64,000 nt of DNA from Streptomyces sp. NBC_01244 (lineage in GTDB: Bacteria > Actinomycetota > Actinomycetes > Streptomycetales > Streptomycetaceae). The notes beneath the pieces were generated by a model, which was not told the DNA's origin, made no database searches, and worked only from the letters and a program-made list of their open reading frames with translations. Where the stretch lies: positions 6,138,001-6,202,000 of the forward strand of contig NZ_CP108488.1 of the NCBI RefSeq assembly GCF_035987325.1, written 5' to 3'. Of this stretch, positions 1 through 64,000 are shown in pieces. The stretch's first letter is position 1; each line of letters opens with the position of its first letter. The position numbers and the translations under genes were made by a program.

Positions 1-828
1 CCGGTCGCCGCCCTCTTCGGAGACAAGGCCCCCGACCCTGCCACCGCCGCACGCATCCGCAAGGACCTCTACCTCGACCAGCCCCTGTGGAAGCAGTACC
101 TCCACTACATGGGCCAGATCTTCCAGGGCGACTTCGGCACCGCCTTCAACGGCCAGAAGGTCACCGAACTCATGGCCTCGGCCTTCCCGGTGACCCTGCG
201 CCTGACCATCGTCGCGATCGCCATCGAGATCGTCGTCGGCATCACCCTCGGCGTGATCAGCGGCCTCAAGCGCGGCAAGTCCATCGACAGCGGCGTGCTG
301 GTGCTCACCCTCGTCGTCATCTCGGTGCCCACCTTCGTGACGGGCTACCTCCTCCAGTACGTCTTCGGCGTCAAATGGGGCTGGGTGCGGCCCACCGTCT
401 CCCCGGACGCCCCCTTCAGCGAGCTGATCCTGCCCGGCATCGTGCTCGCACTGGTCTCCCTCGCCTACGTCACCCGCCTCACCCGGACCTCCATCGCCGA
501 GAACGTCAAGGCCGACTACGTCCGCACCGCCGTGGCCAAGGGCCTGCCCAGACGCCGGGTCATCACCCGCCACCTGCTGCGCAACTCGCTGATCCCCGTG
601 GTCACCTTCATCGGCACCGACATCGGCGCCCTCATGGGCGGAGCCATCGTCACCGAGCGGATCTTCAACATCCACGGCGTCGGCTACCAGCTCTACCAGG
701 GCATCCTGCGCAACAACTCCCCGACGGTGGTCGGCTTCGTGACCATCCTCGTGATCGTCTTCCTGCTGGCGAACCTGCTCGTCGACCTGCTCTACGCGGT
801 CCTGGACCCGAGGATCCGTTATGCCTGA
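1..828 (+). CDS. ABC transporter permease, DppB/OppB type (5' partial)
   Basis: The frame is open from base 1, so the N-terminus lies outside the window and 275 residues remain. It is the first inner-membrane permease of a dipeptide/oligopeptide importer. Several hydrophobic segments are visible, and near the C-terminus lies the permease-ATPase coupling region (DYVRTAVAKGLPRRRV, about 140-155 residues into the visible part). The ending VDLLYAVLDPRIRYA is typical of DppB. Its stop overlaps the next permease start by 8 nt, so the two are translationally coupled. It heads a four-gene operon running to 3929; the solute-binding protein is presumably upstream of the window. Confidence 0.93.
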   Translation, partial: PVAALFGDKAPDPATAARIRKDLYLDQPLWKQYLHYMGQIFQGDFGTAFNGQKVTELMASAFPVTLRLTIVAIAIEIVVGITLGVISGLKRGKSIDSGVLVLTLVVISVPTFVTGYLLQYVFGVKWGWVRPTVSPDAPFSELILPGIVLALVSLAYVTRLTRTSIAENVKADYVRTAVAKGLPRRRVITRHLLRNSLIPVVTFIGTDIGALMGGAIVTERIFNIHGVGYQLYQGILRNNSPTVVGFVTILVIVFLLANLLVDLLYAVLDPRIRYA

Positions 829-1864
829 GCCCGATCCCGAGCGCGCCGCCTACGACCCGCTGGGACCCGGCCCCCACGAGTCCATCGCCCCCACCGGCCA
901 GGGCGGGGCCATGGATCTCGCCCTGGAAGAGGGGGAGTCCCTGGAGAAGGAACTCGGGGCAGGCCCGGCAGGCCCCGCAGGCCCCCAGGAGCTGCATCCA
1001 TCAGCCGCCTCCGGCGGACGGGCCCGCTCCCTGTGGTCCGACGCCTGGCACCAGCTGCGCCGCAACCCCGTCTTCCTCGTCTCCACCCTGCTGATCCTCT
1101 TCCTCGTGGTCATCTCCATCTGGCCCCAGCTCATCGCGAGCGGCGACCCGCTCCAGTGCGACCTGTCGAAATCGCAGCAGGGCTCCTCCCCGGGCCACCC
1201 CTTCGGCTACGACACCCAGGGCTGCGACGTGTACACCCGGACCGTCTACGGGGCCCGTGCCTCCATCACCGTCGGCATCTGCGCCACACTCGGCGCCGCC
1301 CTCCTCGGCTCCGCGCTCGGCGGGCTCGCCGGGTTCTTCGGCGGCTGGGGCGACGCGCTGCTCTCCCGGGTCGCCGACATCTTCTTCGGCATCCCCGTGG
1401 TCCTCGGCGGCCTGGTCTTCCTGTCCGTGGTCACCAGCACCACCGTCTGGCCCGTCGTCGGCTTCATCGTGCTGCTCGGCTGGCCCCAGCTGGCCCGCAT
1501 CGCCCGCGGCTCGGTCATCACCGCCAAACAGAACGACTACGTCCAGGCCGCGCGGGCGCTCGGCGCCGGCAACGGCCGGATGCTGCTGCGGCACGTGGCG
1601 CCCAACGCCATCGCGCCCGTCATCGTCGTCGCCACCATCGCGCTCGGCACCTACATCGCGCTGGAAGCCACCCTGTCCTTCCTCGGCGTGGGCCTGCGCC
1701 CGCCCACGGTCTCCTGGGGCATCGACATCTCCAACGCCGCCTCACAGATCCGCAACGCCCCGCACATGCTGCTCTACCCGGCGGGCGCGCTCAGCGTGAC
1801 CGTGCTCGCGTTCATCATGCTCGGCGACGCGGTGCGCGACGCCCTCGACCCCAAGCTGCGCTGA
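821..1864 (+). CDS. ABC transporter permease, DppC/OppC type
   Basis: This 347-aa protein is the second permease of the peptide importer. About 85 mostly polar residues, rich in Glu, Gly and Pro, precede the first membrane segment (VFLVSTLLILFLVVISIWP). The coupling loop is visible (YVQAARALGAGNGRMLLRHV), as is the family signature ALEATLSFLGVGLRPPTVSW. The N-terminal tail is longer than in enteric DppC. The ATG overlaps the stop of the preceding permease, and the first ATPase gene starts 12 nt downstream. Confidence 0.94.
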   Translation: MPEPDPERAAYDPLGPGPHESIAPTGQGGAMDLALEEGESLEKELGAGPAGPAGPQELHPSAASGGRARSLWSDAWHQLRRNPVFLVSTLLILFLVVISIWPQLIASGDPLQCDLSKSQQGSSPGHPFGYDTQGCDVYTRTVYGARASITVGICATLGAALLGSALGGLAGFFGGWGDALLSRVADIFFGIPVVLGGLVFLSVVTSTTVWPVVGFIVLLGWPQLARIARGSVITAKQNDYVQAARALGAGNGRMLLRHVAPNAIAPVIVVATIALGTYIALEATLSFLGVGLRPPTVSWGIDISNAASQIRNAPHMLLYPAGALSVTVLAFIMLGDAVRDALDPKLR

Positions 1865-1876
1865 GGAGCCCCGCAC

Positions 1877-2851
1877 ATGCTGCTCGAAGTGCGCGACCTG
1901 CACGTGGAATTCAAGACGCGGGACGGAGTCGCCAAAGCCGTCAACGGGGTCAACTACTCCGTGGCCGAGGGCGAGACCCTCGCCGTGCTCGGCGAGTCCG
2001 GCTCCGGCAAGTCGGTCACCGCCCAGGCCGTCATGGGCATCCTCGACATGCCGCCGGGCCGCATCGCGGGCGGCGAGATCCTCTTCAAGGGCAAGGACCT
2101 GCTGAAGATGAAGGAGGAGGAGCGCAGGAAGGTCCGCGGCGCCGAGATGGCCATGATCTTCCAGGACGCCCTGTCCTCCCTCAACCCGGTCCTGAGCGTC
2201 GGCGCGCAGCTCGGCGAGATGTACGAGGTCCACCGCGGGATGTCCCGCAAGGACGCCCGGAACAAGGCCGTGGAGCTGATGGACCGGGTGAAGATCCCGG
2301 CGGCCCGGGAGCGGGTGGGGGACTACCCGCACCAGTTCTCCGGCGGCATGCGCCAGCGCATCATGATCGCCATGGCGATGGCCCTGGAACCCTCGCTCAT
2401 CATCGCGGACGAACCGACCACCGCCCTGGACGTCACCGTCCAGGCCCAGGTCATGGACCTCCTCGCCGAGCTCCAGCGCGAGCTCAACATGGGCCTGATC
2501 CTGATCACCCACGACCTCGGCGTGGTCGCCGACGTCGCCGACAAGATCGCCGTCATGTACGCCGGCCGGATCGTCGAGGCGGCCCCCGTCCACGAGATCT
2601 ACAAGAGTCCCGCCCACCCGTACACCCGCGGCCTGCTGGACTCCATCCCGCGCCTGGACCAGAAGGGCCAGGAGCTGTACGCCATCAAGGGCCTGCCGCC
2701 CAACCTGCTCGCCATCCCGCCCGGCTGCGCCTTCAATCCGCGCTGCCCGATGGCCCAGGCCGTCTGCCGCACCGACGTACCGCCGCTGGCCGAGGTCGGA
2801 CCGGGCCGCGCCAGTGCGTGCTTCTTCTGGAAGGAGTGCCTCGGTGGCTGA
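1877..2851 (+). CDS. Peptide ABC transporter ATP-binding protein, DppD/OppD type
   Basis: This 324-aa cytoplasmic ATPase powers the peptide importer. Walker A is GESGSGKS at about residues 39-46. The signature FSGGMRQR, Walker B LIIADEPT and H-loop ITHDLGVVA follow in order. The C-terminal oligopeptide-family domain carries a conserved Cys cluster ([14 protein letters not shown]). An ATG lies shortly after the permease stop. Its own stop is overlapped 8 nt by the GTG of the partner ATPase, giving the usual DppD-DppF pair. Confidence 0.95.
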
Positions 2852-3929
2852 GTCCATCCTCGTGGTGGAGGACCTGGTCAAGCACTACCCGCTGACCCAG
2901 GGCATCCTCTTCAAGAAGCACGTCGGCGCCGTCAAGGCCGTCGACGGGGTCTCCTTCGACCTGCGGGCCGGCGAAACCCTCGGCATCGTCGGGGAATCCG
3001 GCTGCGGCAAGTCCACCGTCGCCAAGATGCTGGTCAACCTGGAACGCCCGACGGCGGGTTCGATCACGTACAAGGGCGAGGACCTGGCCAAGCTCTCCGC
3101 CAAGGGTCTCAAGGCCGCGCGCCGCAACATCCAGATGGTGTTCCAGGACCCGTACACCTCGCTGAACCCGCGCATGACCGTCGGCGACATCATCGGCGAG
3201 CCCTACGAGATCCACCCCGAGGTCGCCCCCAAGGGCGACCGCCGCCGCAAGGTCCAGGAGCTCCTGGACGTCGTCGGCCTCAACCCGGAGTACATCAACC
3301 GGTACCCGCACCAGTTCTCCGGCGGCCAGCGCCAGCGCATCGGCATCGCCCGCGGACTCGCCCTCCAGCCGGAGATCATCGTCGCCGACGAGCCCGTCTC
3401 CGCCCTCGACGTCTCCGTGCAGGCCCAGGTGGTCAACCTCCTGGAGCGCCTCCAGGACGAGTTCAACCTCTCCTACGTGTTCATCGCGCACGACCTCTCG
3501 ATCGTCCGGCACATCTCCGACCGGGTCGGCGTCATGTACCTGGGCCGGATCGTCGAGATCGGCACCGACACCCAGATCTACGACCACCCCACCCACCCCT
3601 ACACCCAGGCACTGCTCTCCGCCGTTCCGGTCCCCGACCCGGAGGCCCGCGCGGGCCGCGACCGGATCATCCTCTCCGGCGACGTGCCCTCCCCGGCCAA
3701 CCCGCCCTCGGGCTGCCGCTTCCGCACCCGCTGCTGGAAGGCCGAGGCGCGATGCGCGTCCGAGGTCCCGCTCCTGGAGATCCCGGCCTTCCTCCCCGGC
3801 GGCCCGGCGGCCCACCCCTCGGCCTGTCATTTCGCATCCGAGCGGGCCGCCCTTCCGCCGGGACCGCCGCCCGCACCGCCGTCGGGATCACCGCCGGGAG
3901 CACAGCCGCAATCACCGACCAAGGAGTGA
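2844..3929 (+). CDS. Peptide ABC transporter ATP-binding protein, DppF/OppF type
   Basis: This is the second ATPase of the importer, 361 aa from the GTG at 2844. That start is preferred over an in-frame codon 30 nt upstream because AAGGAG at 2831-2836 is 7 nt before it and the family N-terminus begins there ([16 protein letters not shown]). Walker A is GESGCGKS, the signature is FSGGQRQR and Walker B is [10 protein letters not shown]-terminal Cys motif ([14 protein letters not shown]) is present. The last 50 or so residues are a Pro/Gly-rich tail beyond the usual family end. It is the last gene of the operon. Confidence 0.94.
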
Positions 3930-4287
3930 GCTCAGGGCCTCCAGGACCGCTCATTTTTCGCCACAGCTGTGAACGGCACCACGGTTCCTTCACAACTCGG
4001 TTTACATGCAGGCAACTTGACCGTTTCTGTCCCGAGATCTGGGCCGGGCAGCCTGGATTCGTGCGGCCGTGCGGGTGCCGACAGCCGGCCGGGGAGGCGT
4101 ACAGCTTCCCCGGCCGGCACTCCTGTGACCCCGGACGTGCGCGGCGTGCGCCCCTCGTGCTGCCGGAATCGATCGATGTGGCGGTACGGATAGTTATGAT
4201 CCGTAGCGCACGGTGGGTATGACTCTGCCGAGCACCGAGTTGCGAGTACGCGAACCCGATGTCCGCTCGACGTGGAGGTGAAACGCC
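3930..4287. other. Intergenic region after the peptide ABC operon (358 bp)
   Basis: No supported gene is seen here. It contains the terminator-like hairpin at 4084-4118 and, at its right end, a good Shine-Dalgarno (GGAGGTG at 4271-4277) for the small gene at 4288. The stretch 4180-4260 is less GC-rich than its surroundings and probably carries the promoter of the small gene and mshB; no consensus -35/-10 pair could be assigned. Confidence 0.6.
4084..4118 (+). terminator. Hairpin, likely terminator of the peptide ABC operon
   Basis: A perfect 12-bp stem (GCCGGCCGGGGA with its complement, arms 4084-4095 and 4107-4118) has an 11-nt loop that can close further with one mismatch. It lies about 155 nt after the last operon stop. 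There is no U-tract, as is usual in Streptomyces. Confidence 0.6.
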
Positions 4288-4482
4288 GTGGCACTATCGA
4301 TCTCGGCCGTGGTGCTGCTGGCAGTCGTCGTCTTCCTGCTGGTCCGGCGTTCGGGCCTGAAGGCGGGTCACGCAGTGGTCTGTGTACTGCTCGGCTTCTA
4401 CCTGGCGAGCTCGACCGTGGCTCCGACGCTCTCCCAGCTGACCAACAACGTGGCGAGCATGATCAGCGGCCTCAAGTTCTAG
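4288..4482 (+). CDS. Small conserved membrane protein, 64 aa
   Basis: A GTG start is preceded by GGAGGTG at 4271-4277. One N-terminal membrane span is visible (ISAVVLLAVVVFLLV), followed by a basic turn (RRSGLKAGH) and a second hydrophobic stretch (AVVCVLLGFYLASSTVAPTL). The result is a two-span hairpin protein with a short polar tail. I do not recognise a named family. It lies 51 nt upstream of mshB on the same strand and may share its transcript. It is short, but codon use and ribosome binding site support it. Confidence 0.8.
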   Translation: MALSISAVVLLAVVVFLLVRRSGLKAGHAVVCVLLGFYLASSTVAPTLSQLTNNVASMISGLKF

Positions 4483-4533
4483 CGGCGTTCCGGGTCCGTG
4501 GGCCGGGCCGCCGTTTCTCGTAGGGTTACCCCC

Positions 4534-5442
4534 ATGAACGGTCTTCCCGCCCGTCGGCTCCTGCTCGTGCACGCGCACCCGGACGACGAGTCGATCAACA
4601 ACGGCGTCACCATGGCCAAGTACGCGGCCGAGGGCGTCCATGTCGCGTTGGTGACCTGCACCCTCGGCGAGGAGGGTGAGGTCATCCCGCCCGGCCTCGC
4701 CCACCTGACGGCCGACCGCGAGGACACCCTCGGCGCCCACCGCGTCGGAGAGCTCGCCGAGGCCATGAAGGAACTGGGCGTCGCCGACCACCGCTTCCTC
4801 GGCGGCCCCGGCCGCTTCCGCGACTCCGGGATGATGGGCGCCGAACAGAACCGCCGGCCCGGCGCCTTCTGGTCCGCCGACGTGGACGAGGCCGCGGGGT
4901 ACCTCGTGGAGGTGATCCGCGAGCTGCGCCCCCAGGTCCTCGTCACCTACGACCCGGACGGCGGCTACGGCCACCCCGACCACATCCAGGCCCACCGCGT
5001 CGCCACCCGCGCCGCCGAACTGGCCGCGGAGCCCACGTACCGCCGTGACCTCGGCGCACCGCACACCATCGAGAAGTTCTACTGGAACCGCGTCCCGCGC
5101 ACGGTCGTCGAGGAGGGCTTCGCCCGGCTCCGCGAGGCCGGGAGCGAGGTGCCCTTCCCGGCGCCGGCCGCGCCGGACGACGTGCCGGGCGTGGTGGACG
5201 ACGAGCGGATCACCGCCGAGATCGGCGGGGACGAGGCCGCGGAGCAGGCGTTCGTGGCGGCCAAGACGGCCGCGATGCGCGCCCACGCCACCCAGATCGC
5301 GGTGGACGGGCCCTTCTTCGCACTCTCCAACGACCTGGCGCAGCCGCTGTTCACCCACGAGTACTACGAGTTGGCCGCCGGCCGGCCCGGCGTCCCGGCG
5401 GGCGAGCGCGAGCGCGACCTCTTCGCGGGGGTCCGGGCATGA
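4534..5442 (+). CDS. mshB: N-acetyl-glucosaminyl-inositol deacetylase (mycothiol synthesis)
   Basis: This 302-aa zinc deacetylase removes acetate from GlcNAc-myo-inositol, the second committed step of mycothiol synthesis, in the cytoplasm. The metal motif HPDDE lies at residues 15-19, and the second motif, [11 protein letters not shown], at about 152-162. The body matches the LmbE/PIG-L family at full length. The ATG at 4534 is preferred to an in-frame GTG at 4498 because homology begins at [13 protein letters not shown]; its ribosome binding site is weak. The following membrane gene overlaps its stop (ATGA). Confidence 0.95.
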
Positions 5443-5822
5443 CCGGCACGTGGAACGCGGGGCGGATCGCCGCCCTGCTGGGCCTGTTGGCGGCCGGAGC
5501 GCTGACCGGCGTGGCCGGCTGGCTCGTCGTCGACCTGTGGTTCCCGGGCGGACTGGTGCTCGCGCTCCTCGCGCTCTTCGGCCTGTTCCTCGGCGCCCGC
5601 ATCGCGCTGGGCACCGGCATCGGAGTCGGGGCGGCCACCGCGGGCTGGTTCCTCTCCTACGTGATCCTCGGCGTGCCCCGGCCGGAGGGGGACTTCCTGC
5701 TCGGTTCGTCCGGAATCGGCATGTACGCCTACCTTTTGGGTGGAGTGGTGCTCGCTGTGATGTGCGCCACGATGAACATCGCGGGGGACCGGCCGCTTTC
5801 GGCCGCCGGCAACGCCAAGTGA
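5439..5822 (+). CDS. DUF6113-type membrane protein
   Basis: This 127-aa integral membrane protein has about four hydrophobic segments (for example [20 protein letters not shown] and [19 protein letters not shown]). It resembles the DUF6113 proteins found next to mshB in Streptomyces; this is recalled, not computed. Its ATG overlaps the mshB stop by 4 nt, so expression is coupled. Function unknown. The 237 bp that follow hold no recognised gene. Confidence 0.8.
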
Positions 5823-6059
5823 CGCGGCGTCGGCCGCGCACGACGCCTTGACGAGCCGCTCGGACGGTGCCTGCGCGGACCCCCGGCAGCCGGGCGACAG
5901 GTGCTCAGGGGGTGCGCGCCGGGGGCGCGCGGGAGATCAAGGGGACCCCTTCGTTCCCGGCGGCCGGGTACGCGAGGGCGGTGGCCAGTATGGTGGACCG
6001 GCCGCCGAGCTGCCCGCGCACGCTATGACGGGCGGCGGAGCCGATCGGGAGAACCTGCC

Positions 6060-8093
6060 TTGAGCCGTGAAACTGACAGTCCGTCCTCCGGGCCCAACGG
6101 GCGCGGCACGGCGGCGTACCCCTCGGGTGCGCCGCCGTACGGATCAGGCCAGTATCCGTCCACGACAGTGCCCCCCGGTCCGGGCGCGGCGACCATCCCG
6201 GAGGAGAGTTCAGTGACCGCACCGCCCGCGAAGCCGTCCACACCCGATTCCGACGGGCCGAAGACGGAGACCCAGCTGACGACCCGGATCCGGATCAACA
6301 TCCCGGGTTCGCGGCCGATTCCGCCCGTGGTCGTACGCCAGACCATGCCCGAAGCCGAGGCCGGGCAGGCGCCCGAGCCCGCAGCCGCCCCGCCGGCCGC
6401 GCCGGAGCCGGCTCCGGCCGAGGACCCGACCAGCAACTGGTTCGCACCGCGCAAGGCGGGCACCGCGCCCGCCCCGGCGCAGGCCCCGGCCCAGGCCGGC
6501 GGCCCGCGCTTCGACGGGCCCGCGCAGCAGGGCTTCGCCCAGGGCCCGGCCGGGCCGCGCCCGGGCGCGCCGATGGGCCCCGGCCCGGGCGCGCCGATGG
6601 GCCCCGGCCCCGGTGCCCCGATGGGCCCCCGCCCCGGCGGTCCGGGCCCCGCCCCGGCCCAGGCCGGTGGCCCGCGCTTCGACGGGCCCGCGCAGCAGGG
6701 CTTCGCCCAGGGTCCCGCCGGGCCGCGCCCCGGTGCGCCGATGGGCCCCGGCCCCGGCGGCCCCGGTGTCGGCCCCGGCTACCCCGCACCGCCCGCCGGA
6801 CCCGGCGGCCCCCGTACGGGTGCCCCCGCGGGCCCCGCGCAGGGCCCCGGTGCCGGTCCCGCCGGGCCGCCCGTGCCGCAGCCCGGCCCCGGAGCCGCCT
6901 ACGGTCCCGGCTCCGGCTCCGGCCCCGTCGCCCAGGCCCTGGGAACCCCCGTCCCGCCCGCCCCGGCCTGGCCCGGCACCGGCCCCGGCCGTAGCCCGGA
7001 CGGGCCGACCGGCGGGCCCGCGCTGGGCTCCGTACCGGAGCCGAGCTGGCCCGGCCCGGAGCTGGACTCCGCCGGACATCCGCAGCCCGCGCCCACCCCG
7101 GTGCCCGCGAACAGGGCCAAGGCCCCCGCGCAGGCTCCGGCGCGGCCCGCCAAGAAGGGCCGCAACAAGCTGGTCCTGGTCGGCGGAGCCCTCTTCACGC
7201 TGTGCGGCGTGGCCTACGGAGCCGGTCTGCTCCTCAACCACTCCGACGTCCCCAAGGGCACCACCGTCATGGGCGTCGACATCAGCGGCAGCCGCGACGA
7301 GGCCGTCGCCAAGCTCCAGACGTCCTTCGGCAACCGCGCCGCCACCCCGCTCCGGCTCACCGTCGGCGGAAAGCCGGTCGAGCTGAAGCCCGAGAAGGCC
7401 GGCCTGAGCCTGGACAGCCAGACCACCGTCCGCAACGCGGCGGGCAGCGACTACAACCCCTTCACGGTCATCGGCTCGCTGTTCGGCAGCGAGCGCAAGG
7501 CCGAGGCCGTCCTGCCCACCGACGAGGAGAAGCTGCGGGTCGCCCTCCAGGAGCTCGCGGGCACCGCCGGCTCCGTCACCGAGGGCACCATCACCTTCGA
7601 CACCGGCAAGGCCCTCGCCGTCCCCGGCAAGCCCGGTTCCACGCTCGATGTGGACGCCTCCGTCGCCCTGGTCACCAAGGCCTTCAGCGACATGGTCGGC
7701 GGCGTCCAGGCCGCCCCCGCCGTACTCCCGGTCGCCACCAAGGACCCGGTCGTCGACCAGGCCGAACTGGACCGGGCCATGAAGGAGTTCGCCCAGCCCG
7801 CGATGTCGGCACCGGTCCTCGTCAAGGCGGGTACCAAGTCCATCCCGCTCGGCGCCAAGTCCCTGCCGAAGATCCTGAGCATGCAGGTCGTGGACGGCCA
7901 CCTCGTCGAGAAGTACGACCTGGAAGCCCTCAAGACGGCCTACGGGAACACCTTCGACGGAGTCCTCATCATGCGCGGCACCGGCGAGAAGACCGCCGTC
8001 ACCCCGCAGGACGTCGCCGGAGTCCTCGGCAAGGCCCTGCGCGGCAAGACCACCGCCGAACGCACCGCGGTCATCCCCACCAACCCGAGCTGA
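6060..8093 (+). CDS. Membrane-anchored protein with peptidoglycan-binding (PG_binding_4-like) repeats
   Basis: The gene encodes 677 aa from TTG 6060, chosen because GGGAGA at 6047-6052 is correctly spaced; no good ATG lies near. The first 360 or so residues are disordered and Pro/Gly/Ala-rich, with a duplicated unit (GGPRFDGPAQQGFAQGPAGP). One membrane span follows (LVLVGGALFTLCGVAYGAGLLL). The outside region has two YoaR/PG_binding_4-like segments (the first begins GVDISGSRDEAVAKL). Unlike many relatives it ends without a VanW or L,D-transpeptidase domain, so it is probably a wall-binding rather than catalytic protein. A hairpin terminator follows. Confidence 0.85.
   Translation: MSRETDSPSSGPNGRGTAAYPSGAPPYGSGQYPSTTVPPGPGAATIPEESSVTAPPAKPSTPDSDGPKTETQLTTRIRINIPGSRPIPPVVVRQTMPEAEAGQAPEPAAAPPAAPEPAPAEDPTSNWFAPRKAGTAPAPAQAPAQAGGPRFDGPAQQGFAQGPAGPRPGAPMGPGPGAPMGPGPGAPMGPRPGGPGPAPAQAGGPRFDGPAQQGFAQGPAGPRPGAPMGPGPGGPGVGPGYPAPPAGPGGPRTGAPAGPAQGPGAGPAGPPVPQPGPGAAYGPGSGSGPVAQALGTPVPPAPAWPGTGPGRSPDGPTGGPALGSVPEPSWPGPELDSAGHPQPAPTPVPANRAKAPAQAPARPAKKGRNKLVLVGGALFTLCGVAYGAGLLLNHSDVPKGTTVMGVDISGSRDEAVAKLQTSFGNRAATPLRLTVGGKPVELKPEKAGLSLDSQTTVRNAAGSDYNPFTVIGSLFGSERKAEAVLPTDEEKLRVALQELAGTAGSVTEGTITFDTGKALAVPGKPGSTLDVDASVALVTKAFSDMVGGVQAAPAVLPVATKDPVVDQAELDRAMKEFAQPAMSAPVLVKAGTKSIPLGAKSLPKILSMQVVDGHLVEKYDLEALKTAYGNTFDGVLIMRGTGEKTAVTPQDVAGVLGKALRGKTTAERTAVIPTNPS
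6492..6750 (+). repeat. Internal ~91-bp duplication in the Pro/Gly-rich region
   Basis: Two copies (about 6492-6582 and 6660-6750, offset 168 bp, in frame) differ at a few positions. Between them a 24-bp unit encoding GAPMGPGP is repeated three times. The repeats explain the length of the disordered cytoplasmic part of the surrounding protein. Confidence 0.85.
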
Positions 8094-8109
8094 CCCCCCG
8101 CAGCCCCAA

Positions 8110-8148
8110 CCCGGAGCCCCTCCCCGAACCAGGGGCAGGGGCTCCGGG
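8110..8148 (+). terminator. Hairpin terminator after the peptidoglycan-binding gene
   Basis: Arms 8110-8125 and 8132-8148 pair over about 16 bp with one bulged C. It begins 17 nt after the stop codon and is followed directly by a REP-like repeat. Confidence 0.75.
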
Positions 8149-8200
8149 CCAATCCAGCCGTCCGGCGTTTGAGGACCGGGGTCTGGGGCGGAGCCCCAGA
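8149..8200. repeat. REP-like intergenic element, copy 1
   Basis: The core at 8149-8174 (CCAATCCAGCC then TCCGGCGTTTGAGG) recurs in reverse orientation at 48498-48523 and 62421-62447. It is followed by a small hairpin (CTGGGGC/GCCCCAG at 8183-8199). The sequence type is familiar from Streptomyces intergenic regions. Confidence 0.75.
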
Positions 8201-8263
8201 GGGGGTCCGGGCGCAGCCCGCAGCGGGGACTTCGCCCCGCGCGGCGTAAGCCGGGCCGACGGG

Positions 8264-9055
8264 CTAGTTCAGCAGGGCCCGCGCCGCCATCGCCTCGGCA
8301 CGAATCCGCACCGCGGAAGGCGGATCGATCACGTCCACGACCACCGCGTAGGACTCCATCTCCGCCGCCCCCGCCACGAACTCCCCCCGCTCCACGAGCA
8401 GCTTCGCCCGCTCGTACCGCAACGCCGCGGGATGCGAGGGCAGCAGCAGCGCCAGGTCCAGCGCCCACAGCGCCACCCCCGAATGCTCGGGCCGCGACGA
8501 GGCCCACGCCCGGATGTTGTTCAGGATCCGCAGCACGATGTCCATCGTGCGGGCGGCGGTCCGCGGCCCGGCCGCCAGCTCCGCCGGACCCGCGCCCAGC
8601 GAGGCGCCCCCCGCGAAGGGGTCGACGACCACACCCTCCTCCGGATCCCCGAAGCCCACCACGAAGTGCCCCGGCAGGGCCAGCCCGTACACCGGAGCCC
8701 CGGCCCGCCGGGCCACCTCCAGCCACACCACGGACAGCAGGATCGGCAGCCCCCGGCGCCGCCGCAGCACCTCGTGCAGCAGCGAGGACGAGAGCCGGTC
8801 GTAGTCGGCCGGCGTGCCGTGGAAACCCATCCGCCCGCCCAGCAGTTCGGACACCGCCGACGCCCACGCGCGAGCGCCCCGCAGCCCGTACGGCAGCATC
8901 CCCGCCAGCCGGTCCAGCTCGATCTGCGCCCAGTCCATGGCCCGTTCGTCGAGCTCCGGGTCCCCCTCCGCGGCCAGCAGCAGGCACAGCACGGCCAGGT
9001 CGGGCCGCTCCGCCCGCGCCTCGGCCGCGAACCGCTCCCGCCAGAGCGAGGTCAC
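8264..9055 (-). CDS. Transglutaminase-like (SirB1/Transglut_core2) protein
   Basis: Start GTG at 9055 overlaps the stop of the upstream GNAT gene (GTGA), giving 263 aa. The central part, LPILLSVVWLEVARRAGAPV then GLALPGHFVVGF, matches the Transglut_core2 domain of SirB1-type proteins. A C-terminal tail (SHPAALRYERAKLLVERGEF) looks TPR-like. No nucleophilic Cys is visible at the expected position in the core, where PILLSVVW replaces the usual C-containing motif, so enzymatic activity is doubtful. It forms an operon with the acetyltransferase. Confidence 0.8.
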   Translation of the reverse strand: MTSLWRERFAAEARAERPDLAVLCLLLAAEGDPELDERAMDWAQIELDRLAGMLPYGLRGARAWASAVSELLGGRMGFHGTPADYDRLSSSLLHEVLRRRRGLPILLSVVWLEVARRAGAPVYGLALPGHFVVGFGDPEEGVVVDPFAGGASLGAGPAELAAGPRTAARTMDIVLRILNNIRAWASSRPEHSGVALWALDLALLLPSHPAALRYERAKLLVERGEFVAGAAEMESYAVVVDVIDPPSAVRIRAEAMAARALLN

Positions 9056-10044
9056 GCCGCCGCCCGGCGGTAGTGGTGGTAGGAGTGGTGCGTACCGAAA
9101 CCCATCCCCTCGTACAGCGCCCGGGCCCCGGTTTTGTCGCTCTCCACCTGGAGCCAGGCGGCCGAGGCGCCCTCCTCCAGCGCCCGCCGCGCCAGCGCCG
9201 CCATCACGGCCGAGGCGAGCCCGCGGCGCCGGTGCTCCGGGTCGACCTCGACGGCCGCGAACCCGGCCCACCGGCCGTCCACCACGAGCCGCCCGATCGC
9301 CCGGCCGGGCAGCGCCGCGAACCACACCGAGGGCCCCGCCGTCAGGACCCGGCGGGCGGTCTCGGGGTCCTTCACCCGTCCGTAGCGGGAGAGCCACTCC
9401 TCGTCCGGAGTACGGGTCAGCCGTACGCCCGCGACCACGGACTCGTCCACGGCCAGGTCCCCGACCGCCGCCAGAGCGCCGACCCGGACCTCCGCCGACA
9501 CCTCGCGGATCCAGCCCCGGTCCTCCAGCTCCGCGCACAGCAGCTCCTGCGTGCCCGCGGCCCCCGTGGCGGTCTGGAGGTAAGGCGCAAGACCCCTCTG
9601 CGCGTACCAGGAGGTCACTCGCGCGAGTGCATCGTCCAGCGGGGTCCCGGGATCGCCGAGCGGCAGCACGGAGTTGGCCCGGCGGGTGAATCCGCCCGCC
9701 GCGCGCAGCGTCCACTCGCCCAGCGGCTCGCTCTCCAGCGGCACCCAGGCCCGCGCGCAGACCCGCGCGAGCTCCTCGAAGGAGGCCGCGGGCCCCCTGC
9801 GCCGGGCCGGCGCGGACGGTACGACCTTGCCCGCCACCAGCGAGGATTCCGCGATGCGGACGGACTCGCCGGACTTCCGTGTGATCGTCACCACACCCGA
9901 GTTCCAGGATGTGAGAACCCCTACGGTGTCCGTGAAACAGGGGGCTCCGGTCGAGCCGTGCTCCACCCGTCGCACAGAGACGCGTTTACCCACGTCAGCG
10001 GGTGTAATCCGGATCTCCAGCCGTCCACCGGCAGTGATTTCCAC
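9052..10044 (-). CDS. GNAT-family N-acetyltransferase
   Basis: This protein is 330 aa from GTG 10044, with an AGGAGG-type site upstream. The N-terminal third is a small beta-rich domain (VEITAGGRLEIRITPADVGK). The C-terminal GNAT fold has the acetyl-CoA pyrophosphate loop (RRRGLASAVMAALARRALEE) and the usual late motif ARALYEGMGFGTHHSYHHYR. The substrate is unknown. It is divergent from fdxA, and the roughly 117-bp gap should hold both promoters. It is translationally coupled to the downstream transglutaminase-like gene. Confidence 0.87.
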   Translation of the reverse strand: MEITAGGRLEIRITPADVGKRVSVRRVEHGSTGAPCFTDTVGVLTSWNSGVVTITRKSGESVRIAESSLVAGKVVPSAPARRRGPAASFEELARVCARAWVPLESEPLGEWTLRAAGGFTRRANSVLPLGDPGTPLDDALARVTSWYAQRGLAPYLQTATGAAGTQELLCAELEDRGWIREVSAEVRVGALAAVGDLAVDESVVAGVRLTRTPDEEWLSRYGRVKDPETARRVLTAGPSVWFAALPGRAIGRLVVDGRWAGFAAVEVDPEHRRRGLASAVMAALARRALEEGASAAWLQVESDKTGARALYEGMGFGTHHSYHHYRRAAA

Positions 10045-10161
10045 AGCTCTGTCCGCCCCTCCTGTTCGGATCGTGCCCGGGAACGGAGATACTAGAGGCG
10101 GGCATCGACGACGCCGCGCTCCCGCGCGATATGGAAAGCCCTTATGAGGAGGAACGAGAGC

Positions 10162-10491
10162 GTGACCTACGTCATCGCGGAGCCTTGTGTCGACGTCAAG
10201 GACAAGGCATGCATCGAAGAGTGCCCCGTCGACTGCATCTACGAGGGCCAGCGGTCCTTGTACATCCACCCGGACGAGTGCGTCGACTGTGGTGCGTGTG
10301 AGCCGGTCTGCCCGGTCGAGGCCATCTTCTACGAGGACGACACTCCGGAGGAGTGGAAGGACTACTACAAGGCGAACGTCGAGTTCTTCGACGAGCTCGG
10401 TTCGCCCGGTGGTGCTTCCAAGCTCGGCCTGATCGAGCGCGACCACCCCTTCATCGCAGCGCTTCCGGCGGACATCAACCCGAGCCACTGA
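10162..10491 (+). CDS. fdxA: 7Fe ferredoxin
   Basis: This is a 109-aa cytoplasmic electron carrier with one [3Fe-4S] and one [4Fe-4S] cluster. The cluster-ligating segments are CVDVKDKACIEECPVDC near the N-terminus and CVDCGACEPVCPVEA around residues 39-53. GTG 10162 is chosen because GAGGAGG at 10146-10152 precedes it and the family N-terminus is TYVIAEPC. The last 50 residues are the usual extension of bacterial FdxA. A strong terminator separates it from dapC. Confidence 0.96.
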   Translation: MTYVIAEPCVDVKDKACIEECPVDCIYEGQRSLYIHPDECVDCGACEPVCPVEAIFYEDDTPEEWKDYYKANVEFFDELGSPGGASKLGLIERDHPFIAALPADINPSH

Positions 10492-10517
10492 CGGTCCGGT
10501 ACCGCCCCACGCGTGTC

Positions 10518-10556
10518 CCTCGGTCCCGTACGGCTCGCAGCCGCACGGGACCGAGG
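10518..10556 (+). terminator. Terminator of fdxA
   Basis: An 18-bp stem with one mismatch (10518-10535 with 10539-10556) and a 3-nt loop is followed by TGTTTTG, close to a classical intrinsic terminator. It begins 26 nt after the fdxA stop. Confidence 0.85.
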
Positions 10557-10613
10557 TGTTTTGACGAAGAAAATCCTGGAAAGCACGGAACACCCGGAAA
10601 GCGAGCACGCAAC

Positions 10614-11714
10614 GTGGCCGCAGTCTCAGCCCGTCTCCCCGTCTTCCCCTGGGACAAGCTGGAGCCGTACAAGGCGACGGCGTCGGCCCACCCGGACGGG
10701 ATCGTAGACCTCTCCGTCGGCACCCCGGTCGACCCGGTGCCGGAGCTCATCCAGCGCGCCCTGATCGAGGCCGCGGACTCCCCGGGCTACCCCACGGTGT
10801 GGGGCACCCCCGCCCTGCGCGACGCGATCACCGGCTGGGTGCGCGGCCGCCTCGGCGCGAGCGCCGCCGGACACCGCAACGTCCTGCCCGTCGTCGGCTC
10901 CAAGGAACTGGTGGCCTGGCTGCCCACCCAGCTGGGCCTCGGCGCCGGGGACCAGGTCGCGTACCCCCGGCTCGCCTACCCGACGTACGAGGTCGGCGCG
11001 CGGCTGTGCGGCGCCGAGCCGGTGGTCTACGACGACCCCACCACCGATCTCGACCCGGCCCGCGTGAAGCTGCTCTGGCTCAACTCCCCGTCCAACCCCA
11101 CCGGCAAGGTCCTCCCCAAGGAGGAGCTCGTACGGATCGTGGCCTGGGCGCGCGAGCACGGAATCCTCATCTTCAGCGACGAGTGCTACCTCGAACTGTG
11201 CTGGGAGGCCGAGCCCGTCTCAGTCCTGCACGACGAGGTCTGCGGGGGCTCGTACGAGGGCATCGTCGCCGTCCACTCGCTCTCCAAGCGGTCCAACCTG
11301 GCCGGCTACCGGGCGGCCTTCATCGCCGGTGACGCCGAAGTCCTGGGCGAGCTGCTCCAGATCCGCAAGCACGGCGGCATGATGACCCCGGCCCCCGTAC
11401 AGGCGGCCACGGTGGCGGCCCTGGGCGACGACGCACACGTCGAGGAGCAGCGGGTGCGCTACGCGGCCCGCCGCGAGGTGCTGCGCACGGCCCTTCAGGC
11501 GCACGGCTTCCGCGTCGAGCACAGCGAGGCCAGCCTGTACCTGTGGGTGACCCGGGACGAGCCCTGCTGGGACACGGTCGCCCACCTGGCCGAGCTCGGC
11601 ATCCTGGTCGCCCCCGGCGACTTCTACGGCGAGGCGGGCGCGCACTTCGTCCGCGTGGCCTTCACGGCCACGGACGAACGCGTCGGGGCGGCGGCCAAGC
11701 GGCTGGCGCCGTAG
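10614..11714 (+). CDS. dapC: N-succinyldiaminopimelate aminotransferase-type PLP enzyme
   Basis: A 366-aa fold-type I aminotransferase, probably converting N-succinyl-2-amino-6-ketopimelate to N-succinyl-LL-diaminopimelate for lysine and peptidoglycan. The PLP-binding lysine is in HSLSKRSNLAGYRAAF, the substrate loop is WLNSPSNPTGKVLP, and SDECYLEL precedes the cofactor pocket. GTG 10614 fits the family N-terminus (SARLPVFPWDKLEPYKA). dapE, 1.8 kb downstream, acts on its product, which supports the assignment over a generic aminotransferase. Confidence 0.9.
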   Translation: MAAVSARLPVFPWDKLEPYKATASAHPDGIVDLSVGTPVDPVPELIQRALIEAADSPGYPTVWGTPALRDAITGWVRGRLGASAAGHRNVLPVVGSKELVAWLPTQLGLGAGDQVAYPRLAYPTYEVGARLCGAEPVVYDDPTTDLDPARVKLLWLNSPSNPTGKVLPKEELVRIVAWAREHGILIFSDECYLELCWEAEPVSVLHDEVCGGSYEGIVAVHSLSKRSNLAGYRAAFIAGDAEVLGELLQIRKHGGMMTPAPVQAATVAALGDDAHVEEQRVRYAARREVLRTALQAHGFRVEHSEASLYLWVTRDEPCWDTVAHLAELGILVAPGDFYGEAGAHFVRVAFTATDERVGAAAKRLAP

Positions 11715-11751
11715 CCGGTCCGCCCGCGCTCGCGAGGGATGCGCGGACAGC

Positions 11752-11789
11752 CCGAGGGGCCCGGGAGTTCGTGCTCCCGGGCCCCTCGG
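11752..11789. terminator. Bidirectional terminator between dapC and the small secreted protein
   Basis: A perfect 16-bp stem (11752-11767 with 11774-11789; arm CCGAGGGGCCCGGGAG) with a 6-nt loop lies between converging genes and can serve both strands. Confidence 0.88.
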
Positions 11790-11808
11790 CGTTTCGTGGC
11801 GGCGGCTG

Positions 11809-12159
11809 CTAGCCGAGGCCGGGCAGCCCGCCCGGGAGACCGCCGGGCAGGCCGCCCGGCAGTCCGCCGCCCGGCAGTCCGCCGCCGGCGAGCGGCAGCC
11901 CGGCCAGCAGGCTGCCGGCGGCGCCGGCCACCTCGTCGGTGGGCGCGGCCGCCGGCAGGGTGGAGGCGTCCGGCACGGCCTCGGTGGCGGTGTCGCCCGC
12001 GGCGGCGACCGTCGCGTCCGGCGCGGTGAGCGCGCCCAGCTGCGGCACGGACTCCAGGCCCGCGGCGCTGGCCGCGCCGGCCGCACCGACCACGGGCGCT
12101 GCCCCGGCTGCGAGGAGCAGCGCGGCACGGGCGATCCGACGGGTCAGGGGGAGGGACAT
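11809..12159 (-). CDS. Small secreted Ala/Gly/Pro-rich protein, 116 aa
   Basis: The ATG at 12159 is preceded by AGGAG a few nt upstream. A Sec signal peptide is clear (LTRRIARAALLLAAGAAPVV, cleavage near GAASAAG). The mature part is Ala-rich and ends in short collagen-like repeats (GGLPGGLPGGLPGGLPGLG). There is no catalytic domain and I do not recognise a function. It is probably an extracellular or wall-associated structural protein. It converges on dapC with a shared terminator. Confidence 0.78.
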   Translation of the reverse strand: MSLPLTRRIARAALLLAAGAAPVVGAAGAASAAGLESVPQLGALTAPDATVAAAGDTATEAVPDASTLPAAAPTDEVAGAAGSLLAGLPLAGGGLPGGGLPGGLPGGLPGGLPGLG

Positions 12160-12387
12160 GTTGCTCCTAAGCGGTAGCGGCTGAGTACGCCGTGACAACC
12201 GCTCGGAGGGGGGCGCGAGTTGCGGAGCCGGTGGGTAAAGGATCAGTAACGGATCGTTTAATCGGCTTCCGCGCCGACCGCTCGGAACGGGCGCCGACCT
12301 GCGGTTTTCCGCCCGGCGGGAGCCTCGTGTCCGCCGTACGGGTCACCCCCGTACGGGGGACGGGTCGTACGCCCGTCCACCGGCGAC

Positions 12388-13398
12388 TCAGCCGTGCAGG
12401 AAGATCCGTACCCGGCCCGGACCCGCGGCGCCGGCATCCCCGGCGCCGTTCCCGGCGCCCGCCGCGCCCCGCTCCCGCCACCGGTCGCCGTCCTGGCCCG
12501 CGACCCAGGACTCGCCGTCGTACGAGACCCGCGTGATCCCCAGCTCGCGGGAGCCGGCCACCGCCCACTGCGCGAGCACCTGACCGGTCCGCGCCGCCCG
12601 GTCCCCGCCGCCGGGCTTCGCCACCAGGGTCACCTCGGACTCGGCGGGCGCCCCCGCGCCCTCCCCGGCACCCTTACCGGACGCCGGATCGCCCGGATCG
12701 CCCGGATCGCCCGCGTCCGCGGGCAGCGTGTACAGGGGGTTCTTGCCGAGCAGCCGGGTCAGTTCCGCCCGGACCTTCGCAGGATCGCCGGACCGGGCGG
12801 GCGCGGGCCCGATGCAGGTCAGGTGGCCACCGCCGGTGAAGGCCGAGGTCAGCACGGTGGCCTCCGGCTCGTGCTTCGCGTAGGCCTGCGGGAAACCGCT
12901 CAGCTGCACCCTCTGCGCCGCCACCGTCAGCGGGAGCCGCGAGTACCCCTTGATCTCGGCCAGCCGGTCGTAGAAGATCCCGGCCGAGTACACGGGGTCC
13001 ATGATCTGGTCCGGGGTGCCCCAGCCCTGCGAGGGCCGCTGCTGGAACAGGCCCAGCGAATCGCGGTCGCCGTGATCGAGGTTGCGCAGGGCCGACTCCT
13101 GCATGGCGGTCGCCAGCGCGATGGTCACGGCCCGGTCGGGCATCCCCTTGGAAACCCCGACCGCGGCTATCGTCGCCGCGTTCGAGGCCTGCTCGGGGGA
13201 GATCTCGTCGAACTGGCCGGAGCCCTTCGCGACGCTCTTCCCGTCGGCCGAAGCCGTGCAGTAGGGCACACCGCCGTTGTCGTTCGACTCGCGCTGCACG
13301 ACGAAGTACCCGGCCACCGCCGCCAGCACCAGGAAGCCCGCGGCCCAACGGATCGGGCGACGGCGGCGGCGAGGGCGGGGGAGATCGGTCTGCGGCAC
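12388..13398 (-). CDS. Membrane-anchored lysozyme-like (murein hydrolase fold) protein
   Basis: This protein is 336 aa from GTG 13398; an ATG at 13434 is possible. An Arg-rich N-terminus (PRPRRRRRPIRW) precedes one membrane span (AAGFLVLAAVAGYFVV). The outside domain, ALATAMQESALRNLDHGDRD then SLGLFQQRPSQGWGT, resembles the lysozyme-like superfamily, with Glu in MQES as candidate catalytic acid. Relatives are often mislabelled heavy metal transporter. A Gly-Asp-Pro repeat linker leads to a C-terminal domain of about 90 residues of unknown role. It is divergent from dapE. Confidence 0.8.
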   Translation of the reverse strand: MPQTDLPRPRRRRRPIRWAAGFLVLAAVAGYFVVQRESNDNGGVPYCTASADGKSVAKGSGQFDEISPEQASNAATIAAVGVSKGMPDRAVTIALATAMQESALRNLDHGDRDSLGLFQQRPSQGWGTPDQIMDPVYSAGIFYDRLAEIKGYSRLPLTVAAQRVQLSGFPQAYAKHEPEATVLTSAFTGGGHLTCIGPAPARSGDPAKVRAELTRLLGKNPLYTLPADAGDPGDPGDPASGKGAGEGAGAPAESEVTLVAKPGGGDRAARTGQVLAQWAVAGSRELGITRVSYDGESWVAGQDGDRWRERGAAGAGNGAGDAGAAGPGRVRIFLHG

Positions 13399-13485
13399 GC
13401 CGCCCACCGTACTTGAGCCATATGACGCGTCCATCGGCCGGACGGACAAGGCTTCGCCGCAGCCCGGGGCGTTAGGGTCAGCTCC

Positions 13486-14565
13486 ATGTCCGAATCCGAG
13501 CTGGACCTCACCCTGGACGCCGCCGAGCTGACCGCCCGGCTCGTCGACATCCCCTCCGTGAGCGGCGACGAGAAGGTACTCGCCGACCTCGTGGAACACG
13601 CCTTGCGCGGCCTCCCGCACCTGACCGTGGACCGCTTCGGCAACAACGTGGTCGCGCGCACGCACCTGGGCCGCCCCGAACGCGTCGTACTCGCCGGGCA
13701 CCTCGACACCGTGCCGATCGCCGACAACGTGCCCTCCCGCCTCGACGAGAACGACGTCCTGTGGGGATGCGGCACCACCGACATGAAGTCGGGCGTCGCC
13801 GTACAACTGCGCATCGCCGCCACGGTCCCCGAGCCCAACCGCGACCTCACCTTCGTCTTCTACGACCAGGAAGAGGTCGCCGCCGACCTCAACGGCCTCG
13901 GCAAGGTCGCCGAAGCCCACCCCGACTGGCTGACCGGCGACTTCGCCGTCCTCCTCGAACCCTCCAACGCCGAGGTCGAGGGCGGCTGCCAGGGCACCCT
14001 GCGCGTCCTGCTCCGCACGGCCGGCGAGCGCGCCCACTCCGCGCGCAGCTGGATGGGCTCCAACGCCATCCACGCGGCGAGCCCGATCCTGGCCAAGCTG
14101 GCGGCGTACGAGCCCCGCAAGCCCGTGATCGACGGCCTGGAGTACCACGAGGGCCTCAACGCGGTCCGCATCGACGGCGGCGTCGCCAACAACGTCATCC
14201 CGCACGCGTGCACGGTCACGGTCAACTTCCGCTTCGCCCCCGACCGGACCACGGACGAGGCCATCGCCCACGTCCGCGAGGTCTTCGCGGACTGTGACAT
14301 CGACGAGTTCGTGATCGACGACCTGTCGCCCGGCGCCCTCCCCGGCCTCTCCCACCCGGCCGCCGCGGCCTTCATGGAGGCCGTCGGAGGACACGCCATG
14401 CCGAAGTTCGGCTGGACGGACGTCTCCCGCTTCAGCGCCCTGGGCGTCCCGGCGGTCAACTACGGCCCGGGCGACGCCCTGCTGGCCCACAAGGCCGACG
14501 AGCGGGTGGAAACGAAGGCGATCCTCCACTGCGAGGAACGACTCCGCGCCTGGCTGACCTCCTGA
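13486..14565 (+). CDS. dapE: Succinyl-diaminopimelate desuccinylase
   Basis: A 359-aa M20-family metallopeptidase that hydrolyses N-succinyl-LL-diaminopimelate in the cytoplasm. The metal-site motif GHLDTVP lies at about residues 71-77, followed by GCGTTDMKSGVA and the catalytic FYDQEEVA. A dimerisation domain follows, and the C-terminal motif GWTDVSRF precedes NYGPGDALLAHKADE. The length is usual for the actinobacterial type. It is divergent from the lysozyme-like gene and functionally linked to dapC. Confidence 0.95.
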   Translation: MSESELDLTLDAAELTARLVDIPSVSGDEKVLADLVEHALRGLPHLTVDRFGNNVVARTHLGRPERVVLAGHLDTVPIADNVPSRLDENDVLWGCGTTDMKSGVAVQLRIAATVPEPNRDLTFVFYDQEEVAADLNGLGKVAEAHPDWLTGDFAVLLEPSNAEVEGGCQGTLRVLLRTAGERAHSARSWMGSNAIHAASPILAKLAAYEPRKPVIDGLEYHEGLNAVRIDGGVANNVIPHACTVTVNFRFAPDRTTDEAIAHVREVFADCDIDEFVIDDLSPGALPGLSHPAAAAFMEAVGGHAMPKFGWTDVSRFSALGVPAVNYGPGDALLAHKADERVETKAILHCEERLRAWLTS

Positions 14566-14629
14566 ATTCCGCTTCTCGTCACCTTTGTGCGCCTAACCTG
14601 ATCCAACGATCAGCAGGAGGGAGCACATC

Positions 14630-15388
14630 ATGGGCAACCCTGAAGGGTCCGCTCGTCGTCGGCCCGAGGAGCAGCAGCTCGGGCCGGTGCTGAGGAGGCG
14701 GGGCCAGGTGCAGGCCGGCAGTACGACGGACCAGCGGCTGCTGGATTCGGCCGGGCCCTCCGAGTGGGTGCACACCGATCCGTGGCGGGTCCTGCGCATC
14801 CAGTCGGAGTTCATCGAGGGCTTCGGCACCCTGGCGGAGCTGCCGCCCGCGATCAGCGTGTTCGGCTCCGCGCGGACACCGGTGGGTTCGCCGGAGTACG
14901 AGGCGGGCGTGCGGATCGGCGGCGCGCTCGTGGAGGCCGGCTTCGCGGTGATCACCGGCGGCGGCCCGGGCGCGATGGAGGCGGCCAACAAGGGCGCGCG
15001 GGAGGCCAACGGCATCTCGGTGGGCCTGGGCATCGAGCTCCCCTTCGAGCAGGGGCTCAACCAGCACGTCGACCTCGGGCTGAACTTCCGCTACTTCTTC
15101 GTCCGCAAGACGATGTTCGTGAAGTACAGCCAGGGCTTCGTGGTCCTGCCGGGCGGCCTCGGCACCCTCGACGAGCTCTTCGAGGCCCTGACCCTGGTCC
15201 AGACGCAGAAGATCACCCGCTTCCCGATCGTGCTGTTCGGCACGGCGTACTGGAGCGGGCTCATCGACTGGCTGAAGGGCACGGTCATCGCCCAGGGCAA
15301 GGCCTCGGAGAAGGACCTCTACCTGTTCCACGTCACCGACGACGTGGACGAGGCGATCGCGCTCGTGACGAAGGAAGTCGGCAGGTAG
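14630..15388 (+). CDS. LOG-family (TIGR00730) Rossmann-fold protein
   Basis: This 252-aa protein has the diagnostic LOG motifs GGGPGAMEAANKGAREANG (about residues 109-127) and LPGGLGTLDELFEALT (about 170-185). The family acts as cytokinin riboside 5'-monophosphate phosphoribohydrolases or related nucleotide hydrolases. A polar extension of about 60 residues precedes the domain, longer than plant LOG. AGGAGGG just before the ATG is a strong ribosome site. It converges with the folP-type gene after a short gap. Confidence 0.93.
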   Translation: MGNPEGSARRRPEEQQLGPVLRRRGQVQAGSTTDQRLLDSAGPSEWVHTDPWRVLRIQSEFIEGFGTLAELPPAISVFGSARTPVGSPEYEAGVRIGGALVEAGFAVITGGGPGAMEAANKGAREANGISVGLGIELPFEQGLNQHVDLGLNFRYFFVRKTMFVKYSQGFVVLPGGLGTLDELFEALTLVQTQKITRFPIVLFGTAYWSGLIDWLKGTVIAQGKASEKDLYLFHVTDDVDEAIALVTKEVGR

Positions 15389-15406
15389 GACCCGCCGCGC
15401 GGGCTG

Positions 15407-16267
15407 TTACGCCAGCCCCCGGCGGGCGACCGCCGGGGGACGGTGGCCCTGGATGGAGCGGACCATGTCGAGGATCTGCTTGGTTTCCGCGACTTCGTGG
15501 ACGCGGTAGACCTGGGCGCCCAGCCAGGCCGAGACGGCCGTCGTGGCCAGGGTGCCCAGGAGGCGTTCCTTCACGGGCTTGTCGAGGGTCTCGCCGACGA
15601 AGTCCTTGTTGGAGAGGGAGACCAGGACCGGCCAGCCCGTCTCCGCCATCTCCGAGAGGCGGCGGGTGGCCTCCAGGGAGTGGCGGGTGTTCTTCCCGAA
15701 GTCGTGGCCCGGGTCGATCATGATCGACTCGCGGGGGACGCCCAGGGCCGCCGCGCGCTCGGCCAGACCGACCGTGACGCGCAGGATGTCGGCCATCACG
15801 TCCTCGTACTCCGTCCGGTGCGGCCGGGTCCGCGGCTCGACCCCGCCCGCGTGGGTGCAGACGATGCCCGCGCCGTGGCGCGCGGCGACCTCCGCGAGCT
15901 TCGGGTCCACCCCGCCCCACGCGTCGTTCAGCAGATCGGCCCCGGCCTCGCAGACCGCCTCGCCGACCTCGTGCCGCCAGGTGTCGACGCTGATCACCAC
16001 GTCGGGGTGGCGGCGGCGGACCTCGGCGACGAAGCCCACCGTGCGCCGGGCCTCCTCCGCCGCGTCCACGTGCTCGCCGGGACCGGCCTTCACCCCGCCG
16101 ATGTCGATGATCGCGGCACCCTCGGCCACCGCCTGCTCGACCCGGTCCAGGGCCGGCTCGTCGCGGAAGGTCGCTCCCTGGTCGTAGAAGGAGTCAGGGG
16201 TCCGGTTCACGATGGCCATGATCACCGGCTCGTGGTCGTCGAACTCGCGCCTGCCCAGTCGCAGCAT
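15407..16267 (-). CDS. folP: Dihydropteroate synthase-family protein (FolP2-like, divergent)
   Basis: A 286-aa pterin-binding TIM barrel. It keeps MAIVNRTPDSFYDQG, ISVDTW, NDAWGG, MIDPGHDFGK and YRVHEV. The sulfonamide/pABA loop normally reading GGESTRPG is IGGVKAGPG, and the usual SRK substrate motif is SLSNKDF. This pattern matches the second actinobacterial homologue (mycobacterial FolP2), reported not to complement folate auxotrophy, so true DHPS activity is doubtful. In mycobacteria the homologue neighbours tag and a glucosyl-3-phosphoglycerate synthase gene; the latter is absent here. Confidence 0.88.
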   Translation of the reverse strand: MLRLGRREFDDHEPVIMAIVNRTPDSFYDQGATFRDEPALDRVEQAVAEGAAIIDIGGVKAGPGEHVDAAEEARRTVGFVAEVRRRHPDVVISVDTWRHEVGEAVCEAGADLLNDAWGGVDPKLAEVAARHGAGIVCTHAGGVEPRTRPHRTEYEDVMADILRVTVGLAERAAALGVPRESIMIDPGHDFGKNTRHSLEATRRLSEMAETGWPVLVSLSNKDFVGETLDKPVKERLLGTLATTAVSAWLGAQVYRVHEVAETKQILDMVRSIQGHRPPAVARRGLA

Positions 16268-16349
16268 CCTGCTCTTTCCTCCTTCGGCGACCCTTGCGCC
16301 TCGCCAGCGACCTTAACCTGGTGGCCGGAGTCTCTCAGGGGAGTTGATC

Positions 16350-16715
16350 GTGTTCGCGTTCTTGCTCATCGCGCTGGTCGTGGTCGTCGCCGGAGTCACC
16401 CTCGCGGTGGCCGGCGGAGGGTCCGAGGCCGTGCTGCCGGAGGCCGAGCCCGACCGGCTGTCCGACGCCCTGCCGGAGAACCGTCCCGTCGTACGGGCGG
16501 ACATCGACGAACTGCGTCTGCCCGTGGCCCCGCGGGGCTACCGGATGGCCGACGTGGACGACGTACTGGAGCGGCTGGCGGCGGAGCTGGCGGAGCGCGA
16601 CGCGCGGATCGCCGAGCTGACTGCTGCGGCCGCGCCCGCTTCCGCGCCCGCTTCCGTGCCTGCTTCCGGTTCCGCCGACGGCTCCGTGGACCTGACCAAG
16701 GGCGCCGAGAAGTGA
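16350..16715 (+). CDS. DivIVA-domain-like membrane protein
   Basis: This 121-aa protein starts at GTG 16350; GGGGAG at 16338-16343 is 6 nt away, whereas it abuts the in-frame TTG at 16344. One N-terminal span (FLLIALVVVVAGVTLAVAGG) is followed by a segment like the DivIVA N-terminal motif, LRLPVAPRGYRMADVDDVLE, then a short coiled coil (LAAELAERDARIAEL). The Ala/Pro/Ser tail is low complexity. It is probably a small envelope scaffold. Its stop overlaps the tag start. Confidence 0.83.
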   Translation: MFAFLLIALVVVVAGVTLAVAGGGSEAVLPEAEPDRLSDALPENRPVVRADIDELRLPVAPRGYRMADVDDVLERLAAELAERDARIAELTAAAAPASAPASVPASGSADGSVDLTKGAEK

Positions 16716-17287
16716 GCGGAGTGCTCGCCGGTCCCGACGGGGGTCTGCGGTGCCCCTGGGGGCTGGCCACCGAGGACTACGTCGCGTACCACGACACGGA
16801 GTGGGGCCGTCCGGTCCACGGAGACGACGCGCTGTACGAGCGGCTGTGCCTGGAGGCCTTCCAGTCGGGGCTGTCCTGGCTGACGATCCTGCGCCGCCGC
16901 GAGGGGTTCCGCAACGCCTTCGCGGGCTTCGAGATCGCCCAGGTGGCGGAGTTCGGGGCGGCGGACGTGGAACGGCTCCTCGCCGACGAGGGGATCATCC
17001 GGAACCGGGCCAAGATCGAGGCGACCCTCGCCAACGCCAAGACCCTGGCCGGGTGGGAGGCGGGGGAACTCGACGCCCTGATCTGGTCCCACGCCCCGGC
17101 GCCCGGGCGGGCTCCGAAGAGCACCACCGAGATTCCGGCGGCGACCCCGGAGTCCACGGCCCTGGCCAAGGCCCTGAAGAAGGCGGGCATCCGCTTCGTG
17201 GGCCCCACGACGGCCTACGCCCTGATGCAGGCCTGCGGCCTGGTCAACGACCACCTGGCCCGCTGCGTGGCCCGCGACCTGCCCTGA
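16712..17287 (+). CDS. tag: DNA-3-methyladenine glycosylase I
   Basis: A 191-aa base-excision repair enzyme that removes 3-methyladenine from alkylated DNA. RCPWGLATEDYVAYHDTEWG holds the first zinc-ligand region. FQSGLSWLTILRRREGFRNA, IIRNRAKIEATLANAKT and RFVGPTTAYALMQACGLVND follow at the usual spacing. GTG 16712 overlaps the stop of the DivIVA-like gene. The last residues include the C-terminal His/Cys (NDHLARCVA) of the zinc snap. Full length. Confidence 0.95.
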   Translation: MSGVLAGPDGGLRCPWGLATEDYVAYHDTEWGRPVHGDDALYERLCLEAFQSGLSWLTILRRREGFRNAFAGFEIAQVAEFGAADVERLLADEGIIRNRAKIEATLANAKTLAGWEAGELDALIWSHAPAPGRAPKSTTEIPAATPESTALAKALKKAGIRFVGPTTAYALMQACGLVNDHLARCVARDLP

Positions 17288-17407
17288 CCCGGCTGCGCGG
17301 GTGCGGGCTCCGCCCCGGGGAACGGTGGAAGGGCGGGTCGGGGACCTCGCCCCGCGCAGCGGCAACCGCACCCGCGCAGCGGTGCCCGTACCCGCCCGGC
17401 GGAGCCG

Positions 17408-18211
17408 CTAGCGGCCCAGGTAGCGGGGAGCTCGCTTCGCGAGGAAGGCCTCGACGGCGATGCCGTGGTCCTCGGAGGCCCCTGCCCGGGCCTGGAGGAC
17501 GTCCTCGCGGTCCAGGGCGTCGGAGAGCGACCGGGAGGCCCCGTACGCCAGGGACTCCTTCAGCGCGGCGTAGGCGACCGTCGGGCCCTCGGCCAGCCGC
17601 CGGGCCACGGCCAGCGCCTCGGCCGCCAGCTCCTCCGAGGGGACGACGCGGTTCGCGATGCCGAGTTCCAGTGCCTCCTGGGCCTTCACGGACCGCGGGA
17701 AGAGCAGCAGGTCGGAGGCGCGCGAGCCGCCGATCAGGCGGGGCAGCGTCCACGAGACGCCCGAGTCGGCCGTCAGGGCGACTCCCGCGAAGGAGGTGTT
17801 GAAGGAGGCGGTGTCCGCGACCACGCGGAAGTCCGCCGCCAGGGCGAAGCCGAAGCCCGCGCCCGCCGCGACGCCGTTCACGCCCGCGACCACCGGCTTG
17901 GGCATCTCCGTCAGCGCCCGGACGATCGGGTTGTAGTGCTCCGCGACGGTGTTCATCGTCAGCGAGGAGCCGTGCTCGCGGTCGGCCGCGAGGAACCCGA
18001 CGTGTTCCTTGAGGTCCTGGCCCACGCAGAACGCCCGGTTGCCGGCCGCGGTGAGCAGGACCGCCCGTACCGCCGGATCCGCGGCCGCCGCCCGGGCCGC
18101 GTCGCGCAGGGCGACCTTGGCCTCGGTGTTCATGGCGTTCATGGCCTCGGGACGGTTGATCGTGATGGTCGCGAGTCCGTCGGTCACTTCGTAGAGCACG
18201 CTGTCGGCCAT
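17408..18211 (-). CDS. Enoyl-CoA hydratase/isomerase family protein
   Basis: A 267-aa crotonase-fold protein. ITINRPEAMNAMN opens the fold, RAFCVGQDLKEH is the first oxyanion-hole region, and VNGVAAGAGFGFALAADFRV the second. The Glu pair typical of hydratases is not obvious (ALTADSGVSWTLPR has Asp), as in the PaaG-type isomerase branch. The substrate is unassigned. The ATG at 18211 has a GGGGG-rich site upstream. A 20-bp palindrome lies 32-51 nt upstream of the start, suggesting repressor control. Confidence 0.9.
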   Translation of the reverse strand: MADSVLYEVTDGLATITINRPEAMNAMNTEAKVALRDAARAAAADPAVRAVLLTAAGNRAFCVGQDLKEHVGFLAADREHGSSLTMNTVAEHYNPIVRALTEMPKPVVAGVNGVAAGAGFGFALAADFRVVADTASFNTSFAGVALTADSGVSWTLPRLIGGSRASDLLLFPRSVKAQEALELGIANRVVPSEELAAEALAVARRLAEGPTVAYAALKESLAYGASRSLSDALDREDVLQARAGASEDHGIAVEAFLAKRAPRYLGR

Positions 18212-18542
18212 GGCGGGGGTCCCCCTTCGTCGCGGGCTGGCTACCGGCCGGTACCGGCCGGTGCAAAGGTCAGCATGGCGGACCGGACCGGGGTCGGACA
18301 TGTGATGTGCGTCAAATAAACGGAAGGGCATACGCGTGGCGCGGCGGCGAAGTATCGCAGGCGTGTCCCCGAAATGAGTGGTTTTGGTCAAGCGCGTTGC
18401 ACAAGCGTTCCCAGCCGATGTTGGTCATCGGGTCCTGACATGCGGGATAATGGCCTGGAAGCAATGTGTTCGATGCCGGGTACTAGGCGCCTGAATGGAG
18501 CCGTCGGCTGACGATGAACTGGTTTCAGGAAGGGGAACGAGC
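18212..18542. other. Divergent intergenic region, enoyl-CoA hydratase / DUF3117 (331 bp)
   Basis: No gene was seen. It holds the 20-bp palindrome at 18243-18262 near the hydratase and a -10-like GATAAT at 18446-18451 facing the DUF3117 gene, with a possible -35 TTGGTC at 18421-18426 (19-nt spacer). Both divergent promoters should be here. Confidence 0.5.
18243..18262. promoter_or_regulatory. Palindromic operator candidate upstream of enoyl-CoA hydratase
   Basis: ACCGGCCGGT occurs twice in direct tandem, and the 20 bp are also a perfect palindrome. The position, in the leader/promoter zone of the minus-strand gene starting at 18211, and the TACCGGCCGGTA centre fit a TetR-type operator. No regulator gene lies next to it. 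Confidence 0.45.
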
Positions 18543-18710
18543 ATGGCGGCCATGAAGCCGCGGACGGGCGACGGCCCGCTCGAGGTCACCAAGGAGGGGC
18601 GGGGCATCGTCATGCGCGTACCGCTCGAGGGCGGCGGTCGGCTCGTCGTCGAGCTGACTCCGGACGAGGCGGACGCCCTGGGTGACGCCCTGAAGAAGGT
18701 CGTCGGCTGA
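18543..18710 (+). CDS. DUF3117 small protein, 55 aa
   Basis: A highly conserved actinobacterial small protein (MAAMKPRTGDGPLEVTKEGR at the start, LTPDEADALGDALKKV at the end). A GAAGGGGA ribosome site precedes the ATG. The fold is probably a small beta-sheet plus one helix, and it is cytoplasmic. The mycobacterial homologue next to tagA is Rv1211, so both gene and place are conserved; function is not established. A terminator lies 50 nt downstream. Confidence 0.9.
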   Translation: MAAMKPRTGDGPLEVTKEGRGIVMRVPLEGGGRLVVELTPDEADALGDALKKVVG

Positions 18711-18759
18711 TCCCCAGGTCCACCAGGGATAACTGACAGTACTTTCGCTGCATTCTCTG

Positions 18760-18794
18760 CACTGCCCCGGCCGCGATCTGCGGTCGGGGCAGTG
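18760..18794 (+). terminator. Terminator after the DUF3117 gene
   Basis: A 15-bp stem with one G-T wobble (18760-18774 with 18780-18794; arm CACTGCCCCGGCCGC), a 5-nt loop, followed by TTGTGT. Confidence 0.83.
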
Positions 18795-18859
18795 TTGTGT
18801 CCCCGGGACCCGGTCCCGGGCCGACCCAAACCCCAGACCGTGATCGCCGGAGCCGCGCC

Positions 18860-19477
18860 GTGACCTTCTCCCCGCCCGCTCCGCCCGCCTTCGCCGACTG
18901 CACGCCCCGCCAGAAGGCGGCCCGGGTCCTCACGGAGGTGCTGGCGCCGGCGCACCTGGTGGTGGCCCAGCTCCTGCTGATCGGCTGGCACAGCACCGGG
19001 TCGTGGTCCGGTCTCGGCTGGGGTCTGCTCGGTGCCCTGTTCTGCGGAGTGGTCCCGATCGGCATCGTCCTGCTCGGGGTCCGGCGCGGGGCGCTGACCG
19101 ACCAGCACATCCGGGTGCGGCGCCAGCGGGTCGTCCCGATGGGGCTCAGCCTGGTCTCGGTCGTCGCCGGGATCACCCTCCTGCGCGTGCTCGGCGCCCC
19201 GGCCGACGTCCTCGCGCTCGTCGTCGCGATGCTCGTCGGCCTCGTCTCGTCGCTGCTGGTGACGGCCGGCTGGCAGATATCCATCCACATGTCGGTGGCC
19301 GGCGGCACCGTGATGATCCTGCTGCTGGTCTTCGGCCCGGCGCTGCTCCCCGCGGTGCTGGTCGCCGCCGGCATGGGATGGTCCCGGCTGGTCCTGAAGG
19401 CGCACACGATCCCGCAGCTCCTCGCCGGAAGCGTGCTGGGCGGTACGGCCGCGCTGACCTTCGCACTGCTGCGCTGA
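18860..19477 (+). CDS. PAP2-family membrane phosphatase-like protein
   Basis: A 205-aa protein with about five membrane spans from GTG 18860. The C-terminal half carries a degenerate PAP2 signature: ISIHMSVAGGT in place of the PSGH box and SRLVLKAHTIPQLLAGS for the third box, which keeps Arg and His. Family members dephosphorylate lipid or isoprenoid phosphates at the membrane. The first box (KX6RP) is weak, so activity is uncertain. It converges with the O-methyltransferase 30 nt away. Confidence 0.8.
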   Translation: MTFSPPAPPAFADCTPRQKAARVLTEVLAPAHLVVAQLLLIGWHSTGSWSGLGWGLLGALFCGVVPIGIVLLGVRRGALTDQHIRVRRQRVVPMGLSLVSVVAGITLLRVLGAPADVLALVVAMLVGLVSSLLVTAGWQISIHMSVAGGTVMILLLVFGPALLPAVLVAAGMGWSRLVLKAHTIPQLLAGSVLGGTAALTFALLR

Positions 19478-19507
19478 CCTTCGCGCCGTGCGGTGACCCG
19501 CGTGGAC

Positions 19508-20170
19508 TCAGCGGCGGACCGCGCACAGCAGGCCGTCGCCCACCGGAAGCAGGGCGGCCTCCAGGGCCGGGGTCTCGCGGACGGTGCGCAGCAGCTCACG
19601 GACCCGGAGCACCTCGACCGGCTGGGCCGCGGAGTCGACCGTACGGCCGTCGGAGAAGACCCCCTCGAAGCAGACCAGGCCGCCGGGGCGGAGCAGGCGC
19701 AACGATTCAGCGAGGTAGTCGAGGGACTCGGAGGGGTCGCCGTCGCAGAAGACGAGGTCGTACCCGCCGTCGGCCAGCCGGGGCAGTACGTCCAGGGCGC
19801 GGCCGGGGATGAAGCGGGCGCGGTTGCCCGCGAAGCCGGCGGCGCGGAAGGCCTGGCGGGCGAAGGCCTGCCGGTCCGCTTCGGGATCCACCGTGGTCAG
19901 GACCCCGTCGGCACGCATTCCGTGCAGGAGGTGGATGCCGGACACGCCGGTTCCGGTGCCGATCTCGGCGACCGCCTTCGCGTCCGCGGTGGCGGCGAGC
20001 AGGCGCAGCGCGGCCCCGGTGCCGGGGGATACGGAACGGAGTCCCGCTTCCCTGGACCGGTCTCGGGCCCATCGCAGAGCGTCGTCTTCGGCGACAAACG
20101 CGTCGGCGAACGCCCAGCTCGTCTGCCGGTTGCCGGTAATGACCCTCTCCTGTCCCCATAGTTGGCGCAA
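19508..20170 (-). CDS. SAM-dependent O-methyltransferase
   Basis: A class I methyltransferase, about 220 aa if it starts at TTG 20170 (a TTG at 20239 is also in frame). Motif I is [16 protein letters not shown], motif II is [12 protein letters not shown], and [10 protein letters not shown] matches the CCoAMT-like family. [20 protein letters not shown] is the conserved N-terminal helix. It is divergent from sigE, as its mycobacterial counterpart Rv1220c is. The shorter start keeps the sigE promoter out of the coding region. Substrate unknown. Confidence 0.87.
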
Positions 20171-20194
20171 CGGTGACTGTATCCGCTGGAGTCG

Positions 20195-20220
20195 GGAACC
20201 CGCAGATGGGACCGGGCGTT
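20195..20220 (+). promoter_or_regulatory. ECF-type promoter candidate for sigE
   Basis: GGAAC at 20195-20199 and CGTT at 20217-20220 are separated by 17 nt, the -35/-10 pattern recognised by many ECF sigma factors. It sits about 95 nt upstream of the sigE ATG, consistent with autoregulation. Confidence 0.6.
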
Positions 20221-20313
20221 GAGAGCAGTAGAGACGCAAGAGCGGCCCGGGGCCCAGGACCCGTGCAAAGTTACTGCAAAAAAGCTTATCCAGAGCTGAC
20301 GGGAGGGGTGGCT

Positions 20314-21093
20314 ATGGTAGGGATTCCGCTGGACACCACCAGAGCCGACAGGGGAGGTGCGGCTGCGCCTGTGGATCGTGGGGGTGTCCTCCGACGCCTC
20401 TTCTGGTCGGCCGGTGAGCCGAAATCCGTGACCAACATTGCTGACCGTTTCCGCACCGTAGACACCGCAACCACCGCGACCTTCGCCGCCGATGCGGGCT
20501 CCCAGGCGTGGACCCCTCCCTCGTGGGAGGAGATCGTCAGCACGCACAGTGCGCGGGTCTACCGTCTCGCCTACAGGCTGACGGGCAACCAGCACGACGC
20601 CGAGGACCTGACGCAGGAAGTCTTCGTCCGCGTCTTCCGCTCGCTGTCCACGTACACGCCCGGCACCTTCGAGGGCTGGCTGCACCGGATCACCACGAAC
20701 CTCTTCCTGGACATGGTCCGCCGCAAGCAGCGCATCCGCTTCGACGCCCTCGCCGACGACGCCGCCGAGCGGCTGCCGAGCCGGGAGCCCTCCCCGCAGC
20801 AGGTGCTGCACGACACCCACTTCGACGCGGACGTGCAGCAGGCGCTGGACACCCTCGCGCCCGAGTTCCGCGCGGCCGTGGTGCTCTGCGACATCGAAGG
20901 CCTGTCGTACGAGGAGATCGCCGCCACGCTCGGCGTCAAGCTCGGCACCGTGCGCAGCCGTATCCACCGGGGCCGTTCGCACCTGCGCAAGGCGCTCAAG
21001 CACCGGTCTCCCGAGGCCCGTGCCGAGCAGCGCGCGCTGGCCGGTGTGGCCGTGGGCGCCCCCGGCGCCGGGGGAGAGGGCGGAGCCGAGTGA
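20314..21093 (+). CDS. sigE: ECF RNA polymerase sigma factor (mycobacterial SigE type)
   Basis: A 259-aa sigma-70 family ECF factor. About 70 N-terminal residues precede region 2 ([20 protein letters not shown], then [19 protein letters not shown]). Region 4 contains [20 protein letters not shown] followed by [12 protein letters not shown]. The ATG at 20314 follows GGGAGGGG. It is followed by a zinc anti-sigma gene, htrA and tatB, the same order as mycobacterial sigE-rseA-htrA-tatB, which implies control of envelope stress. It is not the Streptomyces sigE of the cseABC operon, so the symbol can mislead. Confidence 0.93.
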
Positions 21094-21791
21094 GCGGGAT
21101 CAGTCCGTCCCCGTCGCCTGCCGAGCAGGCTTCCTCCGCCGAACAGGCTTCCTCTGTCGAACAGCATTTGGGCGACCGGCTCGCCGCCCTCGTGGACGGG
21201 GAGTTGGGCCACGACGCGCGCGAGCGGGTGCTGGCGCACCTGGCGACGTGTCCCAAGTGCAAGGCCGAGGCCGATGCGCAGCGGCGCCTGAAGACCATGT
21301 TCGTGGAGAGCGCGCCGCCTCCGCTGTCGGCCGGGCTGCTGGCGCGGTTGCAGGGGCTGCCGGGAAGCGGCTCCGAGGGCCCGTCAGGGCCTTCCGGCCC
21401 CTTCGGCCCGCCGGCGGGAGCCGACCCCTTCGCGACCTTCGGCTACGCGTCGCCCGCGGCCGCCGCCGCGCCGCAGCAACAGGGCTTCCGGATACACGAG
21501 GTGGGCCGGCAGCGGCGCCGCTTCGCGTTCGTGGCCGCGGGAGCGGTGTCGCTCGCCGCGATCGCGCTCGGCGGCTCGCTGCCGATGGAAGCGGTCGAGC
21601 CCAATGCCCGGGGCGAGGCTCCGGCCGCGCGCACGGGACCCGTGGTCCCGGTGGCCGATGCGGTGGTCCGGGAGAACCGGCTGCCGAAGCCGGGCGCCGT
21701 GCCGACGCTCCGCTCGGTCACGCCCCTCGCTGCCTCCCCGACGCCCTCCCGCCCGGCCGGCTCCGCGCGCCCGGTGTCCCTGTACCGCTAG
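21090..21791 (+). CDS. rseA: Zinc-binding anti-sigma factor (RseA-like)
   Basis: A 233-aa protein; GTG 21090 overlaps the sigE stop. The anti-sigma domain has the ZAS motif HLATCPKC (H-x3-C-x2-C) around residue 50. A Pro/Gly/Ser linker and one membrane-like span follow ([18 protein letters not shown]), leaving about 75 residues probably outside. It should sequester the sigma factor until stress. The TAG stop is part of a CTAG that flanks a MITE-like hairpin, so the C-terminus may have been altered by that insertion. Confidence 0.9.
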
Positions 21792-21860
21792 GGCCTGTCG
21801 TCAAACTCCCGTCTGCCTCGCCCTTCGGGCGACTACGGGAGTTTGACGACAGGCCCTAGC
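21787..21860. mobile_element. MITE-like perfect inverted repeat flanked by CTAG
   Basis: Two perfect 26-nt arms (21787-21812 and 21835-21860) enclose 22 nt that contain a second small hairpin (CGCCC-TTC-GGGCG). CTAG at 21788-21791 and 21856-21859 look like target duplications, leaving a 64-bp element with termini GGCCTGTCGTCAAACTCC. A 4-bp CTAG target suggests mobilisation by an IS5-type transposase (inference). In RNA it would form a very stable hairpin between rseA and htrA. Confidence 0.72.
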
Positions 21861-22054
21861 GGACGGGCCCCGGGCCGTCCAGGCCGTCTCCTTCGGATCT
21901 TGGGCCGGCCCGCCTGTCAGTCCTGTCTCGGTCCTGTCGCCGTCCCGCCTGTCCGGCCCGCCGGGGCGGGCGGCACGGGCGACCTGGTTGAATCTCCGCC
22001 AGATACGCCGCCCCGGGCGGCCGGCGGAGAGCGACAGGCAGGCGGGGAGCACCC

Positions 22055-23500
22055 ATGTCCGACAGTCAGCAGACCGATCCGGCGGCGGATCCGGTTCCCG
22101 GCCTCCTGCCCCGGTGGTGGAGCCGGCCCGCGGATCCCGTCGGCGCGCACGAGGCATCCGTACCGGCCCCACGGGCCGAGTCGCCCGCGGATCCGGACCC
22201 GGATCCGGTGGCCGCGCCGGCCCCCGCCCCGGTGCCCCGGTGGTGGAGCCGGCCCGCGGATCCCGTCGGCGCGCACGAGGGATCCGTACCGACCCCGCGG
22301 ACCGTGCCGGACACGGATACGGACACGGGCACGGAGCCGCGGTACGACCCGTGGGGTGCGCGGCCGCTCCAGGCGGTGGACCGCGGCCGGGCGGGGTCCC
22401 GCCGGATCCGGCTGCGTCAGGGCATCGTCCTCGCTCTGGGGACCGCGCTCCTGGCCGGGGGCATCGGCGGCTACGCCGGCGTCCTCGCCGAGCGGCAGGC
22501 CGGCACCCGCCTCGAACTCCCGCAGGCGGCCAAGGCCGACCGCGGCCGTGCTCCCGACAGCGTCGCCGGGATCGCCGCCACCGCGCTGCCCGGCGTGGTC
22601 ACCCTGCACGTCAACGGCGCGGAGAACAGTTCGACCGGCACCGGCTTCGTCCTCGACGGGCAGGGCCACATCCTCACGAACAACCACGTGGTCAACGGGG
22701 CCCGGAGCATAACGGTCACCTTCAGCACCGGTGAGAGCGTGGCCGCCGAGCTGGTCGGCGGCGACACCGGATACGACCTGGCCGTCGTCAAGGTCGACGG
22801 GGTACGGGGCCTGCGGCCGCTCGCGCTCGGCAACTCCGAGAACGTCGAGGTCGGCGACCCCGTCGTGGCCATCGGGGCCCCCTTCGACCTGTCCAACACC
22901 GTCACCGCCGGCATCATCAGCGCCACCGGCCGCCCCATCACCGCAGGCGGCGACAAGGGCGACGGCAGCGACGTCAGCTACGTCGATGCCCTGCAGACCG
23001 ACGCCCCCATCAACCCCGGCAACTCCGGCGGACCCCTCCTCGACGCCAAGGCCCAGGTCATCGGCATCAACAGCGCCATCCGCGGGGGCGACGGCGGGGA
23101 CAGCTCCGGACAGCAGCGCGGCAGCATCGGCCTCGGCTTCGCCATCCCGGTGAACCAGGGCAAGCGCGTCGCGGAGGAGCTGATGCGCACCGGCCGCGCC
23201 ACCCACCCCGTCATCGGCGTCACCCTGGACATGGACTACCCCGGAGACGGGGCCCGGGTGGGGGAGAAGAAGGGCGAGGACGGGAAGCCGACCGTCACCG
23301 CGGGCGGGCCCGGGGCCCGCGCGGGGATCAGGCCGGGCGATGTGATCACCAAGGTGGACGGGGTACGGGTGCACGGCGGCGACGAGCTCGTGATCAAGAT
23401 CCGCGCCCACCGGCCGGGCGACCGGCTCACCCTCACCGTGCTGCGCGAGGGCCGGGAGCGCACGCTGGAAGTGGTCCTCGGCTCGGCGAACGGATCGTGA
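22055..23500 (+). CDS. htrA: HtrA/DegP-like serine protease with PDZ domain
   Basis: A 481-aa membrane-anchored protease of envelope quality control. The N-terminal ~115 residues are disordered and cytoplasmic, with a duplicated WWSRPADPVGAHE unit. A span follows (GIVLALGTALLAGGIGGYAG), then the trypsin-like domain with His in TNNHVV, Asp in YDLAVVKV and Ser in GNSGGPLL. The PDZ domain is at the C-terminus (PGARAGIRPGDVITKVDGVR). The triad is complete. It follows sigE-rseA and is probably in that regulon. Confidence 0.95.
   Translation: MSDSQQTDPAADPVPGLLPRWWSRPADPVGAHEASVPAPRAESPADPDPDPVAAPAPAPVPRWWSRPADPVGAHEGSVPTPRTVPDTDTDTGTEPRYDPWGARPLQAVDRGRAGSRRIRLRQGIVLALGTALLAGGIGGYAGVLAERQAGTRLELPQAAKADRGRAPDSVAGIAATALPGVVTLHVNGAENSSTGTGFVLDGQGHILTNNHVVNGARSITVTFSTGESVAAELVGGDTGYDLAVVKVDGVRGLRPLALGNSENVEVGDPVVAIGAPFDLSNTVTAGIISATGRPITAGGDKGDGSDVSYVDALQTDAPINPGNSGGPLLDAKAQVIGINSAIRGGDGGDSSGQQRGSIGLGFAIPVNQGKRVAEELMRTGRATHPVIGVTLDMDYPGDGARVGEKKGEDGKPTVTAGGPGARAGIRPGDVITKVDGVRVHGGDELVIKIRAHRPGDRLTLTVLREGRERTLEVVLGSANGS
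22108..22291 (+). repeat. 58-bp direct repeat in the htrA cytoplasmic region
   Basis: Copies at 22108-22165 and 22234-22291 differ at one base. The 126-bp offset keeps the frame and encodes WWSRPADPVGAHE twice. Confidence 0.88.
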
Positions 23501-23618
23501 CGGGCGGGTGAAAGCCGAATCCGTCCGGTAATCAGCCGGTCCTGATGTATTGGCCTGCGGACCGGGCCGGGTACCGTGTGACAGGCCTGACGTGAAGAGA
23601 GCCGAGGAGCGGGGCAAG

Positions 23619-24068
23619 GTGTTCAACGACATAGGCGCACTCGAGCTGGTCACGATCGTGGTGCTCGCCATTCTCATCTTCGGCCCGGACAAGCTGCCCA
23701 AGGTCATCCAGGACGTCACGGGCGTCATCCGGAAGATCCGCGCGTTCTCCGACAGCGCGAAGCAGGACATCCGCTCCGAGCTCGGCCCGGAATTCAAGGA
23801 CTTCGAGTTCGAGGACCTGAACCCGAAGAACTTCATCCGCAAGCAGCTGACCGAGAACGAGGACCTGAAGGAGATCCGGAGCAGCTTCGATCTCCGCAAG
23901 GAACTGAACGACGTCACCGACGCGGTCAACGGCAAGGAATCCGAAGCGGCCGCGGCCGCCGGCGGAGCCCTCCCGGCCGCCACGCCGGGCGCCGGACCGG
24001 ACATGGTCAAGAAGCCCGCGACCCCGGCGCAGGAGCAGCTCACGCGCTTCGACGCCGACGCGACCTGA
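23619..24068 (+). CDS. tatB: Sec-independent translocase subunit TatB
   Basis: A 149-aa protein from GTG 23619, with GAGGAG at 23604-23609. The N-terminal membrane helix (DIGALELVTIVVLAILIFGP) is followed by the hallmark GPDKLPKVIQDVTGVIRKIR amphipathic helix and a charged tail. TatB forms the Tat substrate receptor with TatC; tatA and tatC are not nearby, as is usual in actinobacteria. Its position after htrA matches the mycobacterial order. The acidic/Ala-rich C-terminus is variable in the family. Confidence 0.93.
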   Translation: MFNDIGALELVTIVVLAILIFGPDKLPKVIQDVTGVIRKIRAFSDSAKQDIRSELGPEFKDFEFEDLNPKNFIRKQLTENEDLKEIRSSFDLRKELNDVTDAVNGKESEAAAAAGGALPAATPGAGPDMVKKPATPAQEQLTRFDADAT

Positions 24069-24202
24069 CGCCACCCGGGACCACGCGCGCGCCTGCCTGC
24101 CCGGTGAACCGCGGTCGGATGGCTATCCTCCTTTGAGTCCGGACCCAGGACGCCCGAGGGGGGTGGGCCGTTCCGGATCCCACGGAACGAGAGGCCGCTC
24201 AG

Positions 24203-24907
24203 ATGGAGACGACGAGCAGTAGCCGGGTAGGCACACAGCCCGCCGAGGCACAGACGCCCGCACCCCAGGACCCTCCGCAGTCCCCGGACGCGGCCGCCCC
24301 GCCCGTCCCTGCCGCCCGCCGGGCGGCCGAGGGGTACCTGCGGGCCGACTTCCCCTGGTACGGGCTGGACGGTGCCTTCACCGGCCCCCGCTGGCTGATG
24401 CAGGTCGCCGCAGGCGCCGACGGCAGCGTGGAACACGGCTCGACCGGTCACGGGGACGAGCCCTCCGCCCGCGGCGAGATCGCCACCGGGGAGAAGGAGC
24501 GCTTCGCGGTGGTCGTGACCGTGGCCAGCAACCCGCTGCGGCGCACCGCCGACGGCACCGGCGTCCTGGAGGCCACCTCGGTCTCCTCGGCGGCCTGGCT
24601 GGCCGGCTCGGGGCTGCTGGCCTACAGCTGGCCGGGGCAGATGGACCACAGCCTGCGCGACGACTGGCTCGACCAGCAGACCGAGGCCGCGTGGGAACTC
24701 GCCGACGACCTCGCGGGGCCGGACTGGTCGACGCTGTCGCTGCCGGTGGACGGGGAGCCGACGCCGTTCCACTACCGCGAGTCGGAGTTCGGGTGGGTCC
24801 TCGCCGGATCGACCGGGAGCGGGGTGCACTTGGGTGCGTACGGGCGCGGGATGAGCGCGTACGGGCTCGGCTTCTCGGTGATCGGGGACCTGGCGGCGTA
24901 CGAGTAG
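24203..24907 (+). CDS. Conserved hypothetical protein, 234 aa
   Basis: No named family is recognised. The first 45 or so residues are disordered and Pro/Ala/Gln-rich. The rest is a compact domain rich in aromatic residues (DFPWYGLDGAFTGPRWLMQV, GEPTPFHYRESEFGWVLAGS). It has no signal peptide or membrane span, so it is probably cytoplasmic. The ATG is preceded by a purine-rich stretch. A perfect palindromic terminator separates it from the converging mrp gene. Confidence 0.75.
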   Translation: METTSSSRVGTQPAEAQTPAPQDPPQSPDAAAPPVPAARRAAEGYLRADFPWYGLDGAFTGPRWLMQVAAGADGSVEHGSTGHGDEPSARGEIATGEKERFAVVVTVASNPLRRTADGTGVLEATSVSSAAWLAGSGLLAYSWPGQMDHSLRDDWLDQQTEAAWELADDLAGPDWSTLSLPVDGEPTPFHYRESEFGWVLAGSTGSGVHLGAYGRGMSAYGLGFSVIGDLAAYE

Positions 24908-24950
24908 GAAACAAGAGCGGGACACGAGAGCGGGACACAAGAGCAGGACA

Positions 24951-24998
24951 CGCAAAGGGGGCTCAGCGAGGGAATTCCCTCGCTGAGCCCCCTTTGCG
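24951..24998. terminator. Perfect 24-bp loopless palindrome, bidirectional terminator
   Basis: Arms 24951-24974 and 24975-24998 are exactly complementary, centred on GAATTC. It sits between converging genes 44 nt after one stop and 8 nt after the other. The outer AAAGGGGG/CCCCCTTT gives U-rich tails on both transcripts. Confidence 0.88.
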
Positions 24999-25006
24999 CG
25001 CGTGCG

Positions 25007-26176
25007 TCAGAACTTGTTGCGCGGGGTGATCCCCAGGGACATGCCGGCCAGGCCGCGGGCGCGGCCGCCGAGCTTGCCCGCGATGGCGCGCAGGGCCGCG
25101 CCGGCGGGGGAGTCGGGGTCGGACAGGACGACCGGGGTGCCGTCGTCGCCGCCCTCGCGCAGGCGGACGTCGATCGGGATCGAGCCCAGCACCGGCACGT
25201 TCGCGCCGATCGTCTTGGTCAGGCCGTCGGCGACCTTCTGGCCACCGCCGGAGCCGAACACGTCGACCATCTCGTCGCAGTGCGGGCAGGGCAGCCCGGA
25301 CATGTTCTCCACGACGCCGACGATCTTCTGGTGGGTCTGCACGGCGATCGAGCCGGCCCGCTCCGCGACCTCGGCCGCCGCCTGCTGCGGGGTGGTCACG
25401 ACGAGGATCTCGGCGTTCGGCACGAGCTGGGCCACGGAGATCGCGATGTCGCCCGTGCCCGGCGGCAGGTCGAGCAGCAGGACGTCCAGGTCGCCCCAGT
25501 ACACGTCGGCCAGGAACTGCTGGAGGGCCCGGTGCAGCATGGGACCGCGCCACACCACGGGCGCGTTGCCCGGGGTGAACATGCCGATGGAGATGACCTT
25601 CACGCCGTGCGCCGACGGCGGCATGATCATGTTCTCGACCTGGGTGGGGCGGCCCTCCACACCGAGCATGCGCGGCACGCTGTGGCCGTAGATGTCGGCG
25701 TCGACGACGCCGACCTTCAGGCCGTCGGCCGCCATCGCCGCCGCGAGGTTCACGGTGACCGAGGACTTGCCGACGCCGCCCTTTCCGGAGGCGACCGCGT
25801 AGACGCGGGTCAGCGAGCCGGGCTGGGCGAAGGGGACCTCGCGCTCGGCGGTGCCGCCGCGCAGGGTCGCCGCGAGGTCCTTGCGCTGCTCGTCGCTCAT
25901 CACGTCCAGGGTGACGGCGACCGAGGTCACGCCGGGGACGCCCTGCACGGCCTCGGTGACCAGGTTGGTGATGGTCTCGCGCATGGGGCAGCCCGACACG
26001 GTCAGGAACACGGTGACGGCGACCTCGCCGCCGTCACCGATCTCCACCGATTTGACCATGCCCAGCTCGGTGATGGGCCGGTGGATCTCGGGGTCGTTCA
26101 CCGTTGCCAGCGCGTCCAGGATCGCGTCCTGCTCGGGCACGGCGGCGGCGTCGGCGGAGCTTGTGTCGGTAGCCAT
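25007..26176 (-). CDS. mrp: Mrp/ApbC-type P-loop ATPase, Fe-S cluster carrier
   Basis: A 389-aa protein. An N-terminal MIP18/DUF59 domain (LATVNDPEIHRPITELGMV) is followed by a ParA-like ATPase. The deviant Walker A is ASGKGGVGKSSVTVNLAAAM, switch I is VDADIYGHSVPRMLG and switch II is LLLDLPPGTGDIA. The Fe-S bridging CxxC is in GLPCPHC. Such proteins bind and transfer [4Fe-4S] clusters in the cytoplasm. It converges with the hypothetical gene. The mycobacterial mrp lies at the equivalent place downstream of tatB. Confidence 0.95.
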   Translation of the reverse strand: MATDTSSADAAAVPEQDAILDALATVNDPEIHRPITELGMVKSVEIGDGGEVAVTVFLTVSGCPMRETITNLVTEAVQGVPGVTSVAVTLDVMSDEQRKDLAATLRGGTAEREVPFAQPGSLTRVYAVASGKGGVGKSSVTVNLAAAMAADGLKVGVVDADIYGHSVPRMLGVEGRPTQVENMIMPPSAHGVKVISIGMFTPGNAPVVWRGPMLHRALQQFLADVYWGDLDVLLLDLPPGTGDIAISVAQLVPNAEILVVTTPQQAAAEVAERAGSIAVQTHQKIVGVVENMSGLPCPHCDEMVDVFGSGGGQKVADGLTKTIGANVPVLGSIPIDVRLREGGDDGTPVVLSDPDSPAGAALRAIAGKLGGRARGLAGMSLGITPRNKF

Positions 26177-26218
26177 GCCCCGATGGTACGGCGCGGTGGC
26201 GGGCCTCAGGAAAGCCCG

Positions 26219-26917
26219 CTAGCGGTCGCCTTCGTCACTCTCGAGCGGGAATAGCCGCCGTTCGTCCATCTCCTTGATCAGATCCTGGAACTCGGACCGG
26301 ATCCAGTCGCGCGTGGCGACCTCTCCCAGGCCCATCCGCAGCGCCGCGATCTCCCGGGTCAGGTACTCGGTGTCGGCCAGCGAGCGTTCGTTCTGCTTGC
26401 GGTCCTGCTCCAGGTTGACCCGGTCCCGGTCGTCCTGGCGGTTCTGCGCCAGCAGGATCAGCGGGGCCGCGTAGGAGGCCTGGAGCGACAGCATCAGGGT
26501 CAGGAAGATGAAGGGGTACTGGTCGAAGCGCACGCTCTGGGGCGCAAAGATGTTCCAGAGCACCCAGATGATGATGACGACGGTCATCCAGACGATGAAC
26601 CGGCCCGTGCCGAGGAACCGCGCGACCCGCTCCGAGAGCCGCCCGAAGGCTTCCGGGTCGTACTCGGGCAGCAGCCTCCGGCGGGCCGGGCGCGGCAGGT
26701 CGAGGCGGGTGCGCGAGCGCGACAGCGCGCTCGATCCCGTCGCCTGGCCGGCCTTCGCCCGCTCGCCGCGCTCGAAAGAGGAACGTTCCGCCCGCTCCGC
26801 GGCCGCCTCCGCCAACCCGTACTCGCGGGCCTGCGCCCGCGCCTGCTCGCGCCGTTCCCGGATCTGCTCCTTGCGCCGCTCGCGCGGCTGCTCGCCGCGC
26901 CCCCGCTCAGTTCCCAC
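26219..26917 (-). CDS. DUF1003 membrane protein
   Basis: A 232-aa protein from GTG 26917, overlapping the end of the MgtE-like gene by 11 nt. The first 90 residues are very basic and helical (RERREQARAQAREYGLAEAA). Two spans follow (FIVWMTVVIIIWVLWNIFAP and FIFLTLMLSLQASYAAPLIL), then the DUF1003 signature LLAQNRQDDRDRVNLEQD and a C-terminal cytoplasmic helix. Function unknown. Its coupling to an MgtE-like protein without a membrane domain suggests the two act together at the membrane. Confidence 0.9.
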   Translation of the reverse strand: MGTERGRGEQPRERRKEQIRERREQARAQAREYGLAEAAAERAERSSFERGERAKAGQATGSSALSRSRTRLDLPRPARRRLLPEYDPEAFGRLSERVARFLGTGRFIVWMTVVIIIWVLWNIFAPQSVRFDQYPFIFLTLMLSLQASYAAPLILLAQNRQDDRDRVNLEQDRKQNERSLADTEYLTREIAALRMGLGEVATRDWIRSEFQDLIKEMDERRLFPLESDEGDR

Positions 26918-28214
26918 GGAGGGCCCCTTCCGCACGCTCGGAATCCTCGGGACCCCCGGGGCCCTCCGAGTGGAAGTCCGTCTCCCGCCAGTCGTCCGGC
27001 AGCAGGTGGTCCAGTACGTCGTCGACGGTGACCGCACCCAGCAGCGAGCCGCTCTCGTCGACGACCGGGACCGCGACCATGTTGTACGCGGCCAGGTAGC
27101 TGGTCACCACCGGCAGCGAGGCGTCCGGCCGCAGCGGCGCCAGCCCCGTGTCCACGATCGAGCTGACCAGGGTGAACGGCGGATCGCGCAGCAGCCGCTG
27201 GAAGTGCACCGTGCCCAGGTACTTGCCCGTGGGGGTCTCGTCCGGCGGCCGGCACACGTACACCTGCGCCGCCAGCGCCGGCGACAGGTCCGACTGCCGT
27301 ACGCGGGCCAGCGCGTCGGCGACCGTAGCGTCGGGCCGCAGCACGATCGGCTCCGTGGTCATCAGACCGCCCGCGGTGTTCTCCTCGTACGACAGCAGGC
27401 GCCGCACGTCGGCGGCGTCGTCCGGCCGCATCAGCGTCAGCAGCCGCTCCTTGTCGTCCTCCGGCAGCTCCGAGAGCAGGTCGGCCGCGTCGTCCGGGTC
27501 CATCGCCTCCAGGACGTCGGCCGCGCGCTCCTCCTTCAGCTTCCCGAGGATCTCCACCTGCTCGTCCTCGGGCAGTTCCTCCATGACGTCCGCGAGCCGG
27601 TCGTCGTCCAGTGCGCTCGCCACCTCGGCACGCCGCTTCGGCGTCAGGTGGTGCAGGACGTTCGCCACGTCCGCGGGGCGCATCTGCTCGAAGGTGGCGA
27701 CCAGGTTCTCGGCGCCCTGCCCGTGCTCCTCCAGCGAGAAGCCGGTCACCGCCGACCACTCCACGGTCAGGGTCTCGCCGCGCCGCCGCAGCGCGCCCGA
27801 CTTGCCCTTCCGTACGAAGATCCGGTCGATCTCCCAGTCGCGGCGGGCCGGCAGCTGCTGGATGGCCACGTCCAGGACGGTGACCTCCTCGTCGTCCGCG
27901 ACCAGGCGCACCCGCCGGTCCAGCAGTTCGCCGAGGATCAGCCGCTCGGTGGGACGCTGCTCGAAGCGCCGCATGTTGACCACGCCGGTGGTGATCACCT
28001 GGCCGGACTCGACGCCCGTCACCCGGGTCATGGGCAGGAAGATCCGCCGACGGCTGACGACCTCGACCACCAGACCGAGCAGCCGGGGCGGCCGCCCGCC
28101 CACGCGCAGCATCGCGACGAGGTCGCGTACCCGGCCCACCTGGTCGCCGTTGGGGTCGAAGACGGGCACACCCGACAGATGCGAGACGAAGATCCGTGGG
28201 GCGCCTGCCGCCAT
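26907..28214 (-). CDS. MgtE N-terminal/CBS-domain protein lacking the transport domain
   Basis: A 435-aa protein from ATG 28214, which has AGGAGG 7 nt upstream. A PRC-barrel-like N-terminus (SHLSGVPVFDPNGDQVGRVR) is followed by the acidic MgtE N superhelix (DVMEELPEDEQVEILGKLKE, AMDPDDAADLLSEL). Two CBS motifs come next, ending AVPVVDESGSLLGAVTVDDV. No membrane segments follow, so it cannot be the full MgtE channel. It is probably a Mg2+- or nucleotide-sensing regulatory protein working with the overlapping DUF1003 gene or with CorA nearby. Confidence 0.9.
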   Translation of the reverse strand: MAAGAPRIFVSHLSGVPVFDPNGDQVGRVRDLVAMLRVGGRPPRLLGLVVEVVSRRRIFLPMTRVTGVESGQVITTGVVNMRRFEQRPTERLILGELLDRRVRLVADDEEVTVLDVAIQQLPARRDWEIDRIFVRKGKSGALRRRGETLTVEWSAVTGFSLEEHGQGAENLVATFEQMRPADVANVLHHLTPKRRAEVASALDDDRLADVMEELPEDEQVEILGKLKEERAADVLEAMDPDDAADLLSELPEDDKERLLTLMRPDDAADVRRLLSYEENTAGGLMTTEPIVLRPDATVADALARVRQSDLSPALAAQVYVCRPPDETPTGKYLGTVHFQRLLRDPPFTLVSSIVDTGLAPLRPDASLPVVTSYLAAYNMVAVPVVDESGSLLGAVTVDDVLDHLLPDDWRETDFHSEGPGGPEDSERAEGALRGN

Positions 28215-28470
28215 CCGAGCGCCTCCTACGAGCTGCGTCATCCGTCGATCACCGGTACTGCCGCCCTCAGGTTAGCCCGTACCGCACGCAACCTCCTGGT
28301 GGGGCCGTCCGCCCGGGCATCCCCCCGGCGTCCCCACGGCGTCCGCGCGGCGCCCCCGCGGCCTCCGTACGCGCGTCCCCACGAGCTGCGCACGGGCGCC
28401 GCGCGGAGGGCCGCGTACGGGCGGGTACGCTGCCAGCTGCTCGCCGACGCAACGAGAGGGGCACCTGCCC

Positions 28471-29265
28471 GTGACCGCCTATTTCCCCGCCCCGCGGCTG
28501 CGCCGGGCCGCCTTCGTCAGTGCCCTCTGCGCGGGCCTGGCCGTCGTCGGCACGGGGTGCGGGGCGGACCCCGACGAGGGGACGAACGGGGTCGGCAAAC
28601 TGTCCGCCGACCAGATCGAGGACAAGGCGAAGACGGCCGTCACCGGGGCCCAGTCGGTCCACCTCTCCGGCACGCTCGTCAGCGGCGGCAAGTCCTTCAC
28701 ACTGGACATGCGGCTCGGGGCGGACGGCGGCTCCGGCGAGGTGAAGTCCCAGGACGACACCACCTTCCAGCTGCTGCGGGTCGGGGAGCAGCTCTACCTC
28801 AAGGCGGGCGCCGCGTTCTGGGGGCAGTCCGAGGCGGCCGGCAAGCTCGGCGACAAGTTCGTGAAGGTGCCCGAGGGCGACCCCTCGTACAAGCAGTTCC
28901 GCGGTTTCACCGACATGCAGGTCATGCTCGACGGGCTGCTCGGGCTCGACGGGAAGCTCACCAAGGGCGAGGACTACACCAAGGTCGGGCCCACCCGGGC
29001 GGTCCAGGTCTCGGCGGACAAGGGCAAGGGCGGCAAGCTGACGGTCTCCCTGGAGGGCACCCCCTACCCGCTCCTCATGGAACGCGCGGGCGGCGCCGGC
29101 CGGGTGACCCTCGCGGAATGGGGCGCGCCGGTCGAGCTGACCGCGCCCGAGCCGGACCAGACGGTGGACTACGGTTCCGAACTGCCCACGACCAAGGAGC
29201 AGGCGGGCGGCACCGGCCAGGGCTCGGGGCAGGGCTCCGGCCAGGGCGCGAACCCGCAGGGCTAA
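28471..29265 (+). CDS. LppX/LprAFG-like lipoprotein
   Basis: A 264-aa protein from GTG 28471. The signal peptide ends in a lipobox (AGLAVVGTGC, Cys about residue 30). The mature part (AVTGAQSVHLSGTLVSGGKS and onward) has the alternating beta pattern of the LppX_LprAFG fold that binds lipids in mycobacteria. The last 20 residues are Gly/Gln repeats (GSGQGSGQG). It is exported and anchored to the outer face of the membrane. It is divergent from the MgtE-like gene. Confidence 0.83.
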   Translation: MTAYFPAPRLRRAAFVSALCAGLAVVGTGCGADPDEGTNGVGKLSADQIEDKAKTAVTGAQSVHLSGTLVSGGKSFTLDMRLGADGGSGEVKSQDDTTFQLLRVGEQLYLKAGAAFWGQSEAAGKLGDKFVKVPEGDPSYKQFRGFTDMQVMLDGLLGLDGKLTKGEDYTKVGPTRAVQVSADKGKGGKLTVSLEGTPYPLLMERAGGAGRVTLAEWGAPVELTAPEPDQTVDYGSELPTTKEQAGGTGQGSGQGSGQGANPQG

Positions 29266-29296
29266 GCCGGCGTAGATCCCCGGCGGGCCGCCAGCC

Positions 29297-29812
29297 CTAG
29301 CGGGTCGCCTTCTTCTTCCGCTTCAGCAGCAGCTTCGGCAGCCCGGCCGGGATGGGCCGGCGGGTCGTCGCCGGGGAGCCCAGCGGAGCCGCCGCCAGCG
29401 AACCCTCGGGGAGGGCGGCCCGGACCGCCTCCGGCTCCAGGCGCAGCAGCCGGCACTCCCGCGCCCAGCGCTCGGTCATCTCGGCGGAGTCGGGCGCGTT
29501 GAGCCGCTTGCCCTTGAGCTCGGCCACCGCGGCCTCCCACGGCTCGCTGCCGGGCACGAGCTCGCGTACGGTCGCCGTCCACGCGACGAGCCGGCCGCCC
29601 TTGTCCTTGCTGCGCACGGTCACCTCGGCCGCCGCCCCGTCCGAGAGCCCCGGGAACGGCTGCTCCCCGGGCCCGTCGCCGAGCACGTGCGCCGCGCCGT
29701 CCACCCAGGCGTGCCACAGGCCGCGGTCGGCCCCGGAGCCGCGGACCCAGATGAGGCCGGACTTCTTGGTGGCCTCCTCGACGAGGGCCAGATCGAGCGC
29801 GCTGAGAGTCAT
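29297..29812 (-). CDS. Conserved hypothetical protein, 171 aa
   Basis: The start taken is ATG 29812; a GTG two codons earlier is possible. No family is recognised with confidence. MTLSALDLALVEEATKKSGL then WVDGAAHVLGDGPGEQPFPG suggest a small split-barrel-like beta fold. The C-terminus is strongly basic (KLLLKRKKKATR), which could contact nucleic acid. No membrane segment. It lies between the lipoprotein (convergent) and corA (same strand, 31 nt upstream). Confidence 0.72.
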   Translation of the reverse strand: MTLSALDLALVEEATKKSGLIWVRGSGADRGLWHAWVDGAAHVLGDGPGEQPFPGLSDGAAAEVTVRSKDKGGRLVAWTATVRELVPGSEPWEAAVAELKGKRLNAPDSAEMTERWARECRLLRLEPEAVRAALPEGSLAAAPLGSPATTRRPIPAGLPKLLLKRKKKATR

Positions 29813-29843
29813 GCGCACAGGGTAGCCAGCGCCTCCCGCACGC

Positions 29844-30968
29844 TCACAGCCAGCCGTGGCGGCGCAGGGCCCGGTGGATGGTGAAGCAGGTCCCGGCGAT
29901 GGCGGCCATCACCATCGGGTAGCCGTAGCGCCACTGGAGCTCCGGCATGTGCTCGAAGTTCATCCCGTACACCCCGCAGATCATCGTGGGCACGGCGATG
30001 ATCGCCGCCCAGGAGGTGATCTTGCGCATGTCCTCGTTCTGCGCGACGGTCGCCTGCGCCAGGTTGGCCTGGAGGATGGAGTTCAGCAGCTCGTCGAAGC
30101 CGACGACCTGCTCGTGCACGCGGGCCAGGTGGTCGGCGACGTCGCGGAAGTACTTTTGGATGTCGGGCTCCACCAGCCGCATCGGGCGCTCGCTGAGCAG
30201 CTCCATGGGACGCAGCAGCGGGGAGACGGCCCGCTTGAACTCCAGCACCTCGCGCTTGAGCTGGTAGATGCGGCCCGCGTCGCCGCCGCGCGCGGCGCCC
30301 TTGGCGGGGGCGGCGAAGACCTCGCTCTCCACCTCGTCGATGTCGTCCTGCACGGCCGCGGCGACAGCGATGTACCCGTCGACCACGTGGTCGGCGAGGG
30401 AGTGCAGGACGGCGGACGGCCCCTTGGCGAGGAGCGCCGGGTCGTCCTGGAGGCGGTGCCGCAGGCCCTTGAGGGAGCCGTGGCCGCCGTGCCGGACGGT
30501 GATGACGAAGTCGGGGCCGGTGAAGCACATCACCTCGCCGGTCTCCACCACCTCGCTGGTGGCGGTGAGTTCGGCGTGCTCGACGTAGTGGATCGTCTTG
30601 AAGACGGTGAAGAGGGTGTCGTCGTAGCGCTCCAGCTTCGGCCGCTGGTGCGCGTGCACCGCGTCCTCCACGGCGAGCGGGTGCAGCCCGAACACGGCGG
30701 CGATCCCCGCGAACTCGGCCTCCGTCGGTTCGTGCAGACCGATCCACGCGAAACCGCCGTCCTCGCGGACCTCGCGCAGCGCCTCACGGGGCGTCAGGCA
30801 GGAGGCCCCCCGCGCACGCACGTCGCGCCGCCCGTCGCGGTAGACGGCGCAGTCGACCACCGCGCTGTTCGCGGACGGGTCGCGGGTGGTGTCGTATCCG
30901 GGCTGGGCCGGGGTGGACCTGCGCAGCGCGGGGCGGACGGCGGCACGGAGGTAGGGCAGCATCGACAT
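29844..30968 (-). CDS. corA: CorA-type magnesium/cobalt transporter
   Basis: A 374-aa protein from ATG 30968, preceded by AAGGAG. The large cytoplasmic funnel includes FAWIGLHEPTEAEFAGIAAV and the long stalk helices. Two C-terminal spans carry the selectivity motif YGMNF (ICGVYGMNFEHMPELQW). Homopentamers of this family conduct Mg2+. The last residues (RRHGWL) lack the usual KKK tail but are basic. The MgtE-like regulator lies 3 kb away, so this neighbourhood may handle magnesium. Confidence 0.94.
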   Translation of the reverse strand: MSMLPYLRAAVRPALRRSTPAQPGYDTTRDPSANSAVVDCAVYRDGRRDVRARGASCLTPREALREVREDGGFAWIGLHEPTEAEFAGIAAVFGLHPLAVEDAVHAHQRPKLERYDDTLFTVFKTIHYVEHAELTATSEVVETGEVMCFTGPDFVITVRHGGHGSLKGLRHRLQDDPALLAKGPSAVLHSLADHVVDGYIAVAAAVQDDIDEVESEVFAAPAKGAARGGDAGRIYQLKREVLEFKRAVSPLLRPMELLSERPMRLVEPDIQKYFRDVADHLARVHEQVVGFDELLNSILQANLAQATVAQNEDMRKITSWAAIIAVPTMICGVYGMNFEHMPELQWRYGYPMVMAAIAGTCFTIHRALRRHGWL

Positions 30969-31385
30969 GGCAGGCTCCTTCGCGCGCACGGCTGCGGACC
31001 GTACGGGTGGGAGGTCCTTCCGGACGGCACGCTCACCCGGTCGGCAGTCCGGGCGGGCAGGCGGAAGGATCAGGACGGGAGGACACAGTTCTTCCGTCGC
31101 TCTTCGACCGATCCGACGTGTCGATTCAAAGACGCGCGGATCAAAGGGGGCGCGGCGCGCCCGTCGGCGAAGTGGAAGAGCGAGAGGTACCGCACGTACT
31201 GTGCGATCGACTTCGATGCACCGCAGCCCCACCTCCTCCGGCCGGTCCCCCGTAGGGGACGTCCTGTCGCCGGGGCACTGAAACTTCTCTTCTGAGAGCG
31301 TCCCCGACCAGCGGTCAACGATATCAGCCGACGGATGGTCAAGAGCCGCTCTTTACCCGGCTGATACGAGTTCTATGCTCGGTCC
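30969..31385. other. Divergent intergenic region, corA / SUFU-domain gene (417 bp)
   Basis: No supported gene. The 100 bp before 31386 are relatively AT-rich and should hold the SUFU-gene promoter. The long corA side could be an untranslated leader. I looked for an M-box or other Mg2+ riboswitch core and did not recognise one. Only a short hairpin (GTCCCC/GGGGAC, 31246-31261) stands out. Confidence 0.5.
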
Positions 31386-31970
31386 ATGGCAGAAATTCTG
31401 GCCCTTGTGGAAGCCCGGCTGCGCGCCGCCCTCGGCGAACCCGATGCCCGCGCCGCCGTCACCTTCCTGGGCACCGACCGTTTCGAAGTCCTCCGCTTCA
31501 CCGAGGGCGAGCTCGTGCGGTACGCGACCCTCGGCATGTCCGCCCAGCCCATGACCGATCCGACGGCGGTGGTCTCCGACCCGGTCCGCGGCCCGCGGGC
31601 GGAGCTCGTCCTGACCGTACGGGGCGGGCTCGCGCCCACCGACAAGCTGCTGCGGCCGCTGGCCGTACTGGCGGCCTCGCCCCAGGTGGAAGGACTCGTC
31701 GTGACGCCCGGCGCCTCGCTGGACGTGGGCGAACCCCTCTGGGACGGGGCGCCGTTCACCTCCGTCCTCGTGGCGGAGCCCGGCGGTCTGGTGGAGGACC
31801 TCGCCCTTGACGACCCCATGGACCCCGTCTCCTTCTTCCCGCTCCTCCCGATGACGGCGAACGAGGCGGCGTGGAAGAGGGTCCACGGCGCCGCCGCCCT
31901 GCAGGAACGCTGGCTCGCGCGCGGCACCGATCTGCGGGACCCTCTGCGTACGGCAGTCGCACTGGACTGA
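31386..31970 (+). CDS. Suppressor-of-fused (SUFU) domain protein
   Basis: A 194-aa cytoplasmic protein matching the SUFU-like family common in Streptomyces (RYATLGMSAQPMTDPTAVVS, RAELVLTVRGG, FTSVLVAEPGGLVEDL). The C-terminal half, VSFFPLLPMTANEAAWKRVH, is the typical conserved end. Bacterial SUFU proteins often act as immunity or binding modules, but no toxin gene is adjacent. Function here is unknown. Confidence 0.85.
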   Translation: MAEILALVEARLRAALGEPDARAAVTFLGTDRFEVLRFTEGELVRYATLGMSAQPMTDPTAVVSDPVRGPRAELVLTVRGGLAPTDKLLRPLAVLAASPQVEGLVVTPGASLDVGEPLWDGAPFTSVLVAEPGGLVEDLALDDPMDPVSFFPLLPMTANEAAWKRVHGAAALQERWLARGTDLRDPLRTAVALD

Positions 31971-32049
31971 GCATCCGGCCGCCGCCCGGCCGCCCGGACG
32001 GGTGAGCGCGTCTTGACGGGGCGCGCGGCGGGGAGGAGCGTGGCTTCTT

Positions 32050-32691
32050 ATGAGGGGCGAACCGAGTTGCCCGAAGTGTGGTGGCCGGGTCAGGGCGCCC
32101 GGTCTTTTCGCCGACTCCTGGCAGTGTGCGGTGCACGGCACCGTCCATCCCCTGCAGCCCGTGATCCCGCCGAGCGTCGAAGGTCTGGGCGTGGTGGTGA
32201 ACCGGGCGCAGGTACCGGTGTGGATGCCCTGGCCGCTGCCCGTCGGCTGGCTGTTCACCGGAGTCGCCTCGGCCGGTGACGACCGCAGCGGCGGCCGGGC
32301 CACCGCCGTGGCCTGCTCGGGTCCCGGCCCGCTCGGCGGCATCGGCGAGCTGCTGCTGATCGCCGAGGAGCTGGGCGTCGGCCTGGGCGCGCGGTTCGCC
32401 GGTCTCGACGCCCCCGACCCCGGCCGCTACATGAACGTCTCCGCTCCGCCGCACGCCAAGGTGGTCGCCGCCGGGCGCCCGACACCCCTCTGGCACGTCA
32501 CCGGCGTCCCCGAGGACCGGGCCGTCTTCGCAGGCGAGGCGCGCGGGCTGTGGCTGTGGGCGATCGTCTGGCCGGAGCAGTCGGGCCTGCTGATGTACGA
32601 CGAACTGGTCCTGACCGACCTGCGCGACGCGGGATCCGAGGTGGAGCTGCTGCCCTGCGGCGCCCTGAGCCCCCGCATTTTGTCCTCTTGA
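32050..32691 (+). CDS. DUF6758-type protein with N-terminal zinc ribbon
   Basis: A 213-aa protein. Residues 7-28 carry a CPKCG...C-x2-H type ribbon (CPKCGGRV then WQCAVHG). The body includes VPVWMPWPLPVGWLFTGVAS and GPLGGIGELLLIAEELGVGL. It resembles the Streptomyces DUF6758 family (recalled). Probably cytoplasmic; function unknown. It lies between the SUFU and PHP genes on the same strand. The following 216 bp hold no recognised gene. Confidence 0.8.
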   Translation: MRGEPSCPKCGGRVRAPGLFADSWQCAVHGTVHPLQPVIPPSVEGLGVVVNRAQVPVWMPWPLPVGWLFTGVASAGDDRSGGRATAVACSGPGPLGGIGELLLIAEELGVGLGARFAGLDAPDPGRYMNVSAPPHAKVVAAGRPTPLWHVTGVPEDRAVFAGEARGLWLWAIVWPEQSGLLMYDELVLTDLRDAGSEVELLPCGALSPRILSS

Positions 32692-32907
32692 CGCGCCGCT
32701 CGCACGGCTCGGCCCTGGCGGGCCTCACCGGCTTCGCGGTGCTGCGCCGGACTCCGTCCGGCGGTCCGGGACGGGGTTGGCCCGGTGGCCCCCGGTGCGG
32801 CAGGGCAGGCGGCCCTCGGCGCGGCCGGTCCGGTGGGGCCCGTACCGGGAAAAGCGGACGGTATCCTGGAGTGTCCCCCGTCCGCGTGTGAACCCTGGAG
32901 TCCGGCT

Positions 32908-33774
32908 GTGCGCATCGATCTGCACGCCCACTCCACGGCCTCGGACGGTACGGACACCCCCGCCGAGCTGGTGCGCAATGCCGCCGGTGCGGGGCTCGAC
33001 GTGGTGGCGCTGACCGACCACGACACCGTCGCCGGGTACCGCGAGGCCATCGCCGCGCTGCCCCAGGGGCTGACCCTGGTCACCGGCGCCGAGCTGAGCT
33101 GCCGTCTCGACGGCATCGGCATGCACATGCTGGCGTACCTCTTCGACCCCGAGGAGCCCGAGCTCTTCCGTGAGCGGGAGCTCGTGCGCGACGACCGCAC
33201 CCCCCGCGCGCAGGCCATGATCGGCAAGCTGCGGGGCCTCGGGGTGGACATCACCTGGGAGCAGGTGGCCCGGATCGCCGGTGAGGGATCCGTGGGGCGC
33301 CCGCACATCGCCGCCGCGCTCGTCGAGCTGGGCGTCGTGCGCACCGTGTCGGACGCGTTCACCGCGGACTGGCTCGCCGACGGCGGCCGCGCGTACGCCG
33401 AGAAGCACGAGCTCGACCCCTTCGATGCGATCCGCCTGGTCAAGGCGGCCGGCGGGGTCACCGTCTTCGCCCACCCCGCCGCCGTCAAGCGCGGCACCTG
33501 CGTGCCCGAGAGCGCGATAGCCGCCCTCGCCTCGGCCGGTCTCGACGGCATCGAGGTCGACCACATGGACCACGACGAGCCCACCCGCGCGCGCCTGCGC
33601 GGCCTGGCCGGCGACCTCGGTCTGCTGACCACCGGATCCAGCGATTACCACGGCAGCCGCAAGACCTGTCGGCTCGGCGAGTACACGACCGACCCCGAGA
33701 TCTACGGCGAGATCACCCGCCGTGCCACCGGGGCGTTCCCGGTCCCCGGCGCCGGTGGACGCGTACGCGGCTGA
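32908..33774 (+). CDS. PHP-domain phosphoesterase (TrpH/YciV type)
   Basis: A 288-aa protein from GTG 32908, with GGAG 8 nt upstream. The metal-binding motifs of the PHP fold appear in order: IDLHAHSTASDGT, ALTDHDT, a His/Glu pair in LVTGAELSCR, FAHPAAV and GSSDYHGS. E. coli YciV removes nucleotides from 5' ends of rRNA precursors and also hydrolyses 3',5'-bisphosphates; a similar role is inferred. Full length and apparently active. Confidence 0.91.
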   Translation: MRIDLHAHSTASDGTDTPAELVRNAAGAGLDVVALTDHDTVAGYREAIAALPQGLTLVTGAELSCRLDGIGMHMLAYLFDPEEPELFRERELVRDDRTPRAQAMIGKLRGLGVDITWEQVARIAGEGSVGRPHIAAALVELGVVRTVSDAFTADWLADGGRAYAEKHELDPFDAIRLVKAAGGVTVFAHPAAVKRGTCVPESAIAALASAGLDGIEVDHMDHDEPTRARLRGLAGDLGLLTTGSSDYHGSRKTCRLGEYTTDPEIYGEITRRATGAFPVPGAGGRVRG

Positions 33775-33842
33775 CCGCTGCCGCCGCCCCTCCCGCCCTC
33801 CCCCCTTTTTTTCGTGACACCCCTCTCCTGCAAGGCATCACT

Positions 33843-34448
33843 GTGCTCGATTTCGCCGTCTTCGGATCCCTCTTTCTCACGCTTTTTGTGATTATGGACC
33901 CTCCGGGGATCACGCCCATCTTCCTCGCGCTGACCTCCGGCCGCCCCGCCAAGGTGCAGCGCCGCATGGCCTGGCAGGCCGTCTGCGTCGCCTTCGGCGT
34001 CATCGCGGTCTTCGGCATCTGCGGCCAGCAGATCCTCGACTACCTGCACGTCTCCGTGCCGGCCCTGATGATCGCGGGCGGGCTGCTGCTCCTGCTCATC
34101 GCGCTCGACCTGCTCACCGGCAAGACCGACGAGCCGAAGCAGACCAAGGACGTGAACGTCGCGCTCGTCCCGCTCGGCATGCCGCTGCTCGCCGGGCCCG
34201 GCGCGATCGTCTCGGTCATCCTGGCCGTGCAGAAGGCCGACGGGGTCACCGGGCAGGTCTCGGTGTGGGCCGCGATCATCGCGATGCACATCGTGCTGTG
34301 GGTGGTGATGCGCTACTCGCTCGTCATCATCCGCGTGATCAAGGACGGTGGCGTGGTCCTCGTGACGCGCCTGGCGGGCATGATGCTGTCCGCGATCGCC
34401 GTCCAGCAGATCATCAACGGCGTGCTCCAGGTGATCCACACCGCGTAG
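33843..34448 (+). CDS. MarC-family integral membrane protein
   Basis: A 201-aa protein from GTG 33843 with six membrane segments. The MarC/NAAT signature IMDPPGITPIFLALT is near residues 17-31, and NVALVPLGMPLLAGPGAI is the second conserved loop. Despite the name, E. coli MarC does not confer multiple resistance; the substrate is unknown, with amino-acid transport proposed for one archaeal member. A strong bidirectional terminator follows. Confidence 0.92.
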   Translation: MLDFAVFGSLFLTLFVIMDPPGITPIFLALTSGRPAKVQRRMAWQAVCVAFGVIAVFGICGQQILDYLHVSVPALMIAGGLLLLLIALDLLTGKTDEPKQTKDVNVALVPLGMPLLAGPGAIVSVILAVQKADGVTGQVSVWAAIIAMHIVLWVVMRYSLVIIRVIKDGGVVLVTRLAGMMLSAIAVQQIINGVLQVIHTA

Positions 34449-34480
34449 TCGATGGATTCGCGCGCCACCCGCCGCGCATG

Positions 34481-34518
34481 CGAACGCCCCCGCACCGGGA
34501 TCGGTGCGGGGGCGTTCG
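34481..34518. terminator. Bidirectional terminator, marC-type gene / 50-aa gene
   Basis: A perfect 17-bp stem (34481-34497 with 34502-34518; arm CGAACGCCCCCGCACCG) with loop GGAT lies between two converging genes. Confidence 0.9.
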
Positions 34519-34536
34519 GCGAATAGGTGGACGCGG

Positions 34537-34689
34537 TCAGTTGGACACGGTCTCAGCCGGTCGGATCAGGATGCGCTGGCCGACGGCCGCGGCCTGCTGC
34601 ACGATCCGGTTGACGGAGGCCGCGTCCACGACGGTGCTGTCCACGGCAGATCCGTCGACGTCGTCCAGGCGCAGAATCTCGAAGCGCAT
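34537..34689 (-). CDS. Small conserved protein, 50 aa
   Basis: ATG 34689 has GGGAG 9 nt upstream. The protein starts MRFEILRLDDVDGSAVDSTV and ends QRILIRPAETVSN. It is mixed and slightly acidic, with an AASVNRIVQQAAAVGQRI helix, no signal peptide and no Cys. Codon use is typical of the genome, and the gene has its own promoter-like AT-rich upstream region and a terminator. I believe similar ORFs occur in other Streptomyces, but function is unknown. Confidence 0.75.
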   Translation of the reverse strand: MRFEILRLDDVDGSAVDSTVVDAASVNRIVQQAAAVGQRILIRPAETVSN

Positions 34690-34789
34690 GGGGCTTCTCC
34701 CTTCGTCAGTGTTCTTCCTTGTACAGGGTTAACGAAGTGTAAGCCGCAAACATTCCCTACGCTAAGGAAATTTTTTCCTTGCCTAAGTA
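34690..34789 (-). promoter_or_regulatory. AT-rich regulatory region upstream of the 50-aa gene
   Basis: This is the most AT-rich 100 bp noticed in the window. It contains AAGGAA-N5-TTCCTT (34764-34780) and a further TTCCTT at 34714-34719, plus GTTAAC. It probably contains the promoter and possibly an operator. An iron-box match was looked for and is poor. Confidence 0.5.
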
Positions 34790-35671
34790 CTAACGGGTAC
34801 CGGAGACGTCAGAAGCCCCCCAGAACGCCGCCAGCGCCGCCGCCACGGCCGCCGGATCCTCGGCGTTCGGAGAGTGTTCCGTCCCCGGGACCACCACCCG
34901 CGCCGCGCCCAGCCGCCGCGCCATCGCGTCCATCTCCGCCACCGGCCACACCGGGTCCGACTCCCCGGACAGCACCAGCTTCGCCAGTCCGGGCGCCGCG
35001 GCGGCGAGCTCGTCGATCCGGTCCGGCTCCTCGATCAGCGCCCGGCCGGTGACCATCAGCTGCTCGGGGACGGTCCCCAGCCAGCGGGCACGCAGGAAGG
35101 CCGCGAGGGCCGGATCCTCGGGCGGCGCGTCGCGCGGATCCATGGCGCGCATGGCCTCCCAGATGCCCGGCATGTCGTCGCCCATCGCCTCCAGCGCCGA
35201 GACCAGCAGCTTCGTACGGCCCTGCTGGTCGGCGCAGACGGCGCCCGGGCCGCTGCTCAGCAGCGTGAGGCTGGCGTACGGGGCCGGATCGCGGACCACG
35301 GCCGCCCGGACGATCAGCCCGCCCAGCGAATGCCCGAGCAGGTGCACCGGCCCGGCCGCGTCCAGGGCGGCGGTCTGCGCGAGGACGTCGTGCGCCAGTT
35401 CCGCCAGGGCGTACGGGGCCTGCGTGCGCGGGCCGCCGCTCTCGTGCTGGCCGCGGCCGTCGACGGCGACGACGCGGTATCCGGCAGCGGCCAGCGGCCC
35501 GAGGAGGCCGATGAAGTCCTCCTTGCTGCCGGTGTAGCCGGGCACCAGCAGGGCGGTGCCGCGGGCCGGCCCGCCGGGCACGGCCTCGTGCACGGCGAAC
35601 TCGCCGCGGGCCGTGGTCAGCCGGTACGCGCGGGCTGCGGGCGGGAGCGTGAGGGTCGGCGGCTTGCTCAT
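34790..35671 (-). CDS. Alpha/beta hydrolase
   Basis: A 293-aa protein. The nucleophile elbow is LLGHSLGG (Ser about residue 113), the oxyanion region is LLVPGYTGSKEDF, and the candidate acid and His are in LVLSGESDPVWP and VVPGTEHSPNAEDP. No signal peptide, so it acts in the cytoplasm. The substrate is not predictable; monoacylglycerol-lipase-like or epoxide-hydrolase-like roles are equally possible. It is followed on the minus strand by the AT-rich spacer and the 50-aa gene. Confidence 0.88.
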   Translation of the reverse strand: MSKPPTLTLPPAARAYRLTTARGEFAVHEAVPGGPARGTALLVPGYTGSKEDFIGLLGPLAAAGYRVVAVDGRGQHESGGPRTQAPYALAELAHDVLAQTAALDAAGPVHLLGHSLGGLIVRAAVVRDPAPYASLTLLSSGPGAVCADQQGRTKLLVSALEAMGDDMPGIWEAMRAMDPRDAPPEDPALAAFLRARWLGTVPEQLMVTGRALIEEPDRIDELAAAAPGLAKLVLSGESDPVWPVAEMDAMARRLGAARVVVPGTEHSPNAEDPAAVAAALAAFWGASDVSGTR

Positions 35672-35728
35672 GGCCCGAGGTTACCGGCCCGTACGCCCGT
35701 ACGGGAGCTCCGCCCGGGCCCGGGTACG

Positions 35729-35770
35729 CCGATGGCCCCGGCCCCCTCGAAAGGGGACCGGGGCCATCGG
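35729..35770 (-). terminator. Terminator of the DEAD-box helicase gene
   Basis: A 19-bp stem with one mismatch (35729-35747 with 35752-35770) and loop CGAA, ending 8 nt beyond the helicase stop. Confidence 0.85.
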
Positions 35771-35777
35771 CAGGGCG

Positions 35778-37937
35778 TTACGCCTCCGGGGTCTCCACCG
35801 CGGCGACGGCCTTGCGGGTCCGCGTGCGCTTCGGCTTGGCCGGAGCCTCCTCGGCCGGAGCGGCTGCCTCGGCGGCCGGAGCCTCCGGGGCGGCAGCGGC
35901 GACCTTGCGGGTGCGGGTGCGCTTCGGCTTGACCGGAGCCTCCTCCGCCACCGGAGCGGCGGCCTCGGCGACGACCTCGGCGACCGGGGCGGCAGCGGCG
36001 ACCTTGCGGGTCCGCGTGCGCTTCGGCTTGACCGGGGCCTCCTCGGCGACGGCGGCAGCGGCGACGACCGCAGCGGCCGGAGCCTCGACCACGGCGGCCT
36101 GGGCGACGACCTCGGCCACCGGGGCGGCGGCCGGAGCGGCGGCGGCCTTGCGGGGAGCGCGGGCACGCGGGGCGCTGCTCCGGGGGGCGCTGGTGCGGCG
36201 CTCCCGGACCGGCTCCACCAACGGGGCCATCTGGAAGTCGACCTCGGGCTCCACGACGAACGGGGCCAGGGGCTCCAGTGCCGTCGCGGGGGCGACGAAG
36301 GTGGCGGCCGGAGCGGCCGACCGGGTCCGGCGACGGCGCGGCTTGCGCGCCTCGTCGGCGGCCGGAGCCTCGGGGGCCTGGACCGCCTGCGCCTGGACCG
36401 CCTGCGCCTGGACCGCCGGGGCGACCGGGCTGACCGGGGCGGCCTCGGTGGTCACCGGGGTCAGGAGCTCGGCGCCCTGGTCCGAGCCGCCACGGGTGCG
36501 GCGACGCTGGCGCGGGGTGCGGGGTGCACGCTCCTCGGCGACCGGGGCGGCCACGCCGCGGCCACCGTCACGTCCGGCGTCGCGTCCACGGTCACGACCG
36601 CCGTCGCGACCGCTGTCACGGCCACCGTCGCGACCGCCACGTGCACCGCGGCCGCCGGTCTCGCCCAGGTCTTCCAGGTTCTCGGCCTTCAGACCGGCCC
36701 GCGTGCGCTCGGCGCGCGGCAGGACGCCCTTGGTGCCGGCCGGGATGTTCATCTGCTCGTACAGGTGCGGGGACGTGGAGTACGTCTCCACCGGGTCGTG
36801 GAAGTCCAGCTCCAGCGCCTTGTTGATCAGCTGCCAGCGCGGGATGTCGTCCCAGTCGACCAGGGTGACGGCGATGCCCTTCTTGCCCGCGCGGCCGGTG
36901 CGGCCCACGCGGTGCAGGAAGGTCTTCTCGTCCTCGGGCGTCTGGTAGTTGATGACGTGGGTGACACCCTCGACATCGATACCGCGCGCGGCGACGTCGG
37001 TGCAGACCAGCACGTCGACCTTGCCGTTGCGGAAGGCGCGCAGCGCCTGCTCGCGGGCGCCCTGGCCCAGGTCGCCGTGGACGGCGCCGGAGGCGAAGCC
37101 GCGCTTCTCGAGCTGCTCGGCGATGTCGGCCGCCGTGCGCTTGGTGCGGCAGAAGATCATGGCGAGCCCGCGGCCTTCGGCCTGCAGGATGCGGGAGACG
37201 AGCTCCGGCTTGTCCATGTTGTGCGCACGGAAGACGTGCTGCGTGGTGTTGGCGACGGTCGCGCCCTCGCCGTCCTCGGAGACGGCGCGGATGTGCGTCG
37301 GCTGCGTCATGTACCGGCGGGCCAGTCCGATGACGGCGCCCGGCATGGTCGCCGAGAACAGCATCGTCTGACGCTTGGCCGGCAGGTAGCTCATGATCCT
37401 CTCGACGTCGGGCAGGAAGCCCAGGTCGAGCATTTCGTCGGCCTCGTCGAGGACGAGGGCCTTGACCTTGGAGAGGTCGAGCTTCTTCTGCCCGGCCAGG
37501 TCGAGCAGGCGGCCCGGGGTGCCGACGATGACGTCGACGCCCTTCTTGAGCGCCTCGACCTGCGGCTCGTACGCGCGGCCGCCGTATATGGCGAGGACGC
37601 GGACGTTGCGGACCTTGCCCGCGGTGAGGAGGTCGTTGGTGACCTGGGTGCAGAGCTCGCGGGTCGGAACCACCACGAGGGCCTGCGGGGCGTCGGTGAG
37701 CTGCTCCGGTGTGGAACGGCCCGCCTCGACGTCCGCGGGGACGACGACGCGCTCCAGCAGGGGGAGGCCGAAACCGAGCGTCTTGCCGGTACCGGTCTTG
37801 GCCTGGCCGATGACGTCCGTGCCGGACATGGCGACGGGGAGGGTCATCTCCTGGATCGGGAAGGGGGACACAATGCCGACGGCCTCAAGGGCTTCGGCCG
37901 TCTCGGGAAAGATCCCGAGGTCTCGGAACGTAGTCAG
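35778..37937 (-). CDS. DEAD-box ATP-dependent RNA helicase with long basic tail
   Basis: About 719 aa if CTG 37937 is the start. That start is inferred because the family N-terminus (TTFRDLGIFPETAEALEAVG) lies upstream of the first GTG (37871) and no ATG/GTG/TTG precedes it; AGAGG is 7 nt upstream. Q-motif FPIQEMTLP, Walker A AKTGTGKT, DEAD as VLDEADEMLDLG, SAT as FSATMP, and HRVGRTGRAG are present. Residues from about 400 are disordered, with an RDGGRDSGRDGGRD stretch and four KPKRTRTRK repeats that likely bind RNA. RhlE/CshA-like. Confidence 0.92.
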   Translation of the reverse strand: MTTFRDLGIFPETAEALEAVGIVSPFPIQEMTLPVAMSGTDVIGQAKTGTGKTLGFGLPLLERVVVPADVEAGRSTPEQLTDAPQALVVVPTRELCTQVTNDLLTAGKVRNVRVLAIYGGRAYEPQVEALKKGVDVIVGTPGRLLDLAGQKKLDLSKVKALVLDEADEMLDLGFLPDVERIMSYLPAKRQTMLFSATMPGAVIGLARRYMTQPTHIRAVSEDGEGATVANTTQHVFRAHNMDKPELVSRILQAEGRGLAMIFCRTKRTAADIAEQLEKRGFASGAVHGDLGQGAREQALRAFRNGKVDVLVCTDVAARGIDVEGVTHVINYQTPEDEKTFLHRVGRTGRAGKKGIAVTLVDWDDIPRWQLINKALELDFHDPVETYSTSPHLYEQMNIPAGTKGVLPRAERTRAGLKAENLEDLGETGGRGARGGRDGGRDSGRDGGRDRGRDAGRDGGRGVAAPVAEERAPRTPRQRRRTRGGSDQGAELLTPVTTEAAPVSPVAPAVQAQAVQAQAVQAPEAPAADEARKPRRRRTRSAAPAATFVAPATALEPLAPFVVEPEVDFQMAPLVEPVRERRTSAPRSSAPRARAPRKAAAAPAAAPVAEVVAQAAVVEAPAAAVVAAAAVAEEAPVKPKRTRTRKVAAAAPVAEVVAEAAAPVAEEAPVKPKRTRTRKVAAAAPEAPAAEAAAPAEEAPAKPKRTRTRKAVAAVETPEA
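35809..36040 (-). repeat. Tandem KPKRTRTRK-encoding repeats in the helicase tail
   Basis: Four degenerate units of roughly 60-80 bp at the 3' end of the helicase gene each encode EEAPVKPKRTRTRKVAAAAP or a close variant. They create basic patches alternating with Ala-rich spacers. Confidence 0.8.
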
Positions 37938-38312
37938 GGTGCTGCCTCTTCTGTGAGACGCGGCGCGAGGCGGCGAAGGGGGTCGTACCGTGCCGGGCTT
38001 GCAGTACTACTGCGTACGTACGAAGCTGCGCGGGACCACGAGCCATCGCTCAGGCGCTTTATGCCGCTGAGGGGGCCCCTCGTGGGAGGCGGTACGTATG
38101 AACGTACGCATCACGCCGAGGGCGGTCGGGTGGAGCCGATCGGGCCACCGACCGGGCATCCTCATTCGGATGGCCCGCCGAGTGTTCGGCAGGCGCATTA
38201 CCACTGTACCCCGGAATCTCGCAGCTGTGTCGGGTGAATTCACCAGGTAGGCGCGTTTACGTGGACTGAGCAGGTGGTTCACGGTGCCTTTCGGCGAGCT
38301 ATTGTGCGGAGC
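37938..38312. other. Divergent intergenic region, helicase / ferritin-like gene (375 bp)
   Basis: No gene seen. It contains a nested inverted repeat at 38011-38110, described separately. The 100 bp before 38313 include an AT-richer stretch likely to hold the promoter of the ferritin-like gene. Confidence 0.5.
38011..38110. promoter_or_regulatory. Nested inverted repeat (structured leader candidate)
   Basis: Three nested stems are visible: TGCGTACGT 38011-38019 with 38102-38110 (9 bp), CCACGAG 38036-38042 with 38079-38085 (7 bp), and CTCAG 38049-38053 with 38067-38071. This is compatible with a folded 5' leader of the helicase mRNA on the minus strand. Confidence 0.5.
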
Positions 38313-39071
38313 ATGTCGACCGTTGAAAACGCATCGCCCGCCGACGAAAGCGCCCCCTCCGAGGCAGCCGGCATCGCCGCCCAGGACTGGGTCACGGCCT
38401 CCGCCTCGCCGCAGTACCGGGCCGCCGTGGTGGATCTGCTCGGGGCGCTCGCGTACGGCGAACTCGCGGCCTTCGAACGCCTCGCGGAGGACGCGAAGCT
38501 CGCGCCCACCCTCGGGGACAAGGCCGAGCTCGCGAAGATGGCCTCCGCCGAGTTCCACCACTTCGAGCGCCTGCGTGACCGGCTCACCGCGATCGACGAG
38601 GACGCCACCGCCGCGATGGAGCCCTTCGCGAAGGGCGTCGACGACTTCCACCGCCAGACCGCCCCGTCGGACTGGCTGGAAGGCCTGGTCAAGGCCTACG
38701 TCGGCGACTCCATCGCCAGCGACTTCTACCGCGAGGTGGCCACCCACCTCGACACGGACACCCGCGGGCTCGTCGTGAGCGTGCTCGACGACACCGGCCA
38801 CGGCGGTTTCGCCGTGGAGAAGGTGCGCGCCGCCATCGAGGCCGACCCGCGCTGCGGCGGCCGGCTCGCGCTGTGGGCCCGCCGGCTGATGGGCGAGGCC
38901 CTGTCGCAGGCGCAGCGCGTGGTCGCCGAGCGCGACGCGCTCTCCACCATGCTGGTCGGCGGGGTGGACGGGATGGCGGCAGGCTTCGACCTGGCGGCCG
39001 TCGGCGAGATGTTCACCCGGATCACCAAGGCGCACACCAAGCGCATGGCGGCCCTGGGCCTCGCGGCCTGA
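38313..39071 (+). CDS. Ferritin-like fold protein (MiaE-like)
   Basis: A 252-aa, all-helical protein. Carboxylate/His pairs typical of a di-iron four-helix bundle are seen: YGELAAFERLAEDAKL, AEFHHFERLRDRL, DSIASDFYREVATHL and ITKAHTKRMAAL. It resembles tRNA-hydroxylase MiaE-like proteins, but the substrate is unknown. The ATG at 38313 is preferred over upstream codons since the N-terminus is a disordered tail. The mycobacterial homologue also lies beside rhlE. A strong terminator follows. Confidence 0.85.
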   Translation: MSTVENASPADESAPSEAAGIAAQDWVTASASPQYRAAVVDLLGALAYGELAAFERLAEDAKLAPTLGDKAELAKMASAEFHHFERLRDRLTAIDEDATAAMEPFAKGVDDFHRQTAPSDWLEGLVKAYVGDSIASDFYREVATHLDTDTRGLVVSVLDDTGHGGFAVEKVRAAIEADPRCGGRLALWARRLMGEALSQAQRVVAERDALSTMLVGGVDGMAAGFDLAAVGEMFTRITKAHTKRMAALGLAA

Positions 39072-39092
39072 TCAGGGACCCGGGACAGACGT

Positions 39093-39134
39093 ACGCCGGC
39101 CCCCGTGCGGAAGCTTCCGCACGGGGGCCGGCGT
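39093..39134. terminator. Perfect 21-bp loopless palindrome terminator
   Basis: Arms 39093-39113 and 39114-39134 are exactly complementary, centred on AAGCTT. It lies 22 nt after the ferritin-like gene stop and before the converging membrane-protein gene. Confidence 0.88.
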
Positions 39135-39137
39135 CTT

Positions 39138-39181
39138 GGGTCAGTGGGGCTTCGGTCAGTGGGGCCTTGGGTCAGTGGGGC
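39138..39181. repeat. Short tandem repeat, GGTCAGTGGGGC x3
   Basis: Three near-identical units of 14-16 bp immediately follow the terminator and end at the stop of the minus-strand gene. No coding role. Confidence 0.75.
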
Positions 39182-39184
39182 CGT

Positions 39185-39487
39185 CTAGCCCCGCGTCGGA
39201 ACCGAAAACGGAGTCCGGTGGGACGGCCTCGCCGTCCGGCCGGCGGGCCGCAGCAGTAGGGACAGGACCACCGCCGAGACCAGCGCGCCGCCGATGAGGG
39301 TCGCGAACAGGGTGTTGTGCCCGGGGCCCAGCGCGGTGTGCGTCAGATAGGCCCCGAAGAGGGCGCCCGCCACTCCGCTCACCAGCACCGCCCGCGGAGA
39401 GGGCAGCCGCGGGCCGAGCGCACGGACGGCCGCCCCGGCCAGGGCGAGGCCCAGGAGAGCGGAGCCGAGCGCCTCGATCAGCAGCAT
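39185..39487 (-). CDS. Small membrane protein, 100 aa
   Basis: Three membrane segments are visible (IEALGSALLGLALAGAAVRA, VLVSGVAGALFGAYLTHTAL, LFATLIGGALVSAVVLSLLL) with a basic C-terminus. The layout resembles GlsB/YeaQ-type (transglycosylase-associated) small membrane proteins but the match is not certain. Cytoplasmic membrane. It is same-strand with DUF3107 and the TetR gene but separated from them by about 170 bp. Confidence 0.7.
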   Translation of the reverse strand: MLLIEALGSALLGLALAGAAVRALGPRLPSPRAVLVSGVAGALFGAYLTHTALGPGHNTLFATLIGGALVSAVVLSLLLRPAGRTARPSHRTPFSVPTRG

Positions 39488-39658
39488 GGGGGTTCCTCTC
39501 GAACGGCGGACGAACGGCGGACGTACCGGGGCGTACCGGGAGCGTGTTGCTTACAGCGGTCCTACCCGAAGCGGAGGAAACGGAAACGGCCCGGCGGAGT
39601 CGTCCACCGGGCCGTTCTCGGTACTTCTGGGTGCTCCGCAGTGTGGGGAGCGTCCGGC

Positions 39659-39886
39659 TCAGAGTGCGCCGAAGCCGACCTTGCGCGCGCTGGGCTCGCC
39701 CAGGTCGACGTACGACAGGCGCTCGGACGGAACCAGGACCTTGCGGCCCTTGATGTCCGTGAGGCTCAGCAGCGGCGCCGAGCCGGACAGGGCGGCGGTG
39801 ACGATGCTCTCCAGCTCCTCGGCACTCAGGTCGCTCTCGAGCACGATCTCCCGGGGTGCGTGCTGCACGCCGATCTTGACCTCCAC
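39659..39886 (-). CDS. DUF3107 small protein, 75 aa
   Basis: A complete DUF3107 protein (MEVKIGVQHAPREIVLESDL ... GRKVLVPSERLSYVDLGE). It is a conserved actinobacterial beta-rich fold of unknown function. The mycobacterial homologue (Rv3208A) also sits beside a TetR gene, so the pairing is ancient. GGAGGGACAAGGCC precedes the ATG. The C-terminus (KVGFGAL) matches the family end. Confidence 0.9.
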   Translation of the reverse strand: MEVKIGVQHAPREIVLESDLSAEELESIVTAALSGSAPLLSLTDIKGRKVLVPSERLSYVDLGEPSARKVGFGAL

Positions 39887-40025
39887 GGCCTTGTCCCTCC
39901 GACGGTCCGGTTCGCGCGATCAGCCGCGCCGTTACCCGGTCCACATTAGCCCGGAGAGAGGACGTGTCCGCCGCGCGGCGGAAACGCTCGCAGCGAACAG
40001 CCGCCGGTCAGACCGGCGGGGACCG

Positions 40026-40059
40026 CCGGGGCCGGCCCGGAAAGCCGGGCCGGCCCCGG
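40026..40059 (-). terminator. Terminator of the TetR gene
   Basis: A perfect 15-bp stem (40026-40040 with 40045-40059; arm CCGGGGCCGGCCCGG) with loop AAAG, 12 nt beyond the TetR stop. Confidence 0.85.
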
Positions 40060-40070
40060 TCGGCCGCCGG

Positions 40071-40709
40071 TCAGACGTCCGTCGGGTGCAGCGGGAAGCC
40101 GGCGATTCCGCGCCAGGCGAGGGAGGTCAGCAGGCCCACCGCGGTGTCACGGGCGACCGGGCTCTCGCTCGACAGCCAGTACCGGGCCACGACCTGCGAG
40201 ACCCCGCCCAGGCCCACGGCCAGCAGCATCGACTCGTCCTTCGACAGGCCGGTGTCCTCGGCGATGACGTCCGAGATGGCCTCGGCGCACTGCAGCGAGA
40301 CGCGGTCGACGCGCTCACGCACCGCCGGCTCGTTCGTCAGGTCCGACTCGAAGACGAGGCGGAAGGCGCCGCCCTCGTCCTCGACGTACGCGAAATAGGC
40401 GTCCATGGTCGCGGCGACGCGCATCTTGTTGTCGTTGGTCGACGCCAGAGCGGTGCGCACGGCGAGCAGCAGGGCCTCGCAGTGCTGGTCGAGCAGCGCC
40501 AGGTAGAGGTCGAGTTTTCCGGGGAAGTGCTGGTAGAGCACCGGCTTGCTGACTCCGGCACGCTCCGCGATGTCGTCCATGGCCGCAGCGTGGTAACCCT
40601 GCGCGACGAAGACCTCCTGGGCGGCGCCCAGGAGCTGGTTGCGCCGGGCCCGGCGCGGAAGTCGCGTGCCCCGCGGACGCGCTGCCTCGGTCTGCTCGAT
40701 GGCTGTCAC
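40071..40709 (-). CDS. TetR-family transcriptional regulator
   Basis: A 212-aa protein from GTG 40709, with GGGAGG just upstream. The N-terminal HTH is RRNQLLGAAQEVFVAQGYHA then AMDDIAERAGVSKPVLYQHF, a textbook TetR DNA-binding domain. The C-terminal ligand domain includes LALLDQHCEALLLAVRTAL. It is orthologous in place and type to mycobacterial Rv3208; the effector is unknown. It is divergent from nothing nearby, so autoregulation from its own upstream AT-rich region is likely. Confidence 0.93.
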   Translation of the reverse strand: MTAIEQTEAARPRGTRLPRRARRNQLLGAAQEVFVAQGYHAAAMDDIAERAGVSKPVLYQHFPGKLDLYLALLDQHCEALLLAVRTALASTNDNKMRVAATMDAYFAYVEDEGGAFRLVFESDLTNEPAVRERVDRVSLQCAEAISDVIAEDTGLSKDESMLLAVGLGGVSQVVARYWLSSESPVARDTAVGLLTSLAWRGIAGFPLHPTDV

Positions 40710-40855
40710 GCCGCCTCCCACTTTCTCTAGTACACAGTGCGCCTTGCGCCGCGCGGCCATCGTACTTTTCGGTAACCGAATCTGGAGGGTTCAAGCCGAG
40801 TTTTCTCGCGGTACGGACCGCCGGTTACCCACCGGAGATGCTGGTCAGCGCTTGC

Positions 40856-41071
40856 TCAGCGGTAATCGTCCTCGTCCAGGGCCACCACCCTGGTCTGCTC
40901 GGCGGCGTCCCCGTCGGAGGCTTCGCGCTGGCCCACGGGGGTCAGCGGATCGTCCTCGATCGGATTCAACTCCGCGTTCTGTTCCGCCGCGTCCGCCTCG
41001 GGGGCTTCCACGTCGAGGGTTTGCGGCTGCTCTGACTGGAAGGTGTCCGGTTCCGCAGGGTCGACAGTCAT
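40856..41071 (-). CDS. Small acidic protein, 71 aa
   Basis: ATG 41071 is preceded by GAAAGGGG. The protein is strongly acidic and disordered (TLDVEAPEADAAEQNAELNP, ending RVVALDEDDYR), with no membrane segment. I recognise it only as a Streptomyces-type hypothetical. It is divergent from the alpha/beta hydrolase at 41194. The short length and biased composition lower confidence, but the ribosome site and codon use are good. Confidence 0.68.
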   Translation of the reverse strand: MTVDPAEPDTFQSEQPQTLDVEAPEADAAEQNAELNPIEDDPLTPVGQREASDGDAAEQTRVVALDEDDYR

Positions 41072-41193
41072 GGAGCGCACCCCTTTCCACTTACGAGCCT
41101 AGGAGGATCGCGCATACCCCGCTAGGCGGTGCCGCAAGCATCTGTGACGGCGAACACAAGGGGCGCCGCGTGATCGTCTCGTAACATTGCCCC

Positions 41194-42219
41194 ATGTCTT
41201 CGACCGAGCTGCCGGGTGTGCGGTCCGCCGACCCCTCGCCTTCCAACGAGTCTTCCCAGGTGGGAGCCGTGCGAGTGGCCGAAGGGGAGCAGCTGCGCAC
41301 CGACCGGCTGCCCGGGCTGGAAATGAACGTGCGGTACCGCCCGGCGGTCCGGGCGGGTTTGCCGCCCGCGCTCTTCGTCCACGGGCTCGGCGGGTCTTCG
41401 CAGAACTGGTCCGCGCTGATGGCGCGGCTGGCCGATCGTGTCGACGGCGAGGCCGTGGACCTGCCCGGTTTCGGCTGGTCCCCGCCGCCCGCCGACCGCG
41501 ACTACTCGGTGACCGGGCTCGCGCGCGTCGTCATCCGCCACCTCGACGCCGCCGGGCGCGGACCGGTGCACCTCTTCGGGAACTCCCTCGGCGGCGCCGT
41601 CTCCACCCGGGTCGCGGCCGTCCGGCCCGACCTGGTGCGCACGCTGACGCTGGTCTCCCCGGCCCTGCCCGAACTGCGCGTGCAGAAGTCGGCCGTGCCG
41701 ACCGCGCTGCTCGCCGTCCCCGGAGTGGCCGGACTCTTCGGCCGGCTCACCCGAGGTCTGAGCGCCGAGCGGCGCACCCGGGGGGTGACGGACCTCTGCT
41801 ACGGGGACCCCTCGCGGGTGACGCCCGAGGCGTTCGAGGCGGCCGTCGAGGAAATGGAACGGCGGCTCGCACTGCCGTACTTCTGGGACGCGATGACCCG
41901 TTCCTCGCGCGGCATCGTCGACGCGTACACCCTCGGTGGCCAGCACGGACTGTGGCGCCAGGCGCAGCGGGTGCTCGCGCCGACCCTGCTGGTCTACGGT
42001 GGCCGGGACCAGCTCGTCTCGTACCGTATGGCGCGCAAGGCCGCCGCGTCCTTCCGGGGTTCGCGGCTGCTGTCCCTGCCGGAGGCGGGGCACGTGGCGA
42101 TGATGGAGTACCCCGAGGTGGTCGCGGCCGCCTTCCGGGAGCTGCTGGACGCCACCGGCGACGGGGAGACCGTGCACACCGTGGAGAACGTGAACACCGA
42201 CGAGGACGGCAAGGGCTGA
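41194..42219 (+). CDS. Alpha/beta hydrolase
   Basis: A 341-aa cytoplasmic protein. The oxyanion region is LFVHGLGGSSQNW, the nucleophile elbow LFGNSLGGAVS (Ser about residue 132), the acid in LLVYGGRDQLVSY and the His in SLPEAGHVAMMEYPE. About 40 polar residues precede the fold. The substrate is unassigned. It ends 4 nt before the GTG of the DUF3152 gene, forming a two-gene operon that is also found in other actinobacteria. Confidence 0.92.
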   Translation: MSSTELPGVRSADPSPSNESSQVGAVRVAEGEQLRTDRLPGLEMNVRYRPAVRAGLPPALFVHGLGGSSQNWSALMARLADRVDGEAVDLPGFGWSPPPADRDYSVTGLARVVIRHLDAAGRGPVHLFGNSLGGAVSTRVAAVRPDLVRTLTLVSPALPELRVQKSAVPTALLAVPGVAGLFGRLTRGLSAERRTRGVTDLCYGDPSRVTPEAFEAAVEEMERRLALPYFWDAMTRSSRGIVDAYTLGGQHGLWRQAQRVLAPTLLVYGGRDQLVSYRMARKAAASFRGSRLLSLPEAGHVAMMEYPEVVAAAFRELLDATGDGETVHTVENVNTDEDGKG

Positions 42220-42222
42220 GAC

Positions 42223-43812
42223 GTGGGACGACATAGTCGCAAGGAGCCCGCCAAAGCTCCCGGCCCCGGCCCAGAGCATCCGCGGCCGGCCGAACGGGCC
42301 GGTGCACGGACCGCCGCCCCGGCCCAGGCCGGGTGGGCCGAACCGGCCGCCGCCCCGCGCGGGTACGCGGCCCCGCCGCGCCACGAGCCGGTGTCCGGCG
42401 CGCGCGGCGGCCATCCCGAACAGCACGAGCCCGGCGGGGCCTGGGGCGCTGCCGCGGGTACCGGCGCGGCCTACGGGGACTGGCGCGGGGCCCCCCGCAC
42501 CCGGCCGGCGGCCGCTGCCGCGGGCGCACCTGCCCCGGCCTACGACACCCGGGTGTACGACGCCCCGGTCTACGACGCTCCGGTCTACGACGCCCCGGTT
42601 TACGACGCCCCGGTTTACGAAGCCCCGGCCTTCGGTACCCCCGCGGTCGGTTTCCCGCAGGTCACCCTCGACTCGCCGATGACCGCGACGGGCTCGCACC
42701 GCCGGATTCCCGTCGCCGGGGACGCCTTCACCACGACGGGTTCACACCGCGCGGTCCCGGTCGCCGACGACGCCTTCACCGCGACGGGCTCCCACCGCCG
42801 GATCCCGCTCCACGAGGACGCCTTCACCGCGACGGGCTCCTACCGCGCGGTCCCCGCCGCCCGGGACCTCGTCGCCGAGGACGCCTTCACGGCCACCGGG
42901 TCGCGCCGCCGGATCCCCGCGCCGCGCACGCCGGTCGTCACCCCCGCAGAAGAGGCGCAGGGGGCCCCGCCCGCGGCCGGGCGCGGCGGGAAGGGCCGTA
43001 CGTACGCCGGGATGGCCGCGGCGGCCGTCACCGTGGCGCTCGCCGTCGTCGTCGCGGGCCAGGCGGCCTCCGAGAGCGACAGCGGCAAGGACACCGTGCG
43101 CGCCTCCGACGAGGGCAACAGCCACACCGCCCAGGGCAACTCCGCCGCGTCCCGCTCCGACGACCGGCCCACCCCGGACGCCTCCGCGGCGCTCAAGGCC
43201 GCGCCGGAGCTCACGTACGACCAGAAGATGGCGCAGCAGTTCCCGATCGACGAGAAGCTGAAGGGCTCCGGCGTCTTCGACACCGTGCCCGGGGTGGCGA
43301 AGGCGCCCGGCAAGGGGCAGGTGGTCCGCTACCGCGTCGACGTGGAGCAGGGGCTGGGCCTGGATCCGCAGCTCTTCGCCGAGGCCGTGCACCGCACGCT
43401 GAACGACGACCGCAGCTGGGGTCACGGCGGTACGAAGACCTTCGAGCGGGTGCCGGGCGGCGAGGCCGATTTCGTGATCACGCTGGCCAGCCCCGGGACG
43501 ACCGGAGTCTGGTGCAAGAAGTCCGGGCTCGACACCACCATCGACAACGTCTCCTGCGACTCCGCGTCGACCGACCGCGTGATGATCAACGCGTACCGCT
43601 GGTCGCAGGGTTCGGCGACGTACGGCGCGGACCAGATGTTCGCCTACCGCCAGATGCTGATCAACCACGAGGTCGGCCACCGGCTCGGCCACGGCCATGT
43701 GAGCTGCCAGACACCGGGCGCGCTCGCCCCGATCATGCAGCAGCAGACGAAGTCCCTGGACATCAACAACGTCAAGTGCAAACCCAACCCCTGGGTGTAT
43801 CCCGGGAGTTGA
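42223..43812 (+). CDS. DUF3152 membrane-anchored metalloprotease-like protein
   Basis: A 529-aa protein from GTG 42223. A long disordered cytoplasmic region contains VYDAP repeats and four FTATGSHRRIP-type repeats. One span follows (TYAGMAAAAVTVALAVVVAG). The outside DUF3152 domain ends with LINHEVGHRLGHGHVSC, an extended HExxHxxGHxH zinc motif like that of metzincin proteases. The domain is complete and Cys residues (WCKKSG, VSCDSAS) could form disulphides. The mycobacterial homologue is Rv3207c, next to moeB1. Peptidase activity is an inference. Confidence 0.88.
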   Translation: MGRHSRKEPAKAPGPGPEHPRPAERAGARTAAPAQAGWAEPAAAPRGYAAPPRHEPVSGARGGHPEQHEPGGAWGAAAGTGAAYGDWRGAPRTRPAAAAAGAPAPAYDTRVYDAPVYDAPVYDAPVYDAPVYEAPAFGTPAVGFPQVTLDSPMTATGSHRRIPVAGDAFTTTGSHRAVPVADDAFTATGSHRRIPLHEDAFTATGSYRAVPAARDLVAEDAFTATGSRRRIPAPRTPVVTPAEEAQGAPPAAGRGGKGRTYAGMAAAAVTVALAVVVAGQAASESDSGKDTVRASDEGNSHTAQGNSAASRSDDRPTPDASAALKAAPELTYDQKMAQQFPIDEKLKGSGVFDTVPGVAKAPGKGQVVRYRVDVEQGLGLDPQLFAEAVHRTLNDDRSWGHGGTKTFERVPGGEADFVITLASPGTTGVWCKKSGLDTTIDNVSCDSASTDRVMINAYRWSQGSATYGADQMFAYRQMLINHEVGHRLGHGHVSCQTPGALAPIMQQQTKSLDINNVKCKPNPWVYPGS

Positions 43813-44007
43813 TCATCCGCGTTGACAAGCCGTCCGATGGTTGGGCATCGCTCTGCGCATACCGCACCTGCACACCACTACCGCGAGCGCCGCCATCCCC
43901 TGATCTCGCTGGGAATCCCGGCCCGGAGACGCGGAGGGCCGGAGTTCGTCACGTTGTCAGTGGCCCCCGCTAGGTTGAGGACACCTTGACCGAACGGAGG
44001 TGGGCCG

Positions 44008-45220
44008 GTGATCCGTGCGTACAAGTTCCTCATGCGGCCCACCGCGGGCCAGGCGATCGCGCTGGGCGAGATGCTGCGTGATCACTGCTCGCTGTACAAC
44101 GGGGCTTTGCAGGAACGCCGTGTCGCTTACCGGCACGTATCGAAGACGTCCGTCAAGTACGGGCAGCAGTCCGCGCAGCTCAAGGAAATCCGGGCGTTCG
44201 ACCCGGAGCGGCAAGGGCGCTGGTCGTTCTCCTCCCAGCAGGCGACGCTTCGCCGGCTGGACAAGGCGTTCGCCGCGTTCTTCCGCCGGACCAAGTCCGG
44301 CGAGACTCCGGGCTACCCACGCTTCCGTGGCGTCAACTGGTTCGACACGGTCGATTTCCCCAGGGACGGCGATGGCTGCCGGTGGGATGCCACCCCGCAC
44401 GACCCCGTCACACGGGTCCGCCTGCAAGGCGTAGGCATATCAAGGTCAACCCGCACCGGTCGGTCGTCGGCAAGGTCAAGACCGTCTCGGCCAAGCGCGA
44501 AGGACGCCGCTGGTACGTGGTCCTGACCGCCGAGCAGCACCAGCCCGAGCCGCTGCCCACGACTGGGTCCGTGGTCGGCATCGACCTCGGGATCGCCAGC
44601 TTCCTCACCGACTCCAACGGCGCCTTCGTACCCAACCCGCGCCATGGCCGCCGTGCCGCTGCCCGACTGCTAGCCGCACAGCAGGCCCTCTCGCGGTTCC
44701 CGCGTGTCCGCCGGGACAAGCGCACCGCCAACCATCGCAGGGCCGTCGAGAAGGTCACCGAGCTGCACCGCAAGGTCCGGCGTCAGCGCCTCGATCACGC
44801 GCACAAGACCGCCCTGGGTCTGGTCCGCGCGCACGACTTCATCGCGCACGAAGACCTCAGGATTCGCAGCATGGTCAAGGCCCCACCGCGAAACCCGACC
44901 CCGAAACACCGGGCGGATTCCTGCCCAACGGGGCCGCCGCGAAGGCCGGTCTCAACCGCTCGATCAACGATGCCGGATGGGGGGTGTTCCTCACGATCCT
45001 CACCAGCAAGGCTGAAAGCGCCGGTCGGGAAGTGATCGCCGTGGACCCCCGCAACACCTCCAGGCAGTGCCCCGAATGCGGGCACACCGCCAAGGAGAAC
45101 CGGCCCACGCAGGAGAAGTTCCACTGCCAGTCTTGCGGCCACATCGCGCACGCGGACACGGTGGGCGCCCTGAACGTTCTACGGGCCGGGCTGGTCCGTC
45201 GCAACGCCAATACGGCATAG
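44008..45220 (+). pseudogene. tnpB: TnpB-type RNA-guided nuclease, two frameshifts
   Basis: The N-terminal piece starts at GTG 44008 (IRAYKFLMRPTAGQAIALGE). The reading moves by -1 near 44436 into KVNPHRSVVGKVKTVSAKRE and again near 44891 into LPNGAAAKAGLNRSINDAGW, ending 45220. Each step fits a single missing base. The catalytic Asp (VVGIDLGIASF), Glu (AHEDLRI) and final Asp (HADTVGALN) and the zinc finger (CPECGHTAKEN, CQSCG) all survive but in different frames. No tnpA is present. It is an IS200/IS605-type remnant. Confidence 0.88.
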
Positions 45221-45257
45221 CGAGAAGCCCCCTCCTTCAGGAGGGGGAGGAGTCACT
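45221..45257 (+). ncRNA. Right-end hairpin of the TnpB element (omegaRNA 3' end candidate)
   Basis: CCCCCTCCTTCAGGAGGGGG forms a stem right after the TnpB stop, followed by AGGAGTCAC. In IS605-type elements the guide RNA scaffold comes from this end of the element. The following GAG codon resumes a solute-binding-protein frame, so the element boundary is about 45257. Confidence 0.55.
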
Positions 45258-45682
45258 GAGCTGGCGCTGCTTGGCGTGACCGCGCACTGCGTGGCCGACA
45301 TCTTCTTCAACGAGAAGCGCTGGGACGTCAAGAACACCCCCGGCTTCTTCCTCTCCCGCTGGGGCGCCGACTGGCCGTCCGGCGCACCCTTCCTCGCGCC
45401 GATCTACGACGGCCGGCAGATCGTCACCAACGGCACCAACTACAACCACGCCCAGCTCAACGACCCTGCGATCAACGCCGAGATCGACGAGATCGCCAAG
45501 CTGACCGACCTCGCGGCGGCCGGCAAGCGCTGGGGCGCCCTCGACAAGAAGATCGGCGAGCAGGCGCTCGACGTCCCGCTCTTCCACCCGGTCTACAAGC
45601 GGCTCGTCGGCAAGGACGTCAAGAACGTCGTCATCAGCGACTGGACCGGCGTCCTCGACGTCTCGCAGGTCTCCGTCAAGTG
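45258..45682 (+). pseudogene. C-terminal fragment of an ABC solute-binding protein (SBP family 5)
   Basis: About 140 residues in frame (ELALLGVTAHCVADIFFNEK, then TPGFFLSRWGADWPSGAPFL, ending VLDVSQVSVK) match the last part of a peptide-binding DppA-like lipoprotein. The first ~450 residues, signal peptide included, are absent: the fragment begins exactly at the TnpB element end and no SBP sequence lies to its left. The frame has no stop at the family end and stays open to 46136 over the next gene. Non-functional. Confidence 0.85.
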
Positions 45683-46663
45683 GCCCTCCTCGCCGGCCGG
45701 CCGGCGGCCGGGCCCGGGGCAGCCGCCCCGGGCCCGGGCCCCGGGCGGCAGATACTGCGGCGGCTGCGCGCCCGGCCCTCGGCCGTGGCGGCGGCCGCCG
45801 TCCTCGCGCTCCTCGTCCTCCTCGCCCTCACCGCACCGCTGTTCGCCCACCTCACCGGCCAGGACCCGAACGCCTACCACGACGAGCTCGTCGACTCCGC
45901 CCGCGGAGGCGTCCCGCTCGGCTCCTTCGGCGGGATCTCCGGCGAGCACTGGCTCGGCGTCGAACCGGGCACCGGCCGCGACCTGTTCACCCGGCTGCTC
46001 TACGGGGCCCGGATCTCGCTGCTCGTCGCGCTCGGCGCCACCGTCGTCCAGGTCCTCGTCGGGGTGGCCGTCGGGCTCGCCGCCGCACTCGGCGGCCGGT
46101 TCGCCGGGCAGGTCGTCAGCCGGTTCACCGACGTGATGATCGCCCTGCCCCTGCTGGTGATCGCCATCGCCCTCACCGCCGTCGTCCCGCCCGGGTTCCC
46201 GCGGCCACTGCTGCTGATCCTCGTCATCGGGCTGCTCGACTGGGGCGGCGTCGCCCGGATGGTGCGCGCCCAGACCCTCTCCCTCAAGGAGCTGGACTTC
46301 GTGGACGCCGCCCGGCTCTCGGGCAACGGCGCCCTGCGGATCGCCCGCCGGGAGCTGCTGCCCTCGCTGGCCGCGCCCGTCATCACCCTCGCCGCGATCA
46401 AGGTTCCCACCGCCATGGTGGTCGAGGCCTCGCTGTCCTTCCTCGGGGTCGGCGTGAAACCGCCCACCCCCTCGTGGGGACAGATGCTGTCCAGCGCCCA
46501 GACCTGGTTCCGCGCCGACCCCACCTACGTCCTGCTCCCCGCCGGGCTGCTCTTCGTCACCGTGCTCGCCTTCACGGTGCTCGGCGACGCCGTCCGTACG
46601 GCCCTCGACCCGCGCGAGGGCTCGCGGCTGCGGGTCGGCACCAGAAAGGAGCGCAAGGCGTGA
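45680..46663 (+). CDS. ABC transporter permease, DppC type
   Basis: A 327-aa protein from GTG 45680. About 40 Gly/Pro/Arg-rich residues precede the first span (VAAAAVLALLVLLALTAPLF). The EAA-like loop is FVDAARLSGNGALRIARREL, and the signature VVEASLSFLGVGVKPPTPSW is intact. Order is inverted relative to the first operon (DppC-type before DppB-type). With its cognate binding protein destroyed, the transporter probably lacks a dedicated substrate receptor unless another SBP is shared. Confidence 0.9.
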   Translation: MALLAGRPAAGPGAAAPGPGPGRQILRRLRARPSAVAAAAVLALLVLLALTAPLFAHLTGQDPNAYHDELVDSARGGVPLGSFGGISGEHWLGVEPGTGRDLFTRLLYGARISLLVALGATVVQVLVGVAVGLAAALGGRFAGQVVSRFTDVMIALPLLVIAIALTAVVPPGFPRPLLLILVIGLLDWGGVARMVRAQTLSLKELDFVDAARLSGNGALRIARRELLPSLAAPVITLAAIKVPTAMVVEASLSFLGVGVKPPTPSWGQMLSSAQTWFRADPTYVLLPAGLLFVTVLAFTVLGDAVRTALDPREGSRLRVGTRKERKA

Positions 46664-47652
46664 CCAGCTTCGTGCTCAAACGGACCGGCGGCGCACTGAT
46701 CGTGCTGCTCGCCCTGTCCGTCGTGATCTACGGCCTCTTCTACCTCGTCCCCGGCGACCCCGCCCGCCTCGCCTGCGGGGAGCGCTGCAACCCGGCGCAG
46801 ATCGCCCAGGTGCGCGAACAGCTCGGGCTCAACGCGTCGGTGGTCACGCAGTACCTGCACTTCCTCCAGGGGCTCCTCGTGGGCCGGGACTACTCCGGCG
46901 GCGCCGGACTCGTCCTGCACTGCGACGCGCCCTGCCTGGGATTCTCGTACCAGAACGACCAGCAGGTCACCGAGCTGCTGCTGGAGCGGCTCCCCGCCAC
47001 CCTGTCGCTGGCGCTGGGCGCGCTGGTGATCTGGCTCGTCATCGGTGTCGGCACCGGACTGCTGTCCGCGCTGCGCCGGGGCGGATTCACCGAGCGGGCG
47101 TTGACCGTGCTCACGCTCGCCGCCACCGGGACCCCCGTCTTCATCCTCGGGCTGCTGCTGCTCATGGCCGTCTGCGCCTACCTGCAGTGGCTGCCCTTCC
47201 CCACGTACGTACCGCTCGGCGACGACCCCGAGCAGTGGGCGTGGAACATGCTGCTGCCCCGGGTGACCCTCGGTTTCTTCGAGAGCGCCAAGTACGCCCG
47301 GCTGAGCCGCAGTTCCACGCTGGAGACGCTCGCCGAGGACCACATCCGCACCTTCCGCGCCTACGGGGTGGGGGAGCGGGCCGTCGTGACCCGGCACGCC
47401 GTGCGCGGGGCGGTCGCACCCGTGATCGCGCTCAGCGCGGTGGACTTCGGCACGATGATCGGCGGCGCCGTGCTGACCGAATCGCTGTTCGGGATCCCCG
47501 GGCTCGGCAAGACCCTCATCGACGGCGTCCGCGTGGTGGACCTCCCCGTGGTGGTGGGCGTGGTCCTCGCCATCGGCGCGGCCGTCGTGCTCGCGGGTGT
47601 CGTCGCCGACGTGCTGTACGCCGTCGCGGACCGAAGGGTGGTTCTGGCATGA
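46660..47652 (+). CDS. ABC transporter permease, DppB type
   Basis: A 330-aa protein from GTG 46660 (AGAAAGGAG at 46643-46650), overlapping the previous stop by 4 nt. TM1 is ALIVLLALSVVIYGLFYLVP. Two Cys pairs (ARLACGERCNPAQ and LHCDAPCLGF) lie in the outside loop after TM1, unusual for the family and possibly disulphide bonded. The coupling loop is DHIRTFRAYGVGERAVVTRH and the end is DVLYAVADRRVVLA. Coupled to the fused ATPase by ATGA. Confidence 0.92.
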   Translation: MTSFVLKRTGGALIVLLALSVVIYGLFYLVPGDPARLACGERCNPAQIAQVREQLGLNASVVTQYLHFLQGLLVGRDYSGGAGLVLHCDAPCLGFSYQNDQQVTELLLERLPATLSLALGALVIWLVIGVGTGLLSALRRGGFTERALTVLTLAATGTPVFILGLLLLMAVCAYLQWLPFPTYVPLGDDPEQWAWNMLLPRVTLGFFESAKYARLSRSSTLETLAEDHIRTFRAYGVGERAVVTRHAVRGAVAPVIALSAVDFGTMIGGAVLTESLFGIPGLGKTLIDGVRVVDLPVVVGVVLAIGAAVVLAGVVADVLYAVADRRVVLA

Positions 47653-49361
47653 CGCACGCACCGCTGGTGGAGGTCGCCGGCCTCACCGTCGAGTTCCCGG
47701 TCGGCCGGCCGGGGGAGTACGTACGGGCCGTGGACGGGGTGTCCTTCACTCTGGAGCCCGGCCGCGCGCTGGGCATCGTGGGGGAGTCCGGAAGCGGCAA
47801 GTCCACAGTCGCCACAGCCCTGTTGGGGCTGCACCACGGGACCGGGGCGAGGCTCGGCGGCACCGTCCGGGTCGGCGGCACCGACGTGGGCGCGGCCTCC
47901 CCGGCCCAGCTCCGGGAGCTGCGCGGGGCCGTCGCCGCGATGGTCTTCCAGGACCCGCTGAGCTCCCTGGACCCGTACTACGCCATCGGCGACCAGATCG
48001 CCGAGGTGTACCGGGTGCACGTCTGCGCCTCGCGGCGCGCGGCCCGGGCCCGGGCGGTGGAGGTGCTCGACCGGGTGGGCATACCCGACGCGGTACGCCG
48101 CTCCCGGGCGCGGCCGCACGAGTTCAGCGGGGGCATGCGGCAACGGGCCCTGATCGCGATGGCGCTGGCGTGCGAGCCGAAGCTGTTGATCGCGGACGAA
48201 CCGACCACGGCGCTCGACGTCACCGTCCAGGCGCAGATCCTCGACCTGCTGCACGGGCTGCGGGAGGAGCGGGGGCTCGGACTGCTGCTGGTCACGCACG
48301 ACGTGGGGGTGGCGGCGGAGAACGTGGACGACGTGCTGGTGATGCGGGACGGGGCGGTGGTGGAGCGGGGGGCGGTCGGCTCCGTGCTGTCGGCGCCCGC
48401 TGATCCGTACACCGGGGCGCTGCTGGCGGCGGTGCCGCGGCTCGACGCGGTGCGGGTGCCCTGGCCGGGGGCTGTACGGGCGCTGCCCGTGCCCGCGCCT
48501 CAAACGCCGGAGGGGCTGGATGTGGCTGAGCTGAATGTGGCTGAGCCGGATTCCGTGCCCGTAGTCGAGGCGTTTTCGCTGCGGAAGGAGTTCGGGCGGG
48601 GGAAGCGGCGGGTGGAGGCCGTCGGTGGGGTGTCGGTGTCCGTGCGGGGCGGGGAGACGCTGGGGATCGTGGGGGAGAGCGGCAGCGGCAAGAGCACCCT
48701 CGGGCGGATGCTCGTCGGGCTGCTGGAGCCCAGTTCCGGGCAGGTCCGGCGGGACGGGGTGGAGAGCGTCGGCCTGGTGCCCGGGGTGCAGATGGTCTTC
48801 CAGGACCCGGTGTCCTCGCTCAACCCGCGCCGTTCGATCGGCGAGTCCATCGCGGACCCGCTGCGGGCGGCGGGGGAGAGCGACCGGCGGGCGATCCGGG
48901 CCCGGGTCGGTGAACTGCTCGTCCGGGTGGGCCTGGAAGAGGCGCACTACGACCGCTACCCGCACGAGTTCAGCGGCGGCCAGCGCCAGCGCGTCGGGAT
49001 CGCCCGGGCCCTCGCGCCCCGGCCCCGGCTGATCGTCTGCGACGAGCCCGTCTCGGCCCTCGACGTGACCACGCAGGCGCAGGTCACCGCCCTGCTGGCC
49101 GAGCTCCAGCGGGAACTCGGGATCGCGCTGGTCTTCATCGCGCACGACCTCGCGGTGGTGCGTCAGGTCAGCGACCGGGTCGCCGTCATGCGGGGCGGGG
49201 TGATCGTGGAGGAGGGTCCCGTCGACGAGGTCTACGACCGGCCGGCGCACGCCTACACCCGCGAGCTGCTCGCCGCCGTCCCGTCCCTCGACCCCGCCGT
49301 GGCCGCCGCCCGCAGGCTCGGCCGGCGCCGTTCCGGGGGAGTGCTCGCGGGGGCCTCGTAG
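47649..49361 (+). CDS. Fused peptide ABC ATPase (DppD-DppF fusion)
   Basis: A 570-aa protein with two complete ATPase modules. The first has GESGSGKS at about 48-55, [15 protein letters not shown] and LLIADEPT; the second has GESGSGKS at about 343-350, [15 protein letters not shown] and LIVCDEPV. Each has a D-loop and H-loop (LVTHDVGVA, FIAHDLAVV). The linker (about residues 280-302) is partly encoded by a REP-like repeat and a 15-bp duplication. The C-terminal oligopeptide domain is shortened in both halves. ATG overlaps the permease stop. Confidence 0.93.
   Translation: MTHAPLVEVAGLTVEFPVGRPGEYVRAVDGVSFTLEPGRALGIVGESGSGKSTVATALLGLHHGTGARLGGTVRVGGTDVGAASPAQLRELRGAVAAMVFQDPLSSLDPYYAIGDQIAEVYRVHVCASRRAARARAVEVLDRVGIPDAVRRSRARPHEFSGGMRQRALIAMALACEPKLLIADEPTTALDVTVQAQILDLLHGLREERGLGLLLVTHDVGVAAENVDDVLVMRDGAVVERGAVGSVLSAPADPYTGALLAAVPRLDAVRVPWPGAVRALPVPAPQTPEGLDVAELNVAEPDSVPVVEAFSLRKEFGRGKRRVEAVGGVSVSVRGGETLGIVGESGSGKSTLGRMLVGLLEPSSGQVRRDGVESVGLVPGVQMVFQDPVSSLNPRRSIGESIADPLRAAGESDRRAIRARVGELLVRVGLEEAHYDRYPHEFSGGQRQRVGIARALAPRPRLIVCDEPVSALDVTTQAQVTALLAELQRELGIALVFIAHDLAVVRQVSDRVAVMRGGVIVEEGPVDEVYDRPAHAYTRELLAAVPSLDPAVAAARRLGRRRSGGVLAGAS
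48498..48545. repeat. REP-like element copy 2 inside the fused ATPase gene
   Basis: CCTCAAACGCCGGAGGGGCT at 48498-48517 is the reverse complement type of the 8149-8174 core and continues GGATGTGGCTGAG. The 15-bp unit at 48516-48530 is then repeated at 48531-48545 with one change. The element is in frame, encoding PQTPEGLDVAELNVAE in the linker. Confidence 0.75.
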
Positions 49362-49444
49362 ACCGCTCCCCGTCTTCCTCGGCGTACTTAGCGCGCTCGA
49401 ACGCGAACCGTACGGGAAAGTTACGACTCTTCACCCCTTCCGGT

Positions 49445-49472
49445 GGCGCGACGGACAACCGTCCGTCGCGCC
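49445..49472 (+). terminator. Terminator after the ABC operon
   Basis: A perfect 12-bp stem (49445-49456 with 49461-49472; arm GGCGCGACGGAC) with loop AACC, 84 nt after the stop and followed by TTCGG. Confidence 0.75.
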
Positions 49473-49547
49473 TTCGGCATATCCGCTTGAGTTCGTATCC
49501 GGCGGGTCGCCGGACCGACGGAGACCGCCTGAAACGGGAGATCGGGG

Positions 49548-51467
49548 GTGCCACTCGTGCGGATCGGACTGCTCACGGAAGGTGGTTATCCGTATGCGAC
49601 GGGGGAAGCGAGGCTGTGGTGCGACCGGCTCGTGCGCGGGCTTCCCCAGCACGAGTTCGAGCTCTACGCCCTGAGCCGCAGCGCCGAGCAGGAGGAGCGC
49701 GGCCGGGTGCCGCTGCCCTCCCACGTCACCCGGGTGCGGACCGCCCCGCTGTGGGCGCCGGCCGACGACGGACGCAGCTACCGCCGCCGTGAACGCCGCC
49801 GCTTCGCCGTCGCCTTCACGGAACTGGTCCGCGGGACATGCGGAGCCGACCCCGCGCGGTTCGCGGACGGGCTGTACGGGCTGGCCGCTCTCGCCTCGGA
49901 ACAGGGCGGGCTGTACGCGGCGCTGCGCTCCGAGACCGCCGTACGGGCCGTGGAGTCCGCCTGTCGCGCCCCGGAGGCGAGCAGGGAAGTGCAGCGGGCG
50001 CAGGTCGCGGACCTGCTGGAGTTCGTGGACGAACTGGAGCGGATGCTGCGGCCGTTGTCCCTGGACTGGTACGAGGAGCTCAGCGAGGTCGACGTCTGCC
50101 ACGCCGCCGCGGGCGGCGTCGCGGCGCTGCCCGGACTCCTGGCCAAACGCTTCTTCGGAGTGCCGCTCCTGGTCACCGAGTACGGGGTCCAGCTCCGGGC
50201 CCACTACCTCGCCCACTCCGCGACCTCCGCGCGGGACGAGCGGCCGGCCGTACGGGCCCTGCTCGCTGCGTTCCACACCCGGCTGGCCGGCGAGATCTAC
50301 TCCCAGGCCGACCTGCTCACCCCCGGCAACGCGCACGCCCGGCGCTGGCAGGAACGATGCGGGGCCTCCCGCGAGCGGCTGCGCACGGTCTACCCCGGGA
50401 TGGAGGCGGACCGATTCGCCGCGGTCGGCGAGGACCCGGCGTGCGGGGACCCGCACACCCTCGTCTGGGTCGGCCGGGTGGACCCCGCCAAGGATCTGAT
50501 CGCCCTGCTGCACGCCTTCGCCGAGGTGCGCAGGGCCGAACCGCTCGCGCGGCTGAGGATCTTCGCGACGGCGGGCGGATCCGGCAACCGGGCCGTCGGG
50601 CACGGCTACCTGGCCGACTGCCGCTCGCTCGCCGCGCAGCTCTTCCCCGACGAGGCCGCCGACGCGCACGCGGTCGGCGAGAACCCGGTCACCTTCGAGG
50701 AGATCGGCGGACCCGACGCACCGTCCCCGGCCGACGCGTACGGCTCCGGGCGGGTGGTGGTGCTCTCCTCCGTCATCGAGGGCTTCCCCATCACCCTGGC
50801 CGAGGCCATGTTCTGCGGCCGGGCCACCGTGTCCACCGACGTCGGCGCCGTCGTCGAGGTGATCGGCGGAACCGGGCTCGTCGTGCCGCCGCGCAACCCG
50901 CGCGCGCTCGCCGAGGCCTGCGTCTCGCTGCTGCGGGACCCCGAGCGGGCCCAGCGGCTCGGCTCGGCCGCCCGGGCACGGGCCCTCGAACTCTTCACCG
51001 TCGAGCAGAACGTCGCCGCCTTCCAGGAGTCCTACCTCCGGCTGCTCGCCCACGGCCCGGCCCGTCCCGACGGCACCGGCGTGCCCTTCGAGCAGCCGCC
51101 CGAGGCCCGGGTCCCGGGCCACTGGGCCACCCCCACCTGGGCCACGCCCCACCCCGGACCCGTGACCCCGTCCGCCCCTTCCGAGGGCCCGGCCCCCGAC
51201 CCGGCCGACGCATCGGCCCGCGGGGAAGGCGCCGGCCCGCCTCCGGGTGAGGCGTGGCCCGCCGCCGGCGCGGAGGCCGACGTGCCCGACCCACCCGACC
51301 CGGACCGGGCCGCCGACCAGGCCCCGCGCACGGGCCACGCCGAGGGCGCGGGTGCGGCACCGGGCGCGGGCACGGCACCGGGCGCGGGCACGGCACCGGG
51401 CGCGGACCGCGTCATGGTGCCCGCCGCGCGGGCCGCGCACGCCGCCGGTTCGGAGGCCTCCGCATGA
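49548..51467 (+). CDS. DUF3492/PelF-like GT4 glycosyltransferase
   Basis: A 639-aa protein from GTG 49548 (GGGAG 7 nt upstream). The N-terminal DUF3492 region (IGLLTEGGYPYATGEARLWC) and GT4 domain (TLVWVGRVDPAKDLIALLHA, SSVIEGFPITLAEAMFCGRA with the donor-binding Glu) give the PelF layout. A cytoplasmic retaining sugar transferase using UDP-sugar is expected. The last 130 or so residues are disordered, with an 18-bp repeat (TAPGAG) near 51356-51405. ATGA coupling to the next membrane gene. Confidence 0.87.
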   Translation: MPLVRIGLLTEGGYPYATGEARLWCDRLVRGLPQHEFELYALSRSAEQEERGRVPLPSHVTRVRTAPLWAPADDGRSYRRRERRRFAVAFTELVRGTCGADPARFADGLYGLAALASEQGGLYAALRSETAVRAVESACRAPEASREVQRAQVADLLEFVDELERMLRPLSLDWYEELSEVDVCHAAAGGVAALPGLLAKRFFGVPLLVTEYGVQLRAHYLAHSATSARDERPAVRALLAAFHTRLAGEIYSQADLLTPGNAHARRWQERCGASRERLRTVYPGMEADRFAAVGEDPACGDPHTLVWVGRVDPAKDLIALLHAFAEVRRAEPLARLRIFATAGGSGNRAVGHGYLADCRSLAAQLFPDEAADAHAVGENPVTFEEIGGPDAPSPADAYGSGRVVVLSSVIEGFPITLAEAMFCGRATVSTDVGAVVEVIGGTGLVVPPRNPRALAEACVSLLRDPERAQRLGSAARARALELFTVEQNVAAFQESYLRLLAHGPARPDGTGVPFEQPPEARVPGHWATPTWATPHPGPVTPSAPSEGPAPDPADASARGEGAGPPPGEAWPAAGAEADVPDPPDPDRAADQAPRTGHAEGAGAAPGAGTAPGAGTAPGADRVMVPAARAAHAAGSEASA

Positions 51468-52381
51468 CCGTGCCGCTGGACGAAGCCATCCCCCCGCTGG
51501 ACCCGCCTCCGACCCCGCCCCGCAGGGCACGCTCCGGCGGGGATCCCGTCAAGGCGCTGCTCCACCGCCACCGGGAGCTCTGCGAGCACGCCGTGGACCC
51601 GCTGGAGATCGCCGCCGGGCTGGAGGCGCACGGCATCACCGACCGCACCGCCGCCCGCTTCCGCCACCGGGACGTCTTCTCCCTCGCGGAGGAGCTCTAC
51701 GCCCGGACCCCCCGCGACGGCACCACACCGGCCCCGCAGGCGGGGATCCCGGTCCAGGCCAAGGCGGTACGCGGCTTCGGCTACGCGCTGCTGCCCGGGG
51801 CCCTCGCCCTCGGCGCGAGCGCCGCCGGGGTGCCCTGGGCCGGAGCCCTCGCCGCGCTCGTCACCGTCGCCGGGCTCGGACGGCCGGGCCGGGCCGCCGG
51901 GGGCCGCTTCCCCGCCGCCGTGTACCTGCTGGCCGCCGCCGCCCTCGGCTGGGCCGTCCACCGCCACGGCACCCCGCTCGGGACCGCCCTGGCCCTGGCC
52001 GTCGCCCCCGGGCACCTGGCCGGCGCCGTCTTCGCGGCCCGCGCCCGGCGCCGCCTCGCCGGGAGCCGGGCCCTGGAGGACTTCGCCGACGGGGTGAGAC
52101 CCCTGCTCCTCGGGACGCTCGCGCTGTACGCCGCCGCCGCCGCGGGGGCGGCCGCACTGACCGGGGCCCCCCTGGCGGTGGCCGTACCCCTCGCGCTGCT
52201 GCTCTTCCTGACCCGGCTGCTGCTCCGCCACGGAGCCCCCCGCGGAGCACTCGCGGCGGCCCCGGCCCTCGTACTCGCCCTGCTCCCGGTCCCGGCGGCG
52301 CCGTTCGCCGCCGTGGCGGGAGTCCTCGTACCCGCCGTCCTCGCGCTGTCGCGGGCCTCCGCGCACGCGCGGCGGCCCTGA
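51464..52381 (+). CDS. Multi-spanning membrane protein, 305 aa
   Basis: The ATG overlaps the glycosyltransferase stop. Residues 1-85 form a cytoplasmic domain (LEIAAGLEAHGITDRTAARF then RHRDVFSLAEELYA) that looks like a small helical module. The remaining 220 residues hold about eight Ala/Leu-rich spans. There is no clear match to PelG or Wzx/Wzy. Tight coupling to the glycosyltransferase suggests a partner in polysaccharide assembly or export. I do not recognise the family. Confidence 0.8.
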   Translation: MTVPLDEAIPPLDPPPTPPRRARSGGDPVKALLHRHRELCEHAVDPLEIAAGLEAHGITDRTAARFRHRDVFSLAEELYARTPRDGTTPAPQAGIPVQAKAVRGFGYALLPGALALGASAAGVPWAGALAALVTVAGLGRPGRAAGGRFPAAVYLLAAAALGWAVHRHGTPLGTALALAVAPGHLAGAVFAARARRRLAGSRALEDFADGVRPLLLGTLALYAAAAAGAAALTGAPLAVAVPLALLLFLTRLLLRHGAPRGALAAAPALVLALLPVPAAPFAAVAGVLVPAVLALSRASAHARRP

Positions 52382-52463
52382 TTCCTTCGGAAGCAGACAC
52401 CGAAGCGCCGTACCCGCCACCCCGATCCACCCATCCAGCAAGGAGACACAGGACGTAACGGGA

Positions 52464-52487
52464 TCCCCCTTCTGAAGGAGGGGGCTT
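52464..52487. repeat. Element-end hairpin, inverted copy of 45225-45248
   Basis: The reverse complement of these 24 nt matches 45225-45248 with one difference (stem CCCCCTTC/GAAGGAGGGGG). It lies about 20 nt after an orphan AAGGAG site (52440-52445) and marks the left end of the IscB-type remnant. Confidence 0.75.
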
Positions 52488-52553
52488 TCAGCCCGATGGA
52501 CTGACGGCCGCCGTTACCAGCACCAGCCAACACCCATATTGGAGGTGAACCAG

Positions 52554-53638
52554 TTGGCTACGTTCCGCTCACGACAGAAGACCGACCGCGCTGTGCTTCC
52601 TCAGCAGCTCGCTCTCGAATTCGAGTCAGCAGACACCCCCCGGATCGGGGACGAAACGGGGCTCGAAGGCCGTAGGGCACCGGGTGCGGAACATGTGCGA
52701 GAGGAGACCTCTGCAGCTTCATCCGGCGGCAGAGGCGTCACCCTCCAGTCCTCCGGGGCCGGGGAGGAGCCGCGTGAGCGGCACCCTCATGTTTTTGTAC
52801 TAGACAAGCACCACAGGCCGTTGCAGCCCACCAACCCAGCGCGGGCACGGAAGCTGCTCACGAAGGGACGTGCCGTCGTCCACCGGCACACACCGTTCGT
52901 TATCCGGTTGAAGGACCGCACCGTCGCCGAAAGCGAGATCGACGGGGTAGAGCTGGGTATCGATCCCGGCAGCAAGCACACCGGTATCGCCGTGTTCACC
53001 GCCGAGGCGGGGGAGCGTCGGGGCCGGTACAGCATCCAGCTTGATCACCGGGGCGCGACCATCCGCAAGAAGATGGAGCAGCGCGCCGCCTACCGGCGGG
53101 GCCGCCGTACCCGGAACCTGCGTCACCGCGCCCCGCGTTTCCTCAACCGCACGAAGCCGAAGGGCTGGCTCGCCCCGTCTCTCCGTCATCGCGTGGTCAC
53201 CACCCTGTCGTGGACGAACCGGCTGGCCCGCTGGGCTCCCGTCCGCAGCGTGCATGTGGAACGGGTCGCGTTCGACTCCACCAGGTGGGCACTATGGCGG
53301 GCCCTCGAAGCCCTGTCCTGGTCACCGGATGCGCAGGGCGCGGCACCCACACCCGCACCCGGCCGGACAAGCACGGCTTCCCCCGACTACGGATGCCCCG
53401 GCACAAACAGTTCTTCGGCTACGCCACCGGCGACCTCGCCCGCGCAGTCGTTCCCACAGGCAAGAACGCCGGCACCCACACCGGACGCATCGCTGTCCGA
53501 TCCACCGGCAGCTTCAACATCACCACCGCTCACGGCATCGTCCAAGGCGTCCGGCACAAACGCTTCCGCCTCCTCCAGCGGGCAGACGGCTACGCCTACA
53601 GCACAAGGCCCGAACGAAAGACCACCGATGCCGCCTGA
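52554..53638 (+). pseudogene. iscB: IscB-type nuclease remnant (HNH and RuvC-III deleted, frameshifted)
   Basis: TTG 52554 has GGAGGTG 6 nt upstream. After ~75 variable residues comes the PLMP-type motif VFVLDKHHRPLQPTNPARAR, RuvC-I GVELGIDPGSKHTGIAV, an Arg-rich bridge helix (YRRGRRTRNLRHRAPRF) and RuvC-II VHVERVAFD. The sequence then jumps to STRWALWRALEAL, which normally follows the HNH, and changes frame into PVLVTGCAGRGTHTRTRPDK ... VRHKRFRLLQRADGYAY, the C-terminal domain. HNH and RuvC-III are missing, so no nuclease activity is expected. Confidence 0.85.
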
Positions 53639-53685
53639 CCGCCAGAGCACTGCGATTCGCCGTGGCGGCGAGTCCCAGCGGTTTT

Positions 53686-53740
53686 CCTGCTCCGCAGGAG
53701 CTTTGTTTCCTCCCCCAGCCAAAGCAGGGGGTTTCCACGA
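53686..53740 (+). repeat. Right-end hairpins of the IscB remnant
   Basis: CCTGC-TCC-GCAGG (53686-53698) and a CCCCC/GGGGG stem (53712-53731) followed by TTTCC lie just after the remnant and before the epimerase leader. They resemble transposon-end or scaffold hairpins; the precise boundary is not visible. Confidence 0.5.
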
Positions 53741-53785
53741 AGGGATCACGATGACCGGCCAGCCAACCAACCAAGGGGCCGCGCG

Positions 53786-54811
53786 ATGAGGGTGTTGCTG
53801 ATCGGAGCCAACGGATACCTCGGACGCTACGTCGCGGACCGCCTGCTCGCCGACCCCGCGGTCCAGCTCACCGCGCTCGGCCGCGGCGACGACGCCGACG
53901 TCCGCTTCGACCTCGCCACCGGCAGCCCCGGCGCGCTCACCCGGTTCCTCGACGCCGTCCACCCGGGCGTCGTCATCAACTGCGCGGGAGCCACCCGGGG
54001 CGGCGCCCGCGAGCTCACCCGGCACAACACCGTCGCCGTCGCCACGATCTGCGAATCGCTGCGCCGCAGCGGCTGCGGCGCCCGGCTCGTCCAGCTCGGC
54101 TGCGCCGCCGAGTACGGGCCCAGCCAGCCCGGGTCCTCCACGGCCGAGGACGCCGTGCCCAGACCCGGAGGGCCGTACGGAGTCAGCAAACTGGCCGCCA
54201 CCGAGCTCGTCCTCGGCTCCGGGCTGGACGCCGTCGTCCTGCGGGTCTTCTCGCCCGTCGGCCCCGGCACCCCCGCCGGATCCCCCCTCGGCCGGCTCGC
54301 CGAGGCCATGCGGCGCGCGATGCAGTCCGGGGACGGCGAGCTCAAGCTCAGCGGGCTCGGCGTCCAGCGCGACTTCGTCGACGTACGCGACGTGGCGCGG
54401 GCGGTGCACGCCGCCTCGCTGTCGGCGGCCCAGGGCGTCGTCAACATCGGCACCGGCCGGGCGGTCCGGCTGCGCGACGCGGCCGCCGTGCTGGCGCGGG
54501 TCGCCGGGTACGGAGGCTCGCTGCACGAGATCGACGTACCGCAGCACGGACAGCACGCGCAGCACCCGCAGGCGCACGGACACCCCGGCCGGCCCACCGG
54601 GCTCGCCGCCATCGGCTCCCCGCGTTCCGAGGCCACGGCCGAGCAGCTCGCCGCCGCGACGGCCCAGCCCCCGTACCCCTACCCGGACGGCTGCGGAGCC
54701 TGGCAGCAGGCGGATGTCCGTACCGCCCGCGACCGGCTCGGCTGGCGGCCGCGGATCAACCTGGAGGAATCCCTCGCGGACATCTGGATGGAGGCGGCGT
54801 GCCGCATCTGA
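53786..54811 (+). CDS. NAD-dependent epimerase/dehydratase (extended SDR)
   Basis: A 341-aa protein. The nucleotide motif GANGYLG lies at residues 7-13 and the catalytic YGVSK at about 132-136; RVFSPVGPGTP and RDFVDVRDVARA are typical of nucleotide-sugar 4-epimerases and 4,6-dehydratases. A His/Gln-rich insert (QHGQHAQHPQAHGHPG) precedes the C-terminal part. The IscB remnant separates it from its probable original leader at 52440. It overlaps the spherulin-4 gene by 13 nt, so both work together. Confidence 0.9.
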   Translation: MRVLLIGANGYLGRYVADRLLADPAVQLTALGRGDDADVRFDLATGSPGALTRFLDAVHPGVVINCAGATRGGARELTRHNTVAVATICESLRRSGCGARLVQLGCAAEYGPSQPGSSTAEDAVPRPGGPYGVSKLAATELVLGSGLDAVVLRVFSPVGPGTPAGSPLGRLAEAMRRAMQSGDGELKLSGLGVQRDFVDVRDVARAVHAASLSAAQGVVNIGTGRAVRLRDAAAVLARVAGYGGSLHEIDVPQHGQHAQHPQAHGHPGRPTGLAAIGSPRSEATAEQLAAATAQPPYPYPDGCGAWQQADVRTARDRLGWRPRINLEESLADIWMEAACRI

Positions 54812-55551
54812 CCACCCCGCCGGCCGCCGGCCAGGCGGCCACCGAGGCGGGCCGGCTGGGATTAGGGGTCCCCGGGTACGCGCATCCGCTGCTGGCCCCG
54901 GTGGAGTGGGCCGAGCTGACCCGGCCCGGCACGCCGCTGCACTGGGCCGTCCTCAACGTCACGGACGGGCCGGGCGGCCGGCCCGACCCGCACTGTACGG
55001 AGGCGGCCGCGAAGCTCCGCGGCGCGGGCGGCGCGGTCCTCGGGCATCTCGCGATGCGAGACGGAGAGCGGTCGTTCGGGGAGCTCGTCTCCGACGCCCA
55101 CCGCTTCCGCGACTGGTACGGAGCCGACGGCTTCTACCTCGCGGACGCCCCGGCCGGGAACGCGGAGCTGGCCTCCGTACGCCGGGTCGTGGACACCCTG
55201 CGGGGACTCGGCGAGGGGCTGCGGATCGTCCTCGGACACGGCACGCACCCCTGCGAGGGGTACACGGAAACCGCGGACCAGCTGGTCACCTTCTCCGGGA
55301 GCTGGGCCGACTACCGCTGGTCGCAGGTGGCGGAGTGGACGGCCGACCACCCGCCGGAGACGTTCTGCCACCTCGTGCACGGAGTACCGCGCACGCACCT
55401 GGAGGAAGCGCTCCGGATCGCCCGCTGGCAGGGCGCGGGGACCATCTGGTTCACCGACCGGCGCGGGGCCGCTCCGCTGGATCCCTGGGCCTCGATGCCC
55501 GGGTATTGGGACGAAATCGTCTCGCGGATCGGACCGGGTGTCTCGGAATGA
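54799..55551 (+). CDS. Spherulation-specific family 4 (GH135-like) protein
   Basis: A 250-aa TIM-barrel-type protein from GTG 54799. GVPGYAHPLLAPVEWAEL, WAVLNVTDGPG, GHLAMRDGERSF, YGADGFYLADAP and WSQVAEWTADHP follow the spherulin-4 pattern. Fungal Sph3 of this family (GH135) cleaves alpha-1,4-linked galactosamine polysaccharide. No signal peptide is visible, which is odd for a secreted hydrolase. The gene pairs with an epimerase and a PelF-like transferase, pointing to amino-sugar polymer metabolism (inference). Confidence 0.85.
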   Translation: MPHLTTPPAAGQAATEAGRLGLGVPGYAHPLLAPVEWAELTRPGTPLHWAVLNVTDGPGGRPDPHCTEAAAKLRGAGGAVLGHLAMRDGERSFGELVSDAHRFRDWYGADGFYLADAPAGNAELASVRRVVDTLRGLGEGLRIVLGHGTHPCEGYTETADQLVTFSGSWADYRWSQVAEWTADHPPETFCHLVHGVPRTHLEEALRIARWQGAGTIWFTDRRGAAPLDPWASMPGYWDEIVSRIGPGVSE

Positions 55552-55614
55552 AGGAGGGCGTGGCAGTGTTACGGGAAGAACCACCGTTAAGACTTAATCA
55601 TCTACGGAGTCCCC

Positions 55615-56793
55615 GTGTCGCTGCCACCCCTGGTAGAGCCAGCTGCTGAGCTCACCGTTGACGAGGTCCGTCGGTACTCCCGCCACCTGATCATCCCCGA
55701 CGTGGGGATGGACGGCCAGAAGCGCCTGAAGAACGCCAAGGTGCTGGCCGTGGGCGCGGGCGGCCTCGGCTCGCCCGCCCTCATGTACCTGGCCGCGGCC
55801 GGCGTCGGCACGCTGGGCATCGTGGAGTTCGACGAGGTCGACGAGTCGAACCTGCAGCGCCAGATCATCCACAGTCAGGCGGACATCGGCCGTTCCAAGG
55901 CCGAGTCGGCCCGCGACAGCGTGCTGGGCATCAACCCGTACGTGAACGTGGTCCTCCACGAAGAGCGGCTCGAAGCCGACAACGTGATGGAGATCTTCAG
56001 CCAGTACGACCTCATCGTCGACGGCACGGACAACTTCGCCACGCGCTACCTCGTGAACGACGCCTGCGTGCTGCTGAACAAGCCGTACGTGTGGGGCTCG
56101 ATCTACCGCTTCGACGGCCAGGCCTCGGTCTTCTGGTCCGAGCACGGCCCGTGCTACCGCTGCCTCTACCCGGAGCCGCCCCCGCCGGGCATGGTCCCGA
56201 GCTGCGCCGAGGGCGGCGTGCTGGGCGTGCTCTGCGCGTCCATCGGGTCCATCCAGGTCACCGAGGCCATCAAGGTCCTCACCGGCGTCGGCGAGTCGCT
56301 GGTCGGCCGTCTGATGATCTACGACGCCCTGGAGATGCAGTACCGCCAGGTCAAGGTCCGCAAGGACCCCGACTGCGCGGTCTGCGGTCCGAACGCGACC
56401 GTCACCGAGCTCATCGACTACGAGGCCTTCTGCGGCGTCGTGTCGGAGGAGGCCCAGGAGGCCGCGCTCGGCTCGACGATCACTCCCAAGCAGCTCAAGG
56501 AGTGGATCGACAACGACGAGCCGATCGAGATCATCGACGTCCGCGAGATCAACGAGTACGAGATCGTCTCGATCCCCGGCGCGAAGCTGATCCCCAAGGG
56601 CGAGTTCCTGATGGGCACCGCCCTCGCGGACCTGCCGCAGGACAAGCGCATCGTCTTGCACTGCAAGACGGGTGTCCGCAGTGCGGAAGTCCTCGCGGTC
56701 CTGAAGTCCGCGGGCTTCGCGGACGCGGTCCACGTCGGCGGCGGCGTCATCGGCTGGGTCCACCAGATCGAGCCCGAGAAGCCGGTCTACTAA
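55615..56793 (+). CDS. moeZ: Adenylyltransferase/sulfurtransferase MoeZ
   Basis: A 392-aa protein from GTG 55615 (CGGAG upstream). The E1-like ThiF/MoeB domain has VLAVGAGGLGSPALMYLAAA for ATP and paired zinc Cys (YRCLYPEPP, CAVCG). A C-terminal rhodanese domain carries the active-site Cys in LHCKTGVRS. It activates and thiolates small sulfur carriers such as MoaD, ThiS or CysO for molybdopterin, thiamine and cysteine synthesis. Mycobacterial moeB1 lies in the same neighbourhood. Complete. Confidence 0.96.
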   Translation: MSLPPLVEPAAELTVDEVRRYSRHLIIPDVGMDGQKRLKNAKVLAVGAGGLGSPALMYLAAAGVGTLGIVEFDEVDESNLQRQIIHSQADIGRSKAESARDSVLGINPYVNVVLHEERLEADNVMEIFSQYDLIVDGTDNFATRYLVNDACVLLNKPYVWGSIYRFDGQASVFWSEHGPCYRCLYPEPPPPGMVPSCAEGGVLGVLCASIGSIQVTEAIKVLTGVGESLVGRLMIYDALEMQYRQVKVRKDPDCAVCGPNATVTELIDYEAFCGVVSEEAQEAALGSTITPKQLKEWIDNDEPIEIIDVREINEYEIVSIPGAKLIPKGEFLMGTALADLPQDKRIVLHCKTGVRSAEVLAVLKSAGFADAVHVGGGVIGWVHQIEPEKPVY

Positions 56794-56801
56794 GCAGTCG
56801 C

Positions 56802-56845
56802 CCGGAGGGGCCGTATCCCGCTCGCGCGGGGTGCGGCCCCTCCGG
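56802..56845. terminator. Terminator between moeZ and the peptidase gene
   Basis: A 12-bp perfect outer stem (56802-56813 with 56834-56845; arm CCGGAGGGGCCG) with an inner CCCGC/GCGGG stem, 9 nt after the moeZ stop and before a converging gene. Confidence 0.83.
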
Positions 56846-56873
56846 CATGTTCCGGGGCCCTTTCCCGCAGGGC

Positions 56874-58451
56874 CTAGACGGGCGAGGTCGGGGCCGGTGA
56901 CTTCGACGCCGTGCAGACGGTGCCCGCGCCGGGCACCTTCCCGTCGAGCAGGTAGGAGTCGACGGCCTGCTGCACGCAGGGGTCGCCGCTGTTGTAGGCG
57001 CCGTGCCCCTCGCCCTTGAAGGTGAGCTCCACGCCGACGCCGGGGCCGAGCCGCTCCACCATCTTGCGGGCGCCCTCGTACGGGGTCGCCGGGTCACCGG
57101 TGTTGCCGATCACCAGGATGGGCGCCGATCCGGGAGCGGACACGTCCGGGGTGTTCCAGGCACCCGCGACGGGCCAGTCGGTGCAGCCCATCATGGCCCA
57201 GCCGAGGAAGTCCCCGAAGACGGGCGAGGCGGCGCGGAACTCGGGCAGCTTCGCCTTGGTCTGCGCCAGGGTGTAGCGGTCCTTGGAGTCGGCGCAGCTG
57301 ATGGCGGTGTTTGCCGACCCGATGTTGCTGTAAGTGCCCTTGGGGTCCCGGCCGTTGAGGGCGTCCGACATGGCGAGCAGCAGCTGCCCCTGGCCGCCCT
57401 CGGCCTCGTCCAGGCCCTGTTCCAGCAGCGGCCAGGCCTCCTTGGAGTACAGGGCGAAGGCGATGCCGTTGGTCGCGGCGTCCTCCGTGAGCAGCCGGTC
57501 GCCGGAGCCGGGGATGGGCTTGGCCGCGAGCTCCTTCTGGAGCTTGATGATGTTCGCCTCGATCTCCTTGGCGGTGCTGCCCTGCAGGACGCAGGAGTCG
57601 CCGCGGTTCACGCAGTCCTGGGCGAAGTTGCCGAGCGCGAGCTGGAAGCCCTTGGCCTGGCCGAGGGCGCCCTGCTCGGAGTTCTTGGTCGGATCGACCA
57701 CGGCGTCGAAGACGGCCCGGCCGACGTTCTTGGGGAAGAGGTGGGCGTAGACCCCGCCGAGCTCGGTGCCGTAGGAGATGCCGAAGTAGTACAGCTTCTC
57801 GTCGCCGAGGGCCTGACGGATCCGGTCCAGGTCACGGGCCGCGTTCTCGGTGCCCACGTGGGGCAGCACCTTGCCGGACTTCACCTCGCAGGCGTCCTTG
57901 TACTTCTTGGAGGTGGCGAGGTACTGCTTCTCCTCCTCCGGCGTCGAGGGGCTGGAGTCGGCGGCGTAGTACGCGTCCAGCTGCTTGTCGTCCTCGCACA
58001 GCACGGGCGCGCTGCGGCCCACCCCGCGCGGGTCGAAGCTGACCAGGTCGTAGCGCTCGCGCAGGGCCGCGTACTCCTTCGCGGCGCCGGGCAGGGTGCT
58101 GATGCCGGAGCCGCCGGGGCCGCCGAAGTTGAAGACGAGCGAGCCGATCCGCTTGTCCTGATCGCGGGCCTTCGCCCGGATCAGCGCCAGCGGGATGGTC
58201 TCCCCTTCCGGCTCGGCGTAATCGAGGGGCACGTCGACGACGGCGCACTGCCAGTCCTTGCCGGGTACCTGCCCGACGCCCTCGGCGGGGGTGGGGGCCC
58301 CGCACTCTCCCCACTTGGGTTTCTTGATGCCCTGTGCGGCGCCGTCCTTGCCCCTCTTCTTCTCGCCCCCACTTTCGGAACAGGCACTGGTGGCGAGCAG
58401 TGCGGCGGCAGCGGTGGCGGCAGCGGCCACCCGGAGGGCGTGTGTCGGCAT
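56874..58451 (-). CDS. Secreted tripeptidyl aminopeptidase-like hydrolase (SlpD/SlpE type), lipoprotein
   Basis: A 525-aa exported alpha/beta hydrolase of peptidase family S33. The signal peptide ends in a lipobox (ALLATSAC, Cys about residue 24). FNFGGPGGSGISTLPG is the oxyanion region, YYFGISYGTELGG the nucleophile elbow, VIGNTGDPATPYEGA the Asp region and FKGEGHGAYNSGDPC the His. A TAP-like C-terminal domain is present. It likely trims N-terminal tripeptides from secreted proteins. It converges with moeZ. Confidence 0.93.
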   Translation of the reverse strand: MPTHALRVAAAATAAAALLATSACSESGGEKKRGKDGAAQGIKKPKWGECGAPTPAEGVGQVPGKDWQCAVVDVPLDYAEPEGETIPLALIRAKARDQDKRIGSLVFNFGGPGGSGISTLPGAAKEYAALRERYDLVSFDPRGVGRSAPVLCEDDKQLDAYYAADSSPSTPEEEKQYLATSKKYKDACEVKSGKVLPHVGTENAARDLDRIRQALGDEKLYYFGISYGTELGGVYAHLFPKNVGRAVFDAVVDPTKNSEQGALGQAKGFQLALGNFAQDCVNRGDSCVLQGSTAKEIEANIIKLQKELAAKPIPGSGDRLLTEDAATNGIAFALYSKEAWPLLEQGLDEAEGGQGQLLLAMSDALNGRDPKGTYSNIGSANTAISCADSKDRYTLAQTKAKLPEFRAASPVFGDFLGWAMMGCTDWPVAGAWNTPDVSAPGSAPILVIGNTGDPATPYEGARKMVERLGPGVGVELTFKGEGHGAYNSGDPCVQQAVDSYLLDGKVPGAGTVCTASKSPAPTSPV

Positions 58452-58545
58452 GCCTTCATCCTGTGCGCGCCACGCACGCCCCGCCCCCGCGCTGACCCAT
58501 CCGGGTCAAGCGGGGGCGGGGGGCGGACGAGCGGCCGGCGGGCCG

Positions 58546-61074
58546 TCAGTGCGCCGCGGTCGCCGCCGGGATGTCCACGCGGGCGGCCCGGCGGGCCGGC
58601 CCAAGGGAGGCGAGAAGGGCTCCGGCGAGGGCGAGCAGCACCCCGAGGGCGAGCCGTCCCCAGGGGATGACCAGGGCGTATCCCACGACGCTCTCCTGGA
58701 GGGTGCGGCCGAGCGCCCAACCGGTGAACACGCCCATGACCGTGCCGACGGCCGCGCCGAGGGCGCCGACGAGCAGGGCCTCCATGCGGATCATCCGGGT
58801 CACTCCGGCGCGGTCCAGGCCGAGGGCGCGGAGCGTGCCGATCTCCTTGCGGCGTTCGAGCACGGACATCGCGAGGGTGTTGGCGATGCCCAGGGCGGCG
58901 ATCACCAGGGCCATGCCGAGCAGGGCGTAGAAGACGTTCAGTTGCTCGCCGATGCCGCTGGTGTCCTCGGTGCGGATGTCCTCCTTGTCGAGGACGGAGA
59001 GGGCGGGGTTGTCGCCGAGCGCCTTGGTGATGCCCGCGAGGGCGGCCCGGCCGGGTCCGCCGCCGGTGGCCACGACGATCGCGTCGGTGTGCGGGGTCGC
59101 GTCGTAGCGGGCGACCAGCGAGTCGGGTGCGGTGATGCTGGGCAGCACGTTGCTCTGCTCGTCCGCCTGGTAGACGGCGCCGATGGTGACCTCTCCCCGC
59201 TTGCCCTGCCGTTCCACCGGCAGGCTCTGGCCGACCTTCCAGCCGTTCGCCCTGGCCTTGTAGTCGGCCACGGCGATCCGGCCGGCGCCGAGGCCGTCGA
59301 GGGAGCCCTCCGTGACCTCGTACCGCAGGAGCCGGCCGATGGTCGCGGGGTCGACGCCGGTCAGGACGGAGGAGACGCCGCCGATCCGGTACTCGGTGGA
59401 CTGGTTGAGCGGGCTGGAGGAGGCGTCCGGCAGGTTCTTGAGGAGCGCGGCGGTGGCGGGGGTCATCCGCGGGCCGCCCGGGGCGGCCTTCACCAGGTAG
59501 TCGCCGGTGATGTCGCGGGTGGTCGCGCCCTCGAGGTACCGGGTGGCTGAGGCCCCGAGGACCGACAGGCCGGAGGCGAGCGCGAGGGCGATGGCCAGCG
59601 CGGCGGCCGTGGCGCCCGTACGACGGGGGTCGCGCACGGTGTTGCGGGCGGCGAGCTCGCCCTGCACCGGGCTCACCCGGACCAGCAGCGGCCGGAGCAC
59701 GGCGGTGAACGGCCGGGACAGGAGCGGGATGAGGGCGATCGCGCCGGTCAGGGTGAGGGCCGCGCCGAGACCGATGACGGTCCGGGCGTCCTCGCCGGTG
59801 GTGAGGGCGCCGTACAGGGTGGTCGCCGCGCCGGTGAGCAGCAGGGCGGCGCCGATCCCGGTGCGCAGGGAGCCGGCCCGTGCGGGCGCGGCGGGCTCGG
59901 CGGCGCCGAGCGCGGCCACGGGCGGGATGGTCATGGCCCGGCGGACCGGCACCCAGGCGGCGATCACGGGCAGGGCGGTGCCGACCACCAGCGCGACGAT
60001 CAGGGTGGAGGGGAGGAGGGTCAGCGGGGCGGCCGGGCCGTCGGCGGCGGAGAAGAGGGCCTGGAGCAGGGCGGCGACCCCGGTGCCGGCCAGGATGCCG
60101 GCCACCGAGGCGATCAGCCCGACGAGGACGGATTCGGTCAGCAGGATGCGGCGGACCTGCTTGCGGGTGGCGCCGACGGCCCGCATCAGGGCCAGTTCCC
60201 TGGTGCGCCGGGACACCAGCATGGTGAAGGTGTTGGAGATGAGGAAGGTGGCCACGAACAGGGCGACCGCGGCGAAGCCCAGCATGATCTGGCTCATGGT
60301 GTCGCTGTCGCTGGAGGCCATGTTCGCCTGGAGCCGGGCGAGCTGGGCGCCGGTGACCACGGTGGAGTCCTTGGGGATCACCGCTTCGACCCGGCCGAGG
60401 AGCTGCGTCACGTCGGTGCCGGGTACGGCCGTGATCTCGATGTTCGTGTACCGGCCGGGCCGGAGGAACAGCTTCTGGGCGGTGGCGTCGGTGAACAGCA
60501 CCAGGCTTCCGCCGGTGGAGAGCTTGGAGGCGTCGGTGCGGAAGACACCGCTGAGCGCGTACGAAGCGGCGCCCGTGCCCGTACCCACGCGCACGGTGTC
60601 GCCGACGCGGTAGCCGCCCTTGGCCGCGCCGGCCTCGTCCAGGGCGACTTCGTGCTCGCCGGTCGGTCCCTTGCCCGCGGTGAACCGGTACGCGGGGTCC
60701 GTTCCGTCCTTGCCCGGGGCGAAATTGCCGCCCTTGCGGAACTCGCCGTTGCCCAGCAGACGTCCCTCGCGGTCGGCGACGGCGGCGAAGCCGTTGACCC
60801 GGCCCGCGGCGGCGGCGACACCGGGGACCCGGGCCAGGGAGGCGGAGGTGCCGGCGTCGAGGGAGGCCGGCGGGCCGCCGGGCAGGGTGTTGGGCGAGAC
60901 GTTGAGGGAGATGCGGTCGTAGCCGGCGCTCGCCCGGTCGACGGCGGCCTGCCTCAGGCTGTCCCCGTAGACGAGGCTGCCGGTGACGAAGGTGACCCCG
61001 AGCATGACCGCGAACACGGTCATCAGGAGGCGGGCCTTGTGCGCGAGCACGTTGCGCAGGGCGGTACGGAGCAT
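58546..61074 (-). CDS. FtsX/MacB-type ABC transporter permease
   Basis: An 842-aa permease with two FtsX modules. The start MLRTALRNVLAHKARLLMTV is classical. An outside domain of about 230 residues follows TM1, then three spans (MLGFAAVALFVATFLISNTF and following), a second module (AARNTVRDPRRTGATAAALA), a second outside domain and a final three-span block. Signature loops SRRTRELALMRAVGATRKQV and LERRKEIGTLRALGLDRAGV flank each. It is the partner of the ATPase 92 nt upstream. Probably exports or responds to envelope-active molecules. Confidence 0.93.
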   Translation of the reverse strand: MLRTALRNVLAHKARLLMTVFAVMLGVTFVTGSLVYGDSLRQAAVDRASAGYDRISLNVSPNTLPGGPPASLDAGTSASLARVPGVAAAAGRVNGFAAVADREGRLLGNGEFRKGGNFAPGKDGTDPAYRFTAGKGPTGEHEVALDEAGAAKGGYRVGDTVRVGTGTGAASYALSGVFRTDASKLSTGGSLVLFTDATAQKLFLRPGRYTNIEITAVPGTDVTQLLGRVEAVIPKDSTVVTGAQLARLQANMASSDSDTMSQIMLGFAAVALFVATFLISNTFTMLVSRRTRELALMRAVGATRKQVRRILLTESVLVGLIASVAGILAGTGVAALLQALFSAADGPAAPLTLLPSTLIVALVVGTALPVIAAWVPVRRAMTIPPVAALGAAEPAAPARAGSLRTGIGAALLLTGAATTLYGALTTGEDARTVIGLGAALTLTGAIALIPLLSRPFTAVLRPLLVRVSPVQGELAARNTVRDPRRTGATAAALAIALALASGLSVLGASATRYLEGATTRDITGDYLVKAAPGGPRMTPATAALLKNLPDASSSPLNQSTEYRIGGVSSVLTGVDPATIGRLLRYEVTEGSLDGLGAGRIAVADYKARANGWKVGQSLPVERQGKRGEVTIGAVYQADEQSNVLPSITAPDSLVARYDATPHTDAIVVATGGGPGRAALAGITKALGDNPALSVLDKEDIRTEDTSGIGEQLNVFYALLGMALVIAALGIANTLAMSVLERRKEIGTLRALGLDRAGVTRMIRMEALLVGALGAAVGTVMGVFTGWALGRTLQESVVGYALVIPWGRLALGVLLALAGALLASLGPARRAARVDIPAATAAH

Positions 61075-61166
61075 GGGGATGCGGATCCTGGGAGAGGCGG
61101 GCCCGGGGGAGCGGGCGGGCGGCTGGTGCGGTGCGGGGGCGCGGTGCTGACGGGAGCGCGGAGGGG

Positions 61167-61949
<783 letters not shown>

Positions 61950-62117
61950 GGGGACTCCTCTTCGGCGCGGGAAGCTGCACTTCGAAGGGTGTCCGGGGGA
62001 CGTATCGGGGCCCGGGCCGTCGTGTATCGGGGGCCGCTCCGGTGTGTATCGGTCCGGTAGTGGGCGGGTGGCTGCCGCTGCGCGGGGCGATGTCCCCTAC
62101 CCGCCCTTCCACCGTTC

Positions 62118-62416
62118 CCCGGGCTGCGCCCCCGGACCCGCTGGGGCTGCGCCCCCGGACCCGCTGGGGCTGCGCCCCCGGACCCGCTGGGGCTGCGCCC
62201 CCGGACCCGCTGGGGCTGCGCCCCCGGACCCGCTGGGGCTGCGCCCCCGGACCCGCTGGGGCTGCGCCCCCGGACCCGCTGGGGCTGCGCCCCCGGACCC
62301 GCTGGGGCTGCGCCCCCGGACCCGCTGGGGCTGCGCCCCCGGACCCGCTGGGGCTGCGCCCCCGGACCCGCTGGGGCTGCGCCCCCGGACCCGCTGGGGC
62401 TGCGCCCCCGGACCCC
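62118..62416. repeat. 23-bp tandem repeat array, about 13 units
   Basis: The unit CTGGGGCTGCGCCCCCGGACCCG starts every 23 bp from 62141 to 62394 (12 units, essentially identical), plus a degenerate first unit from 62118. Each unit contains GGGGC-TGC-GCCCC, so every copy can fold into a terminator-like hairpin. 23 is not a multiple of 3 and no codon phase is kept. Confidence 0.92.
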
Positions 62417-62420
62417 GCGT

Positions 62421-62450
62421 CTCAACGCCGGCGGGGCTGGATTTGGCTGG
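62421..62450. repeat. REP-like element copy 3
   Basis: CTCAACGCCGGCGGGGCTGG then ATTTGGCTGG lies between the tandem array and the kinase stop, in the same orientation as the copy at 48498 and opposite to that at 8149. Confidence 0.7.
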
Positions 62451-62460
62451 TGCGCGGTGG

Positions 62461-63708
62461 TCAGGTGGGCAGGTGCAGTGTGGCGACCGCGCCGCCGTCC
62501 GGGGCGTTGGCGAAGCGGAGGTCGGCGCCGAGGACCCGGGCCTGGCCCAGGGCGATGGTCAGGCCCAGGCCGTGGCCCGAGCCGCGCTCCGCCCGGCCCG
62601 TGTGGAAGCGGCGCGGGCCGTGGCTCAGCAGGTCGGCGGGGAAGCCGGGGCCGTGGTCGCGTACGACGACCGTGCGGCCCTGGACGGTGACCCGGACCGG
62701 GGTCCGCCCGTGCCGGTGGGCGTTGACGACGAGGTTGCCGACGATCCGTTCGAGGCGGCGCGGGTCGGTCTCCACGCCCTCGGCCTGTCCGGTGACGTCG
62801 ATCTCCGCGGCGAGGCCCGTGCGCGCCACGGCCTCGGAGACGACCGCGCCGAGCGGGACCCGGGCGTGGACCGGCAGTTCGGCGCCCGCGTCGAGCCGGG
62901 AGATCTCCAGGAGGTCCTCGACCAGTCCGCGCAGATCGCGTACCCGGGCCCGGAGCAGGTCCTCCGTCTCCCCGGGCGCCAGCAGGTCGGCCGCGGCCAG
63001 CAGACCGCCGACGGGCGTGCGCAGTTCGTGGGCCACGTCGGCGGTGAACCGGCGCTCGTCGCGCAGTTTGCGGCCGAGGGTGTCGGCCATGAGGTCGACG
63101 GTGGCGGCGATGTCGTCGACCTCGTCGCGACCCCGGGTGGGGCCGGTGCGGGCGTCCAGGTCCCCGGCGGAGATCCGGCTCGCGGTCTCGGAGACCCGGC
63201 TCAGCCGGCGGCCGAGGAGCCCGGCGCCGTAGACCGCGAGGGGCGTGGCCGCGGCGAGGGCGATCAGGGAGGCCACCGTCATGGTGGCGTCGAGCCGGCG
63301 CAGTCCGTAGAGATCCGGGTTCGTGTTGACGCCGTAGGCCAGCACCGGGCTGCCGGGGCCGCCGACGCGCTGCGCGGCCCAGGCGGTCGGCCCGCTGTTC
63401 CCGTCGACGTGCCCGTCGTACGCCGTGTGCCGGTCGCCGTCGGCCGGGTCGCGCAGTGCTGCGGGCAGTCCGGGCGGATCGAGCTCGGCTCCCTCGATGA
63501 GGGTTCCGGTGCGCCGGTAGGTGTCCATGGCCGAGTGCACGGTGTTGAAGGCCCGCATCTCGGCCCGGGACCGGATGTCCGACGCGGTCCAGAAGTGCAC
63601 GAGCAGGCCCACCGCCACCGCGACCAGGCAGGCCGTGGCCGCGGCCAGGGCGGCGATCTTCCAGCGCAGGGGGACGCGGCCCGGCCGCGGCTTCTCGAAG
63701 GGGGTCAC
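62461..63708 (-). CDS. Sensor histidine kinase (OmpR/EnvZ class)
   Basis: A 415-aa protein from GTG 63708. TM1 (IAALAAATACLVAVAVGLLV) and TM2 (TMTVASLIALAAATPLAVYG) flank an outside sensor of about 115 residues. A HAMP domain (RRLSRVSETASRISAGDL), H-box DVAHELRTPVGG, N-box RIVGNLVVNAHRHG, G1 VRDHGPGFP and G2 GSGHGLGLTIA follow. All catalytic boxes are present. It pairs with the upstream regulator on the same strand (5-bp gap) and probably controls the ABC genes downstream. Confidence 0.95.
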   Translation of the reverse strand: MTPFEKPRPGRVPLRWKIAALAAATACLVAVAVGLLVHFWTASDIRSRAEMRAFNTVHSAMDTYRRTGTLIEGAELDPPGLPAALRDPADGDRHTAYDGHVDGNSGPTAWAAQRVGGPGSPVLAYGVNTNPDLYGLRRLDATMTVASLIALAAATPLAVYGAGLLGRRLSRVSETASRISAGDLDARTGPTRGRDEVDDIAATVDLMADTLGRKLRDERRFTADVAHELRTPVGGLLAAADLLAPGETEDLLRARVRDLRGLVEDLLEISRLDAGAELPVHARVPLGAVVSEAVARTGLAAEIDVTGQAEGVETDPRRLERIVGNLVVNAHRHGRTPVRVTVQGRTVVVRDHGPGFPADLLSHGPRRFHTGRAERGSGHGLGLTIALGQARVLGADLRFANAPDGGAVATLHLPT

Positions 63709-63713
63709 CGGTC

Positions 63714-64000
63714 TCAGCGCTTGAGCTTGTAGCCGAAGCCGCGGACCGTTTCGATCCGGTCCCGGCCGAGCTTGCCGCGCAGCCGCTGCACGCACAGGTC
63801 GACGACCCGGCTGTCGCCGTCCCAGCCGTAGTCCCAGACGTTGCGCAGCAGGGTGTGCCGCTCGAGCACGATGCCCGGGTGGGCGGCGAACTCCAACAGC
63901 AGCTTCAGCTCGGTCGGGGTGAGCGCCACCGGGGTTCCGCCGACGGCCACGTCCAGGCCGCCGGTGTGCAGGGTCAGGTCCCCGAAGGTCAGCAGTTCCC
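63714..64000 (-). CDS. OmpR-family response regulator (3' part)
   Basis: About 94 C-terminal residues are in the window; the receiver domain lies beyond 64000. The winged-helix DNA-binding domain is clear: ALTPTELKLLLEFAAHPGIV, LLRNVWDYGWDGDSRVVDLC, VQRLRGKLGRDRIETVRGFG, ending YKLKR. Its stop lies 5 bp before the kinase start on the minus strand. Target promoters are unknown; the neighbouring FtsX-type ABC operon is the natural candidate. Confidence 0.93.
   Translation of the reverse strand, partial: ELLTFGDLTLHTGGLDVAVGGTPVALTPTELKLLLEFAAHPGIVLERHTLLRNVWDYGWDGDSRVVDLCVQRLRGKLGRDRIETVRGFGYKLKR

Follow-up and report, generated by a model that had tools for sequence, protein, structure and literature searches.

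Does the block of four genes in Streptomyces sp. NBC_01244 that encodes a PelF-like glycosyltransferase (GT), a membrane protein (TM), a short-chain dehydrogenase/reductase (SDR) and a spherulin-4 protein (SPH) constitute a minimal exopolysaccharide system of the Pel or galactosaminogalactan (GAG) type, as proposed in the first-pass annotation? The window, a stretch of 64,000 nucleotides, contains all four genes (Table 1). As described before, the start of TM overlaps the end of GT by ATGA, and SDR and SPH overlap by 13 bp.

Table 1 Features of the locus, in positions of the window
Feature	Position	Strand	Basis
GT, PelF/DUF3492-type GT4 glycosyltransferase homologue	49548..51467	+	Pfam, NCBIfam
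TM, membrane protein, 305 aa	51464..52381	+	open frame; no family match
Inserted IscB-type element, TM-SDR spacer	52455..53750		comparison with relatives
IscB remnant open frame	52539..53789	+	RRXRR, 210 bits
SDR, extended short-chain dehydrogenase/reductase	53786..54811	+	Epimerase, 127 bits
SPH, spherulin-4/GH135-fold protein	54799..55551	+	PF12138, 68 bits
MoeZ, conserved 3' neighbour anchoring the locus	55615..56793	+	Pfam, NCBIfam

The order GT-TM-SDR-SPH-MoeZ was found in all 68 named loci with enough flanking sequence; the other 12 of the 80 had too short a flank and were left out, TM was scored on its N-terminal 70 residues, and the GT match in locus L108 comprised 67 residues only. 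The contiguity that was to be sought in other Streptomyces without the insertion is thus present, and the conserved order rules out a chance neighbourhood. Nearly all Streptomyces examined retain the four-gene set. Outside the moeZ locus, a spherulin-4 gene lies at most 6 kb from a DUF3492 gene in 14 of 17 loci (197 genomes of the class, mostly of the same genus). SDR is present in 112 of the 121 family genomes. SPH is absent from four Streptomyces loci (L142-L145), GT/TM are absent or fragmentary in three (L052, L148, L149) and L146 is also degraded; in the wider family no more than 6 of 20 loci yielded an SPH. Since SPH or GT/TM are missing in several Streptomyces, the four genes are not strictly interdependent. 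The IscB remnant had been thought to cut the locus; the insertion is, however, precise and sits wholly in the spacer between TM and SDR, which excludes the interruption of a gene. Five of the six relatives compared have an empty, uninterrupted site, and the sixth, Streptomyces sp. AP-93 (L056), has a longer copy, relative to which the window element is internally deleted. The remnant frame matches only the N-terminal half of the model and extends 39 bp beyond the element.

Family and fold of SPH agree with Sph3. In addition to the Pfam match, its sequence matched Sph3 (PDB 5c5g/5d6t) with an E-value of 1e-6, and the fold search with the predicted structure (mean pLDDT 69) returned Sph3 first (5c5g/5d6t, E-values 1e-10 and 7e-11, TM-score 0.67); the structural comparison with Sph3 proposed earlier thus gives SPH a GH135-type fold. 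The putative catalytic residues of Sph3 are D166, E167 and E222 according to a passage of PMC10485009; a passage of PMC12054363 prints Asp196/Glu222. At D166, E167 and E222 the window protein has A, D and S, with A115 and S166 replacing D166 and E222. The pathway idea had been made dependent on these carboxylates, and on this point it failed. Of 104 distinct moeZ-linked sequences from Streptomyces, one keeps E222 and 103 have lost it, and no acid occupies this position in 228 of 231 database proteins, but all eight paralogous clusters and Allostreptomyces retain E222. D166 persists in 56 of the 104 moeZ-linked Streptomyces sequences, and the E167 position is Q in L033, the paralogue from the window genome, whose SPH gene lies at 9506-10210 of L033. 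E179 does not vary among the 44 rows of alignment A2 and might in principle take over from the missing glutamate. The best reading of the window SPH is a putative pseudo-hydrolase, and such spherulin-4 genes should not be annotated as hydrolases. As noted before, no signal peptide was seen: the top hydrophobic 12-residue stretch within the first 45 residues did not exceed 1.47 in the 231 database proteins, a scan that used annotated starts and had one value only from the paralogous clusters. Several records annotate these spherulin-4 genes as phage tail proteins. Locus L137 also holds a second spherulin-4, 32 % identical.

The assignment of GT as a PelF-like, DUF3492-containing GT4 transferase was confirmed by Pfam (PF11997, 123 bits) and by the NCBIfam PelF equivalog, here marginally (100.5 bits for a cut-off of 100; the paralogue reaches 171.4). 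The functional motifs of GT4 enzymes are the GG loop, EHG, GR..K and E-x7-E. The window GT carries GEAR instead of GGVS in the GG loop and TEYG instead of TEHG; GR..K and E-x7-E are retained. Among 94 Streptomyces sequences the second glycine of the loop is E/D in 90 and the histidine is tyrosine in 91. Because at least 90 of the 94 retain E-x7-E, and likewise GR..K, the Streptomyces GT may still be capable of sugar transfer. As aligned, the transferase motif is missing from several sister genera. TM had no Pfam or NCBIfam match. It had been described as an eight-span protein; a simple hydropathy count gave five strong spans in the window protein, not a clear eight, and four to eight across the 18 orthologous proteins counted. 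Its N-terminal part (approximately window residues 19-118) is common to the 532-aa membrane protein of a paralogous cluster, a close relative of which models as a MOP fold, and the membrane part of the window TM is shortened. The earlier remark that TM is not recognisably PelG held, as the PelG Pfam model (PF16933) matched nowhere in the genome; at the Pfam level PelG identity was rejected. SDR retains YxxxK and the Gly-rich motif, and cysteine replaces the serine at the position which we take to be catalytic (109 of 109 sequences). Among solved structures, SDR is best matched by GDP-6-deoxy-hexulose and GDP-6-deoxy-mannose reductases, a UDP-glucose 4-epimerase following in sixth place, and its galE score of 33.6 bits lies below the cut-off of 262.3. 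The proposed role as UDP-hexosamine 4-epimerase therefore found no support.

The origin of the block is indicated by related clusters. The window genome also carries a paralogous cluster, composed of an Agd3(CE18)-like deacetylase, a PelF-type transferase, a membrane protein, a spherulin-4 and a GH114 protein, and in Allostreptomyces psammosilenae (G304) a complete, catalytic-looking GAG-type set adjoins MoeZ. Descent of the four-gene block from a GAG/Pel-like cluster is supported by these paralogous and ancestral-type clusters, which combine Agd3-like deacetylase, spherulin-4, PelF-type transferase and SDRs, with GH114 in 6 of 11. Among 131 moeZ-linked loci, Agd3-like and GH114 queries matched the Allostreptomyces locus alone, versus 10 and 6, respectively, of the 11 control clusters; tblastn revealed no Agd3-like deacetylase in the window. 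Alignment A3 omits the deacetylase row of L136, whose extracted stretch held a stop. In the SDR tree, which carries long-branch warnings, Allostreptomyces joined the moeZ-linked clade (87/86); it fell on the paralogous-cluster side in the GT tree, and at the base without resolved placement in the SPH tree. From the complete, catalytic-looking clusters of Allostreptomyces and the paralogue to the non-catalytic one, a natural series is available for testing the changed proteins. The complete bacterial gene set of Allostreptomyces also bears on the bacterial origin of the fungal cluster, already proposed in the portions of PMC4817252 and PMC7229062 consulted.

The median dN/dS was lowest for SDR (0.08), followed by SPH (0.17), GT (0.25) and TM (0.43), in 14 comparisons of a close relative with the window, which argues against decay. 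The presumed orthologues in S. coelicolor are SCO5174-5177, matched by gene order and the descriptions in the papers, not by sequence, with SCO5176 presumably the SDR and outside the three genes with expression values. Among the matches listed in a search of the open-licence literature for a Streptomyces spherulin-4/PelF locus, only two papers bore on this locus, both with SCO5174-5177 among their genes. According to PMC3610822, SCO5174, SCO5175 and SCO5177 are up in MII, the differentiating mycelium, by a log2 of 2.2-3.8, approximately 5- to 14-fold. The findings as a whole tie a little-studied core locus of Streptomyces, whose expression apparently rises in differentiation, to the machinery for GAG/Pel polymers.

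In a working minimal Pel/GAG pathway GT would polymerise GalNAc, SDR would supply UDP-GalNAc, TM would export the polymer and SPH would trim it. Of this first proposal the conserved block and the GAG/Pel-like ancestry stood, the latter by virtue of the paralogous clusters; the working pathway with its hydrolase did not. We regard it as improbable despite the family memberships, the conserved operon, the GAG-type paralogue in the same genome and the retained E-x7-E, in view of the nearly universal loss of the catalytic glutamate and the changes in GT (glycine loop, His) and SDR (Ser to Cys), together with a shortened TM, an SPH without visible signal peptide and the lack of a deacetylase in 130 of 131 loci. 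A slowly decaying relic without function would fit the several genomes that have lost SPH or GT/TM and the disappearance of catalytic motifs in different genera, but is hardly credible with the low dN/dS medians, replacement residues that are themselves conserved (Cys in 109 of 109, Tyr in 91 of 94) and the wide presence of SDR in the family. Rather doubtful, and yet clearly ahead of these two, is an active GT with changed donor or acceptor, acting for instance in the glycosylation of a glycan or lipid at the membrane, with SPH as glycan-binding partner and SDR making a 6-deoxy amino sugar nucleotide, as suggested by the type B clusters, which combine a LegB-like 4,6-dehydratase, a nucleotidyltransferase and an SDR. 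The retained E-x7-E and GR..K and the 4-keto reductases among the top PDB matches of SDR are consistent with it, as are a GDP_Man_Dehyd-type SDR and a nucleotidyltransferase adjoining the SDR homologue in Allostreptomyces and in the type B cluster L140 (there LegB-like, 449.6 bits for a cut-off of 475) and a LegB-like protein (437.5 bits) encoded at another site of the window genome. However, no dehydratase or nucleotidyltransferase was seen at the window locus, the glycine loop and His are changed, and in 8 of the 17 transferases of family loci examined the alignment shows no Glu at the first position of E-x7-E.

On balance, the sequences favour the locus as a moeZ-linked, Streptomycetaceae-wide derivative of a complete bacterial Agd3/Sph3/PelF cluster that has been repurposed. 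Because the cutting residues of SPH are lost and its partners are altered at key positions, the set probably serves a different purpose now, perhaps in development. A GalNAc polymer would no longer be made or trimmed by the locus. The altered GT would sit on a reduced, MOP-like TM, SPH would serve as a cytosolic, non-hydrolytic glycan-binding or scaffold subunit, SDR would supply or sense a nucleotide sugar, and the complex would act on a cell-envelope glycan at the switch to differentiating mycelium. Only tentatively do we suggest that an exopolysaccharide synthase cluster was de-catalysed whole, with active-site positions altered in each of hydrolase, transferase and sugar-nucleotide SDR and the exporter cut down, and kept through the radiation of the Streptomycetaceae as a development-induced, non-enzymatic membrane complex, a pseudoenzyme operon.

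Among known systems, the Gram-positive Pel operon pelDEA(DA)FG, as far as described in excerpts of PMC7112168, also has a PelF-family transferase adjoining a multi-span membrane protein, and its PelD is likewise reported to contain epimerase domains considered inactive. The window locus differs in that no PelA, PelD or PelE was matched by Pfam among 20 frames scanned around it, in a genome without a PelG match. The fungal GAG cluster uge3-sph3-agd3-ega3-gtb3, through which fungi produce a sticky coat of sugar, likewise unites a spherulin-4, an SDR and a glycosyltransferase, but in the fungi Sph3 is enzymatically active, Uge3 serves as the epimerase and a deacetylase is present (parts of PMC4817252 and PMC7229062). 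Unlike the bacterial Agd3/CE18-type operons, the window locus and 129 other moeZ-linked loci are without agd3 or GH114 match, the window SPH lacks the catalytic glutamate and the window TM is short. With these operons, for which a section of Bamford et al. 2020 (PMC7229062) describes a cytoplasmic glycosyltransferase with a multi-span membrane protein, joined by a spherulin-4 gene in some Actinobacteria, it shares these three components, and the paralogous cluster of the window genome is of this kind.

The coordinates that the first-pass annotation gave for the transferase (GT), the membrane protein (TM), the SDR and the spherulin-4 protein (SPH) hold up, as do the coupling of GT and TM by an ATGA overlap and the overlap of SDR and SPH, which measures 13 bp. 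In the profile search of the window, MoeZ is next after SPH. With 100.5 bits the GT lies barely above the PelF equivalog cut-off of 100. The membrane protein, formerly described as eight-span, has five strong hydrophobic segments; 4 to 8 were counted in the other 18 orthologous proteins. An IscB remnant had been thought to cut the locus, but the element breaks no gene. In L034, L035, L036, L053 and L055, five of the six relatives examined, its site is uninterrupted; the sixth, Streptomyces sp. AP-93 (L056), carries a longer IscB copy there, so internal parts have been lost from the copy in the window. An Opp-type ABC transporter operon lies between DUF3152 and GT, its ATPase part being matched in 30 of 68 relatives' loci. 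An IS605-type OrfB transposase gene, in two overlapping frames, is probably broken.

Features of the window and of related clusters
Feature	Location	Match or gene row
GT	49548-51467	DUF3492, 123 bits
SDR		Epimerase, 127 bits
SPH		Spherulin4, 68 bits
IscB element	52455-53750 (exact)	
Opp-type operon	45276-49361	
OrfB transposase	44008-45035	
Cluster L033, window's own genome		deacetylase-GT-TM-SPH
Second cluster form, other Streptomyces (Pfam check in L140)		deacetylase-GT-TM-SDR1-nucleotidyltransferase-SDR2-SPH
Allostreptomyces cluster (G304), ending at MoeZ		Agd3-like, GT, TM, GDP_Man_Dehyd-type SDR, nucleotidyltransferase, SDR, SPH, GH114
Clusters behind the 6-deoxy amino sugar idea	L140 10455-13154; L173 8545-11524	
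Further spherulin-4 gene, window genome	G000:C1:1556049-1556780	

Elsewhere in the window genome a second DUF3492 gene and a second spherulin-4 gene lie about 3 kb from each other (cluster L033), and the sole GH114 match of the genome adjoins this cluster. A further spherulin-4 gene lies outside both clusters. The L033 deacetylase alone stays under the Pfam Agd3 cut-off (21.3 vs 27.6 bits); a nine-row alignment of the deacetylase family retrieves Agd3 (6NWZ), the galactosaminogalactan (GAG) deacetylase, with E 1.7e-17, the strongest part of the match covering positions 38-279 of the 657-position profile. In the second cluster form SDR1 is near LegB (449.6 bits, cut-off 475) and SDR2 has about 40% identity to the window SDR. 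The deacetylase-type clusters L140 and L173 combine a nucleotidyltransferase and an SDR with another SDR that is LegB-like or of the GDP_Man_Dehyd type, which hints at a 6-deoxy amino sugar in their polymer. Some paralogous copies are incomplete: the deacetylase was not found in L135, SPH not in L139 and L141, and L138 gave no TM match. Across 197 genomes of the class, Pfam models found DUF3492 in 19 and spherulin-4 in 14, the latter model overlooking some moeZ-linked spherulins; leaving aside the moeZ locus, a spherulin-4 gene lay within 6 kb at 14 of the 17 remaining DUF3492 loci.

The contiguity of the four genes, on which the first-pass annotation made its reading depend, recurs elsewhere: the order GT, TM, SDR, SPH, MoeZ was present in 68 of 68 loci with enough flank (80 named loci kept, 12 too short), with TM scored on its N-terminal 70 residues and one locus, L108, counted despite a GT match of 67 residues only. 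Of 101 genomes of the genus, 98 gave a match to SPH, which judged by identity is the moeZ-linked copy in about 95, and 93 gave a match to TM. Within the genus, L142-L145 have no SPH between SDR and MoeZ, GT/TM are absent or fragmentary in L052, L148 and L149, and the block of L146 is degraded. At E 1e-60 the SDR was matched in 112 of 121 family genomes (15 of 17 genera); SPH was detected in six of 20 family loci fetched around SDR (L153, L155, L156, L166, L167, L168). Several public records (P0011, P0044, P0113 and others) label spherulin-4 proteins of the moeZ-linked type as phage tail proteins.

The excerpted text of PMC10485009 names D166, E167 and E222 as putative catalytic residues of Sph3, the fungal GH135 hydrolase; that of PMC12054363 prints Asp196/Glu222. 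The window SPH has A, D and S for D166, E167 and E222. The earlier proposal, a functioning GAG/Pel pathway that includes a hydrolase, is not supported. Among 104 distinct moeZ-linked Streptomyces SPH (from 107 proteins in 111 loci), D166 is kept in 56 and E222 in one, that of Streptomyces bambusae T110 (L090), which has Ala for D166. The E222 place of 231 database proteins listed holds E in one (Allostreptomyces) and D in two. Both D166 and E222 are kept in all eight SPH of paralogous clusters examined, seven of these with an Agd3-like gene. In the structure model of SPH (mean pLDDT 69) A115 ends one strand and S166 lies near the end of another; Sph3 was its top match in the fold search.

Transferase and SDR are altered as well. 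GGVS, EHG and E-x7-E are present in 10 of 10 paralogous-cluster GTs. Of the moeZ-linked Streptomyces GTs at 111 loci, 94 had the length needed for scoring; in these the second Gly is E or D in 90 (gaps in the other four) and His is Tyr in 91; R, K and the two Glu are retained in 90, 91, 90 and 93, respectively. The first Glu of E-x7-E is absent as aligned in 8 of 17 family-loci transferases. All 109 moeZ-linked SDRs have Cys for Ser and keep Y and K; Ser is retained in 6 of 6 second-form SDRs. The functional roles of the scored GT4 and SDR positions are presumed.

Among 131 moeZ-linked loci, deacetylase and GH114 queries matched that of Allostreptomyces psammosilenae alone; the other 130, including the 64-kb window, gave no match. 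In a control set that contains the query clusters themselves, these queries matched 10 of 11 (deacetylase) and 6 of 11 (GH114). The Allostreptomyces GH114 scores 276 bits, and an opposite-strand frame (radical SAM/BATS) precedes MoeZ. All checked motifs are intact in its GT and SDR, as are D166 and E222 in its SPH (P0247). The SDR tree, which carries long-branch warnings, places Allostreptomyces with the moeZ-linked clade (87/86) and apart from the second form; in that of SPH it sits at the base, without further resolution. In the GT tree it groups on the paralogous-cluster side, as could happen with a slowly changing protein of ancestral type. A complete cluster is taken to be the ancestor of the window-type block, whose descent from a GAG-type cluster is well supported.

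Median dN/dS between the window and 14 near relatives was 0.08 for SDR, 0.17 for SPH, 0.25 for GT and 0.43 for TM, with neighbouring MoeZ at 0.13 (14) and DUF3152 at 0.41 (10 relatives). We treat SCO5174-5177 of S. coelicolor as the putative orthologues of the block, going by the gene order beside SCO5178 (moeZ). As excerpted, PMC3610822 tabulates SCO5174 (the transferase), SCO5175 and SCO5177 among the conserved genes of unknown function with the strongest differential expression; they are log2 2.2-3.8 higher in the second mycelium at 24, 48 and 72 h. PMC6585502 reports lower actinorhodin output in SCO5174 mutants; SCO5176 was found in the text of neither. The most likely reading is a putative membrane-associated complex that would unite a glycan-binding pseudo-hydrolase with a changed transferase and serve in development.

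Open-licence literature matches listed on this locus type included neither the moeZ-linked derivative nor the loss of its catalytic residues nor the Allostreptomyces cluster. The known type is that of the bacterial Agd3-type operons (PMC7229062), where spherulin-4 in Actinobacteria is already mentioned.
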